Below, piece by piece: positions 1-64,000 of a stretch of 64,000 nt of DNA. The stretch is from Talpa occidentalis (Eukaryota > Chordata > Mammalia > Eulipotyphla > Talpidae): contig NW_023601543.1 of NCBI RefSeq assembly GCF_014898055.3, forward strand, positions 14,097,314 through 14,161,313. Reading direction: 5' to 3'. The notes beneath the pieces are model-generated. The model saw only the letters and a list, made by a program, of their open reading frames with translations. It had not been told where the DNA came from and made no database searches. Every line of letters starts with the position of its first letter. The first letter of the stretch is position 1. The position numbers and the translations under genes are program-made.

Positions 1-2609
1 GCTAATCCTCATAGCGACAGTCAGGATTGGATTCTTTTATCATTCACTTCCATTCGACATCAGGAGAGACAGAGGCTTGGAGGGTTTTGGTGGTTATACA
101 AGGATACGCAACTGGTAAGTGGCAAAATGGGGGATTCAAACCCTGGACTAGCTTACTCCAAAGCTCATGCTCTTCACCACACAACAAAATGAACTGTTTG
201 TGTGCTGTGAGGCCGCAACAGGTGGACCACGGGCAACTGGGTGGCGTGTGCCCTATGGCGGTGACAAAAGATGGAGAGAATCCTAATGTTACCATAATTA
301 AAAAATAAACTTATTAAGAAATAAGGTAGTGGCTTGTTTCTGGCCAGACGAGGACAAAGAAAAATATTGTGTATTAGCCTTGGGAGGTCGAGGGGGGGCA
401 CTCTAACAGAGCGGGCGGAGCAATGGCTAGGCCTCTGGAAGAAAGAGGGTGAGTGTTGAGCTCTCAGCAGACCAAGAAGTAACCCGAGGCGTTTGCATCA
501 CCAGCCCCCTCAGGCTGGAGTGTCAGATGGGTGAACTTTGAACCACTGAGGGGCATCTGTAACTAAGATGTGTTACCAGGAGGGATTTTTTTTTTCCCTC
601 TTAGACAACCAAAGCAAGTTTAGAAGGAACTGTTAGAAGTGTGTGAGGTTTGAACCGGGACAGGAGTAGGAACAAGTTCAGCTCGGGAGGAGGAAAAGGT
701 AAAGGTAGTCCTGTCCCTTCTTTGTCTTCAGGACGTTTGCCAAAAGATGAGTCACTGGAAAATCTTCTGACAGCACTGTTGCTGAAAAGCATTTAGGAAC
801 CACAGATTCTCCCTACGGGGATTTCCCTTTTTAGATGATCTGATCTATACCCAGTATGTAAAGAGACGGGATTTGCTAGAAGCTGACTCTCTTAGTGTTG
901 CAAAATGGTCAGCAGCATAAAAATGGTGATCCTATTAGCAGACCTCAAAATGGCCCTTTTCCACTCTGTCCCAAAGGATTGTCAGGTCTGGCGCCAGCCA
1001 GAAATGCTGCCCAGGGAGGATTCTTGCCTTGGACTTTTTTGAGACCTGCCACCATCCAGTCTGCTCTTTGTTCCCCTTTGAGCCTGGCCTCACTTGGCTG
1101 TTCTCCCTCTGGTATGCCCCTACTTGGAGTGCCAGCCAAGCCATTGCCCTTCACACACCCCACCCGCAGACCAATATGCTTTCTCCCTTTGCTTGGCTGC
1201 CAGGGAGAGGATTTATGTCAGGATTGCTCAACTAAGAAATGCCCAGCTCCATAAAATTCCAATGCTTGCTCTCTCTTACATTTTCGTTCTTCTGGAGTGT
1301 TTCTCCTAAACCTTTATGTTGGGAGATCTTAGCAGAAAGTCTGCTTGTGAATGATTTGTCTTTGAAACTTCGGTTTCATATTCAGTGACTCAAGTTCTTT
1401 TAGTTCCCTGGGCAAGCCCACCCCTGCTGTCATTGACCCACTACCAATAAAGACAGGGGTTGCTCCACAATAAAACATATTCTCTTTTATGTGTTATACT
1501 CCTTCTGATCAAAAAAGATATGTCTGCTCTAAGTGGAGTTCTCTGTGGAGGTCTGAGCCAAGTCAAAACCTGTCCTCTAAATTACTTTCTGAATTGTTGT
1601 ACAAGTGGTAATGCTATATAAAATAACCCACTGGGGAAAAGTGAGATTTTATTGCTAAAAAAACCTATTTCTAACCCGACCTTCATCCCACACACACCAC
1701 CTCTCTGGCCTCTCAATTATAGTAGTAGGCAGCAATAGGAAACCAAAGTAACCCCCAATCACCAATTTTGAAATATAGTCCCTTAAGGCTTACCACATGT
1801 CCAGCACTTTTAGTTGATAACATATTAGTGGAAAAGAGAATCTTTATGCATGGGTTTATAATATGCTTATAACACACTTTGGCAGTTGCATGACTTGGGA
1901 TAAATGTTGAATCCTGCTGAAGACTATTAGCCAGAAGATTAAAAATAGTTTTTGAAGTCTTCTCAACCTTGGCTGTACATTGGAATAAACTTAAGACCTT
2001 TAGGAATACTGATTCCTGGGTCCTAGCCCCAGAGATTGCAGTTTATTTAATCTGGAGACCATTCATAGCATTGGAATTTTTAAAGTTATTCAGGTGATTC
2101 TAGAGTGTAAACAAGGTCTAGAATGATTAATCTAGAGCCTGGTCATACAAAGTGTAGTCTGTGTATCCACAACAAGGACAGAAATGCTTAAACTCCAGGG
2201 CTGCCCCAGACTTGCTGAATCAGAATATTCATTCTGACAAAATCCACTGGTAACTCATTTGCATGTTGACTTTGGGGATGTACTGCTCTAGAAGAGCACT
2301 GAGCTCCTGTAAAACACATTCTAGAAAGAACATTTTTGCACTGTCAACAGACTGTGCATTGGCATACCGGGATTCCTAAAATATGGTATGTAAACTTGAT
2401 GACTTCAGCCACAGAGGGCGTATCTACATAGTCTACCAAAGATGAATTCTTCCACTTCAGAAAAAAATGAAGAAAAGAGGTACACAGCTTAGGATATAGC
2501 ATTATTTTTGGTCTGTCTTGTAAGCTTGGATACCTCTGTTGGTAATCTTCAAACACTGTGGATAAAGGAAAAGGTGCCAAAAGACTAAATAAAACAATGA
2601 TTTTTTTCC
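1..2609. other. Intergenic, no gene seen
   Basis: The frames here are short and unlike any protein. The segment at about 895-1480 is GC-richer and contains CCAATAAAGAC, which might be an old LTR, but I cannot support that. No other named feature was recognised. Confidence 0.5.
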
Positions 2610-2935
2610 CACCCAGCAAGGAGACTCTACAAATGCTAGCCTGGTGAGTTTGACGTCGATCCCCAGCAAACTTCTAGAATGGGTTATTAAGAAGATGATT
2701 TCTGAGCCCTTGGAAAGGGACTTACTAATCACTAGGAACCAGCATGGGTTCATTAAGAGCAAGTCATGCCAGACTAAGCTCATTTCCTTTTGGATGGGCT
2801 TACAAGAGAAAGCTGCAAAAATCATTTACCTGGGTTTCAGCAAGTATCTTGACAAATACTTCTGTGATGTCCTTTCAGACAGGATGGAGAAATAAGGACT
2901 AGCTGATAGTATGGATAGTTGAAAGTTCAACTTGT
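2610..2935 (+). mobile_element. CR1/L3-type LINE reverse transcriptase fossil
   Basis: An open plus-strand stretch reads VSLTSIPSKLLEWVIKKMIS, then NQHGFIKSKSCQTKLISF, then IIYLGFSKYLDKYF. These correspond to CR1/L3 RT motifs (SLTSIP, QHGF..GKSC.TNL, VYLDFSKAFD). The catalytic-region change (LGFSK for LDFSK) and the short length show that it is a relic. Confidence 0.7.
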
Positions 2936-3139
2936 TAAATGATCATATACAAAATGTGTGCATTTAATGAATTATTATAAATTCTCGAAGATATGTGCTT
3001 CCCAGCACTTTCATAAAGATAAAGACAAGATATTGACTCAATGTGGGATTAAAGGCAAGCTTGGAGGGATATCTGTGTGCATTGTACCAAATGAAATAAC
3101 AATCCTCATTGTTGTTATCAGACTTTATATTGACATGAT

Positions 3140-3275
3140 ACTTTTCTAATTACAGAGCACTTTCACATATGTTGTTTCATTTGAGCCTCATAGTCTGAAA
3201 CATAAGAATATCACCTCCATTTTACAGATATGAAAACTGAAGGTGAAGGGTTGAGTTATTTTCCAAGAGACAAAT
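3140..3275 (-). repeat. MIR SINE fragment
   Basis: CATTTTACAGATATGAAAAC on the plus strand is the inverse of the MIR core. Confidence 0.65.
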
Positions 3276-4354
3276 AATTGCAAAACTGAACATCAAGTAA
3301 AACAAAACAAAATCTTACTCTAATGTGGTTGGGACAAATATAAAGTTGCATATTTCAGTTCTAAATTTCACTACAAAAAATCAGTGACAGAAAGACTTAG
3401 AAGTACTTCTATAGAAGGCATAGAGGTATCAGCTAGTTTCAAACTTAGTATGAGCCTATAGTGTTGTGTTGTTGCTAAAAATGCTATTGAGATATCAGGG
3501 ATATATATTAATGGAAATATAGGGTCATTCATATTAGAGTAGATAAATATTTTGTAGCTATAGTTGTTCAGAGTATGTCTAAGTTATTGTCTTACTATAG
3601 TTGCTGCATTTGAAGAAAATTGGGGTGTTTTCTTGGAAATGAGAAGACTTAAGGAAAGATTTGGTGTAGCATGTTTGTGTTACACATTACACATTTCATA
3701 TCAAAATATTAAAATAATTTCATCACTATTACAGCACTCTGATATTTGAAAATAATCACTCCTTATTAAGAGTATGTGTCCCCTGCTCACCTCTTGTACC
3801 CCTCATTTAGAAAGATGTTATAGAAAGTTTGTGCATTGTGTCATCGCTGGAGGGCTTTCTAATTCTATGATGCTTCAATTTTAGTATTTCTTCACTGTGT
3901 CCAGATAAATATAATCAAGTTAAAATATGGGACATTAATTGATGAACTCCCCCGGGCTGACTGGTAGGGTTAAAATGGACTAACAGTTTGACTAATAATC
4001 CTGAAAAAAACAAGGGACTTTGGGCTAGTCTTGACAAGTTTCTTATGACATACTGATGGAGGACAGGAACAGAAAAAAACTGAAAAGGAGGCGCCACAAG
4101 ACCAGAAACCTGGCTCACATTAGGAGGTGGGAGTAGAAGGGATTAGCATAGCCATCAACACAGCTATGGAAACCAAGATCCTTAGGCACCAATGCCTAGA
4201 TTGCAAAGCATAAGACCCAAGCAGGTATCGAGATTGCTGTAAGGAGTGTCTAGAGCACAGGCCCAGGGGTAAAGATACGGAGATTGAGCCCATTGTGGAA
4301 TCTCCAGTCCTTTCAGATTCTGCAGAGTTATCCAAAATCAGCAACTAACCCAAG

Positions 4355-4760
4355 GCTCACAAGGGGTGAGCTCCTCCCAAACAGCAGACTATCAGTGCAG
4401 TCTCTGCACCGGCTGGGGGCAGCAAACCCTCTGCCCACCTGTGACTATTCAGGTGTTTCTTTTCACCAACTCTCTCTCTCTGCAGGGCAGCAGCCTTCCT
4501 GCCGGCCTATGACCTGTACCATACTGGGGCTTCTCTTCACTGACCTCCCTCAGTGGAGGCAGCTCTCCCCAAGGCTGCCTGCCTGCAACCATGCAGGCCT
4601 CTCTCAGCAAACCTGTCCCTTTCAGGGCAGCTCTTCCTGCCCTGGTGTCTATGCAAGTGTCTTTTACTCTTCTGTCCCTTTCCCTAATAAACCTGCCCTT
4701 TAAATGTAACCAAAGTCTCTGTCTCATGGAGAAACTCGCCTGGGAAACTTGCTGAAATGG
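4355..4760 (+). mobile_element. Possible solo LTR of an endogenous retrovirus
   Basis: GC-rich, CpG-poor DNA ends in a polyadenylation-like CCTAATAAACCTGCCC, followed by a U5-like GTCTCTGTCTCATGG, a common LTR layout. No internal retroviral genes and no clear TSD were seen. The limits are approximate and the call is tentative. Confidence 0.35.
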
Positions 4761-5533
4761 GAGCTCTGGGGAAACCTTTCCTGCAGTGAACCCAAGAACC
4801 CCGCACTCCAAATCCATTGAGTCCAAAAGTGACATCAATACCACTCTTTGTTTGAAACTCATGATTTGCCTCAAAATTAATTTAGTCCCTAATGTACATT
4901 CTGTTAACCCATGACATCATATAGATCATCCTTGGGCCTGTAACATATGGTACCAAAAATGGTCTTCTGAAATAACAAGGGATTTCCTTCTGAAAGTCAT
5001 TCTTGAGAGGCCAACGACCCATGTGAATAGCTTGAATTCTCCACACACCCTTTCCACACCCAGTTTAAAGCATGACTAGCCAGGATACTGCAGAGTTAAT
5101 TTACCACTGTTGGATATGATGGTTTGGCCTATGGCCTGTTGTGGGTTGAGGAGGAGACTGAAGGAACATTTTTCTTCTCCAGGCCTCTGTTTCACCTGCC
5201 TCCACCAGCCATGTCATTTCCATTTTAGGGAATTCCCCAAAATACGAAGTGGTTCATCACATTGGCTCCCAACTTTAGGGAGGGAAGTTGAGAGAATTTG
5301 GAGTTCTGGGAGGGAAGGAGCGAGATCAAGACTGAGTTTGGGAAAATGCCCAAGTCTTCATTCTTAATAAGCTAAAGCTCTGTTTTTGTTGATAAGAAAA
5401 GGAAATGAAAAAGAAAAAAGGGAGGTGAATTAGATCTCAAGAGTCACAGGTTTAGCGCTGGGCAATGGACAAGGAGTTAGACCAAGGCATCCCCTTCCCT
5501 TGAGAGTGCAAGGTCAGGATCTCAGAATAGCCT

Positions 5534-5795
5534 GAGACAGCATAGCTTAGTGGTTATAAACACAAACCCTGGAGCCAGACTGCCTGGGTCCAAATCCTCT
5601 CTCTCACATTTGCTAGCGGTGTCAGCTGGGCAAGTCGCTTAATCTTATGTGGCTCTATTTCCTCCTTTGTCAGAAATGTGAATAATAACAGTGCCTGCCT
5701 CATACATTTATTGTAAAGATTAAGATGCTTAATAATGTAAAATGCCAGGACAGAGCCTAACAATTAGTAAGTGAATATGAGTATTAGCTCAATAA
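5534..5795 (+). repeat. MIR SINE
   Basis: Near full-length MIR: GCATAGCTTAGTGGTTA, GGAGCCAGACTGCCTGGGTC, CTGGGCAAGTCGCTTAATCT and TAGTAAGTGAATATGAG. Confidence 0.88.
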
Positions 5796-5899
5796 AATAA
5801 AACTTAAAAGTAAGGTGTGAATGTGGTCAATTTAGTAAATATTTCTTGTGTACCTACTAAGTGTCAGATACTGTGCTTTCTAAGGTTTCTTCCTGTGGG

Positions 5900-6092
5900 A
5901 GAATGTGGCTTTAGAATCATACAAAATTTGATTCTAATTTCAGCTGTGCCTTTGGCTATGATCTGGGTGGCCTTGGTCTTGTTACCTAACCTCTCAGACT
6001 ATGTCCTCACATGTAAAATGGGGAGAATAGTAGAATGGAGCCTCACAGGGTTGCAAGCAGTAAATGAGGTAGTGCAGGCAGGTAAAGGGGAC
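5900..6092 (+). repeat. MIR SINE fragment
   Basis: TGTAAAATGGGGAGAATAGT and CTCACAGGGTTG follow the MIR core in order, after a degenerate head. Confidence 0.7.
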
Positions 6093-6866
6093 TCACAATA
6101 ACATATGACTTCTTATCAGCTGGGACCTGTTCAAGGAACCTAACAGGAATAAATGTCAAGTGTCACATTTGAATTAAAAATTCAATAGCCAAATAACACA
6201 TCTCTTGTACAAGTGAAGGACAAGAAAGGATTGGCTTGGCAAGAGCTTGTGTGGAAAAGAGCTGTGGGTTTTTGTTGACCACAAGTGTCCTATGTGCCAA
6301 CAGTGTGATCTGGATGCCCAAGGACTTACGTAATTTTAGATGGCATTAATAGAAATGGCAAGTTGAGATCCCAGAGAGTGATCATTTCGTTGTCTTCAAT
6401 ATGCTGTTCTGGTCAGATCACTTCAGGAGTACAGGGGTGCATTTCGCTTACAATGTTTCTGAATAGACAATGACAAACACATTGACGAACTGTCCGAAGT
6501 GGTGACTGAGGTGGGGAGTCACTGGAAAACTCTTTCTTGAGCATGAGATTAAAATAACACAGGGAGGAAACACTGAGGCAATATTTGAAGCAGTTCTTTC
6601 TCCTAATAAAAATGTTTATAGCACATACCCAGCATCCAATCTGTTAGCAAATACTGTTGGCTCTTTTCTCCCATTATATCACTAATCCAAACATTTCTCG
6701 TCACCTCCTCTGCTACTGTGCTGACCAAACCCACCCTCTCTTCCCTGGATTATGGTCATAGCCTCTTGGCAGATTTCTCGGCTTCTGCCCTTGCTCCTCA
6801 GTCTGTTCTTCATGAAGAAGATTGAGTGGTCCCATTTAAATGTAAGGCTAATCAAGACTCTTCAGT

Positions 6867-7138
6867 GGGGCCTCCCAGGTGGCGCAATGGTTGAGCGCTG
6901 GGTTGCGAAGCCGCCCGCAGCCTCTGAAGCACCGGTTCAATCCCCGGCTGCTCCCCGGCCACCGGAGGAAGGTCCCACATGGCGCACAGACCTCTCCTGC
7001 CGCCCGCTGCTCCCCTCAGCAGTGTACTTCAGTCTGCCTGCTCCCCGCTCTGGCTCTGGTGAATTCTCTCACCCTCCCGCGCTTCTGACTATACCCAGTG
7101 CTTGTATAAATAAATAAAAATAAATCTTTAAAAAAAAA
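6867..7138 (+). mobile_element. tRNA-derived SINE (plus)
   Basis: It opens GGGCCTCCCAGGTGGCGCAA, has a B-box-like GGTTCAATCCCC and ends in AAATAAATCTTTAAAAAA. Imperfect flanking repeats AGACTCTTCAGTGG and AGACTTCGGTGG look like a diverged TSD. The reading frames crossing it are spurious. Confidence 0.85.
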
Positions 7139-7150
7139 AGACTTCGGTGG

Positions 7151-9584
7151 ATTTCCATTCACTCATAGTGTAAATCAGTGGTCTCACAGACCCTTGACAG
7201 GATTCCTATTATATGACGTCTCTAACCTCACCTCCTTCTGCTCTCCCCCTGGCTAATACTGTTCCAGTCACTGCAGTCTAATCACATTTCCTCCAACCAG
7301 GAGGCATTCTCCTGTCTCAGGTCTATTGCACGCGCTGTTCTCCCTCACCAGAACCCTCTTTGCCTACACATCTGCATGATTTACTCCTTCACATGCTTCA
7401 AATCATTAAGTCGAATATTACATTCTCAGTGAGGTCTTCTCAGCCACCTCTTTCAAATCGCAACAACTCCCCACAAAATACAAATCTCTCCACCTCCTTT
7501 CTCTGCTTTGTTTTCACTACATCATTTGTCATTGTCTAATATTCTATATAATCGTTCTATTTAATGATAGATATATGAAATATATAAAAGAACTGTTCTG
7601 GTTGAATATAGCAAGAATTGGGTAGGCATGAGCATTGTCTTCTCCAAAGCCTGGGTAGTAGAAAATTAACTACACCTAGATGGATTTGCGAAAGTGGCTC
7701 CACTCAGCAAGATCTTGGGGACTCAGAAAGGATAACTCACATCTTGTAAAAGTTTTAGAACTATTACGTGTAAGAGATTTCATCTGGGTTGCAACTTAAG
7801 TCAGAACTAGAATCAATGATTATGAAGGGAATACACACAGGCAAGTATGGGATGGATGAAACAATTTGAAATTCTCGGGTTGTCTCATGAAGGGGTGAGC
7901 TCCCCATTTCTGGAGGTGTACAGAAATTGACTGTGGTATCTGCCTTCCAGCCCTGCTATAACGGAGATTCTGCACCAGTTGGGAAATTAGACCACACAAT
8001 TTTGCCAATCTGTGCAGCTGTGAGATGGTGGAATTCAAGGTGTGAGAGAGCCCCCAAGGATCAGCAGTAATTTACATTTGTTTTTCAGAACTGGGAGAAG
8101 ACCTTGGCCCCTCTTACTGGAGTCCCAGAGACAAAGGCTCCTCTCAAAGTTCCATTCCACCCTCATTGAGATTCCATTTCCCAGAAATTACCTGATGCTG
8201 GGCTGATGATTAGAGGCCAGCCAGGGGTAAAGGGACTGATTCCCATGGCAACCAGGTTGAAAAAACATACCATGTGGAGCACTGTCAGCAACAAGCTACG
8301 TTTGCATTATAAATAGATATTTAATTCATTGAGATAGTTTGTGACGAATTCTGCATTATAAATAGACATTTAATTCATTGAGATAGCTCTGACAGCGAGG
8401 AGGAAAGTTAAATCCCAAAGCCACTCTTTGTCTTTAAGTATTTCGCAGTTAATTGACAACTATTTTTTCCCTTCTAAAACATGTAGAACTTGGTTCCCTA
8501 AGTGAAAGAATGGTATATGTGAGTGTTTTTAGAAAACCAACTAACAGTCCAGTGTCACAATATTTTTCACTATTTGTTTCTTGTTGAAAGGTTTAGCAAA
8601 TTTTTCTCTGATTGTATGAATAACCCTGGCTGAATCTGTTTGGCATAGGAGACCTCAGGTTCAATGTCTCATCTTCACAGGATTCTTTTCCTGTCATGTT
8701 TACCTCATTTTCCCCTTATTTTGTAACTCAGAGGTTTCTCTGAATTTCAGTTCTTGCCCTCTGTTCTTTTCTTACCATTTTGCTTTCCCTTGGTGAACAG
8801 CTAGAGGAATCCACTTACCTTTGCTAACTTGCATAACTTGCTAACTAACACTAGCCTTGACAATCTACCCTGGAACACCCAGTGACTAGAAAACAAAATC
8901 AGACCTCATCAAAGGACTTTTACCCTAAAACAAAAGACCAAGGACAGGCCTCCCTCCAGTGTTCAAATGTTCAACTTGATTGAGGGTTAGGTATGGAGGG
9001 TTTGAAGGCAGTGAGTGGTTTTCAGCAGAAAGCAACAATTAGGCTTTGCTGAATTCAAATGTAAAAGCACTTTTGAAATGCAATTTTTAGAAACACTATA
9101 AGAAATTAGAATATGCAACTAATAAAATCTCATCAAATAGAAGTCGGAGTGAGACTTTGTACTTCTACATACCAAAGGGCTTAATACAAATTAGCCTATA
9201 GCACTCAGAGTGTTTCATTCTGCAAGGATTAAGGGAAATGGGATGCACTTTTTTTTTTCATTAAGATACTGGATAAATAAGCTTCCTAATGTAAGAATAT
9301 AGAAGCTGCTTTTTAAACTTTATTGTAATCAGGGATAAGTAACTCACTATGCTGGTACCCTCATACATTGCTCTTTTGAATACTTTAGCTTAGATTGAAC
9401 AGTGCTGGAAGGTAAAGAACTTTAGGGTTAGGCTTGACCTCCTCTAGTACATGTAGGTGACTGCTTCTGAGGTCTTGAATAGGTTCAAGGAACTAAGCAA
9501 ACCTCCCTCCCACAAACGACCCCTGTAACATGTACTGAATTCCAACCCAAGGGGCAATAGTGTGCTGATCCCCGGAGAGAGGTC
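7151..9584. other. Intergenic, no gene seen
   Basis: Apart from the short tandem duplication at 8303-8386, this is ordinary unique or ancient-repeat DNA. Frames are short and lack domain motifs. Confidence 0.5.
8303..8386 (+). repeat. Two-copy short tandem duplication, 49-bp period
   Basis: TGCATTATAAATAGATATTT and its continuation to GAGATAG (8303-8337) recurs at 8352-8386 with a single base change, separated by 14 nt. It does not belong to a microsatellite. Confidence 0.9.
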
Positions 9585-9599
9585 AAGAGCTGGGAATGC

Positions 9600-9862
9600 G
9601 GGCTTCCCTGATGGTGCAAGGGGTTAAGACGCAACCAATGAAGCTGTCCAAGCTGTCTGCAGCCACTGCGGCACAAGTTTAATTCCCAGTCAGGTAGTTA
9701 CTGACATGGTGCAGCAGACCTCTCCTGACTCGCCCGCTGCTCCCCTCAGCAGTGTATTTCAGTCAGTCTGCCTGTTCTGCTCCCCACTCTGTCTCTGGTG
9801 AATCCGCTCACCCCCCACACCTCTGGCCTGTACCCCAGGTCATATATATATCTTAAAAAAAA
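9600..9862 (+). mobile_element. tRNA-derived SINE (plus), older copy
   Basis: Same family with more changes (GGGCTTCCCTGATGGTGCAA head). The 15-bp TSD AAGAGCTGGGAATGC is perfect, at 9585-9599 and 9863-9877. Confidence 0.9.
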
Positions 9863-10504
9863 AAGAGCTGGGAATGCAAGCCAGCCTCCTTGTGGGGAGG
9901 AGACACTAGGAAATCCCTACTTTAAACAGACTCCTGGTCTTATTCACTCACTCACCAGAGGCCCATTCTTTTGGGAAAACAGGGCTATCTCTAGGGAGGG
10001 GCAAAGTATCTAGCTTTTATCAATCATTCACTTTTAAGAGTGAATGTTTATCGTAGCCTGTGCTTATAATAATCACGCTGTGATTGTTAGATGAGGGCCA
10101 CAATGCACACTTTGGCAACTTCAAAGTTCAGCAGAGAACCAATCCTGATATATAAAGCAGGCACACTACAGACCTAGAAATAACTTGGTGAAAAGGATGT
10201 AACTTTGGTGTTTGCCCTCCTTAGGATCAACTTGAGGAGTACATTGTCATTCATTCATTTCTTGATTCATTCATCCATTCTTTCAATAATGGGATTGGAG
10301 GACAATAGGACATTCAGTTTGGTAACCATCTCTCAAAAATTCGAAAGTGTAGTTCTGGAGCTTTCTTCTGTGGCCCACCCCACACTGTCTCTGCACAACA
10401 GCACAAACAGCACTGTGCAGTGGAGGTCAGCTCCAATACACTTTTTCTGCTAAGTTGTAAGTGGACAAGAGACCAATGGAAAACCACTGCTATAGTTCTG
10501 CAAT

Positions 10505-10780
10505 TTAATAGTGAATACTCTCTTTATTCAGAAGAATACATTTTTAATAGAATTTCATGCACCAGTAAATCAGTACAGTGAGGAGTTACAGGGGCAGGGA
10601 ATCTTGCTTCAGGAAACATCTCACCCTGGTAGAGCTTTCAACTCTCAGAATCGCCTTGACCCAGCTCAGGTGATTAGCGGCCAAGGAACAGTAGATGGGG
10701 CTAACTCCCAGGGTAACCAGTCGGGGTTGCAGGTTTCTGAGGGTAAAGAGAGAGGAAAGCTCTTGTAAAGGAGGAGATTA
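10505..10780 (-). other. IGSF1: IGSF1 3' untranslated region
   Basis: About 275 nt lie between the TAA and the expected cleavage position downstream of the AATAAA. The plus-strand reading frames here are chance. The cleavage site is estimated at 15-25 nt past the signal, so the lower limit is approximate. Confidence 0.7.
10523..10528 (-). terminator. IGSF1 polyadenylation signal AATAAA
   Basis: The minus strand reads CTGAATAAAGAGAG, a canonical AATAAA 253 nt past the stop codon and the first one downstream of it. Confidence 0.75.
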
Positions 10781-10916
10781 TTATATTGGGACTGGCAGTT
10801 CCACCGAGGTACCCTGAGAGATTGATGAGGGAGAGTTGGTGTTGGTGCTTGGTTCTCCTTCTTGGTTACAATCTTCAAGGGCTATGGTCTGGTCTCTTCC
10901 ATCTGTCTCTGAGCCC
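10781..10916 (-). CDS. IGSF1: IGSF1 last coding exon: cytoplasmic tail and stop
   Basis: The coding part after acceptor CTTTACACAG encodes GSETDGRDQTIALED, CNQEGEP and a C-terminus SVELPVPI, then TAA at 10781-10783. The tail is Ser/Thr and acidic rich. It matches the known IGSF1 tail closely, including the ELPVPI end. Confidence 0.96.
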
Positions 10917-13900
10917 CTGTGTAAAGAAAAAGACATAGCTAAGGGCAGGTGCAGAACCGTGAACCTGAAAACAGGTTGCACTGAATGTTCAGGATGCTAG
11001 AGGAACATCTAGAGGATGGATTTTCCAGCAACCCTGGGCTCACAGAGAGAGGGTGACATGAAACACTTTACCTGGTGCGCAGGCGGGGCCACTTCTTCCA
11101 CTCTATGGCCAGCACCACACCCAAGGCTACGACAACTACCACGATCAGGCTACTTCGGACAATGTTACCCACAGTGCACTCCTGAGCAGCAGGTCCTGTG
11201 GTGAAAAAGAGCCGCTGACAGTGCCTCCAAGGTGGGCACATAGACATTCCCCTCAGCCTCCTGTTGCCCCCTCATCTGGCCTCCTCCAGGGTTCACTTGG
11301 GGATCATGTCTTGAGGCCATAGAGAGGGTGCTCTGTGGCAGTGCTTAGGCTGAGGCAGAAGCAGCCTTCCCTTTTGCGAGGTGGGAGACTTTGACAGCAT
11401 CCTATTGGCTATCTCTGAGTGAGTCTGAGGCCCCTCCCACCCCCATCGTTAGGAGAAAGATGACCAAACTTGCGGTCTCACTCCAAGGGGTTCCCCCCTC
11501 CATATCTGGGCTGTCCCCGTGGGGACTGTCCCTGGGATCCCAAGTGAGTCATTCCAGGACCATAGAGGGATTGTCCTCTCACCTGCTGCCCCCACCAACT
11601 CCAGAGGCTCACTGGGCTCCGACCAGATATCAGGGTAGGCCTGCAGGCGGTAGCTGCAGCTGTAGTTTCCAATGCCCTTTCCCTCTACGTTGTTGATGAC
11701 AAAATCTCCGTCCTCTGAGAACTGCTGAGGTGCTGCTTCTCCTTCATGCTCCAGGACAAACTCAACTCCCGGCAGGGGTCCTCGGCACTGCAGGGTGATG
11801 TCCTTCCCCAGTTTGAACACGGTGTTGGGCCAGGCCGACAGGGAGGGTTTAGGGGGCTTATCTGGAACCAACCAGGAGGTAGAGTTAGAAGTGACCCTGA
11901 ACACCACTTTTTCTCCCATTGATGACTAGAGACTGAAAAAGTATAAAATGTAGACTCTGAGTCCTCCGGGGCCTTACCAGTCACCCAGATCTCCAGGGAG
12001 TCACTGTGATTGGAAGCTGCAAAGGGAGCAGAATCCAAGTAGTAAACACAGCTATAGATGCCAGAGTCTTCGCCTCTCAGCGCGGGCATCCAGAAGTCAG
12101 CCCTGTACCCTCCTGGCCGCTGTTGCTCTAAGGGTTCCTGAGTACCCTCCTTCAACAGGACAAATGTTGAGTCTGGCAGTTCCCCTTGACACTGAAGAGT
12201 CATGTTTTCTCCAGGGGCCACCATGGGACCAGGCTGGGCTAATAGGCTGGGTTTGGGGAGCAAACCTGAAAGAAATTAACTCCTAGTCAGAGAGAGGGGA
12301 CCGCTTTCCAGTGTATTACCCGGAGTCTCTGTTCAGCGAAGGAGAAAGACCGCTGCTTGCCTTTACTGGAGCTCTTCGGAAACCGGCTCCCATGCACCAG
12401 TCTAGTCCCTCCTTTCTGCACTGCCACGCCCACCAGAGCACCTTCCCCTCACCTGTGACTATGAGTTCCAGAGTGTTGCTACGCTGTATCTTGATAGGGC
12501 TGGTCCAGTCAGGGTGGTAGCAACAGCTGTAACGCCCGATGCTAGCACCAGATATATTGGTGATGGAGAAGGAGCCGTCATTACTAGTGGATCCCCAGAG
12601 CTGCAGTGAAGTGGCTTCTTTTTCCTTGTGCAGAATGTACCCTACTCCGTGGACTGGCCCTTGGCACCACAGAGTAACATTCTGCCCCATTGGGACCACG
12701 GAACTGGGTTCAGCAAACAACCACGGCTTGGGGAATGTGTCTAGGAAGAGACCACAGATGTAAAGTGCAAGTAGGGAGACATCACTCACCGAGCGAGGCC
12801 TTTGTCTTTCTTTGTGTCCAGTCGTTCCTGAGAGGGAATCTCCGCCCAAACCCCTACTCCAGGACAGTCTACCCCACTCCTCTGTCTTGTCTGTCCTCAC
12901 CTGTCACCCAGATCATAATGGGCATGCTCAGATGTGATCCCCGATTTGACATGGTTGTCTCATAGTAGACACAGCTGTAGTTCCCAGAATCCTCTACTCC
13001 AGCAGCGTGCAGCAGGAAGTCAGCTGAGCTTCCCGGGGCGCTCTGGAACTGTAAGGGAACCTTGATTCCCTCCTGCAAGAGGGCGAACCTCATGCCCTGG
13101 AAAGGCCCTTGACAGCGCAGGGTCACGTTCTTCCCAGGAAGCACCACAGGACCGGGCTGTGCCAGGAGAGTGGGTTTGGGGTAGAATTCTGAAATTGAAG
13201 AGACCACAACATGAAAGAAGCCTGTCCCCCACGCCCTGTACTTTGCTTTTTTAAATGTTATTGTCAGAAACATACATGTTTATGTCGACAAATTTTAAAT
13301 GCAGAATAAACCCAATGAAGAAATTACAATTTTGCCATTCAAAAATAATCACGTTTTTGTATCTCTTTCCCAATTGTTATTTGTATACATACTCATGACC
13401 TTACAGCTGTAACTAGTTACATAATTGGACTCCTGCCACATGCACAATTGTGCGTATTTTTCACTTAACTTTATTTGTGAACGTTTTCCGGTGATATTAA
13501 GCAGCCTTTGGAAACTATCATTTGTAATGGCTACACAGTCTATAGCTGCCCTTTCCAGGTCTTGTCTCTGAGGGCCATCCAACCCACCAATCTCTGCCAG
13601 CTGAGCTAAAGAAAAAGTGGACACTGAACCTAAAACTCAAGGCCAAGCCACAAAAGGATTTCAGAAACAGGCGAGGTGAGCATGGCTGTGGGGATCGGAC
13701 ACCCCATCACCCTCACTTTTCTTCCCAGAAATGAATTCCCTGCCCGCGCCCTGCCCTTTGTCTCTGCTCCATGTAATAATGATAATATCAGCAGCTGCCT
13801 CCCGGGGCCTGTTGCCGACGTGCCTGCTGGGCACTAGCCTAAGCACATTCCCCTCGTTGCTTAGAAAGGAACACTTCTTCCCTCCAGCTGACACCCCTCC

Positions 13901-16900
13901 GCCCTCTGTCCCGGGGTCTGTAACCTCTACCTGGCTTCTCCCCCTCCTGACCTGTGACCACGAGCTCCACAGGGTCGCTGGGCTCGGACCAGATGGCAAA
14001 ATCGTAGTAGCGACAGCTGTAATTCCCTCCATCTCCAATGCCAGCCGAAATGATCAGAAAGTGGGCCGCGCTGGCGCCGGGGCTTGCCCAGGACCTGTCA
14101 CTGGACGCGACTTCGCTTCCATCCTTGTAAAGAATAAAGCTCATGTGCTGGTGGGGAGTGGAGCAATTGAAAGTCACTCGAGCGCCAGGAGTGACCACAG
14201 GGCTGGCCCATGTCTTGAAGAAGGGCTTGGGGTACATTTCTAAGAGGCAGAAAACCAAGCACAAGACAAATCCAAACTAAGAGGGGGAAAAAAGCAGAGG
14301 CGAGAGCCAACTTTGGTTCTAGGAGCTACTTTGCTTTCCATACGATTTCATTCAGAAGCAGGCGAATTTAGAAACTCAAAGGCGAATCTTTAAATCCACT
14401 TAACAGGTGAACTTTTCACACAGGGACCCCCGCCCCCACCCCTCACCTCCTCCAGGGAACCCTCAGGGTGGCCAGGTTGGCAGCGGAGGCTGGCTAAAGA
14501 GCACTGTGGCCCGTTTGGACTGGAAGGGGAAAAGGTACCTGTTCCGCCTCCCTCGAGTATTTGTTCTATAACTAAATGAGATAATTGATATGAAAATAAT
14601 TAGAAAAATTAAATCACCCTCCACAAAGCCCAGCTATTAATAACGATTATGGCTATTAATATCGTGCAGCCAGAGGCCCTGGCACTCCCAGTGCCACGCC
14701 TGCCTGGCTCTAAGATTGGACACAAGCTCCTAGGACCAGCAGCAAAGTTTGCTGAGAGGAGAGGAGTGTCTGACCCCGAGTGCTGCCTGCCAGGCCTCCC
14801 TCTCACATGCTTTTCAGCTCTACCTTTTATGAGCAGCTGCAGGGGCTCGCTGGGCGCAGACCACTGGAAGGGGCTCGTTTCCGTGTGAGTGCGGCAGCTG
14901 TAATTGCCTTCGTCTTTATCCTCCATTCTTTGGATCGTAAAGAAGGCTTCTCTCCCGACAGCACCAAGTTGCTGGACGGGTTCCCGCACCCCCTCCTTAT
15001 ACAGAGCAAACCCCAAGCCTGCCAGCCATCCTTTGCACCGGATCTGCAGCTCCCGACCCCGAATTGGGGGAGAAGCAGAAATGACAGGTTTGGGGAGGAT
15101 GTCTGGAAAACACGATAGGGTGGAAAAGGAGTGTGAAGTTTGGAGGTGCCCAGATGGGTCCCTTGCAGTAGCTTTGTCAGCAAAAAAAAAAAAAACAACT
15201 CCATTCTGGACTGGCCTTTGGCTTTCCTCGCCAGTATCCTCTCGCTCGCTCCCCTCCCCTCCCCCACCCGCACCCCCTCTCTCCCACAGGCAGTAGGAAC
15301 CCCGGGGGCTCCAGGCCTTTGTGCATTCTCGCAAGCCCAGGAAGAGTGGCGGAGTCCCAGGGGGCCCCGGAGATCACTCCTCCGGGAGGACCCTCTGCCT
15401 TTTCTTACCTGTCCCCACCAGTTCAAGTGCCTCGCTGGGTTCCGACACAGCCATCTCCTCCCATGAATGGCAGTGGTAACTCCCGGTGTGGCTCTGGGTC
15501 AGGGCGCCAAGCGGGAAGGCAGCCCGAACCTGCTCTGAGGCCGGCCGAGTGGCGATCCACCCCGTCCCGTCCTTCAGTAACACAAACTCCTTAGTTGAGC
15601 CAGACGGGCTTCTGCACCAGAGGGTTAAGTTCTTCCACGGGGCCAGAGGGAAGTTGGTCTCTGCCCACAGCTCAGGCTTAGGGGTTGGCATGATTATTTC
15701 TAGAAACAGCAGAGTTAATGAAACCATCCTTCTTCCTCCTTCCCCCTCCCCCTTCCCTTGTCCTTGAACCCCCTACCCAGAGCGCATGGCCCACCTCCCC
15801 TTTCAACTCAAATCCAAACTATTTCTTTTCTTCCGCAGGTGCTGGGGAGAGAGGAAGCGGGTGTCTCAGCTAAGCTTCAGAAAAGTGCAAAAGCTGGGGT
15901 TGGGGGGGGCGGTTGGATTTTACAGCCAGAAAAGCAGAGTTGGAGGCTGAATTTTGCTAGCAGTTCCAGCAAGTGCCCCTTCCTGGCTGTCCTTCCCTCC
16001 CAACCAGTCACTCCCTGGCCACTGACACTGACACTCTGTAGTTATTTCGGATCTCCAGGGAGGAATGTCCCAGTCTGGAGCAGGAAAAACTCACCAGTCT
16101 CTTCTGTCAATACCCCACTGCACAGTCCTGCAAAAGAAATTGCTGCCAGGGCTGTGTCTCCTCTCCCCGGGCTCCTGCCCAGGCCCCTTCCCCACCCCCT
16201 TGCACTCACCACAGCAGAGCAGGGCTGTGACTATGAAGAGCATGGTGACCCCTTGAGCTGTGCCCAGCAACCAGGCTTCTCTAGCGAGACCAGAAAAGAG
16301 AAGAGAGGAGTTGCTGGGATTAGGGGGAGGGCGGAGAGAAGGGGGCGGCAATTTATGTCATTGGCTTACTCACCACCCAATGGGGACTGGATATGGCCAG
16401 GATAATGGGATATAATCTTTTCTGACATCGATGACTTTTCTTTTTGAGGGCCTCACCACCTACAGACCTCTTGCTCTCTCATGACCTGCGTGCCCTGCCC
16501 CTCCCCTCCCCAGTCTATATCATATGTCAGCTCCCCATGGCCCCTGATTAGGCTGTTGCTGGAATTGAGACGTCAGATACGAAAATGCTTTTGTACCTCC
16601 AGCTCTCAGAACCCCTGGAGTTCAGTGTGATCGGCAGCTCTGGGTGGTAGATGTGGGGGTGGAGGGAGAAATCTTGACTGTTTCTCTGTCATCAAGTTTA
16701 AGTTTGGAAGCAGTTTTTATTATGGCAGTATTGGTCCTCAGACCTACCCGCCTCACCTGCCTTTGTTATGGGAGGGTTGCCTTGGCAGCAGAGGTGCATT
16801 ACCAGAGGGTTGTCAGTGCTGAGCTGCGCTTGTCAGAGAGTGGGCTCTCCCTATTGCCACCCAGATTATTACTACAAATGTGCAGCAGCTTTGGATTTTG

Positions 16901-17275
16901 CATCCCGAGGAATTAGATGATGTTAAGCCAAAATCCATTTCCACTCTATACTTAGAAAACACTGACCCTCCTTCCTGGTCCAGAGAAGGTGCGTTCCAAG
17001 CTGCATTCTCTGAACTCTGGTTTCTGAGCTCCTTCTCTGATGCAGTGGTTCTGGACTACGGTGGGCCACTTGAAACTATATTTTCCCCCTAATTTCTGGC
17101 TTGGAGATGACCCCAGTGTGGGTGGGACTAGGAATAGATTCTGCAGACAAATGGAACTTGACTCCCATGGCAATTTTTTGAAAATTCAAAGGGTGGTGTT
17201 TTTTGTGGAAGGCTTAGGTAGCTCCCTTCTGTTACCCAAGTGCTCTGCCCCTCAGGTCCTGGTGCAAAACACAAA

Positions 17276-17309
<34 letters not shown>

Positions 17310-20300
17310 ATCATAGTCCTCGTCCATTGTGTATTGAATATGCCCACACACACAAAGGCTTATGATCACAGTGGGGGTGGGTACAGCCAGGAACAGAGGG
17401 CAGGAGAAGCAAACAAGGTATTCAGACCCTAAGGCCCCCACCAGGGCAGAAGCTGCCATTTTCTCCCTCATTTTCAAATAGAATCACCTGAGCATGGCCA
17501 TGGAGGGAAAGGGAAAATGGGCCAGTGGCTAGAAAAAGATGGAAGGAAATGGTGGGAGGCCCTGTTAGGCTTGCCACTGCATTTTGTGAGTCAGAAGAAG
17601 GAGTCTGCTTCCCTGGTCCCATCCATGGCTTCATCACATGCCCATCCAGGTCAAGAGTATATCCTCAGACTGCTGTGCGCAGGCGCTTGGAAGCCAAAGT
17701 GGCAGAGAAACTGGCTCTTTGGCAATGAGGATAGACCATGGGGCTCCCTAGTCTCTGAGAGTTGGGGTACAGGGTGAAAAACTGGGATGGGAGTTGGATA
17801 ATAACCCAGAAGACAGGGTAGCGTGTCTTCGTACAAGAAGAAACATTCAGACCAAATTCATGTGGGTGATATCAATCATCTCTGAGGGGCAGCGTGATTT
17901 GTGGGGCGATTTAGCCACCTTCCTGGGGGTATCAGTGAATGAAGTTCTGACTATTTCTTCACCCTCAGAGAATAGAGTTTCTCCAGCTTGGGTGCTGATC
18001 TCTCTGTGTGGTGAAAAAGAAATGGGTGGGATGAGAAGTCTTGTCTGCTAAGCCCGGAGGGTGGGGGATGCAAAGGGTGTGTCCCTGTGACTTGTCTCAA
18101 ATGGAGTATTACCCACCCCTGAATTTCTGGACAGCCCCAACTCAGCTAGATTGAGGAACAGAAAAGTTACCTGATTCTGAGTCTCCGACACTTCCACCTT
18201 ATCCACAATACCACCGAGAGCAGGGCAACAAGCTGGATGATTAAGGACAACCTGATGGCTTCATTCAGAACGTAATTCCAGGTGAGCAACCCTGTGGCCA
18301 GAGAAGACCAGAAGAAGCAGGGGCAAAGGAACACATTCATGGGGGTTGGGGTGGGGAGGGAGTGGCTGGTTACTAAGAGTGAAGGAAGATGAGGCAGAAG
18401 CAGCCTTTTCCACAGAGAATGAGCGTCTTGGAAGTATGCTGCTCACTGCCTTTCAGTGAGTGTGAGGCGCCTATACCTGAAGGGTCCCCAAGCCCAAGGG
18501 GCCTGGCTTTTAAGCCCTGACTCCCCACTCCATATCTTTCTGGCCACTGCTTAGGAATCCCAGGGACATCGAAGCTAAAGCCATGCAGGAGTGTCCTTAA
18601 GAAGAGTTTTCCTCTCACCTGCTGGTCGCAACAGCTTCAGAGGCTCACAGTGGTGTGACCAGATGTCAGGGTGTGACTGTACGCGACAGCTGCAGCTGTA
18701 GGTCCCTGTGCTTTTCCCTTCAACTTTACTGATGACGAAGTCTCCTTTCACTGAGAACTTCTGGAATGTTGTTCTTTCTCCCCATTGCAGAGGAAATTCA
18801 AGTATTGGAAGAGGCACTCGGCACGGAAGCAGGATGGCCTTTCCTAGCTTGAACATTTTGCTAGGCCAGGTACATCTAGAGGGCTTGGGGGGCTTATCTA
18901 CAACTAATGCAGAGAGCAGAGTTAGTAGTGACCTTGAACTGAGTACCTCTTTTCCCCCCCACAAATGTTTCTCAGCTCCTTATTTGGGCTTCTCTCCCTT
19001 TCCAGTTCACTATAGCAGTGGCTTCAGAATTGACTGCATTAGAACCCCTTGTCACATTCTTTGGTGCCCTAACAGCCTTCAATCTGGAAGACCTCATACT
19101 TCTAAGTTTCCCCTGATCTTAAGGAAAATAAATTTTCAGGAGTCACAATAGGTCTGAGCCATGCTGGGCAGCAAAGCTTTAGTAATAATCCTGGGAGAGA
19201 AGGTACCTAATGTCTTTCTAGAAAATTCTCCACTGCTCTCCTAGCATGGACTTTCCTTGACTCATTACTTCAAGAGGGAACAGGACCACTAGCTCCTTCT
19301 TAGAACACTGTAATAATAAAAACAGACAACTACAGTTGTTAGCACTTGCCTAAAACCACAAACTCCACAGTCTTGTGTGATGTCATCCTGATGGAGGTCT
19401 TCCAGGAGAGGAGACAGCGGCAACTACAGATACCAGCATCCCTGCAGGTCACATTGCTGAAGAAGAATGACTCCTTATCATCGATGTCTTCTTTTTTATG
19501 GAGTGCAGTTCCCACATCATCCATTGGCCCTCCACACCACACGCTCATGTTCTGACCCATTTGGACCACAGGACTGGGCTGAGCAAGTAGCCAGGTCTCC
19601 TGGAAAGTGTCTAGGACAAGACCCAAAATACAAAGAGCTAGTAGTCTGACTTCCCCCTCCCACTCCTTAGCATTTGTTCCTCCTCTTCTTCCAGGCGACC
19701 CTTGGGAAACACCATCTTAAACCCAGCGGTACAAATTCTGTTCCCTTCCCCACTTGCAATATTAGATTGTCCAGGGGACCCAGAGCGAGTTGTATATCCT
19801 TATTCCCTAATATGCACCCCATGGCATCCCCCTCTCTTACCAGTTACCCAAATTTTCAGGATATCACTAAGCAGTGAAGCCCCGTATGACCCATCACAGT
19901 AAAAACAGGGGTAATGTCCAGCATTGTGGAATTTCAAAACCCAGAAGAAGAAATATACTTCATTTTTTATTGGCCTCTTGAGGTAAAGGGACTTCTCCAG
20001 GTCTTCAAATCTTATTAAAATAAAGTTCATTCCATAGATTGGCCCTTGGCACCTGAGATTCAGGCTTTCTCCGGGTGCCATGATGGGCCCAGGGTAAACT
20101 GTTAGAGTTGGTTTAGGATAGAGTCCTAAAAAGGGAAGAGATCTCAAATTAGAGGTAGGATGATTCTTCCCTATTATCTTCTGGTTTTATTTTCCTGTTT
20201 TCTTTCCACAGGAAGTGGTTGCTGAAGTTTATCCTCTGTTCCCTCTCCCTTCTTGAATCTCTGCTGCCTAGAGAAGGGAGCCAAGGGTAAGTTCTTATGT

Positions 20301-23300
20301 CCCTGCCCTCTTACTAGACTCTCTCAGCTTCACTGAGCTCTAACGGTGTGTATGGGTATGTATCAGTGAAATAGCTGTCTGTAATTCCTCAAAATGCCAA
20401 ATATAGTTCTTCCAACCACCCAAGAAACCAAACTTCTGAAAATAACTCTGATTCCATCCTTGTACAACATGTATTTCTGCAGCATTAAGGAGGGCTTTTG
20501 AACATATCAGCCTACATAAGAACTTACTTCCCTCAATAGATTGGAAAAAGTCAATAAGGAGGGTTTGGGCAGTAAGCCTGCACCCCGGGGAAATCTCTGA
20601 TAATGGGGCCACACGCTCGTTTCCATGTGTTGTTCCCCCAAGGAGACCGTACCACAAAGTAAATGTTGTTTCCCCCAAGGAGATTGTACCACAGAGTAAA
20701 GGGCAAACCTCACTCCCATATCACTCCTTTCTGTCTACCCCAAACCCAGATAGACCCAACTATTCATTATCAGAAGTACTAGCTCCATCATATGCTCACT
20801 GAGCATATAGGATGTCTGGGAAATCATTTAAATATGGAGATATACAAGTAAAAACATGGTTCCTCTTGATCAAAAGTTCATGGTCCAGTGGCAGATACCA
20901 GTGAAAGTGTGGAAGCATGTTTGTGCGTGTGTATGCTGGAAGGACATTCGTACAACAAACATCCATACACACAGTTCAACAGACAGTCCTTTGTTCTTTG
21001 ATTCTCAATAAAAAGCTATACTAATAAAATTAATATCTACCATTTATTGAGAACGTATATGCCAGGCACTGTACATATATTTTAGCAAATCCTCACAACA
21101 ACCCTGTGAGGTAGGCATTATCATTATATCAATTTTGCAAATCAGAAAACTGAGGCACAGAAAGGCATCATACAGTAGGTTGGATAGATAGAGTTATCCC
21201 ATGTTAGACTGGGGGAAACCAAGCACAGAGAGGTGAAGTGACTTGCTCAAGATCACACAGGAAGGCAGTGTCAGAGGGGGAAGTGGAAACCAGGATTACT
21301 GCTTCTAAGACCAGAGTATTTTGTGTAGCACCACAGCTTTCCCAAGCCTATTTAGCTTGATGTAGGAACTAAAGCATATGTTGCCAAATGTATCTAGAAG
21401 CATCCAGACCATGGGGTGAGGGAGCTGGGGCAGAGGTGTGTGTCTGGCACATGGACGTTTTAGAGAGCCTTCTGATGTGTCTAAAGCTTGGTGCTGCCTT
21501 ACCGGATCTATAGATGCAGAACTAAAAATAATATAGAAAGACATTTCTAAAATATGAACTCTTGCTTTCTTTGTCATTTGTTTTATCACCACCACTAACA
21601 ATTTGTTCTATCTTCCACACTTAAAATAATAATCACCGAAAGAATAAAATACACGTAAAAATTTTAAAACCAGTGTTAAGAGCAGTGGCAGTGCCTGGCA
21701 CATATGAGGTGCTCAATAAATATAGGCTGAGTGAATTGAACGCATGCATGATATTCAACAAGTAGAGAACAACAAAAGTGATGAACTGAAGCTGCTGGAC
21801 ATCGGGCAGGGCTCACTCACTACGTGATGGGCTCCCACACATCTGCCATAAGCATCGAGATGCTAATTTGCATCTCAGTGAAATGTCAAATGACTGGAAC
21901 TCATGGGTCATGCAGGGCCTAGGAAATGGCTGGCGGAAGTAAAGCCAGAAACCCTGGCTCATCCCACCATGATCCCGGGGACTGTGATCATCAGGCCCCA
22001 GCAGCCATAGCCACACCCACCCGCCACAATCAGCTTCAGGGGGTTGCTAGGCTCTGACCACAGGGTAGGGAGCATCTGGATATGAGTGCGGCACATGTAA
22101 ACTCCCTCGCTCTCAGGTGTCATGTTGGCAATGGAGAATATGGCCACTGTCCCGGTTGGTACTTGGTAATCCACGGGCTCTGCATATCCCTCTTTGAACA
22201 GCATGAATACCAAATCCTGCAGCCAACCATGGCAGAGGATATTAACATTACACCCAGGAAGAGGGGAGCTCTCATCCTGGATCCAGAAGATGGGCTTGGG
22301 CAGCTGGCCTGGAAGGAGATAATGAATTGGGATTCAGGTACAGCAAGGATAACGTTGCTCGGGAAGCAGCAGTGGAGAGCTGCGTCATCCTTATTTGCCA
22401 CCTTTCACACCCCATCTCTGGTGTGAAAGCCCCTGTGTTGCCCTCTTGATCTCTCCTAGAGCCTGTGTCCTCACTGCACATTGCCCATAGAAAGTAAGCT
22501 CTCTTAGTTGCAAATGCTGGGTGCTCCCATGTATTCATGCATGCATTTGAGGTAAACAAATGGCTGCTCTTGGAAGGCAAGTTTTAACCCTAAGAAGCTA
22601 AAGCTTATTCTTGAATAGCTACCTCTGTCTTCTTACCTGGTGCCTCCAACTCTAGAACTTTACTGGCCTCTGACCAGCCCGTCTCCCTCCAGTAGCGGCA
22701 TCTGTAGAGACCGGCATTGGACTTAGTCAGGGCACCTATGGGGAACGAAACTTGGAAGGTCTTGTAGGAAGGACGGATCCAGGTCATCTGTGTCTTATCC
22801 TTCAGCAGCAGGAACTTGCTTGACATCCCAGAGGGACTTTTGCACCAAAGCGTGATGTTCTGCCAAGGGGCCTGGGGGAAGTTGCTTTCTATCCACAGCT
22901 CCGGCTGAGCCTGCATTCCTGTCGTGGCCCAAAATCACAAAGATGTGAGCCGTCCACCCCCCTCCTTCCCATCTTGTGCCCCCACTCCTGTCCCTTAAAA
23001 TTCAACTGGATTCACCCTTTTTGTCTTCCTTTGGGAACAGGAGATTCTGCGTGTGGTGTGGGGGGGGGGGCGTGCACGCGGAGGGGAGGGGAGAGCCCCA
23101 GGATATCTGTTCAAGTCATCCCCGTGCTTTGGGGTATAATGTGCAAATATGGTTTCCTTTCCATCTGAGAAAAAGCTCTTTACTATTCTGTGGGAAACCA
23201 CATCATGAAGTGAGGGGTCTGATCCCAGGGAAAGATCTTTGGAGTGTCAGTGCCCTGCCTCCAGGGCCATGGGGACAGACCAATATCGCGGAGCCCTTAG

Positions 23301-23541
23301 AAAGAAAGATACCTGAGGCGGTAGGACTCACCTACTGATGTCTCCCCCAGACTCAGCTCTGCAAAGAGAGATCATGGTGAGGAAGGCCTCCTCGTTGTCT
23401 CCACCCACCCTCAAGTCTCAGAACTCTCTTCTCCCCGCACCGGGACCTACTCATAGGGTACTTATGACAGGGTCCCTCGTCCCCCACCCATTGCTTATAC
23501 TCACGAATGCAAAAAAGCAAGAGGGCGAATGAACGCAGCAT
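10781..23541 (-). CDS. IGSF1: IGSF1, immunoglobulin superfamily member 1 (whole coding span, introns included)
   Basis: Nineteen coding exons are each bounded by AG acceptors and GT (once GC) donors. Lengths in transcript order are 37, 27, 282, 288, 285, 261, 279, 121, 71, 33, 291, 279, 288, 288, 288, 288, 279, 124 and 136 nt, total 3945, so 1314 residues plus stop. The product is a membrane glycoprotein with twelve C2-type Ig domains, a hydrophobic linker after domain 5, a C-terminal transmembrane helix and a 45-residue tail ending ELPVPI. From established knowledge, IGSF1 acts in pituitary thyrotropes and its loss causes central hypothyroidism with testicular enlargement. The precursor is cleaved at the linker, and only the C-terminal half (domains 6-12) reaches the cell surface. 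As I recall, human IGSF1 has 1336 residues. The 22-residue difference is explained by a start 11 codons further in and an 11-codon contraction in domain 4. The gene looks intact. Confidence 0.97.
11072..11195 (-). CDS. IGSF1: IGSF1 exon: C-terminal transmembrane segment (about residues 1229-1269)
   Basis: A 124-nt exon, acceptor TTTTTCACCACAG and donor GTAAAGTGT. It encodes PAAQECTVGNIVRS, then the membrane span SLIVVVVVALGVVLAI, then the basic anchor EWKKWPRLRT. This is the single-pass anchor of the mature C-terminal product. Confidence 0.96.
11583..11861 (-). CDS. IGSF1: IGSF1 exon: Ig domain 12 (about residues 1136-1228)
   Basis: A 279-nt phase-1 exon, acceptor TTGGTTCCAG and donor GTGAGAGG. 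It opens DKPPKPSLSAWPNTVFKLGK, has cysteines in TLQCRGP and YSCSYR, and carries an NYS sequon. It ends EPLELVGAAG. It is the membrane-proximal Ig domain and looks nearly identical to the remembered human one. Confidence 0.97.
11978..12265 (-). CDS. IGSF1: IGSF1 exon: Ig domain 11 (about residues 1040-1135)
   Basis: A 288-nt phase-1 exon, acceptor ATTTCTTTCAG and donor GTAAGGCCCC. It opens GLLPKPSLLAQPGPMVAPGE, has cysteines in TLQCQGE and YSCVYY, and carries NMT and NHS sequons. It ends LEIWVT. No partner for it was found in the N-terminal half. Confidence 0.96.
12453..12740 (-). CDS. IGSF1: IGSF1 exon: Ig domain 10 (about residues 944-1039)
   Basis: A 288-nt phase-1 exon, acceptor TCTCTTCCTAG and donor GTGAGGGGAAG. 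It opens DTFPKPWLFAEPSSVVPMGQ, has cysteines in TLWCQGP and YSCCYH, and carries NVT and NIS sequons. It ends TLELIVT. It pairs with the shortened domain 4 and still has the full-length strand that domain 4 has lost. Confidence 0.96.
12901..13188 (-). CDS. IGSF1: IGSF1 exon: Ig domain 9 (about residues 848-943)
   Basis: A 288-nt phase-1 exon, acceptor CTTCAATTTCAG and donor GTGAGGACAG. It opens EFYPKPTLLAQPGPVVLPGK, has cysteines in TLRCQGP and YSCVYY, and carries NVT and NYS sequons. It ends MIWVT. The 0.76-kb intron that follows in genome order (13189-13951) is the longest within the C-terminal Ig block. Confidence 0.96.
13189..13951. other. IGSF1 intron between the exons for domains 8 and 9
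   Basis: A 91-codon minus-strand frame at 13349-13624 has no Ig motif, no flanking splice pair and no recognisable homology. It is treated as chance. No relic Ig exon was seen. Confidence 0.6.
13952..14239 (-). CDS. IGSF1: IGSF1 exon: Ig domain 8 (about residues 752-847)
   Basis: A 288-nt phase-1 exon, acceptor TGCCTCTTAG and donor GTCAGGAGG. It opens EMYPKPFFKTWASPVVTPGA, has cysteines in TFNCSTP and YSCRYY, and carries NCS and NYS sequons. It holds the FILYKDGSEV strand. The live N-terminal half has no partner for this domain. The decayed exon at 20315-20577 is the candidate. Confidence 0.96.
14824..15102 (-). CDS. IGSF1: IGSF1 exon: Ig domain 7 (about residues 659-751)
   Basis: A 279-nt phase-1 exon, acceptor TGTTTTCCAG and donor GTAGAGCTG. 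It opens DILPKPVISASPPIRGRELQ, has cysteines in QIRCKGW and YSCRTH, and carries an NYS sequon. It ends EPLQLLIK. It pairs with domain 2 of the N-terminal half. Confidence 0.96.
15409..15699 (-). CDS. IGSF1: IGSF1 exon: Ig domain 6 (about residues 562-658)
   Basis: A 291-nt phase-1 exon, acceptor GCTGTTTCTAG and donor GTAAGAAA. It opens EIIMPTPKPELWAETNFPL, has cysteines in TLWCRSP and YHCHSW, and ends EALELVGT. It looks almost unchanged from the human domain as remembered. It is the first Ig domain of the half that reaches the cell surface. Confidence 0.96.
16095..16127 (-). CDS. IGSF1: IGSF1 exon: 33-nt spacer before Ig domain 6
   Basis: A 33-nt exon between acceptor CTTTTGCAG and donor GTGAGTTTTTC, encoding LCSGVLTEET in phase 1. 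It matches the remembered human stretch LCNGVLIEET. It links the internal signal peptide to domain 6 and mirrors the 27-nt microexon that follows the first signal peptide. Confidence 0.9.
16210..16280 (-). CDS. IGSF1: IGSF1 exon: internal signal-peptide segment of the linker (about residues 527-550)
   Basis: A 71-nt exon, acceptor GGTCTCGCTAG and donor GTGAGTGC, entered in phase 2. It encodes EAWLLGTAQGVTMLF followed by IVTALLCCG. The hydrophobic run VTMLFIVTALLCC with small residues after it has the form of a signal peptide. This fits the known cotranslational cleavage that frees the C-terminal half. Confidence 0.95.
16295..18160. other. IGSF1 intron between the two linker exons
   Basis: About 1.9 kb holding a CA microsatellite. 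No exon-like Ig sequence was found on the minus strand. Confidence 0.6.
17283..17309. repeat. (CA)n microsatellite
   Basis: About 13 uninterrupted CA units upstream of the IGSF1 linker exons on the plus strand. Confidence 0.95.
18171..18291 (-). CDS. IGSF1: IGSF1 exon: first hydrophobic segment of the linker (about residues 487-526)
   Basis: A 121-nt exon, acceptor GGCCACAG and donor GTAACTTT. It encodes LTWNYVLNEAIRLS, then the hydrophobic LIIQLVALLSVVLWI, then a basic RWKCRRLRIR. It enters in phase 1 and leaves in phase 2, unlike the Ig exons. It matches the internal transmembrane or stop-transfer segment of IGSF1 that separates the N-terminal from the C-terminal Ig blocks. Confidence 0.95.
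18619..18897 (-). CDS. IGSF1: IGSF1 exon: Ig domain 5 (about residues 394-486)
   Basis: A 279-nt phase-1 exon, acceptor GCATTAGTTGTAG and donor GTGAGAGG. It opens DKPPKPSRCTWPSKMFKLGK and keeps the cysteine pair (LLPCRV, YSCSCRV). It ends EPLKLLRPAG. It parallels domain 12 (DKPPKPSLSAWPNTVFKLGK) but has diverged far more: added cysteines and changed charged residues are visible throughout. Confidence 0.95.
19350..19610 (-). CDS. IGSF1: IGSF1 exon: shortened Ig domain 4 (about residues 307-393)
   Basis: A 261-nt phase-1 exon, acceptor CTTGTCCTAG. It opens DTFQETWLLAQPS and ends VEFVVL. Compared with the human domain as remembered, 11 residues are missing between ALHKK and the SFFF strand. The motif around the second Ig cysteine reads GICSCRC instead of GIYSCHY, so the tyrosine corner is lost and extra cysteines appear. 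The donor is GCAAGT, not GT. The reading frame is still open and in phase with its neighbours. Whether the domain folds normally is doubtful. Confidence 0.88.
19841..20125 (-). CDS. IGSF1: IGSF1 exon: Ig domain 3 (about residues 212-306)
   Basis: A 285-nt phase-1 exon, acceptor CCTTTTTAG and donor GTAAGAGAGG. It opens GLYPKPTLTVYPGPIMAPGE and has cysteines in NLRCQGP and YPCFYCD. It ends LKIWVT. The length equals that expected from the human protein, but several framework positions differ (for example YPC where I recall YLC). The next exon in the transcript is domain 4, about 0.23 kb downstream. Confidence 0.95.
20315..20577 (-). pseudogene. Decayed Ig-domain exon inside an IGSF1 intron
   Basis: Between the exons for domains 2 and 3, the minus strand has acceptor GGGGTGCAG (AG at 20578-20579) followed in phase 1 by GLLPKPSLLTFSNLL. 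This is the opening seen in IGSF1 Ig domains and is identical over GLLPKPSLL to domain 11. A TGA at 20507-20509 then interrupts the frame. Further on, MLYKDGIR (about 20445-20470) matches the FILYKDGSE strand of domain 8. Later frames give WHFEELQTA and PLELSE, ending at a GTAAGAG donor (20308-20314). The length of 263 nt is a little below the 279-291 nt of live exons. It cannot encode a domain. It is inferred to be a lost Ig exon. Confidence 0.75.
21033..21300 (-). repeat. MIR SINE in an IGSF1 intron
   Basis: CTCACAACAACCCTGTGAGG, GAAAACTGAGGCACAGAAAG and TTGCTCAAGATCACACAGG are the inverted MIR core. An inner 60-bp segment with GGATAGATAGAG separates two related blocks. Confidence 0.8.
22021..22308 (-). 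CDS. IGSF1: IGSF1 exon: Ig domain 2 (about residues 116-211)
   Basis: A 288-nt phase-1 exon, acceptor TCCTTCCAG and donor GTGGGTGTGG. It opens GQLPKPIFWIQ and has its cysteines in NILCHGW and YMCRTH. It carries an NMT glycosylation sequon in SIANMTPE and ends SNPLKLIVA. Its nearest relative in the C-terminal half is domain 7, which shares the spacing EPV...CRTH. Confidence 0.96.
22637..22918 (-). CDS. IGSF1: IGSF1 exon: Ig domain 1 (about residues 22-115)
   Basis: A phase-1 exon of 282 nt, acceptor CGACAG and donor GTAAGAAG. It opens MQAQPELWIESNFPQAPW and holds the Ig cysteine pair in TLWCKS and YRCRYW. It carries an N-glycosylation site NIT and ends LELEAPG. Its opening resembles domain 6 (KPELWAETNFPLAPW), showing that the two halves of the protein share ancestry. 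Confidence 0.96.
23332..23358 (-). CDS. IGSF1: IGSF1 coding exon 2: 27-nt linker microexon
   Basis: A 27-nt exon lies between acceptor TCTCTTTGCAG and donor GTGAGTCC. It encodes LSLGETSV in phase 1, matching the human stretch MSLGMTSI. It joins the signal peptide to Ig domain 1. It is too short for ORF finding and was located from its phase, splice sites and match to the known protein. Confidence 0.88.
23505..23541 (-). CDS. IGSF1: IGSF1 coding exon 1: start codon and signal peptide
   Basis: The exon encodes MLRSFALLLFCI plus one base and then runs into donor GTGAGTATAAG. The ATG at 23539-23541 sits in GCCGCCATGC, an excellent Kozak context, and it is the only in-frame ATG near the exon. The hydrophobic run SFALLLFCI is a signal-peptide core. 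Human IGSF1 is annotated from an ATG 11 codons upstream. That codon is GTG here, so this inner Met is chosen. Confidence 0.92.
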
Positions 23542-23641
23542 GGCGGCCCCCTCCCCTGGCTTGTCCAGGGTCACGGGGCCTCTGGTGTCCACTGTGTGCT
23601 TTGAGTCTTGCAGGGCTTTGTCCCTCAGCAGGTGGTGAAAT
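23542..23641 (-). other. IGSF1: IGSF1 5' untranslated part of the first coding exon
   Basis: On the minus strand a TTTTAG acceptor at 23642-23643 precedes about 100 nt that lead to the ATG. The in-frame sequence just before the ATG reads VTLDKPGEGAA, which matches the coding start remembered for human (MTLDRPGEGAT), but its first codon is GTG here. These bases are therefore probably untranslated in this species. Other AG dinucleotides inside the segment could serve as the acceptor. Confidence 0.55.
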
Positions 23642-23659
23642 CTAAAAGCAGAAGTGTTT

Positions 23660-25600
23660 TCACTCAGGGGGCCTGTTCTTCTCCTTAAAGATTAGTTTAG
23701 ATCCTTAAACTGCACTTGACAATTCCATGTTCACAGGTGTACAGGGAATTACAAGTTCACCCCCTACTTCCTCTCCTCTCCCCATCCCTCACACCCCGCT
23801 CTCACCACCCAAGGTCTTTGCTGGGATCTAAGATGTCACATTTGTTGTGACCTGTGTTTGACCCTGGGATCTTGGGATTGTAGAGGGTGACCTAATCCAG
23901 GCCAGCAGGAAGCCCAGGGCTTGAGGGAGGTGGGGTTCACATAGGGCTGAGATGATCAGATCCTTTGCTCAGATATGCACTTCTTCTGCAACCTTCAACA
24001 GCCTAGCAAAGGAGGTGTTCCTACCATGCCCATTCTGCTGATTAAGAAACTGAGCCTTAGGGAGGATGCATGATTAGCCCAAAGTCAGATAATAGTAAAT
24101 ATCAGCTAAAGTTCACAGCCACATTGAACTCCAAGGTTTATGCTCTAAAACCAACATGTGAACTTCCAGAAGCAGCCTTTGCCCCTCCTTCACGCTCCCT
24201 CACCCTTCCCTCTTGTCCCACCCAGGCCTCCTCCTCTGTGAAATGTTTCAGATCCAATATTACTCTCATTACTATCCCTCAACCCCCTCCCCAAAGCTCA
24301 AAAGCCCCATCTCAAAAAGGTGTGGGAAAAACCAAGCGACTTGAGTTAATTGATACAAGGAGTAAATGATTTATTGGTTGCCCATAATTGGTCAGTACTT
24401 TTGCTTGCTACCCCTAAGGAAAAAAAGACTTGTTTGAACTTCAGGGCACATGACAAAAGAATTTTGAGTTCCTATGAGGTCTTCTCATTTCCCCCCAAAT
24501 CAGTATTGCCCACAAGCCCTGCATGTACCTAAGTAGACCCTTTCTGCTTTCTTCCCTGTCTTTCCCCCTTCCCAATGCCCAGGGCAGCTGTGTGCCAAGG
24601 CAGGGTATATTTCCACCACACAAACTCATTCGAACTCTTATCCATCAACTCTGAGGTTCTGGCTGACTCCAGCTATTCAATCCCGTCTCCATGGAGCGGG
24701 GTAGAGGTGGCTCCTGTAACACAAAGACCCCCACCCTCAGTATTTTTGAGGTGACATACAGAAATGTCTAAGGAGTGACCCCCTGCATAGCTTTGAGGGG
24801 TCCAGGAATTTTGCTTCCCCAAACTGATCTTAAGCCGACAGCCTCTAACTTGCTCTAGTTAGTTAGGGGTGCAGAAGCAGGGAAAGGTGAAGATTCAGAT
24901 TCCTGGACTCTAGGAAGCAGATGGTCAGTCAGAGAGCGAAGGATGCACAGTCCCCTTCTGCATCTCTCACTCTGCACTGAAGGGTGCTCACATTATCTTC
25001 TCTGAACTTTTCTTATCTGCAAAGTTGGAGAAGAATCTCTACCTAGCATTGTCGTGTGGGATCAGAGATAATAAATGTGCAGTGCCACGCACGTACTGAA
25101 TATTTCCACAAAAGGTGGCTCTTCTTCTTCTTCTCAAAGGGGGCATCGAACTGGTGTAGGACCCTACGGGTCTCTTCCCGTCTCAGCGCTCCAGCCCTTG
25201 CGCCACTCCTCTCCCCGCCAGGCCCAGGCCCATGCTCAGGTGCTGCCCTGTTACTTTCTCCCCCTGAGGCTCTGGGTAGGATTTATGGGGAAAATCATGT
25301 TCTACGCCAAGAAAAGGGTTTCACCTGGGGATTCTGCCCAGGAAATGCCATCTGAAATTCTAGTCTTGCTATTTGGACCCCTAAATCAGGATCTTTGGCT
25401 CCTGAGGGCTTGAGTGGCACCAGGGAAACTGGGCTTCTCGGCGGAGCTGACCCCTCCCCAATCACTAAGGCAACTATCCACTTATACACATCGCAAAGCA
25501 GGAATCTTGTGTCCAGGGAACCTGGGGAAAAGCCACAGGCTACAGGTTAATTGGCCACGCCCATTTTGGCCTTTCACCCTCCCCCCCAACTTGCACCGTC
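23660..25600. other. IGSF1 5' intron (presumed)
   Basis: Lies between the candidate noncoding first exon and the exon with the start codon. It has a possible MIR remnant near 24000-24110. No coding signal. Confidence 0.5.
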
Positions 25601-25639
25601 TTGTCTTTTCACCCCCCCCCCCCTTTTACTCCACCTCAA

Positions 25640-26300
25640 GCACTTTCCCCACCCTTAGGCAGCGCCGCAGTGCTTTCGGGGTGTCTAGAGAAACGCCTAA
25701 TGGCTCGCTCCCAGCATTGCTTTGAGGGCTCCAGGAATCAAAGGGGTTGGGTTCGGCGGGTGCCGGGTACTAGCTCCGCTGAGGGTTTGGAGGTAAGAGT
25801 GAGGAGGAGCACAGACATCTCCAGTGCCCAGAGATTGTCAGCGAGGCGAGGCTGGGAACCGGGGAGGGACGGCGGACACGGGGAGGGATGAGGGTTGGGG
25901 GGCCAGAGGGAGAGCAGTTGATTTAAGGCAATTAATAACAGCCAGGAGACTATTCCGGGGTTTTGTTTAGGATCTGGCGGCCGGTATTTAATCTTCGGCC
26001 ACTGGACTATGCGCTCATTTGCAGGTACTTACGGTAGTTGAAGGCCCGCTCCGCTGTTGGAGATTCTCCAGTGAGCTCCCCCAGATGCAGCAAACTGCCC
26101 GGCATGAGAAGAGCTGTCTAAGGACAGCCTCTCAGGCTCGGAGCCCCGCCTCCCTTTCTCCCCGCAAGCTCGCGGGCCCGCCCCAACCCCTTCCCCTCCC
26201 AGCGCTCGGCTCGCGGAGCCCACCTACACCAACTCCGCCCGACACCTGCAGTCCTCTGGCGACCGGGATTTCTACGCCCCTCCCAGCTCCCCGCCTCTCT
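25640..26300 (-). promoter_or_regulatory. GC/CpG-rich segment, likely IGSF1 promoter region
   Basis: CpG dinucleotides and GC-box-like strings (for example CCCCGCCTCC and GCCCGCCCC near 26145-26185) cluster here, in contrast to the CpG-poor flanks. The segment lies just upstream of the IGSF1 coding exons in the right orientation. I see no convincing TATA box at a fixed distance from a start. The assignment rests on position and base composition only. Confidence 0.5.
26033..26250 (-). other. IGSF1: Candidate IGSF1 noncoding first exon (5' limit unknown)
   Basis: Reading the minus strand, CAACTACC is followed directly by GTAAGTACC, a near-ideal splice donor at 26031-26032. It lies within GC-rich DNA about 2.4 kb upstream of the exon with the start codon. 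The transcription start cannot be placed from sequence, so the upper limit is a guess. No long reading frame is implied. Spliced transcripts could use another first exon. Confidence 0.45.
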
Positions 26301-26529
26301 CCCGACTCCCTGCAGAGGTTGCTGGAGCCAAATTCAGGCCCCTGCCCCCTCGCCTGTAGCTCAGAGTTTCATTGGGTCACTGTATTCTGGAGGGGAGAGG
26401 GCCAGCTCTTAAGACTGCCAAGCTGGAGCTCCCTCCTCTCCAGCTCCCCAGTGCCTTTAAAGGGATCTCAGATATTCCTCTGCCCACTTAAGGTCCCAAA
26501 CATGAATAATTGTCGCCACCACGGTTTAA

Positions 26530-26662
26530 ATGCTCACTGCATGCCCCTCACCCCTGGGCATGTTCTATTTCTAACCTTCATAGCAATCCTACAATCTGTG
26601 CTACTTCCCTCAATTTTACAGATGAGGAAACTGAAGCTCAGAGAGGGTTAAGTCACTTGGAC
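26530..26662 (-). repeat. MIR SINE fragment
   Basis: TTTTACAGATGAGGAAACTG and CAGAGAGGGTTAAGTCACTT are the inverted MIR core. Confidence 0.75.
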
Positions 26663-26699
26663 ACTCTTCAAAGTCTCTTTTGGGATAAAAGCCCAAGAT

Positions 26700-26940
26700 G
26701 TAGATTCACACAAATTTGGATTTCAGTCCAGGTTCCACTATTCAATAGCTGAGTGACCCCAAGTCAGTGAGTTAAACTCTCTGAGTCACAGTTTCCCTGT
26801 CTGTAAAATAAGCAACACTACTTATTTCACAGGGCTCTGGTGGAAAGTGCAAGTAACACAGTTACAAGTACTGTAGGTACTGTACAGGTACTGCAGAAAT
26901 GTCAATGTTGGTACATAGTAGGTGTTTAATAAATGGATAA
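26700..26940 (+). repeat. MIR SINE
   Basis: GTTTCCCTGTCTGTAAAATA, TTCACAGGGCTCTGG and TACATAGTAGGTGTTTAATA follow MIR order. It lies opposite to and just beyond the previous MIR. Confidence 0.78.
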
Positions 26941-27310
26941 ATGGTAGCTGCTGCCGCCACCACTACAATTACTACTGCTGCTACTACCACTAACCTGTAG
27001 ATCATTCTTCCCCAACTGCCACAGAATAACCTGATATCAATGATCTCTATAAACTTCTGCAAGCTTAGTTGACCATGAAAGTGTTTCGGAAATAATGTAT
27101 GGAGGAAGACAGCAACCAAAGCTCCTCTGTAGATGATGGGATTAAAATATAGCATCCATTCACCGATCAATTGGTTGCTGCAAGAAACAAATATCTTATG
27201 TGAGTTTTTACCTTCATAAAATGTCACAAATTTATCAAAAGAAAAAGTATTGTGATTTGAGAACAAGATATTTTAAAATAAAGCAACAGCTCTTTTAATA
27301 GGCAAATGTA

Positions 27311-27578
27311 TTTTTTATGATTTATTTATTTATGCATACAAGAGCTGGGGTACAGGCCAGAGGTGTGGGGGGTGAGAGGAGTCACCAGAGACAGAGTGGG
27401 AAACAGAACAGGCAGACTGACTGAAATACACTGCTGAGGGGAGCAGCGGGGCGAGTCAGGAGAGGTCTGTTGCGCCGTGTGGGTTGCTCCCTGACAGGCC
27501 ATGGATCAAACTCTTGCTGCAGAGGCTGCGGACAGCTTCATAGGTTACATCTTAACCCTTGTGCCACCAGGAAGGCCC
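27311..27578 (-). mobile_element. tRNA-derived SINE (minus)
   Basis: Inverted copy ending GCCACCAGGAAGGCCC on the plus strand. TSD TAGGCAAATGTA/TAGGCAAATTTA lies at 27299-27310 and 27579-27590. Confidence 0.9.
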
Positions 27579-27719
27579 TAGGCAAATTTAACAGCAAAAC
27601 ATCACGCACCAAGTGCTATCAAGCATTGCTTCCTGACAACTTCTGTTCCTACACATTATGAGCTATAGATTTTCACATAAGGAATAAAATAGCCACATAA
27701 ATGCAAATATGTACATTTG

Positions 27720-27880
27720 GGGGACAAGTTATTTAACCTTTCCAGGCCTTAGCTTTCTCATTTGTTAAATGGGGGTGATCGCTGTACATGTGATACCACA
27801 GAATTTGGGTGGGATTGAATGAAAAGACCCTGCAAACCACTGCATGCTCCCTGGGGCACAGCAAACATCCATTAAGTCAA
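27720..27880 (+). repeat. MIR SINE fragment
   Basis: AAGTTATTTAACCTTTCCAG and TTTGTTAAATGGGGGTGATC match the MIR core. Confidence 0.65.
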
Positions 27881-28249
27881 CAGATATTTGTTGAGTGCTC
27901 TCATCCATCATGCTGAGGATTGCAAGAGAATGGCAGTTTCTCCTCTTAAGGAGTTTGTAGTCTAAGCATAAAGGGTGATAGAGAAGGAGAAGGAGATAGC
28001 CAGAGTCAAGAGGGCTTCATGAGTCAGAAAATTGTGCCAGAAAAAACCAGCATCGCAAAGAGCAAGCGGTTTACTGTGACAGCATGCCTAAACTGGGGTT
28101 GTGGAAGCAGGGACAGGAAGGAGAGCAAAGTTTCCCAAAAACATTTAGGAGGTAAAAGGGGTCAAACACTATGAGCGGTTTGTTTGGAACCCCCTGGTGA
28201 TAGTTGTTACCTGGAGGGTGGAAATATCCATGCCAATTTTTAAAACACT

Positions 28250-28460
28250 TTTACACAGATCACTATAATAGTACCTGGCAGTTAAGTGTTTTATAAATAA
28301 GAACTCATTGTGTCCCTATAATGACATTTTGTGATAGGTGTCATTATCACTCCCATCTTACAGATAAAGAAACTGAAACACGGTCATTAAGCAAGTTGCT
28401 TGAGGGCGACAGAACTAGCCAGTGGCAGAGCTAAGATTCACTTCCAGGCAATCTTTATAT
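28250..28460 (-). repeat. MIR SINE
   Basis: ATCTTACAGATAAAGAAACT and AGCCAGTGGCAGAGCTAAGA are the inverted MIR core and flank. Confidence 0.72.
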
Positions 28461-28469
28461 AAAGTCCTA

Positions 28470-29097
28470 TGTTATCAACCACTCGCCAGTCTCTGCTGTT
28501 AGATAGTTGGAAAGATAAAGTTGAAAAATACCAAAAAATTATCAATTGCAAAAACAGATGTGAAACTACTTGGTAAAATAGAAAAGAACTTGTCAAATGA
28601 ATTGTTAATAATATAGGGGAAAAAAGACAATGATCACATCCCCTGGCTCTCTGCAAGTTTTTGGGCTAAGGCTTTTGTTCTTGGACCAGCAGCCTGAATC
28701 TTGAGCTCAAAGCCCTGCTGGCTGGTGATAGAAGTCTGAAAAAGGTTCTGGGACTGTTTGGAGAAGACACCACTCCCTCTGGCCTTTTGTTGTGGAATAT
28801 TGTGGAATATTGGAAGGCACTTCTTATTCAGGCTTCACAGAAGTCACTCAAACTAGGGCTGTCAACTGAGATACTAGAAACCCATTTCTAGGTTACCTGG
28901 GGAGGACTTGAAATTATAATGTGACCGTAGAAGGAGAAACCTTCTCTGGCTAGCCTCCTTAGAGAAATCTTGGGTGGTCCAAAATTATGACAACAGGGTC
29001 TGGGGCTGGTTTAACTGAGATGGAGTTTGTGACATTGACTATGCAGGCCTTTGCCCATCAGGAGACAGGCAAACCTGTGGCTCTGTGATTCTGAGTC

Positions 29098-29168
<71 letters not shown>

Positions 29169-31610
29169 AAGAAACCCAGGCTTTTCTCCCACTTTGTTAC
29201 TCTGGAGCTGTTTGGTAGCCAACAATTCATCGTTGGCATTGTTTTGAGAATGGCCAGTATTGTTTCTGATGCCCTGCTCTCTCTGAATCTCTGTCTCTTG
29301 AACTGGTGGACCGACAGGGTGGCACGGATGTGGGAGCACCTGCTTTCACTGTCCTGAGAGGTGATGTTACTGGAAAATATTCTTGAGCCACACCCCCTCT
29401 CACTTTTACATCTTGGGTATGGGAGCGGCAGACAGCTCCTTTCTGTAAAACTTGTATTATTCCCTCACGGGTTATGCAACAATGGTTAAGTACAAGACTT
29501 TATTGAGTACTTACTATACACGACGAGGTAGGGTGTATGATGGAGTATAGAGGCGGGATTAAAGCCATTTGTAAGACAGGACTTCTCAGCTCCAAATACT
29601 CTAAGCCTGCCTAGAGAGGAAAAAAGGCTACTATTTTTACCAAAGTTGTGCGGGTCCCTGAGGAGCACTAGAAAACCTTCAAGAAGTGGCTTTCAAAGGA
29701 GACAAGATACCGCAGGCCAGGTATGTGCACAGGGCGGGCTGGGGAACCTTTCTCCATAACTATGCAGTGTACGATCAGATTTTGTTTTTATTAACTCTTG
29801 TTAATTAACGTCTTGTAGTATCCCAGGAAGAGAAACACAGGCAAAGTTGGTGCGCTGGAGCTGGCTAGTTCTGACTCAGGAGAGCTAATATGCACCTCTT
29901 ATCTCAACCAGGCATTCAGTAACAGCACTTGGTGACTTGAAATTGGCCATGGTCAGAGAATTTACTCCAGTGAACAGCAGTACAAATCAGCCTTTTCTTC
30001 CTGGAGAGCTGTTTGTTCAACATTTACTAGCAAACTACTTCCTTCCTGTTTGATGTCTCAGGACAGTATTCTCATTGTTAAACAGGAACTTTCCCAGGTG
30101 ACCAGGAATCCTGATCATTTTCTTACACCCTCAAGAGTGGCGAGCACCGTGGTCTGCTCCTGCTCTTGTGCTTTGCTGCGCTGGTGAGCCACCTAAGGTC
30201 TATCAGATCTCTAGAGTATTTGGTGCATCCAAAGGCTGCTAACTAATATGGCTTAGCACCCTGACTACCTCCCCCCCCCCAATTCTTAGCTCTCATCCTC
30301 TTTTGCACTGTGGAGTGTATGTGGAGTAGACAAGTAAGGAACTTAGGTGGGACGAGGCAAGTGCTGTTCTGGGACAGTGAGGAGGCCCCACCAGACAGGA
30401 CAGATTCCAATGGCAAGTCCTGGTGTGGGGTTGGACTTAGGAGGTGGGAAGTCCTTGCTTTTGGAGGTGGAAAGGGATGTTGGGGCCCGCCCACAGAGTT
30501 CGGGTTTGTCAAGCAGTTCAACTAGTAAGGGCCCTGTTTGGGGCACAAAGTCACTTCCAGAAACTAAACTGTGGGTATTTTCAAGACTGTGAAGGAAGAT
30601 CCCAATAATAAATCAAATGCAAGTGGTGAAACAGAGCAGATTCTTAATTAATGTCATTGTGAGCCACAGGGCCTAGTGAGCTGTAAGGCTTGGAGGTCTG
30701 CCTGAGCAGGCTTCTGGATGCCTGTCACAAAACAAATGCTCAGTGCCATAACCTGGGTGAATTTACTGAAGGTTAATGGATGAAGAAAGAAAAAGAAGTT
30801 TTGTTGCATGTCAGTCTAGCAGGGCCACAAGGTTCTGTTTGACCCACATACCATGCATGGGCTCACCGTCCCCAAATAACAGTGCTCCTACCACCAGGAG
30901 ATGCCTTTTGTTTATTAGAAACAATGAGAAGTTATGTGTGTGCCTATCATCAGGGAGGGGTTCAGGAATAGACGTAAAATGAAGGAGGGCACGGAGGGCA
31001 GGCTCCCCAGTGTTCCAGGACCTTTTTTTCCTGTGTTGGATAAAGTTGACAGTCCCAGGAGGAAAGAGGGTTTGGCCCCTCTGCCTGGGTTGGGCAGGCA
31101 CACTGGCTCCTAGAAGCAGTTGAAGTCTGACCCAGGCAGGATACTTTAACGTGCCAGTGCCACCTTTATTCTGCTTCAATCTGACTTACTTGGCTCCAGT
31201 GTGTCCAAGTTGCAGGCATGTTTACGGGTGACAGGCTGCGTGGGCAGGGAATGCCACTCAGGAACTTTGAATTACTTGTCCAAAGGAAAATATAGAAGTC
31301 AATAATTGGATTCTTTTAGTCCCATTTATTATATGATTAACTAATTATATAATTAAAGTTAAATGGAGATGTGCAAACTGCAAGAGCAACACAAATTAGC
31401 AATTTAAAAACACATCACTGCAACATCACCCACTGCTGACAATCTGTTTCTAAAAAAGTCAGTTTATAGGCAACCATTTCAATGTACATGCATCTCTGTG
31501 TTCCACTTGTTTTGTGCCCAAGGATATGGTCAAATTTTCAAAAAGATCCAAGTACCTTTGACAGACAAAGTCTGTTAATCTGATATACTTTATTGCTTTC
31601 ATGTTAACAA
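28470..31610. other. Intergenic, no gene seen
   Basis: Contains the 33-unit CA repeat. A short tandem TGTGGAATAT pair lies near 28790-28805. No frame shows a recognisable domain. Confidence 0.5.
29102..29167. repeat. (CA)n microsatellite, 33 units
   Basis: Sixty-six bases of perfect AC repeat, the longest simple repeat in the window. The reading frames through it are artefacts. Confidence 0.98.
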
Positions 31611-31616
31611 TAATTT

Positions 31617-33135
31617 TTTTTTATTTTATTGGTCATAGTCTAGTGTCTCCCTAGCCCACACATCCTTAATTTTTATCTTCTACATTCACATCCTCCCTCC
31701 CAGGTACCCCTCCCTCTTTCCTTCCCATTTTTTTTTTCTTTTCTTCCTTTACCACGCAGTAGGTATACAGGCATACATACACACTTAATAGCAACTCACC
31801 AACATTACATGTTCCATCAATTTTCACTAGTCACCCTGGCAAAAATACAAATAATCACAAAACTAAGATCTACATTCTATTAAGAAACTGGACTTTGTAA
31901 GTCAATGTAGTCACTTATCTCCAGAAGCACCCTCTCCCTGGGCTGCAGCTGCCTGCAGGAAAGCCTGGAGTTTTGGAGTTTTGCTGACAAATGCCTTGAA
32001 GTCATCTTGATTGTCAAAGATTCTTCTCTCATCTTCAAATAGGAAAGACAGCCTGCCTGGATGGCTCACTCGGGGCTTCAGACCCAGGAACTTCAGCTGG
32101 TAGTAGATCTTGCTCCAACTTGGTCTCTCTTCCACTGGAAATAAGGCATAGTCTGGTGTCAGCCCTATTTTAACCTTGTTAAAAATCAGTTCTCCTTTTT
32201 TTTCAGCAGCTTGCAGAATGCTTTCTTTCTCTTTCAAGTTTAAGAACTGTATAATTATGTGCCTTGGACTTTTAGTTTGAGAGGTATGTTTAAATGGGGA
32301 CCTGTAAATTCTCTCTGTGTGTAAGTTGAGATCTATGTTTAGCTCTGGAAAATTTTTTTCAATAATTTCCTTAATAATGGTTTGGAGGTTACTCTCATTT
32401 TCTGCACCCTCAGGGATGCCAGATACACGAACATTGTACTTCCTTGAAGCATTTTCAAGATCCAGCACTTTTTCTTGAACTGTGAAGATCTGCTGCCTTA
32501 AAATTTTTATCTTTTGAGATTGAAGTTCAACTTGGTCCTCATTTGTACTAATTCTCTCTTCCATGATATTTATTCGGTAATTTTCTTCTCTCAAGATTTC
32601 TTTCAATCCTGCGACCTCACTTGCCAGTGCCCCATAATCTTTGATGAGCTTTTCCTGTGTGCTTTTTAAAATGTCCACATGGTCCCGTATCACTTGCAGG
32701 GTGGAAAACATCAGCTCCCTCACACTGCTCCTTTCTCGGGGCTCTTCCTGCTGACCGGCCAGGCCCCCTGCATCTCTGGAGCACCCTGAGGTCCCGGGAT
32801 CCTCCTCGCTGTCACAGGACTTCTTGCCTGTGCCCAAGCTTGTTTTCATCATTTTTCTCATTCTCTCTGAAGCTTAGGTGGCTTTTGTTTTCTTTTTCTG
32901 CTCTCGTAGCTGAGGCTTCTGTGAGCTTTGAGGTGTTTCCTAAGCTCAGCAGTTTGGTTCTGCACAAAGCTGCTTTCTCTGTGCTCTCCCCCAGATGCTG
33001 AAGAACTGGGGTCTTTTCAACGACATTCAAGCTGAAATCCTCAGAAACACTATAGGAAATGAAGGTATAATTAACTGATGTGCTCTGCTCTAATAGCATG
33101 GGGAGTAAGAGCTTCATAGCCCTACAGGTAAGATA
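31617..33135 (-). mobile_element. HAL1-like (half-L1) retrotransposon: ORF1 only, no ORF2
   Basis: Reading the minus strand, a leader of about 270 nt (down from 33135) is followed by an intact L1-type ORF1. Then comes about 290 nt of 3' UTR with a purine-rich G tract (about 31675-31745) and an A-rich end AATAAAATAAAAAAAA near 31617-31635. No reverse transcriptase ORF follows. HAL1 elements are known mammalian L1 derivatives with this layout. The 5' limit is uncertain and I did not find TSDs. Confidence 0.65.
31911..32861 (-). CDS. L1/HAL1 ORF1 protein, intact
   Basis: The frame encodes 316 residues with no interruption. Residues about 1-45 are charged and low-complexity. Residues about 50-135 form heptad-rich coiled coil (LKSTQEKLIKDYG, LKEILREENYRI, ILRQQIFTVQEKV). 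There follows the RRM start (NVRVSGIPEGAE) and the C-terminal domain (FLNLKEKESILQAAEKKGEL; SHPGRLSFLFEDERRIF). ORF1p is the RNA-binding trimeric chaperone of L1 ribonucleoprotein. An open frame of this length suggests a fairly young insertion. It is a repeat protein, not a host gene. Confidence 0.85.
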   Translation of the reverse strand: MRKMMKTSLGTGKKSCDSEEDPGTSGCSRDAGGLAGQQEEPRERSSVRELMFSTLQVIRDHVDILKSTQEKLIKDYGALASEVAGLKEILREENYRINIMEERISTNEDQVELQSQKIKILRQQIFTVQEKVLDLENASRKYNVRVSGIPEGAENESNLQTIIKEIIEKNFPELNIDLNLHTERIYRSPFKHTSQTKSPRHIIIQFLNLKEKESILQAAEKKGELIFNKVKIGLTPDYALFPVEERPSWSKIYYQLKFLGLKPRVSHPGRLSFLFEDERRIFDNQDDFKAFVSKTPKLQAFLQAAAAQGEGASGDK

Positions 33136-33404
33136 AAGAAATGCATAAATGTATAAATAACAAACAAACACATATAAATACACTAAATACCTGCATACAT
33201 AAATACATACACACAACACAATATAAATAAAGGTGCCAATACATAAACATGGAAATAAATATGAACAGAAAATGAACCTCACATATTCAGAATATTTAGC
33301 TTCTACCTCGCTGAGGATACACAGAATATGTTTCTGATTAAGCAGCTAGGTGCATTCGAATTATAAAGTAAAGAGTAAGAGGAGTTCATCTACGTGATTC
33401 AGTG

Positions 33405-33560
33405 TGTGTGGAAAGAGATTTTGACTTTGTGTCAGGGGGGCTTAAATTTCAGTCCTGGCCGAACAACTTACTAGCTGTGTAATCGTGTGACATTTGGCAA
33501 GCTGCTGAAAGTTATTTGAGTCTCCATCTCTTCATCAGTCAAATAAGTATTCAATAGCCA
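33405..33560 (+). repeat. MIR SINE fragment
   Basis: AACTTACTAGCTGTGTAATC and TTGGCAAGCTGCTG match MIR consensus text. Confidence 0.7.
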
Positions 33561-33569
33561 TGGGTTACA

Positions 33570-36500
33570 TCTGAATATAGAACTCTGTTACCCTCTGCCT
33601 AATCACGTTAATTTTTAACTGTTTCTTCACACTGGTATCTGGGATCTAGAGAGGTGGTGCCGTTTGGGGTAGATGCAGGATGTTGGTAGATTGGGCACTA
33701 GAACAGATCTCAAATGAATACCCTGTCTAGGCCCCTAGCATCATCTTTCTTTTTGAACAATTAAAAGCTACTTATTTACTTTGATTCTACCCAATCTTAT
33801 AGAAAGCAATAAAAGAGATGAAAAAATAAACAGTGCCTTCAAGATTATGATCTAACAGAAGATACATCTATAGTCACCACTTGATATAATGCAGAGTGTG
33901 GTAAGCTTCGGAAGAGTGTTAAAGTATTATGGGAGCACAGAGGGAAAATAGCCAATTCTGACTGGCAGCAATGAGGGTGTTTTTCATCCAAGTTCCCCAG
34001 ATTCAAGCATCCCTCTCATTAGGCATGGTGAGGGCCCCTTTGAGGCTTGCTATTCCCAAATATCTGTCTCACCCACCTGTCTCCCTGACACTCACCGTAT
34101 GACTCACCTTTAAAAAAAATACAGGGACAAGAAGTGCAAAGGATTGCAGTACAAGTTGTGTGGAGAGTATCTGGAAATTAGACTTGAAACATGGACAGGA
34201 ACCAGATCACTAAAGGCCATGTGTGCCCCATAGCATTTTTTAGCAAGATTTCTAATTTGTGCCAAATGGAAAGGCCAGGTCACAGTCTGGAGGCAAAGGG
34301 AGGGCTTCTCACCAAACAGAAAATGTCCTCCCTGGCTCCTCAAGCTCCCTGGTGTTAGTTAAGTTGTCCTGAGCATGGATCCTCAGCAACAATGTTCAGA
34401 GGCAACCTTTTGAGCTGGTAGACCACCCACGCACCCCACCCCTAATTCAAAGTCCTTATAGTTCAGGTTTCTTTTTCAAAGGAAAACAAACAAACAAAAA
34501 AAACAGAGATGGAATAGCTTACCGCTACAATTACATAGATTAAAATACCTATGTGCATTTTGCAATTTTCAAATAACAGGATGTCTTAAACCCCAACGTG
34601 TCCGACAAGCTAACTTTTAATGGGGTCTAGGGGTAGACAAATGAGACGGGTAGATGGTGAGCAAGAAAAAGAAAACTCAAAATTCAGTTCTGTAAGTTCA
34701 AATACAAAAGGCGATTTCATCTGAATTCTCAGAAAGACTCAAAAGTGCTAAAGGAAATTAGTATAATCACTTGATGGGATTCACCTAATAAAAATCAGAA
34801 CAGCTCTTTGGAATTTCTACATTCAAAATAATCTTTAGTACCCAGAGCACTTAGTACTACAAGATCTTAAGCAAATGGCATTTATTCATTTGTGCAATTA
34901 TTCAAAAATATATTGCACGCCTATTTTGCTTTCTAGTTCTGAGGTTACATCAGCAAACAAAACATACCAAAAAAAAGAGCCCACATATTAATCAGTGAAT
35001 GTTTTTACTAGATATCTGGGTGAGTCAAATTTCTAATGCTTGGACTTAGGCAGCTATTTTCATTACTTTACCATCACTAAAGACAAAGAACTTTTGATGA
35101 AAACTCTGGCAACTAAATTTTTGGATGCCATTTAGCAGTGTGTGTGATTAGTTGGGGGGGTGGATGACTCTGAAGAGATTTTGGATGACCCTGTCATCAC
35201 CTTTCCCTGAACCCCATTATTCAGAATCAAGTGATCAAGTGGAGGAGGAAGGTTAGGTATTTAGGAGAAAGATTCTGGAAAGCCTGCTATGTAGAGGAAA
35301 AGATTTGGTCATTTGGCACTAAAGATACTTAAAATTAATTCTGTGACTTTGATCTGCACAAGATTTTTCCTTAGTATTTTAACAAGATCTCCAGAAACTT
35401 AGGGCAGGATAATCAGTGGGAAAGCTGCAGTGTCAAGGAAATCTACATTACAATGTCGTTAGGCACCATGATGTTAAAAATATAAATTAACTAATGGAAA
35501 TAGTGCTGGACACTAATTAAAGGATCCAAATGACTTGTCATTATTAATAACTCTGTACTTCAACAAGAAGCACTTGCTGTGTAAGTTCTGTGACTATCCT
35601 GGGCTCAGCATGACAATATTTTAAAAATATGTACACCATGAAAGAATCCCACTTGAAATAGCTGTAAGATGGCGCCAAAAAGTTACCAAGTACAACTTAG
35701 CACAGACTCAAAATGAAATGTAAATTTGTTCTTATGATCTCAAGGAGTAGTTAAACTTATATGTATTTTTGAAAATATCAGACAGACATAATGGCATATA
35801 CTTTCTTGAATTTCAAGTGGTTAACTCCAATGTCTATTCTTTTAACCAAATTTTATTAAATGCCCACTATAAATAAGACACCCTCATATATTTAGTGGAA
35901 TAAGATGGGTGAAAAATTGAAGGAAGAAAGGAAGGAGGGAGGATAAAAGAATGCAAGACCCTCTTATGCATATGTTGACAGCTAAAAGATTAATTAAACA
36001 CACTTACTATCCTTCTAAACTACAAGTTTAGAAGTACAGCAAAGACCTATAAACAATAATAAAAGTACAATGTGCTATAGTTTGATAAGAAAAGTCTAGA
36101 AAAATTGGTCATGGAAGTTTAGTAAAGAGCAATATTCTCAATAATTTTTCCAGCCAAGGGGATCAGTGAAAGCTTCGTGGATAAGGTCACATTTGAACTA
36201 AACTATGAAATGTGTTTGGATTAATCTGGCAGCTGTAAATACTAGATGGCTAGTTCTCCAGGAGTAGAGAGGGCGACTTGCTCATCTGTGTATCTCTTGT
36301 GCTTAATACAGAAATGATGCTAATAATAGCTGCATTTATTACATGCTTGCTGTTTAATATTTGCTGCACGTCATGTTAAGCGTTTCCCACACATTGCCAC
36401 ATTCACCTTCACAACAACAGCAGTAGTGGCAGTGAGGGCAACAGAAAAAAACAACAGCAAAAACATTAGTTGAATGCTGACTGTGGGCCGAGCACTGCTT

Positions 36501-37260
36501 TAAGTGTATGTCACTACTTGTATCTCTTCCTTACACAGGAGCAAACTGAAGCCCAGAGAGGTTAATCAACTCCTCCAAGGTCACACAGGTTAATCAGAGC
36601 TGCAAATTGCATCCGGGTCATTTGATTCCAAAGCCCCTGGTATCATAGCTCAGTAAGTATTACTTAGAAAGGAGTTAGAAATCTTGAATAAATAGTGAAT
36701 GAAAATTAAAAGAAGGAAGAGAGATATGGCGAAGACAGAAACTATGGAAGCTGTAAATTGTTAGGGGATTAAAAATGAGCAAGGCAAAACTGCCACTGTG
36801 CTTTCAGCCTAAGCTAGGAAATTTTAGCTAAATATTTTTCCTTCTCAAAGATAAAGGACCATGCACTATATATCTTTTAAAATTATTTTTATTGATATTT
36901 TTTTCATATATACAATGATAACCCCTAGAGGCTACATAAAAGACACTTAAAAGAAAACAGACAAAATGCTCATAGTAGTCATTTTCTATGTCTCAGAGAA
37001 CTATTTGTTATGCTGTTCTTTTTTATCATCCCTGTATTTTCTACTATAACAACAAATAATCGATTTTAAAAAAGAACTTTAAAAACGTGGGTAATGTTTT
37101 AGGACAGATTTAAAAATAATCAGAATTCCTTGTTGTTAGGAAATACACTTAAATATTTATGAGAGATTGATGAGGATATTATATTATATATTATATTTCT
37201 TAAATGGTCCAGAAAGTGTATATATACATATACCATATATATATTAGTGTGTGTGTATAT
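33570..37260. other. AT-rich intergenic, no gene seen
   Basis: Besides the MIR at 36470-36655, nothing was recognised. Simple AT-rich strings are common near 37180-37260. Confidence 0.5.
36470..36655 (-). repeat. MIR SINE
   Basis: GAAGCCCAGAGAGGTTAATC and CCAAGGTCACACAGGTTAAT are the inverted MIR core. Confidence 0.75.
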
Positions 37261-37267
37261 GTATATA

Positions 37268-37647
37268 TAGTTTTCCCTTCAACAACATGGAGGGTAAGGA
37301 TGCTGGTCCTCTATATTCACAAATCCGCATTTAACTTTTGACTCCACCAAAAGTTAACTACTAATCTATTAATAGACTGTTGACCAGAAGTCTTACCAAT
37401 AACACAAATAATGTATGTATTAATATTTTGTATGCTATATGTATTACATATTGTATTCCAACTATAAAGCACGTACAGAAGGGAAGATGTTTTTAAAAAC
37501 ATCATTAGGAAACAAAAATATATTTAGGGTACTGTACTGTATTTATGTATCTATTGATACCATGAGTTTGCATTGTATATTTACAAGAAAAATCCACCTG
37601 TCAATGGACCCTGGCAGTTCAAATCTGTGTTGTTCAAGGATCAACTG
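37268..37647 (+). mobile_element. Tigger-type (TcMar) nonautonomous DNA transposon
   Basis: It is 380 bp, flanked by TA (37266-37267 and 37648-37649). The terminal inverted repeats are the left TAGTTTTCCCTTCAACAA and the inverse of the right TTGTTCAAGGATCAACTG. Interior text such as TTAACTTTTGACTCCACC and ACTGTACTGTATTTATG fits the Tigger family. It has no open transposase. Confidence 0.75.
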
Positions 37648-37759
37648 TATACATACACATACAGTAGATGCTTAAATAATATTATTTTGTTCAGTGTCAA
37701 ATGGGATTCTTTTTGTCTCATCAACGTTGTAACAAAACAACATTATGCAAGAACCTGAT

Positions 37760-40700
37760 TTCATTTCATTGTAGGTCATTTCACTTAAAATTGTAGTTTT
37801 CAAGATCTGATGTATTAAGTGAGGATTTCAGAGAGAAAGAGAAATTATACTAAAATGTCAAAATTAAGAGAATCCGAGAGAAAAGTATTTCCTGGGACTT
37901 TTAAATACAAATCTTGAAACATTTCTTTAAGTCAAAATTTATGTTAAAATTAGAAAAAGCACTAATTTGAATAAACAAAGCAAAAATTCTGAGAGGAAGT
38001 GTGTATGTAGTCTCCGTGTGGGCATGATGTGTATATAGTTCATACGTTCCACACAAATATGTATTACAATTTTAGAAAAATAAAGAAAAACAATCAGTGG
38101 GATCATAACACTTTTATTTTTCTTATAGCTTTTATTTCTGTTGATTTTTCCTTCTTCCTGCCTTTGGCTCTGCCATCCCATCCTTGCCAAAGTTGCCAGT
38201 TGTACCTAAGAAAGCCATTCCTAGTTTGCCTTATTGGATATGTATCTGCAACTTCATTTCAAGGGCTAACTTCTGTTCGACTTCTTCAAAAGCATTTTGA
38301 GATAGTCAAGTTTTAATACGTTTTGACCATTTTCACTGAGCAAACTAGCTGTTTAGTTCAATTCACTTGGATATTTGTTTAAATGAACTGTTGGTAAGGA
38401 GCTTTTGGAGAATGAGGTGGAGAGAAAGGTTGGACTAATAGGGGCAATTAATCTGAATGGTGAGATTTTTATACAAATACAGATCTCCATGGAAACAAAA
38501 AAAAAACAAACAAAAAAGAAGAAGATAGTTATAAAAGGTTTGTGAAATTGCTCTTATTTCTGCTGTCCAATTTTCATTAGGTCAAATCTGATGACTGTCA
38601 TTATTTTTATTATAATTCTTTATCTATGTATAGCCCCATTGTTCCTTTCTCCCAGAGTGCTCATAGATCCATTTTGTTCATTTACTTCCCCAACAATGCT
38701 GTTAAATAGAGCCTAGGTACATGGGGCCAACGCTTATTTTTTTTAGCTAGCTTAGCATACACACCTAATTGCAGAAAAACAATTTGTTCAGAGGCAATGG
38801 TGCCTTTGGACCGAATGTTGATATGCCATATATAATATAGCTATTATAACTGATAATGGACATAATAACTTGATACTTTTGAAAGATGTTCTTGAATAGT
38901 ATTCTTAACTATAAATGACTAAATGTAAACTGAGGAGAACTGGAAATATACAATTATGCATCCTAGATGGAGAAAGTTTTCCTTGAATTTGTGTTCCCTC
39001 AGAGTCAGGGAGAGAAATAAAAGCTAATACCAACCTGAACTTTCCTTTAAAATGAGAAGACCATTTTGTAATTTTATAAATCTGTCACCTTATAACTTGA
39101 TGTCATCTGTTGCAAATCATTCAAATAGAAAATATCAACAGAGGTTTTTCTAAGATTCATGTTTATCACAAGACAATAAGGTTAGATTGTGTTCTTTTAA
39201 TGTAATTTTAATTTCGGCTCTAAATAATTTGTATCTCTCCCAGGGTTAAGAAAACAGAAAGTACACATAAACACTAAGATGTAAAAGTTTCATGAAATAC
39301 ATTAATCATCCATTTATATAATACCTTGTTTATTTGGGACTGTCACAACATTAAACTAGATAAGTAGATGCAAAAATGAAGGGAGCTTGATTTGTGATGC
39401 TGTCCATTGCCCAGAAGCAAGGGACTGTGGCTGTTTTTGCAGCATTGCACCATTTTAGGAGGCTGGGGACAGTGTAGGCATATGCTACTTTTTTCTACCT
39501 TATGCTGAAAGAGACAGCAAAATGAAGACTCTAAATCTATTATTTGTCAACAGGTTAAATTTGAGGATATTTACACTTTAAAGATGGATTTTGAAAGTCT
39601 TAGTGCCCTTGAATGTTTAATTATCTGTGTGTTTATTCAGAATGGAAATAAAATAGGATATTTTCTTGTCTACAAAAGTTATGAGAGCTATTTTTAAATA
39701 AAACATCCGAAATAAACTTAATAATACCTGCATCAAAAATAATTTGTAAATGCTCACAAACTATAGAATACAAATGTGAAATCCTGTTTTTGGATCTAAC
39801 CATAACCAGACACACAAGCAGAGGATGAGAAGTGGCTAAGTAGCAACGCACATAAAAAAGATTTAGGGGTTTTCAGGGACTGTAAGCTCAATATTATTCA
39901 GTTGTGTGTTGTGGCTGCATAGCAAACTAAATCCATCTTCATCTGCATTAATAGAAAGATAGAGTCGGAAGCAAGGGAGTGCTAGCACAGCCCAGCTCTG
40001 CACTTGGCAGAGCTGTCCTTGAAGTGTTCAATGAAAATAGCAGGACTGGGGGAATATTTGGGCAGCAGCCACAAGCTAAAATGCATCTAGAAGGGAGATA
40101 GCAGGAAGACTCTGGAAACCATGACATGAGGGACTGCTAAGAGGTCTGGGCTGGCTTAATCCGGAAATGAGAATTCTTGAGGAAGAACAAGAGGTAGACA
40201 CTGCCTTTCAATAGTCCTTCCATATTGTCTCTCCCGCCTACCCCATCCCCTCTCCTTTGTCCCGTCCCTCTTCTTCCCCTTTTCTTTCTCCCATCCTTCC
40301 TCCCTGCAGTTATTTCCAAAGATAGTAGTCTTCCAGCGGTCCTTTTACACGGGGTGATTTCTATGCATGCCCCGAACAGCGCACTTCCTTGCCACTCCTT
40401 TTCATTTCCCCCCTTTTCTTAGGCGTCCCCACTTAAAGCCAGCAGGGCTAGACCACAGTAAATCCCCCAACTCCGCATGTATTTTTAGAAAGGGCTTCGT
40501 GGCCCTGGGAAAGGAAATGGAATATGAGTTAACTAGCACAGACTCTTAAGCCCAGGTCTTGTGAAAACAGGCCCAGGTACAAAAGGAGCAATTCCAATAA
40601 AACTATAAAATGAACTTCTTTAGTCCCCCTAATGCTTGTTGGCATTAGCCATGGGAATCTGAGCAGAGAGCTTCATGGGTGGGCTGAAAGCGCACCTGTA

Positions 40701-40950
40701 ACACTAATCTAGGGTGCTTTAAATATCAGGTTCCCATTTAACAAGGAAAAAGGGGAAGTTTGTTAATACAAAAGTTTGAGCATAGAACATCACCGCCTGA
40801 GTGATTAAACCTATTTCGGAAGGCTGAAATACTAATGACTCCAATTTGTCAAAACATAAGAGTTTTAATGGGGGCAGGGTGTGTTGGCAGTGGTATGCAG
40901 CATAGGAATCAACAATGCGTTCTTTAAAGCAAAACATAAAAGCTCTATCC
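37760..40950. other. AT-rich intergenic, no gene seen
   Basis: Short frames only. A pyrimidine-rich patch lies at about 40210-40420. No repeat family was identified with confidence. Confidence 0.5.
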
Positions 40951-40951
40951 A

Positions 40952-41062
40952 TCTGAAGTTCTCAGAATCACTATAGGAAATTAGGTGTAATTGACTGATG
41001 TGATCTCATATAATAGAAATGGGACTGAGTGCTTAGTATTCTCACAGTTAAAACAAGTAAAT
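40952..41062 (-). mobile_element. Fragment related to the leader of the HAL1-like element
   Basis: CACTATAGGAAATTAGGTG and the following approximately 80 nt are clearly similar to 33031-33135 (CACTATAGGAAATGAAGGT), sharing TAATT-ACTGATGTG and the TAATAG-ATGGG block. Only the 5' leader portion is recognisable. No ORF1 remnant was seen next to it. Confidence 0.55.
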
Positions 41063-41594
41063 AAAATGAGTTGGCAGCGCACAAAATACTTCTGGTGTGT
41101 AGAGTTCGTGTAAATTTGGACACATTCTTGCTTTAAATATTTTGTAAATATAAATGTCTCTACTAGAAAACAGAGAAGGTAAGAGGAAATGTAAGGAAAA
41201 CGAGACAGGAGGAGGTAATGAGGAAAGAGAAGAACAGATGGAAATACAGGAGGAGAAAAGGAGAATAGGAAAAGAAGGTGAAAAAAGGTACAGAAATCTA
41301 GGAAAAGTAAATTGAAACAGGAAAATACAGAATACAGCAAGGAGAGGTAGAAGATGTAAATATTTGTGTGACTTCGAAGTATCTGTGTTACAAGAATCTT
41401 CAAGGAAGTGAGAAATCACTGCTTTTTTTAAACCTGTGGTCCCCAATAACAAAAGTGCTGATGAATTAGGGTGGAGGAGAGAGAACCGTAAGTCCCAATA
41501 AATTCTTGGTCTGATAGACTCTTCCAAGACCAGTTCCTTTCTTGCCAGTAGCTTCCGCTCTCGGCGGAGGGGTTAGACAAGCACGCCAGCACTG

Positions 41595-41995
41595 CTACTT
41601 ATATATTCACAGCAACTTGCTTCGTAATAATCCTAAACTGCAAACATTCCAAATCTCATCAACTAGCAAATGGATAAATTGTGTTACATCCAAACTACAG
41701 ATTTCTACTCAGCAAAGGAGAGGAACAGACATAGATGAATATCAAAGATATATTATGTTAACTGAAAGAAGCCAGGCCTAAAAGACTACAATTGTATGAT
41801 TACACTTATATAGCATTCTAGAAATGGCAAACGACAGTATGGAGAACAGATATTGGTTGGCAAGGGTTAGGGCTGGGAGAACAAGATTTCTGCAGAGGGG
41901 GGTGAGGGAATTTTGAAGGTGACGGAAATGTTCTTAATCGCGGTGGCTGCACGTCTATATGTACATTTGTCACAGCTAGTGAATTCTAACTAACA
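41595..41995 (+). mobile_element. Old L1M-type LINE 3' fragment
   Basis: The stretches CAAATGGATAAATTGTG, AACTGAAAGAAGCCAGGC, TTGGTTGGCAAGGG and ACGGAAATGTTCTTAATCGC follow ancient L1 3' end order. It is diverged and noncoding. Confidence 0.65.
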
Positions 41996-42271
41996 TCTCA
42001 CTAATGACTGATAAAGATGAACCAGAAAAAATGTCTACAAGGTCCACCTATTCATAAGTGTTGCTGCCTTTGCTTTTTTGGCCCCTTGTACTCCAGGAGG
42101 AGCAGTGTGTAGAAAGCACATATCTGGGCTCTTAAAGCAGTGACTTAAATGCTTGTTTGCAGAATTCCTTATTCCCTGTTCATCAAGTTGATATTCTTCA
42201 ATTTGGCATTCAAGATCCTCCATAATCAGATCCCTCTTTGCTGCTCTACCTTTGACTGTCAACATATCCAT

Positions 42272-42342
42272 CTATCTGTCTGTCTGTCTGTCGATCTGTC
42301 CATCCATCCATCCATCCATCCATCCATCCATCCATCCATCCA
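42272..42342. repeat. Compound (TCTG)n/(CATC)n microsatellite
   Basis: TCTGTC-type units pass into about ten CATC units at 42301-42342. Confidence 0.95.
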
Positions 42343-42349
42343 CTCTTAC

Positions 42350-44585
42350 TGCTACCAGGAAGTTGGGCTCATTTCATATAACATGCCCTTCCTGCTTTTC
42401 CCCTAGCATACATATACCATACTTAGATCAATTTCCTTTGCTGACATCAGTCACCTTCCACATTTTGGTACACCTTACCTTAATTGAACCAGACATTTTT
42501 TGAGTGCCTACTATATGCAAAATATTGTGTTAGTAACTAGATGTATATTAACAAGACTTCACACAGCTCATGGAATGTAGAGACAGTGAACAGATCATTA
42601 CGATGTGGTGTGGAAAGGGTTATATGACAGTGGAAAATACAGAATATTGTACTGAGGAATGGGACCAAAGCTGGATTTAGGAAGGGAATGGTTGGGATTG
42701 TTTCTCAAAGGAAATAACATCTAAGAGGAAACATTAACAATTTGGGGTTCTCCAAGCACAAGGGAAAAAGTGTTCTGTGCAGAAAGAGCTAGAATTCTGA
42801 ATGATCTGGAGGAAAAGAAGAAAATGGGAAGAACATTCAATATTTTAAATGGTTTGAGTATGGCAGGGTCATAGAAGATAAAAGAGGCAAAAGATGATGA
42901 TGGAAAAAAGGGTGGGAAAAGATAACGCAGGATTTCCAGTACCAGAGGAAGCAGTATGAAATTTATCTTTAGAGCAGCAAAGTACCAATGAAAAGTTTCA
43001 AATAGAAGAGTGATGCCTTCATGTTGGAATTGAAGAAGATCATTTCATCTATAATGTGCAGAGTGACTAAGATAACGAGAATCAGAAAGGTCAGTTAACA
43101 GACTCAAGTTTTCCAAGCAATCTTGACTTTGGTGGCAGCAGGTATAATACACAAAAAAATATTAAAGAGATAAGAGATAAAGGGAAAATTATCTATACCA
43201 AGAGATTTGATGATTTGGGTAGAGTGGGTAGGGTGGCCTTAAAGATGACTATCCAAGTTTCTGTTTGGAAAACGTGATGCAAAGTGATTCAATTCACTAA
43301 TATAGTTTCATGAGAAAGAAGAACAGGTATCCAGAAGGTGATATACCAGTTCAATCTCAGACATGTTACCTCACCCTCATCATCCTTGCCTATGTGAAAT
43401 CCTAGAACCTAGCCCACTCCCTGGGGTCTTTGTGGGTCTTTTATTTATTTTTTTAACTCCTTGAAGATATTGGAAATCCTTGGGATGGGGGCAGGGGTTC
43501 TGTCTGAGACCTCTGTCACCTCACAAGCCCTATGAATTACTAAGCATAGAATGAATGTTCAATTACACTTGCTAATCAATTGTGTACTGTCATGAGGTGA
43601 TAAGATGTGGTGCATAAGTGGGCCTGGTCATACCCACTACTGCAGATAGTTCATGGTCAAGAATAGCTCCAGCGCAAATGACAAATAAGTATAACAGAAA
43701 GAAATGTATTCAGGGTTTAATTTGTCTCAGTTTACCCATTTCGAAAACTGAATTTCATATGAACTCTGTAAGAATTACTAATATTTGAATGAAAGCTTTT
43801 GATCGATCAATTTGTAGGAGAGATGATTCTCTGGTTATCTTAAGTATCATCACTTTTTAAGAATCTATACGTTGAAAGACCCCTAAAGTTTTTCAATTCC
43901 TCTGCCCAGAGTTAATGCTAGAATTCCTTCTCTAATACGCCTGCTGGTAGTCATTTAGTTGGTACTTACATACCATTATTAACAGAGTGCTTATTATGTT
44001 CCAACTTAAACCATTCAACCTGCAGACAGCTCTGATTGAGTATTTTTCCTTACAATAAACCTAATTATGTCACCAAAAAGTAAAATGCTTCATTTATGTA
44101 TTGTTCCACATGCATGTTTAAAGGCAGAGATTATAACTTTTTCCATTTTCCATTCTCTGAGCTACTTTTACATTTTTCTTCAAATACTTTTTATATGACA
44201 TGGTTTCACATTCCTTATCCATCCTCGTCACTCATCTGGGTATATATTGACTAATTTATTATCTTCATGAATTCTGACACACAGAACTAAGTCAATTATT
44301 CTGGATATGATCTGGCAAGGACAAAGAAGAGCAAAATAGTGCCCTCCCTCATATTGATTATTCTACTGTAATCTAATCTAATCTGATAGTTTTGTATCTG
44401 TGGTCAATGTGGATAAACACCGAGTGATTGTTGACTTCCAATTCTACATTTTCAACATGCATTGCTGTTAAGCTACAATCTGTGGGAACCAAGTGAAAAT
44501 TCAATGTGCAACTCAAGTTCTCTCTATTCCCATTTATTTGATCAAAATTTGAAATTTGTCAATATATTACATTGCTTTTGGTTGA
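42350..44585. other. Intergenic, no gene seen
   Basis: No frame above about 60 codons and no recognised repeat. Confidence 0.5.
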
Positions 44586-44602
44586 AGCTCATTTGCCTAT
44601 TT

Positions 44603-44891
44603 CCTTTCTTTTTTAAAAAAAGATTTATTTGTTTATGCATATCAAAACTGGGGTACAGGCCAGAGGTGTGGGGGGTTGAGAGGCTTCTCCAGAGATAGAG
44701 TGGGGAACAGAACAGGCACATTGACTTCAATACACTACTGAGGGGAGCAACAGGCAAGTCAGGAGAGGTCTGCTGTGCCATGTGAGTAGCTCCCTGGCTG
44801 ACCGGGATCGAACTTGTGCTGCAAGTAGCTTCGGATAGCTGTGGATAGCTTCATAGGTTGCGTCTTAACCCCTTGCGCCACCAGGGAGGCC
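44603..44891 (-). mobile_element. tRNA-derived SINE (minus)
   Basis: Inverted copy ending GCGCCACCAGGGAGGCC on the plus strand. It has a perfect 15-bp TSD CTCATTTGCCTATTT (44588-44602 and 44892-44906). A small internal duplication of AGCTTCGGATAGCT-like sequence lies near 44825-44855. Confidence 0.92.
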
Positions 44892-44984
44892 CTCATTTGC
44901 CTATTTATGTAGAGTGTGAGAATATTGTACGTAATAGTGCTCCTTGTGTCATATTCATCTTGGAGACGTTATGCACTGAGTGTA

Positions 44985-45200
44985 GGTATCCAACCAAATT
45001 AAAATATTAAAGCTTCAGCACACCCAATGTAACTATATTTGGCCTTTACTGAGATAGTTGCTCAATGAGGTCATAAGTGTGGGGACCTGATGTGATAGAA
45101 TTATGGTCTTTATAAATCAGACAAACATCAGGAAGCATACTCTTTCTCCTCCAAGTGAGGACACAGCGAGAAGGCATCTCTCTGTAAAATGGTAGCCAAG
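44985..45200 (+). mobile_element. MLT1-like (MaLR) LTR fragment
   Basis: The run CAAGTGAGGACACAGCGAGA and the preceding GGTCTTTATAAATCAG are characteristic of the middle of ancient MaLR LTRs. Both ends are lost. Confidence 0.5.
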
Positions 45201-45723
45201 GGAGCATTTTCCAAGTAATTTTGTGAGGTCAATATTACTCGACACAAACGCTTTAGTCTAGTTGGTAAATGCATTTTTATAGGGGTGCAGTTCAGCAATT
45301 CTGAAACTATGAATACACTAGGATTGAAAACACAAGTGTTATAGTGAGAGCCAGATTTCTTTATCAGAGAAAGAAGTTACAAATAGATATTCAAGGTGTA
45401 TTAGTTTTCTCTCACTGCCACAATAAATTACCATGAAGTTAGTGACTTAAAGTGATGCAAAGTTACTGTGTTACAATTCCAAAAAGTCTAATTCTCAGTG
45501 AGTTACAATGAAGGTGTGAGTAGGCTGAATTCCTTTCTGGCGACTATAAGGAATAGTCTTGTCCTAGCTTTTTCCCCCTCTTAGAAGCTACTTCTATTCC
45601 TTAGCTCATGGTCCTGTTCTTCTGTCTTTACTGCCATCAGTGTTGCATCTCTCTTTGTGTTTCTTGTATAATCACACCAGCTTCAGACTTCCTCTTTCAG
45701 AATCTTTGAGCAGACCTTTTCAC

Positions 45724-46565
45724 AAAGGCAAACATATAAATGGCCAATACACACAAAAAAGTACTCAGTATCATTAGTCATCAGAGAAAAACCAATTAAA
45801 ACTGCAACAGGATATCAATAGACATCCACCTGAACAATTAAAACAAAGAGAACTGTCAATACCAAATATGGACAAGGATGTATAGCAGCTAAAATTCTCT
45901 TATGTTTGGGTGGAAAGATAAAATGATACACCAACTTTTGAAAATGATCCTGCATTTTCTTACAAAACTAAATTCTCTTACGAGCAAGCAATTTCACTTC
46001 TATATATTTACTCACAAGAAATAAAAATGTATGTCCACATAAAAACTCGTATGTGAATATTCATGAAGAATGAACTATTATTCATTTATTCATTTATGGT
46101 TATTATTATTTAACCATAAAAGCCAAAAGCTGAGAACAGCCCAGGGGGGTCTATCACTATAAGAATGTGTAAACAAATTTTGATATATTCATAAAATTGA
46201 ATATTATAAAAATAATGAGCAAACTACTGCTCACCTGGAACAATATGGAAGAATATCAAAAATATTATTTGGTGTAAATGAAACATCAGATATAAAAGCT
46301 CTTATTGCTTTATTACATGCATCTGAATTTCTAGAAGAGACAAGATTAATCTATTGTGGGAAAGTGTCAGAATAGTTTTTGCCTCAAGGGAGATGACGCA
46401 AGGATTGGCTGGATTGGGGAAGGAGAATTCTGGGGTGATGGTGATGCTCTACATTTTGCAGATATTTAAATTATACACATGCCTGCATTAGTCAGACCTC
46501 TGCAAATGTGGGTTTAAGGTTTTTGTATTTCATGACATGTAAATTTTACATCAAAAGAAAATCTA
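45724..46565 (+). mobile_element. Old L1M-type LINE 3' end
   Basis: The degenerate text AAATGGCCAATACACACA, CATTAGTCATCAGAGAAA, ATGTATGTCCACATAAAAAC and a terminal TGTAAATTTTACATCAAAAG follow the order of ancient L1 ORF2-end and 3' UTR sequence. No frame is open. Confidence 0.7.
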
Positions 46566-46766
46566 TAAGCAAACATTTAACTCTAATTAATTACATAAAT
46601 CTTGAAGGGCTTAGAGAGTGTATATCGATGTTTGCAACTTACTTTGAAATGCATCAAAAAATAAGGTGTATGATGGATGGTAAGGGAGATTGATGTGTAT
46701 CTGATAAAGCAAGTACAGTGAAATGTTAATGTTAGAATCTAGATTGTGGGACTAGGTGTTAATTTT

Positions 46767-47022
46767 ATTTTTTCTAAGATTTATTTATTTATGCATACAA
46801 GAGCTGGGGTACAGGCCAGAGAGGATCCACCAGAGACAGAGTGGGGAACAGAACAGGCAGACTGACTGAAATACACTGCTGAGGGGAGCAGTGGGCGAGA
46901 CAGGAGAGGTCTGCTGTGCCATGTGGGTTGCTCCCTGGCTGGCCGGGGATCGAACTCTTGCTGCAGAAGCTGTAGATTGCTTCATAGTGCGGTGCTTAAC
47001 CCTTTGCACTACCAAGGAGGCC
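46767..47022 (-). mobile_element. tRNA-derived SINE (minus)
   Basis: Inverted copy with a perfect 15-bp TSD CTAGGTGTTAATTTT (46752-46766 and 47023-47037). About 15 bp of the usual GGCCAGAGGTGTGGGGGG region is deleted. Confidence 0.92.
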
Positions 47023-47300
47023 CTAGGTGTTAATTTTGAAGATTACACCTGAGAGGAGAACGAAGGACGAAAACATAGAGAGTACATAAAAAAAAAACAA
47101 AAAAACAAATAAAGAGGGAAAAGAAAAAAAATAGAATATTTTAAACTTTGTCCTGAAAATTATAAAGATTTTTCTAATAAAATTTTAGGAGACACCATAG
47201 TTATTTAATTAACAATTTCAATTGAACAGTATCCATGAAAATGGAAAGAAATAATAAAGCACAGTGCTATCACTATAATAAACCAGTATATTTGGGAATA

Positions 47301-47824
47301 CAGATGTTCCTCAACTTATGATGGAGTTGTAGCCCAATAAGCCCATTTTATGGTGAAAATATCATCAGTCAAAATGCATTTAATACACCTCACCTACCAA
47401 ACATCAAACTTAGTATCCTACCTTAAACATGCTCAGAACACTTACATCAGCATACAGTTGGGCAATTTTCTTGTGTTTCATTTCAAGAGTAATTGCCTTC
47501 CTCTTCTTGTCACTGGAAGCAGGAGACAGAGGTAGGTGCTTTGTAGACATTATGGAATGAGCAACACCATATCCAATGTACACTGGCAATACCCTTCCCT
47601 GTGGGGTATTGGCTGTTTATTCAAATGACTGAGCAGTTGACTGCAGCTGCAGCTCTCCACTAGTGCCTGGCATCGGAAGAAAGGCTCATACAGCATATGG
47701 TTACCATCATATGAAAAAGATCAAAATTCAAAATTTGAAGTACAGTTGCTACTGAATATGTATCACTTTTGCACCACTGTAAAGAATATTTGATATTGAA
47801 CCACAGTAAGACGGGGACCATCTG
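47301..47824 (+). mobile_element. Tigger-type (TcMar) nonautonomous DNA transposon, second family
   Basis: It begins CAGATGTTCCTCAACTTATG after a TA and ends GACGGGGACCATCTG, an imperfect inverted terminus. Interior AAAATGCATTTAATACACCT and GCACCACTGTAAAG fit an ancient Tigger-like element. It has no coding capacity. Confidence 0.65.
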
Positions 47825-48567
47825 TTACTATTAAAATAAATTAAGATTTGCCACCTAAAAATGATCAGAATAGAATTGAGGATTATATAATGTCATATAC
47901 CAATACCACTTCAATAAAAATTCATTAAAAAAGATGGAAATAAGAAAAATACAGAAGTCATGAAATATTCACTAGCTGGATGTCAAAGTCTTGGTAGCAG
48001 AGTAACTGAAGGTAAAGGGGGGTTGAAGGTGGTAGCCAAAGACATTCTGGCCATTGGAAAATATTCACTTGTTGCCAAGATACTGCTATGCATAGGCTAG
48101 TTTGGTCTCTCTTGAGAAAGAAGTTTGTAGGACAAAAAATGGTAAGAATCGGTGAGACATCGTTTAATTGGTAACACATTCAAGGGGATGAAGGAGGACG
48201 AGAGTAGTGCACAGGGAGCTAACAGGATGTCAATATTATGTCACAGAGTCCTGAGAAGGTCACCAGAAATATTGCAAAGACAGGGAAGTCCAACCCGTGG
48301 AGTAAGCCCCAGGATGCTTGCTAGATTTGCCTTCTCCTGACTGGGCATGCTCTAGACTATTGTTTTTAAATTAGGAGAGTTCCATGCACTGGGATGTGTT
48401 TGGGAAATTGTTGGGACATTTTTGCTTGTCACCATGATTGGTTGTTGCTAATGACATTTTATGGATGGAAGTCAGTGTACTAAATGTTTTGAAATGCATG
48501 GGATATTTGAGCATAATGAAGACTTACCCTGTATCCCACATAGTCTCTGAATATTGCAGTGAGTCTT

Positions 48568-48909
48568 TTTTAAATTTTTTTTATTTTAACATTTATCATT
48601 TTTTACATTTTTTAGACAATATTTGCTTCCCCCCACCCCCTCAGATGGAGTCCCCATAGAATCTCCTTCCCCAAGGCACCCGTGCACCATCACCACAGTC
48701 CCCTGTGCTCCTCCCTCCCTCCCTCTCACCCCCTCCCTCCTCCGCCCCTGCAGGATGTCTCTGGTTTACAATTGTCTGTTTTTGCTTTGTTGTGGTTTGT
48801 ACTGTTATTATTTTTATTTTTTTACAGTGATGACTTATTTGTGATATAAGAAAAATATCAGATGGTTTCACTTATAACAGGAATATAGAGGAACCAAATA
48901 AGACATCAG
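48568..48909 (-). mobile_element. 5'-truncated L1 3' end
   Basis: The minus strand carries the conserved L1 3' end stretch GTGAAACCATCTGATATTTT. A purine-rich G tract (48650-48750) and an A-rich tail follow. A perfect 13-bp TSD TGCAGTGAGTCTT lies at 48555-48567 and 48910-48922. It marks target-primed reverse transcription with heavy 5' truncation. Confidence 0.85.
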
Positions 48910-49494
48910 TGCAGTGAGTCTTAATAAGATAGGTGAGGATAACTGTTTATGATTATCAGAATCTTATCTCAGCAGTAGTTTTTAGTCTATTGTTTTTCTG
49001 TACCTCTGTTTTTATATTTTCCTTTCTTACATGTAATGGTTCTCAATCCTCATCCTCTCACTTTTCTTAGATATAAACTTACTCATTTTAAGTTGGTGCA
49101 ATCATGTATTTCATTCTGTTGTCTGATGTAGTTGTGCCCTTGCATTTATATGTTGAAATAAATATCATTTTCTTGTAAATTACTTTCCTTTCATTTCTCA
49201 TTTATATTTCAGTTAGGTCACTATCCTGGCTTTTTAAAATTATGTACATAGGTAGACCATATTATCTACAAATCATTTCAGGATAGTGAAGGGGGAGTCA
49301 CAAAATATTTGTTATTAAGAGGGAATATTAGGTCTCATAGGAATGAGAACTACTGATCTAGAGCTAAGAATGAAAGATGAATATGGATAATGAGTAAGGC
49401 TTGCGGTTGTTGGAATCCTGGCTCATTATTACCAAGTAGGAGGAACAAATCAGTGTCAGTGGCGCAGGGATTTTCTGCCTGAGAAGAACCATTA

Positions 49495-49690
49495 CTGGCG
49501 TGTGTCAGGGCCTTGTCATTTTCTCCTGACAGCAACCCCATAATATAGGTGTTATTCTTCCCATTTTTTGGGCGGGGTAATTGGACCTCAGAAAGATGAA
49601 GTCTGCTGCCCAATTTCCCTTAGTCACTGAGTGGCAGAGACCAGAGTGGAACTCAAGTAGGTCTGGTACCAAAGACAAGTGCTTTCTGCT
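49495..49690 (-). repeat. MIR SINE
   Basis: GACAGCAACCCCATAATATA and CACTGAGTGGCAGAGACCAG are inverted MIR text. Confidence 0.68.
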
Positions 49691-49956
49691 ACCCTCCTCA
49701 AGCTCCCCAAGAGCAAGCAAGCAGTAGGAAAAAATGCCAGACACCCCCATCCCTATGCAGAAGAATCAACCATAAAAAATCCATGAGTGGGATTCCTTCA
49801 GCATTTTTTTCTAATGCTTCAAGCTGTGCTAAAAAATCAGAAAAAAAGAGAGCACAGACCTTTCTCTCAATGAATTCCTAATTTAATTGTATATCTAAGA
49901 TTAAATTAAAGGAAGGAAAGAAAATGGGTTTAGCTGGGGTACAGGTAAGGACAGGG

Positions 49957-49983
<27 letters not shown>
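49957..49983. repeat. (GT)n microsatellite
   Basis: A pure GT run of about 13 units. Confidence 0.95.
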
Positions 49984-49987
<4 letters not shown>

Positions 49988-51166
49988 ATTGTGTTCCATC
50001 TCTCTGAAGGAAATTAAAAAAAAAAGGTTTAACTTAATTCCTACTATGTGTGTGGCAAAAATCAGGGAAATAGACTTAAGACCCTGAAATGCTAGGGCAG
50101 GGAACCAGGCTGAGGAGGTGGGAGGGAGAGGCCAGAGCACAGGCGAAAGGACACAACTATTTGTCAGAAGCCAGAGGTCACGGCAACGTGAAGAAAAATG
50201 GTAGGATTAGTAGGTGGGCATCTCTGCACTCGGCTGCAGAGGCCCAGAGGAGGTTCTCTTCACCCACGGAACAGGAGCTGCGAGAGGGGTCAGTTGAGAG
50301 GCAGAGGAGACCATAACAGGTTTGGGACATGCTGTGGGCACGAATAAGGCCAAAGAATCAACAATAAATGAATAAAAGATTTTGAAGCTGCCTGCAGGGC
50401 TCCGGTGAAGCTAAGCTGCTGGGATTTATGCATTTGTTGATTATCCACTTTGTGCGCTACTCGTAGTAAATATTCAACCCCAGGCAGCCGCCTCTGCAAC
50501 TTCCCCAGCCTTGGCCTCCCAGCAAATGTTCTGTCTTATTTTTTGCTAAGTTGTGAGCAATGTGAGCAACAAATTATGAAGACGGAGCCTACACATATAG
50601 GGTTTGCTGTTATAATAAAAATTTACAACAAAATTAATCTGACACATATTTAATGATATGCATAATTGTTATTGTGCTGGGTGGCAATTAGGCATAAATT
50701 GTAAACAGTCCACATAAATGCCTGTAATTACTTCCACACAGTTAAACCAAATTCTTAGTTTCTTTCCTGAATTGGACAGCTCCTTGTATATTCCTCATCT
50801 GCAGCCACATCAGTGGCACAGATATTGAGTTAGATGTTAATCATACCTTGATTAAGCTCTTGTTATTGTTAAGGGATAAAATTTGGGGTCTTCTTGCTCA
50901 ACAGCTAAATCTGGCTGCTACTGTTAGGTTCCTTTCATCTGAAGTGCCCATCAACAGCCAGCCCTCTCTCATGTGGTCCTCTGCCAACCTTAGGGTTCCC
51001 TGTTCCCGGCCAAGGGATTTCAGGTGCGGGCAGAGGAGAAAACCTTGGTTAGTGGTGGCAACAGAGGGGAAGAAATGGGCTCTAACTCTCTGTGTCTGGA
51101 ACTCCATAACCAGGTGGATCACAGAGTAAGGAAAATGGCTGAATTCAGCACGTGCGCACATGCACA

Positions 51167-51199
51167 CGCACACACACACACATACACACATACACACAA
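51167..51199. repeat. (CA)n microsatellite, interrupted
   Basis: CA units broken by two CATA interruptions. Confidence 0.9.
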
Positions 51200-51473
51200 G
51201 CTGTTTCCTGCCCCTTACTCTATAAAATGACTAACGTGGTCATCCTCACAGCTGTCATTAAGGGGATAGACCTGCATCCGCCAAACCCCCAAAACACCCT
51301 TCCATCCACTCAATAAAGCTATTGCCTGAAATGCTTTTAAATTTCAGACACATGTTGCTTTTCTTTTATTATTAAAAATAAATCATCTTAAAAATTGAAA
51401 GGAGTGTTTTGGTGGTGGATTTGGGGTGGTAACAACACCTGAAGGGAAAGATCCTGCAGCTATAAATTACACA

Positions 51474-51692
51474 AGTTCAAGTGAAACCTGGCATTCAGAG
51501 GTGACCCAAGTCAGACCAGATTAAAACAATCATTACAAACATTTGTGTGATTAATAAAAATGTATTAACTGAACCCCCAGCAAGACTGATAAAGGCAAGA
51601 TATTTTAGGAGGGCTAGGAAAACCTATGCAACAGTATGATAAAGATCCTCTGTAGAGGGTTTCCTCAACACAGTGGGTGGCATACAGATCCT
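51474..51692 (+). repeat. Unclassified direct repeat, copy A
   Basis: Begins CAAGTGAAACCTGGCATTCA. It is similar over about 220 nt to 52219-52440, with blocks such as AAATGTATTAA, CAAGATATTT and CCTCAACA in the same order. I do not recognise the family. Confidence 0.75.
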
Positions 51693-51794
51693 GTCCCTCC
51701 AAACCAGTGTTGTAAACGTCAAGGATTACACATTGTTACCTCAAGAAAAAAAAATCAAGGAATCCAACATACCGATAGGAATATTTGTCAGTAG

Positions 51795-51985
51795 ACTAAA
51801 CTTTAGAGTCAGATTGACCTGGGTGCTGGTCTGGATGCCATAACTTGTGAGCAGTGAAATTTTTGTAGCCCTCTTCACTGAACCTCAATGTTCTCATCTG
51901 TAACATGGTGATAATAATGGTGTCTGCTGTAAAGATTTCACAGGATCATGTAGTAAACAGTACACGGAATATTAGTTGTATTATT
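51795..51985 (+). repeat. MIR SINE between the two direct repeats
   Basis: TCAGATTGACCTGGGTGCTG and CATCTGTAACATGGTGATAA follow MIR order. Confidence 0.7.
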
Positions 51986-52218
51986 ATTTTCACAGTTCTT
52001 GCTGTTTTCAGCTGTAACCTTGACTTCCTCGTTATGTGCCTGTCCCTCCATGTGTTTACTTCCCTAGGAAGCAGAACTGCAGGAAATGAATGTATGAAAT
52101 GCTAGTGGTGAAATCTGGATGGTGAAGCCACAAATGACCTTAAATCAAACAGAACAGCACAGATGGCTCAGACCCTTATCAATATTCCAATTTTGTTAGA
52201 GGGAGCTCAGTGCCGACC

Positions 52219-52440
52219 GAGTCCAAGTGAAACCTGGCATTTAGAGGAGACCAAAGCCAGACCGGATTAAAATAATCATTAAAAACACTTGTGTAATTAC
52301 CAAAAATGTATTAATTGAAACTCCAGGCAAGACAGAAGTGATATAGACAAGATATTTCAGGAAGACTGAGAGAACCCTGCAGCAATGTGACAAGGGTCTC
52401 CCGCAGAGGGGGATCCTCAACAAGGTGGGTAGCCCCCAGA
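52219..52440 (+). repeat. Unclassified direct repeat, copy B
   Basis: Begins CAAGTGAAACCTGGCATTTA and lies about 745 bp after copy A, in the same orientation. The unique spacer holds an ancient MIR. Confidence 0.75.
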
Positions 52441-52746
52441 ATGAAAGAAGCACTTCTCTCGGCTTGGGAGACTCAGTGAAGCTTCTCTTCACAAAAACAG
52501 GTCTTGAAGTGAATGTAGAAATGTATTAAATGATATAATACATTTAAAAAATCCAGTGTGGGTTAAGAGGCATTTTCCTATATAGCCGAATTTTCTGAAC
52601 TGCATTTTTTTGCATTCTAAAATGATATGGATTTCTTGGCCACTATTCTTGTTACGATTCTTTATAAGAAATCATCCCAAGAATTAGTGGAATAAAACAA
52701 CCACTGAATTGTGCTTATGGATTGTGTGGGTCAAGAATTTGGATTG

Positions 52747-53010
52747 ATGGGCCTCCCCTGGTGGCGCAGCGGTTGAGCGCTGGGCTGTGAAGCTGCCCGC
52801 AGCCTCTGCAGCACCAGTTAGATCCCCGGCCACCGGCGAGGGTCCCACAGGGCGCGAAAGACCTCTCCTGTCTTGCCCGCGGCTCCCCTCAGCAGTGTAT
52901 TTTGTCAGTCTGCCTGTTCTGTTCCACGCTCTGGCTCTGGTGAATTCTCTCACCCTCTGTACTCAGTGCTTGTATAAATAAATAAATAAATCTTTTTTTT
53001 AAAAAAAGAA
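52747..53010 (+). mobile_element. tRNA-derived SINE (plus)
   Basis: Head GGGCCTCCCCTGGTGGCGCA and tail (AAAT)n-CTTTTTTTTAAAAAAAG. TSD AAGAATTTGGATTG/AAGAATCTGGATTG lies at 52733-52746 and 53011-53024. Confidence 0.92.
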
Positions 53011-53029
53011 AAGAATCTGGATTGGCTAC

Positions 53030-55365
53030 CATAGGGGTAACTTGTCTTGGCTTCGTAATATCTGGGTTCTCAACTTGGAGAATCCTATGACTAGAGGGAA
53101 CCAGACCACTAGGGAAATGGATCATCTAGCGGCATCTTCATTCACATATCTGGTGGTTGATGCTGGTTGTTGCTGTCACCCTTTGTTAATGACCTTATCA
53201 TGTTCTACTGGTCAAAACCATCGCAGCCATTCCATTTTCAAAGAAAGAGGACATAAGTTCCACCTATTGATTCGAGGAAGATAAAAGAATTTGAAGATAT
53301 GAAATAGAATTTGTGTAGACATCACTTCTGTCTCCCCAGACACTGTCAACAAGAACACCTTTACATGGCCTCTCTAGATGACTTCACAGTATGGTGGCCT
53401 CACAGGAGCAGTACTTCTTACATGTTATCTCGGTGCTCCTAACACAAGTTTACAATGAATAAGGCAAAGTCCATATCAGTTTTTACGACCCAACATTGGA
53501 AGTCACTTCCTGCATTATGGGTGCTCCTATTGTGCCCAGATGCCCTTCTCATTATCTATTAGTACAAATGCTCACAAGCACTTTGAGATTCAAAGGGAGA
53601 TGACATTGATCCTATCTATTGATGGGATAAATATCAAATAATCTGTGAATATGCTTCAAACTCTTTAGTCACTTATCTGTTATAAATACAATCATTGGAA
53701 TACTCACTCACTGACTAACCAAGGTGATAACACCAATGGCATTTGTTGACCTTTTCATCAAATATATACGGAGTGCTTACTCTGGGACAGGCACAGAGGC
53801 TCTGGAAGACAGACATAAAAAACATAAATATTCAAACAATTACATAATTACTACTTTTCTAGGTCTAAGAAAAATGATGATATATTGAAATGAAATTTTG
53901 AGGAAGAACATTTTAAGCAGAAGAAATAGCATATGCAAACATTCTGAGGGAGAAGCAAGTGAACAGATCCAAGAAACTAAAAGAGAATACCAAATGTGAC
54001 CACAGAACATAGAGAGAATAATGGTACATGATAAAGTTGGTACCAAAACTTAACAGTTTAACTTATTTCCCCTTTAACCAGACTTCTACTTCTATGAGGC
54101 ACTCCCTTTCACTTTCCCTTCATATTACTTGTTGTTAGAAGGACCTTAATAAGGGAAACATAACAATTAAGTAAAGAAAGAAATATGGATTTTGCAGAAA
54201 GAGTAAGGTAGATCCAGTCTTACCTTATTGCTTGGGTTGCCATTAAAAGCCAGATGATGGACAGCAAGATCTAAAGTCTCCACAAAGCTGTTTAATCAAC
54301 TAACATACGAAATACATTGGGGCCCTGTCTTTATTTTGCATTCCAAAGAATAGCAAAATGAGACCCTAGCAAAACTGGGAAGTCTCAGAAACATTATCTT
54401 CATGTTTCTAGATTCTGCTTTCAACTATTAGACTTTGTATGAGTTATTTAACTAGCTCTTTGGTCAGTCCCTCTTTACTACATCAAATCAGGAAAGGACC
54501 CAGTGAAATCCGATGATGATGATGATGATGATGACAAAGAAGACAATGACAATGATGCCCAAGATAATAGCAAACATGTATTAAATACCCCTTGTGTGCC
54601 AAGCTAAGCTAGTGAGGAAAAGTATAGACACTAGTATTTCCATTTACACATGAGGGATTTAAAGATGAGAGTAGCTAATGTATTTGTTTAAGGTCATAGA
54701 GCCAGGACTCACAAGCTAGTCTGAGTGGTGAACCCAATCTTTTAATCACTATTGAATACTGTAATTCTTCCAGATAGCAAAAAATACAAATAGGCACCTG
54801 GATATTTTACATATGTAGTGCTCCTAAAGCTGAATATTTACCTGAATTTTTCACTTTTATTCAGATGTCTGGGTTCATATAGGCCAAATTGAATGGTTGC
54901 CAGTGTGAAAGTATCCATCCTTTCTTAAGGCATTGCCTTTAAATCCTAATGTAGGTCTTCCTCAAAGGATTTCTTATTTGCATTCTGGCTTAAGAATCAA
55001 GTCCTTAAACTTACACTAAAACACCATTTTGAGCTTCAGTTATCCTTGGAGAACATGGCATATAATCAGCTTCCTTAAGTACTTTGAATTAAGTGATATG
55101 CAGAGAACAGCTTGTCTTTAATAGATCTCCTTACTTGATCTCTGTGGGACCCTGTCTCAGGTATTAAAGAGAAGAAACCCAATTAGCTCTAATTGCTGCT
55201 CTCTATGGATATGTTGCCTTCTCATTGGCAGATGGCAGCTGGTATTGCAGAGAAGGCAATAACTGGACTTTTCCAGGTGGAGGTATCCCTCCTCCTTCTT
55301 CACCACTTTTATTTCCCCCACAATGCATCCTACAATCCACATGTCTTTAAGACCTATAGCTCCAT
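53030..55365. other. Intergenic, no gene seen
   Basis: One GAT microsatellite and a weak MIR-like patch near 54550-54760. No coding signal. Confidence 0.5.
54512..54534. repeat. (GAT)n microsatellite
   Basis: Seven GAT units. Confidence 0.9.
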
Positions 55366-55382
55366 ATTTAGAAAATGGGTAT

Positions 55383-55693
55383 GGGCCTCCCCGGTGGCGC
55401 AGCAGTTGAGCGCTGGGTTGTGAAGCTGCCCGCAGCCTCGGCGGCGCCGGTTCGATCCCCGGCTGCTCTCCAGCCACCAGAGGAGGGTCCCACATGGCGC
55501 GCAGACCTCTCCTGCTGCCCGCTGCTCCCCTCAAAGTGTACTTCAGTCCTTCTGCCTGCTCTGCTCCCCGCTCTGGCTCTGGTGGATTCTCTCACCCTCC
55601 CACGCTTCTGACTGTACCCAGTGCATGTATAAACAAACAAACAAATAAATAAATAAATAAAACATGCCTCTAAAAAAAAAAAAAAAAAAAAAA
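55383..55693 (+). mobile_element. tRNA-derived SINE (plus), young-looking
   Basis: Near-consensus head GGGCCTCCCCGGTGGCGCAG with an intact B-box-like GGTTCGATCCCC. It has a long pure A tail of about 22 nt and a perfect 13-bp TSD AGAAAATGGGTAT (55370-55382 and 55694-55706). Confidence 0.93.
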
Positions 55694-55709
55694 AGAAAAT
55701 GGGTATTAG

Positions 55710-57165
55710 AAATTGATGATCCCTTCCATAGGTCAGCCCCATTCCTAGGAAGTCAAGTCACATGGCCTTCCCTTGGCATGGTTTAATTGGGCAAACATTA
55801 GCTACAGTTTGCATGTATGGTACTGTGTATTTTCACTGTTTAAACTGGAGAGTTTTCAAGGTAAATTCACGTAAACCTTAACCTTTTTATACCCAGATAA
55901 GTGCTACATACATAGTAGGTGTTCATATTTAAATTTATACTTAACACATTTATATGTTGAATGTATATTTAACAAATGTGTTCAAATATGAATAAATGCA
56001 TTCATGGATGAATAATGTAGGCTGCCTTTCCAAGAGTTTAAGGCAATGCCTGTCTCACTTCATGCCCAGGCCTTTGCTTGCTCCTATGGTTGCACTACCG
56101 TGGTGGACTGACAATGATATCAATCATTCAGCTCACACTCTATTTTCCCCTTTGGGTCTTCCATTCTAGAAATGGGAATACATCAAGGTGTTAAGAATTG
56201 TTATGCTCAACGGCTCTTGAGCTCCCCTATCTTGGATGATGGTAACAAATATTAACTTAAACATCTATGCTATGCACATATTTTTGGGTATTTATGGCAT
56301 GGTAGAAGAAATACAGTAGTAAGTGGCAACAAGTTCCCTGCTCTTAGAAAGCTTATAACTTACCTTTGAGAGAAGAAAAGTCTCCCAAGTATCTAGACAT
56401 GTTTCCATGCTGGTATAAAAGTCTGCTGTTTAACAATTTTGCTGTTGTATAATTTACAATAATTTGTTAATTTTGATGACTTTTCCATAGGTATTTATTT
56501 ACAGTATTCCCAACTTATGGTATCCTTCCATTTAGTTTCCTTACCAAGAACAAGAGGCACTGATATTGCCAAATTCACACGTCTCCTTCCAGAATAGTCT
56601 ATAAATCTACAATTATAGATAAATGTTGCTTCTTTTATTTTTGTTACACAAATGATGCCATACTATATACACTGTATTACACCTTGTTTTTCATACTTAC
56701 AATATATTGTGGAGAGTTTTCATATCAACAAGTGCACAGCTTACTCATTCTCTTTTGGTTTTTTGTTTATGCATATGTTATAGTCCATGTATGGATGTGT
56801 ACTTAACCAGTTAGGTTGGCTGTAATCTTTTGTTTTAAGAAATAATGCTGAAATAAAAAACTATAACAAATTTTAACCTCATGACAATTTTAACTCATGT
56901 ATTTTTATCAAGACTTTAGGTGGAGAAAGGAGACAGACTGGGATTTAGATTGCATTACAGTTTTTTTCTCCTTTTCATCTCATATATAAACTCAGGCTCC
57001 CCTAAGAAAAGTCATTTGCAGCATGGTTTTCCATGATCTGTTATGTGCACTCAAATGTTCATGGCCCTCTGTTAGTGGGAAGATCAGGATTTTTTGCTAA
57101 ACAAATCTTGAACTCAATTTCATTTTCTGGTTTCATGACTGTCCAAGTGGATGGTCTTAACAAGT
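55710..57165. other. Intergenic, no gene seen
   Basis: AT-rich DNA between a SINE and the olfactory receptor's 3' flank. Nothing recognised. Confidence 0.5.
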
Positions 57166-57169
57166 GAAT

Positions 57170-57310
57170 TAATCTCTGGGACACACGTGTGATATCTGTA
57201 AAATGGGGATAACAATAGTGCCTACCTCACAGTGTTGCTGTGATTATTTAGCACAATAATCCTTGTACAAATCTTAGCATAGTGCCAGGCAACTACAAAA
57301 TGTTCAACAA
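57170..57310 (+). repeat. MIR SINE fragment 3' of the olfactory receptor
   Basis: TGTAAAATGGGGATAACAAT, GTGCCTACCTCACAGTG and AGCATAGTGCCAGGCAAC are close to MIR consensus. Confidence 0.78.
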
Positions 57311-57493
57311 ACAAAATCATCACAAACTTCCTGTTCATTACTGTGGAGAAAATGGATGGAAAAAAGGAAAACTGATAAATTTCATAGCAACTATTATTTA
57401 CAATGTAGAAAACTTTTGACTTTATTGGGGTTTTTAGGATGTGCCAAGAACCACTAGAAAATTCAAACGTCCTTTTGATAAAGACTATATGCC

Positions 57494-58423
57494 TCATTGC
57501 ATCAATTTTCTTAGAGCTACTTTTACATCCTTGTTCCTTAATGTGTAAATAACAGGGTTGAGAGCAGGGGTGAGTACTGTATACAGAAGGGAAAGCAACT
57601 TCAGTAAGTGTTCATGCTGAGGGCCTGATGGGAAGCCGTAGACAATGCCCAGTGTCCCATAATACAGACTGACCACTGTCAGGTGGGAAGAACAGGTGGA
57701 GAAGGCTCGCTGCTTCCCTGTGTTGGAAGGAATCCTCAGAATGGTGGAGATGATATGAGTATAAGAAGCCAGGGTCAGCAGGAATGGGCCAAGGGCAAAT
57801 AAGGAGGTGCATATAAAAGAGGTCATCTCAGCTACTTGAGTATCAGTACAGGCCAGCTTCATGATGGGCTTCAAATCACAGAAGAAGTGATCGATCTCAT
57901 TGGCGGTACAGAATGTTAACTGAAAGATGAGGACCATAAGAAGGATGGGTGCTAGAAATCCAGCCACCCAAGAGGCACCAGCTAACTGTAAGCAACCCCA
58001 GTGGTCCATGATGCTGGAGTAGTGCAATGGGTTGCAGATGGCTATGTAGCGATCGTAAGACATAACAGCCAGGAAGAAGCATTCAGTAGCCACCAGCGCA
58101 GCAAAAAAATAAAACTGGCAAGCACAGCCTGGGAAAGAAATAGGCACATGAGTTGACAGAAATGTTCTCAGCATCACGGGCTCAATGGTAGTCGTGTAAC
58201 CAATCTCGAGAAAGGAAAAGTGAGCAAGAAAGAAATACATGGGCGTGTGAAGAGAGCGATCAGCTGACACCACAGTTAGGATCACAATGTTGCCCATGAC
58301 AGTCACCACATAGATGGCCAGAAATATCCCAAAAAGAAGAAACTGAAAGCCATGGAGATCCCCAAAACCCAAAAGGATAACTTCTGAAATTTGAGTCATA
58401 TTTTCTTCCTCTGTGCTAGTCAT
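57494..58423 (-). CDS. Olfactory receptor, single-exon, intact (family 11/6-like)
   Basis: The frame encodes 309 residues, normal for a mammalian class II olfactory receptor, a G-protein-coupled odorant receptor of olfactory neuron cilia. Visible family marks are an N-terminal NMT glycosylation site, LLGFGDLHGFQ, GNIVIL (TM1), LHTPMYFFLAHFSFLE (TM2), MSYDRYIAICNPLHY (end of TM3), the extracellular loop cysteines, RAFSTCSSHLTVVSLYYG (TM6) and PALNPVIYTLRNKDVK (TM7). No stop or frame shift is present. An inner Met at residue 9 (MTQISEVILLGF) is an alternative start. Small OR clusters lie near IGSF1 on the mammalian X. The sequence resembles OR11 members, so it may be the OR11N1/OR11Q1 counterpart, but I cannot fix the orthologue. 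Confidence 0.93.
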   Translation of the reverse strand: MTSTEEENMTQISEVILLGFGDLHGFQFLLFGIFLAIYVVTVMGNIVILTVVSADRSLHTPMYFFLAHFSFLEIGYTTTIEPVMLRTFLSTHVPISFPGCACQFYFFAALVATECFFLAVMSYDRYIAICNPLHYSSIMDHWGCLQLAGASWVAGFLAPILLMVLIFQLTFCTANEIDHFFCDLKPIMKLACTDTQVAEMTSFICTSLFALGPFLLTLASYTHIISTILRIPSNTGKQRAFSTCSSHLTVVSLYYGTLGIVYGFPSGPQHEHLLKLLSLLYTVLTPALNPVIYTLRNKDVKVALRKLMQ

Positions 58424-58432
58424 GGCTTGGAT
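58424..58432 (-). promoter_or_regulatory. Splice acceptor and 9-nt leader before the olfactory receptor ATG
   Basis: On the minus strand a run of nine T residues ends in AG (58433-58434), then ATCCAAGCC precedes the ATG. This fits the usual OR gene layout, with noncoding upstream exons spliced close to an intronless coding exon. The upstream exon was not located. Confidence 0.55.
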
Positions 58433-58984
58433 CTAAAAAAAAATATGAAGAATGGCCATTGATCAGACGTTATTTTTAGGAAAAAATCAAACAGCTCAGA
58501 GGCATCATACGTATCAAGCATAACTGGTAACTGGCTTGGATTGTCATCTTAATTAATAAATTGACCACACATCCCCAGGGGCCATTTAGAAAGTTACTTC
58601 ATGACTGCAATTAACCTTTCATATGTAGAATATTTGGGCTCTTGAAACTGAATATGACACATAAATATGCACATTTCCCCCATTATTTTTTTCTATAAAA
58701 TACAGCTAAATGTTCTAAGTTTGGAATTCTTATTATGGTGGTTTTTACTGCAGCCAGTGGTGTTATCACCAGCAGTGAATATTCTGAATCACCTATGAAT
58801 AAATGTGTCAGGTGTTTGATCAAATCTCTTCCTATTTTAGAATTTCATACCAATTAATTATATGAGCTGAATTTCATTATGCCAAAGGATGTATAATCCT
58901 TAAAACTTATTTTATATAGCAAAGTCTCTAATCATTATTAGATGAGGCACATAGAGTGAAAGTAAACTAGTGATGGGAGGCTAC

Positions 58985-59170
58985 AGAATGGCATAGTTGA
59001 AAGTGACATACCTGAATTCAAATTCCAGCTCTGCTTCTTAATAACTGTGTTCTTTTACACAAGTCACGTCATTTATCTGACATTTTCCTCATGTATAGAA
59101 TAACATGTTAATATTGTGTAATATATTTTGCACAACCACTTGTCCATAATAGGCATTTAATATATTCATT
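58985..59170 (+). repeat. MIR SINE fragment upstream of the olfactory receptor
   Basis: AATTCCAGCTCTGCTTCTTA and CATTTTCCTCATGTATAGAA follow MIR order. Confidence 0.65.
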
Positions 59171-59259
59171 CATCCACTCAACAATATTTGATGAGTGCTA
59201 CTATGTGCCAGTTTCTTTGAATGATGCTTAAGTAAACTAGTGAAAAAAGTCAATAATTT

Positions 59260-59809
59260 GGGCCTCCCCTAGTGGCCCAGGCCGTTGAGCGCCCTGCTGT
59301 GAAGCTCTCCGCAGCCTCTGCAGCACTGGTTCGATCCCAGCCAGCCGGCGAGAGTCCCACATGGCATGGCAGACCTCTCCTGTCTCGCCTGCTGCTCCCC
59401 TCAGCAGTGTATTTCATCAGTCTGCCTGTTCTGTTCCCTGCTCTGGCTCTGGTGAATCCTCTCACCCCCACACCTCCGGCCTGTACCCCAGTTCTTGTAT
59501 GAATAAATAAGTAAATAAATCTAAAAAAAAAGATTCATTTATTTATTTATACAAGCACTGGGTACAGTCAGAAGCGCGGGAGGGTGAGAGAATTCACCAG
59601 AGCCAGAGTGGAGAACAGTACAGGCAGACCCACGAAACACACTGCTGAGGGGAGCAGCGGGCGCAGCAGGAGAGGTCTGCACGCCATGTGGGACCCTTGC
59701 CCGCAGCCAGGGATCGAACCGGCGCTGCAGAGGCCATGGGCAGCTTCGCAGACCAGCGCTCAACCGTTGCGCCACCAGGGGAGGCCCAATAAATAAATCT
59801 TAAAAAAAA
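59260..59809 (+). mobile_element. tRNA-derived SINE (plus), split by a nested SINE
   Basis: The body runs to 59522 and its tail end resumes at about 59801. The interruption is the inverted copy at 59523-59787. The outer 10-bp TSD TCAATAATTT lies at 59250-59259 and 59810-59819, which shows that the two halves are one insertion. Confidence 0.9.
59523..59787 (-). mobile_element. tRNA-derived SINE (minus), nested in the previous one
   Basis: Inverted full-length copy ending GCGCCACCAGGGGAGGCCC on the plus strand. It inserted into the A-rich tail of the outer SINE, with duplicated TAAATAAATCT at 59512-59522 and 59790-59800. Together the two copies form a tail-to-tail inverted repeat. Confidence 0.9.
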
Positions 59810-59948
59810 TCAATAATTTTTTTTTACGTGTCAGTAATACTCTACATCTCATGGCGTTAATATTTTAGTGGAAGAGAAAGAAGGGAAAAAAGACCAGCAA
59901 GTGATCTGCAAAATAATTTTGAGTTGTTTACCATAAATAGGAAATCTA

Positions 59949-59950
<2 letters not shown>

Positions 59951-59984
<34 letters not shown>
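59951..59984. repeat. (GT)n microsatellite
   Basis: About 16 GT units just after the nested SINE pair. Confidence 0.95.
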
Positions 59985-59989
59985 TTTGG

Positions 59990-62900
59990 GAGAGGTGTAT
60001 TTTGGCTGATGTAGTAGAAAAGCCAAAAAAAAAAAAATTGAGACTTAAAAAATGGGAAGGAGATAGTTATGCAAGAGATGGGTGTGTTCTAGGCAGTGGG
60101 AACAGGCCTTAAGGAAAGAATGATTTAGAGTGCCAGAAAATTGAAATACTTAGATAAAACCATTAAATGGTAGACAGGGCATTTGAAAGAAATAAGAGAC
60201 AGAGAGATAAAGTAGAAAGGAATAGGAAAAATAAGAAGGTGCCAGATCATTCAAGTCCTTGTAAGCTATGCTATGTAATGTAGATTTTAAATACTCTCAA
60301 GAATCCATTGGAAGGTGTTAAGCAAGATTATGATCAAACTTATACCCTAGCATCCCTTTTCATACTCTATAATAAATGAAATAGGGCTTCATGGATCATA
60401 TGAGATGATTTCAATGGACCAGGTGAGAGATGGTAGCAAACTTGAATAAAACGATTGCAGAAAAGGTGGAGAGGAAAACCATTCAAGATACATTTGGTTG
60501 GTGATAGAAACCAGAACTAACTAAAAATTAGATGTGAGGAGTGATGAAAAATGAACTATCCATGATGACTCCTGGGTTTCTGGTTTGAGTAACGGGTTCC
60601 ATTTACTTAAATAGTGATAACGTGGAAGGAAAGTTTACAAGAAATACAAGTTCAATTTGGATGTATTATTATATTTGAGATGTTTACAAAAATTCTGAGG
60701 GGAGAGCAGACAGCTATATTTCAGAGCACGGAGCCCAGAGGAAAGGCCTGGAATGAGATATAAATTTTGGGACCATCAGAATATAAACAGTATTAAAGGC
60801 CATGAGAATGTGTAAGTTGACCTACAGAAAGATTATGAATATAGAAGAATGTCCTACGCTAAGCTTTAAAACCCTCTTTTAAAGCCTTCCTTTAGATCTG
60901 GCAGAGGAGCAGTAAGAAAAGGAGATTGAAAAGGAGTCAGTGAAGTAGTCTGGAAACCAGAGGAAATATAATGACAGAAGCCATGTTTCAAGAATTATTG
61001 ATTGTGTTTAAAACTATTGTAAGGTTAAGATGAAGACACATAATAGTCTCATATATTTGGTTACATGGATAATAAACTCAGTAGGACTGTAGAGACTAAA
61101 GGGGAACAGAGAACCTGAGGGGTAGCTATAAGACAGATGAGCATTGATTTTTACACAGATTAGAATGATCCAGCAGAGAAGGGCTATTGGTGAGGCATAA
61201 GGAGATGGGAGAAAACTCTTTTATAAAGTGAGAGGGGGTAGGATACAGAGTACAAATGGAGGGTTAATCCTTGGTGAGGGCAGGGAGTTTTCATCTTTCT
61301 AACAAGAGGAAGCCAGAGAAGATAGATGCAGTTGCAGGTAAGTTGCTATATTTAATATTAGGAAGATGCTGGACTTTACTTCTAATGGTTTCTGTTTTCT
61401 CAATGAAACGAAAGAGGTCATCAACTGAAAACAAGGGTAGTGGAGGACACGTGGCAAGTGATAGTGCAGAGGAAAACTGTACGATTGTCATGTCTGAGAT
61501 GAAAAGCTGATCCTACCAGAACAAATACTATGATTTCCAGGCAGTATAGAGTGGCAGCTTGATCTTTGAGATTATGAACTAAGAAGGTGAAATGGATGGC
61601 TTTCTTGCATTATCGTCTCTGACAATGCTGAGCTGCCAAGGTGTAGTAGTCAAATAGTTGTTTTCATCTAGGTTTGGAGTTTTCCAAATAAAAACAATGG
61701 GAAAAGAGAGGGCCAAGGGGCTTGGGAGATCTTTGGGGGGAAAAGGTGTAATAAAGAACTATATGATAAATGTTAAATCTACCCATTTCCACAGGATATT
61801 AAAGACAGAAAGTACTTTAAAAATTTCATTTGATCAATCCTTTAATTTTTTAACTGAAAAAGAAGATCCAAGCAGATAGTATTTTTCTTAGAATCTCAGA
61901 TGCAGGCAGTAATAGAGCTAGAACTGACACCCAGGTCTCATTTTCTAGTACTTCTTCCTTCCATTATAGCATCTTTTTGCTCTTTTTTTGGTCTCTCTTT
62001 AGTGCCCTGCCCTTAATGTGAAAAGCATAGGTATCTGAAGAAAGACTTACCTTCAATTTAGCAATTACATCCTGGACCTTAATACTTTTCAAAGAACTTT
62101 CAGATCCATTGTCATTTTTAATCTTCCCAACTATTTTCTGAGTAATTTGGGAGTGGAGCTTTTATTTGCCTCACCTGATTTTTCAGATGCGAAAACTTTC
62201 TGAAAATGACGATTACTGCACCACCACATTGCACTTGTATTTCAATTATAACTCTTTTTCCCAGAGATAAAAAGTTAGTAGTATGCATGTTGATGTAAAT
62301 GTGAATTTACAAAATGCTAATTATATTATGAATGAACCAGTAGTTTTTGTCAAGTAACTGGATAATAGGAGCCGTGTCGTGATTGCCAAACTCTTAGTTG
62401 TAAAACTCTAAGAAATTAATGTAGATTTCCATGAAGGAGATGTGCAAAAATACTTGCTTTACAAAAAGGAGTTTTGGGGGAAAAGATTAAGTAAACTGCT
62501 TCAGTGCTGTGTTGGGTGTTCAGCTGAAGCAGAACCTTCTTTGGAGGAAAAGAGAGAGAAAGTACTCTAGGCACAGTAAATAATGGAAGGAAAGGTCCAG
62601 TAGTGTTAGGATCATGTTGGCTGTTGATTTTGGAAATGGTGTGAGTTAGGGAGCTGAGGGCAGAAAAAAAGAACACACATTTTTTGAAGATAGACCAGAA
62701 AAAAAATTAAATGCGTCAGAGTAGTTGAATAAGCCCAGAGAGTGATAGCACAGAGTTCAAGGGAGGAAAGGAGCCATCTGATGGGTAGTAAAGAAGCTAC
62801 TATGAGTACTGGAGTGCTGGAGCAAGAATCCTAACCCCACTCTGTGAGGAGGTGAAAATTAAAAGCAACAAATATTGTCTATTACTTGAAGAAGGTGCAG

Positions 62901-64000
62901 TAAAAGAGAGGGAGAGAGAGCAAAAAAAAAAAAAAAAGTGGAGGTAGAAATGAGGATGGAGGGAAGGTCTTCTTGTTTATTCTTGTTTTCACTTTTTAGT
63001 AAAAGAGAAAATTGACCAGGATTTAGGCAGACTCTAAGCCAGAAAGAAGGACATATGAATGACATACAGACGGATGGATTAAAGACTAAGGAGCCGCTGG
63101 AAGGAAATTAGAGGGTTAGAGGGGGTGGAATGCAGAAATAGACAAGTGGCAGCGTCACCTTAAGGCAAGAAAGGTGAGTTTTCAGTTGTGGAGAAGGGGA
63201 GGGTGGTAAAAATGCAGGTGGATAGTGAAGATGAAGATAATTACCTCATCTCTTTCCTTCCACTTGAGTTTGGAAAGTTAAGTCATCCCTAGAAACCTAG
63301 CATGAGTCCATGGTAGAGATGGTCACGTTGCTTCCTCAAAACATGTATTTTGTTCCATCTGCACATGTGCAACCCAAAATACTTAGTGGTGCCCAGAGCA
63401 GGTTGGCAAGACAAGAAGCTGGTTTGCTGTAGCACTACTATGTGACTTGCCCATGAGAAGATGCAGCGCCAACCAGAAAACAGCCACGTGGCTTCATGTC
63501 CTTTAAAAACACCCAGCAAGGCATTAAGAACCCTAACTTTTCCAGTGTTTGCTTTTATATCTCTACAATTATGCTCTTCTCCCTAACTTCCCTGGAGCCT
63601 ACTAGGCTTCCAAGAGGGGAAAAAAAAAAAACCAAGAGTACAAACAGATCACCTAAAGGCACTTTTAATTTTCAGGTAGTTGTGGCCAAAGCATGTGACA
63701 TCCTTTGGGTTTAGAAAGAGTATAATGCTTGCCAAAGTATCTATCTTCTGCAAGCAGGGACTGGTAGATACAATTCAAACAAGAAAACCAATTATCTTTA
63801 AGTTTGGCTCCCGGGGGAGTTTTTCCTTTTAATTGAGAGATCAATGTTAGATTCTCATGACATCCTGAACTTCCATTCAGTGACTGCTGACTAATGGTGT
63901 AAAATTGGATATTGGAGTATCTGACATGTCACATTGGTCAGATGCATGCATCGAGGCTAGCCTTCAGTCACTGCTGAAAGCAACAAGCAATAGCTTAGGA
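59990..64000. other. Intergenic, no gene seen
   Basis: Purine-rich DNA with short frames only. Neither strand shows a domain, a splice-bounded exon or a clear repeat family. Confidence 0.5.

What the first reader, a model, noticed from the sequence alone, without database searches (positions are those of the whole stretch)
20315..20577. A fossil Ig exon sits between IGSF1 domains 2 and 3
An acceptor AG, a phase-1 GLLPKPSLL opening, an LYKDG strand and a GTAAGAG donor occur in the right order and at nearly the right spacing (263 nt against 279-291 nt for live exons). At least one in-frame TGA (20507-20509) and a frame shift disable it. It implies that an ancestral IGSF1 had one more N-terminal Ig domain. 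Similarity is mixed: the opening is most like domain 11, the LYKDG strand like domain 8.
Basis: partly seen in the sequence, partly recalled or inferred. Interest (0 to 1): 0.75.

Follow-up and report, generated by a model that had tools for sequence, protein, structure and literature searches.

The report
Dead Ig exon inside IGSF1 intron
A mammal's IGSF1 gene, probably a mole's, carries in the intron between its second and third immunoglobulin exons the decayed remains of one more such exon, which fits a published idea that this half of the gene once had more domains.

Summary
The fossil exon is real. IGSF1 lies on the minus strand. A DNA profile of its 12 live Ig exons finds, in 64 kb on both strands, those 12 and then 20577-20326: 14.1 bits, E 4.4e-4, model positions 2-270 of 288. 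No shuffled control reaches it. Signal remains when either the PKP opening or LYKDG is masked. The exon is dead: four in-frame stops, 263 nt where all 12 live exons are multiples of 3, a weak acceptor. One copy was found in the 2.08-Gb genome. In 102 of 120 listed mammalian proteins Ig2 joins Ig3 directly; no live extra loop was seen at the six other junctions I read; 12 were not read.

Smith et al. 2022 proposed that the N-terminal half is a copy of the seven-loop C-terminal half that lost the loop-8 partner and perhaps the loop-11 partner. The fossil sits in the loop-8 slot. Its sequence does not settle that identity: some tests favour Ig8 or a deep branch, others Ig2 or Ig7. A fainter relic in the Ig4-Ig5 intron, the loop-11 slot, resembles Ig11 in most tests but not all.

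The orthologous intron of other mammals could not be examined.

The parts
20315..20577 (-). F: decayed IGSF1-type Ig exon (263 nt) in the intron between the Ig2 and Ig3 exons; stops in frame, including TGA 20507-20509
   Evidence: nhmmer 14.1 bits E 4.4e-4; shuffles; translation with four stops
20578..20579 (-). AG of the former acceptor; weak, 2.5 bits against 4.1-12.9 for the 12 live acceptors, rank 29 of 124 AGs in the intron
20313..20314 (-). GT of the former donor (TA|GTAAGAG); second best of 104 GTs in the intron, but 6.8 bits against 5.3-12.2 for the 12 live donors
22021..22308 (-). live exon of Ig domain 2 (upstream neighbour)
19841..20125 (-). live exon of Ig domain 3 (downstream neighbour)
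13952..14239 (-). live exon of Ig domain 8, the C-terminal-half loop without a partner in the N-terminal half
   Evidence: PMC9162367
19104..19207 (-). second, fainter relic in the Ig4-Ig5 intron (limits approximate): resembles the acceptor and first 88 nt of the Ig11 exon

Best explanation
F is a dead IGSF1-type Ig exon. Shown here: similarity to the live exons along nearly its whole length, exon-like boundaries, several disabling lesions, one copy found, position between Ig2 and Ig3. Inferred: when the seven-loop gene was copied upstream of itself, the N-terminal half carried one more exon between loops 2 and 3, which was later skipped. Because every live Ig exon here is a multiple of 3 with phase-1 ends, a weakened acceptor lets splicing skip one exon and keep the reading frame, after which the exon decays freely. 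It has no function now; if it were ever spliced in, the stops would truncate the protein. Most likely it is the lost partner of loop 8 (about 0.5 on its own); the sequence alone does not prove which loop it was. The confidence given is for the dead-exon reading.
For: Profile hit over positions 2-270 of 288; null tests. A separate frameshift-tolerant test against 12 mammalian loop profiles scores F above the shuffle mean for all 12, with 0 of 400 shuffles reaching it for Ig1, 6, 7, 8 and 11. A profile of the seven C-terminal exons alone gives 13.2 bits. All 12 live exons are multiples of 3 (coordinates). Copied introns: those beside Ig1/6, Ig4/10 and Ig5/12 are still alike. For loop 8: published prediction of the loss; Ig8 has the highest identity to F under both alignments, 47.8% and 44.0%; Ig8 is the only terminal branch within 1 lnL of the best placement, in both alignments; F is sister to Ig8 in one of two trees, support 64/71; leaving Ig8 out cuts the hit from 14.1 to 8.2 bits.
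Against: The profile hit carries a 7.3-bit bias value, and a profile of the five N-terminal exons alone scores only 3.0 bits. Against 400 other stretches of this window the codon-profile scores are reached by 0 only for Ig7; for the other 11 loops by 2-20. For the loop-8 identity: pairwise DNA ranks Ig2 first, and Ig12 and Ig11 also precede Ig8; codon profiles rank Ig7 first under four settings; leaving out Ig7 hurts as much as leaving out Ig8, and an Ig2+Ig7 profile gives 3.5 bits where Ig8 alone gives 0.3; simulated sisters of Ig8 gave the observed Ig2-over-Ig8 margin in 0 of 240 runs; F's flanks do not resemble Ig8's, and in the slot test Ig8 ranks 8 of 12, or 11 of 12 over the whole slot.
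Confidence: 0.85

Rival explanations
1. F is a dead exon of the Ig2/Ig7 type: a local tandem copy of the Ig2 exon (or of its ancestor), not the loop-8 partner.
For: Pairwise DNA: Ig2 best (z 5.3; 5.6-6.9; log-odds 10.6 against 6.4 for Ig8). Codon profile: Ig7 best, z 4.7-6.3. Stem of Ig2+Ig7 only 0.4 and 1.9 lnL below the best placement. Ig2+Ig7 profile 3.5 bits, best of the six loop groups. Simulated Ig2 copies reach the Ig2-over-Ig8 margin in 0.77 and 0.29 of runs.
Against: Terminal branches Ig2 and Ig7 are 6.5-7.0 lnL below the best in both alignments, AU p 0.056-0.15, so disfavoured but not rejected. Codon profiles give Ig2 itself low ranks (z 1.4-2.7). Flanks of F do not resemble flanks of Ig2 (z 0.2 and 0.3). 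It needs an extra duplication and a separate, traceless loss of the loop-8 partner.
Confidence: 0.33
2. Chance resemblance of an ordinary intron stretch.
For: Score is modest (14.1 bits, bias 7.3); single-exon searches give at best 0.2 bits (Ig8); local alignments with most single exons are unremarkable.
Against: E 4.4e-4 for the whole window, 0 of 2000, 0 of 5000 and 0 of 100 shuffles; the match starts at the exon start and ends 11 nt before the donor, on the right strand and in the right slot.
Confidence: 0.05
3. F is still used: an unproductive (poison) exon, or part of the 3' end of the short isoform IGSF1-2, which retains part of this intron.
For: Second-best GT of 104 in the intron; IGSF1-2 is a known, abundant transcript (PMC5501590, passages and introduction read).
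Against: Acceptor weaker than all 12 live ones. The read-through stop is near 21960 and an AATAAA lies at 21048, both upstream of F; where the transcript ends in this species is not known. None of the junctions that I read includes F.
Confidence: 0.05
4. F is a partner of the Ig3/9/11 group, for example an Ig11-type exon.
For: Opening GLLPKPSLL identical to Ig11; upstream flank resembles that of Ig11 (z 4.4; 2.4-2.7); downstream flank resembles that of Ig3 (z 4.3-4.6; 2.3).
Against: Terminal Ig11, Ig9 and Ig3 are 5.9-15.7 lnL below the best placement. Flank z values near 4 also occur for pairs with no expected kinship (Ig1/Ig4 upstream 5.0, Ig2/Ig5 downstream 4.0). The colinear order leaves no place for it.
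Confidence: 0.06

Closest known systems
Loop 8 and loop 11 losses in the IGSF1 N-terminal half (Smith, Harrison and Bernard 2022, PMC9162367)
   Same: That paper infers from domain trees that the N-terminal half lost the partner of loop 8, and in one of two scenarios also that of loop 11; the slots are those where relics are found here.
   Different: The parts I read (parts 1-3 of 4, and a term search) describe no remnant in an intron; 'remnant' and 'pseudo' do not occur in the main text.
KIR pseudoexon 3 (D0 Ig domain) in the leukocyte receptor complex
   Same: An Ig-domain exon kept in the DNA of an LRC-family receptor gene but left out of the protein. Seen only as a figure-legend phrase, 'D0 domain (or pseudoexon 3)', in one passage of PMC2973822; the rest is recalled.
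   Different: KIR pseudoexon 3 is little decayed (recalled); F has four stops, indels and under 50% identity to every live exon.
IGSF1-2 short isoform (PMC5501590; passages and introduction read)
   Same: Uses the same intron: retains its 5' part and stops there.
   Different: The coding tail is at the other end of the intron, about 1.4 kb from F, and is conserved in other mammals.

Membership tests
IGSF1-type (LRC) Ig exon, decayed | significant sequence similarity to live Ig exons along its length | tested here: met
   14.1 bits, E 4.4e-4, model 2-270 of 288; shuffles
IGSF1-type (LRC) Ig exon, decayed | phase-1 start after AG and a GT donor at the expected place | tested here: met
   acceptor weak, donor middling against live ones
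IGSF1-type (LRC) Ig exon, decayed | length a multiple of 3, open frame and the two core cysteines (needed for a live exon) | tested here: not met
   263 nt, no C in the phase-1 translation, four stops: expected of a dead copy, so it is not a live member
IGSF1-type (LRC) Ig exon, decayed | not a repeat element | tested here: met
   one match in the 2.08-Gb genome, with the tool's caveat that very common words are skipped; no repeat library was available
Ancient fossil shared by placental mammals | matching sequence with shared lesions in the same intron of other orders | not testable with these tools
   no other mammalian DNA reachable; genome contigs and viral-contig scans with Ig8 gave no relative
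Lost partner of IGSF1 loop 8 | lies between loops 2 and 3 | tested here: met
Lost partner of IGSF1 loop 8 | closest to Ig8 among the live exons | tested here: inconclusive
   Ig8 or a deep branch by tree; Ig2 by pairwise DNA; Ig7 by codon profile
Lost partner of IGSF1 loop 8 | flanking introns resemble those of Ig8 | tested here: not met
   flank z -0.9 to 0.2; slot test Ig8 8th and 11th of 12; only the whole downstream introns show a hint, z 2.5, 1 of 200. Flanks of the accepted pair 2/7 also fail this test (z 0.1 and 1.5)

The most novel reading that the evidence does not exclude
Both domains that the N-terminal half of IGSF1 is thought to have lost are still traceable as fossils in their colinear slots: the loop-8 partner as F and the loop-11 partner as the relic near 19104-19207. 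The N-terminal half was therefore born as a complete seven-loop copy, which decides between the two scenarios left open in 2022.
Probability: 0.35. Interest if true: 0.6.

Novelty: new member of a known kind. Interest (0 to 1): 0.42.

Why it matters
A published tree-based inference about how a human disease gene was built can be checked directly in intron DNA. If F and the Ig11-like relic hold up across placentals, they date the losses, show that the duplication copied all seven loops, and suggest that the N-terminal half, which has no known function, has been shedding domains since it arose. The 12-loop layout would then be a reduced form.

Tried and rejected
Pfam on the phase-1 translation of F, X at stops: no family, while Ig8 and Ig2 match Ig_2. 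Scans of genome contigs and viral contigs for mammalian contaminants with Ig8: no relative. Flank and slot tests of F against Ig8: no support. Single-exon nhmmer: too weak. Positive control for pairwise ranking: five live exons decayed at random by 35-45% substitution plus indels rank their source first in 598 of 600 runs, with mean z 9.3-17.8, whereas F's best z in that call is 5.9; so F is more decayed than these, or its true sister is not a live exon. The simulation uses a simple model without conserved codon positions and gives lower log-odds for Ig12 and Ig11 than observed, so its verdict against Ig8 is a caution and not a proof.

The Ig11-like relic. For: slot test Ig11 107.0, Ig3 100.9, Ig9 91.0, Ig8 89.9, with 0 of 200 shuffled Ig11 exons at three trims (shuffled mean 80.7 at the first); whole-intron alignment z 3.9, 0 of 300; a local comparison on a stretch chosen after the fact, Ig11 z 5.7, Ig9 2.7, Ig8 2.4. 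Against: plain local alignment to the Ig11 exon is reached by 66 of 500 shuffles; in the per-exon local test on that intron Ig8 (z 4.1), Ig5 (2.9) and Ig9 (2.3) come before Ig11 (1.5); nhmmer gives 0.9 bits, E 4.9, with model positions 67-132 that do not fit an exon start, and nothing when given that intron alone.

Guselnikov and Taranin 2019 on IGSF1 and A1BG, cited in PMC9162367, is not held and may discuss these exons. I do not claim that the fossil is unpublished; searches of the held library (listings only apart from the papers named) showed no report of it.

Full report
Setting. The window carries IGSF1 on the minus strand: Ig1 exon from 22918 down to the end of Ig12 at 11583. The species is probably a mole (Talpidae): over the seven C-terminal loops the closest of 120 listed proteins (171 hits) are Condylura (96%) and Galemys (95%); the family name is from memory. 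The own genome has 2.08 Gb in 2034 contigs.

Observation. The phase-1 translation of F has four stops, no cysteine, and keeps GLLPKPSLL, LYKDG and NY in one frame. The 263-nt length would shift the frame, whereas all 12 live exons are multiples of 3 (coordinates).

More than chance. A DNA profile of the 12 exons was run over the window on both strands. The 12 exons come first (122-184 bits), then F with 14.1 bits, E 4.4e-4, over model positions 2-270 of 288; the next non-exon hit has 7.3 bits over 37 nt, E 0.055. No shuffle of the intron (0 of 2000) or of F (0 of 5000) reaches it; 100 shuffles of the 60,341-nt non-exonic window give at most 8.2 bits. Masking the opening or LYKDG leaves 9.1 and 9.3 bits in the last third; masking the last third leaves 8.9 bits over the first half; 0 of 2000 shuffles each. 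So at least two separate stretches carry signal. A second test aligned F, frameshifts allowed, to profiles of each loop built from 90-120 mammalian sequences: F beat the shuffle mean for all 12 loops, z 1.9-5.9, and no shuffle of 400 reached it for five of them; against 400 other stretches of the window the result is weaker (0 for Ig7, 2-20 for the rest). Also on the weak side: the profile hit has a 7.3-bit bias value, and a profile of the five N-terminal exons alone finds only the 3' part with 3.0 bits, while the seven C-terminal exons alone give 13.2 bits.

Published frame. Smith, Harrison and Bernard 2022 (PMC9162367; parts 1-3 of 4 read) pair the loops 1-6, 2-7, 3-9/11, 4-10, 5-12 and propose that the C-terminal half was copied upstream of itself early in eutherian evolution, losing the partner of loop 8 and, in one of two scenarios, of loop 11. 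In the colinear order F lies in the loop-8 slot. In this genome the copying is visible beyond the exons: introns beside Ig1/Ig6, Ig4/Ig10 and Ig5/Ig12 are still alike (z 3.4 to 8.3; upstream of Ig4/10 11.9 and of Ig5/12 9.3-11.3). Flanks of 2/7 and 3/9 are not (z 0.1-1.5), so the lack of flank similarity between F and Ig8 is not decisive. The flank test is noisy: Ig1/Ig4 upstream (5.0) and Ig2/Ig5 downstream (4.0) also score.

Which loop was it. The tests disagree. For Ig8: highest identity under two alignments (47.8% of 232, 44.0% of 252); best or near-best placement (0.84 lnL below the best in one alignment, best in the other, while every other terminal branch is 5.9 to 16 lnL below); one of two trees makes F its sister, support 64/71; leave-one-out drop to 8.2 bits. 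Several deep internal branches do as well as Ig8. For Ig2/Ig7: pairwise DNA scores, codon profiles (Ig7), an equal leave-one-out drop for Ig7 and the best small-group profile (3.5 bits against 0.3 for Ig8 alone), the Ig2+Ig7 stem within 0.4-1.9 lnL, and simulations in which an Ig8 sister shows the observed Ig2 advantage in 0 of 240 runs. For Ig11 or Ig3: the opening and flanks. Slot tests put Ig8 8th and 11th of 12. Position and parsimony tip me to the loop-8 partner at about 0.5, an Ig2/7-type copy at about 0.33.

A second relic. The Ig4-Ig5 intron is the loop-11 slot. Aligned to the Ig10-Ig12 region without the 45 nt next to Ig5/Ig12, it scores z 3.9, 0 of 300 shuffles and 0 of 300 other genomic segments. 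With the real introns kept and each of 12 exons put in the slot, Ig11 fits best (107.0), then its two tree neighbours Ig3 (100.9) and Ig9 (91.0), then Ig8 (89.9); shuffled Ig11 exons average 80.7 and 0 of 200 reach 107.0. The matching stretch, about 19104-19207, aligns with the Ig11 acceptor and first 88 nt. This is weaker than F: the profile search gives 0.9 bits there with model positions that do not fit an exon start, plain local alignment to Ig11 is not significant (66 of 500), and in a per-exon local test Ig8, Ig5 and Ig9 come before Ig11.

Dead, and for how long. In 102 of 120 listed proteins Ig2 runs straight into Ig3; Echinops has 1 extra residue, Galemys 25 residues that mostly read the intron's start, four are C-terminal-half proteins where the probes matched loops 7 and 9, and in the other 12 the best Ig3 match is not adjacent and I did not read the junction. 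No live extra loop was seen. The joined ones include primates, rodents and elephant, and tenrec has the 1-residue case. This suggests that the loss precedes the placental radiation (inference), but only intron DNA from other orders would show that the fossil itself is shared.

How it came about (inferred). Symmetric phase-1 exons can be skipped without breaking the frame. F keeps a usable donor (second of 104 in the intron, 6.8 bits against 5.3-12.2 for live ones) but its acceptor is worse than all 12 live ones, which fits loss by acceptor decay followed by neutral drift. Nothing found here supports a present function.

Noticed in passing
window 19104-19207 (-): Ig11-like relic in the Ig4-Ig5 intron, in the slot expected for the lost loop-11 partner; tests for and against.
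   Followed up: partly
window 21959-22021 (-): Read-through of the Ig2 donor encodes GGCGYGCWGLMITVPGIMVG and a stop: the tail of short isoform IGSF1-2. Nearly the same tail ends five of the 12 proteins found (cow, camel, horseshoe bat, rabbit, vole), so the intron's start is conserved coding sequence.
   Followed up: partly
window 19350-19610 (-): Ig4 exon in this species lacks the PKP motif (DTFQETW), is 261 nt where most others are 279-291, and apparently uses a GC donor (GCAAGT).
   Followed up: no
window 20630-20702: Imperfect tandem duplication of about 36 nt just upstream of the fossil exon, seen by eye.
   Followed up: no
window 21040-21310: MIR-like SINE remnants between Ig2 and the fossil exon (recognised from memory, not searched).
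   Followed up: no
window 57497-58432 (-): 312-residue open stretch of an olfactory receptor, probably OR13H1-like (recalled neighbour of IGSF1).
   Followed up: no
window 31914-32873 (-): 320-residue open stretch resembling LINE-1 ORF1 (recognised from memory).
   Followed up: no
protein P0129: An IGSF1 Ig1 fragment recorded in 119 contigs, with metagenome collections among its sources; presumably mammalian DNA in metagenome assemblies.
   Followed up: no
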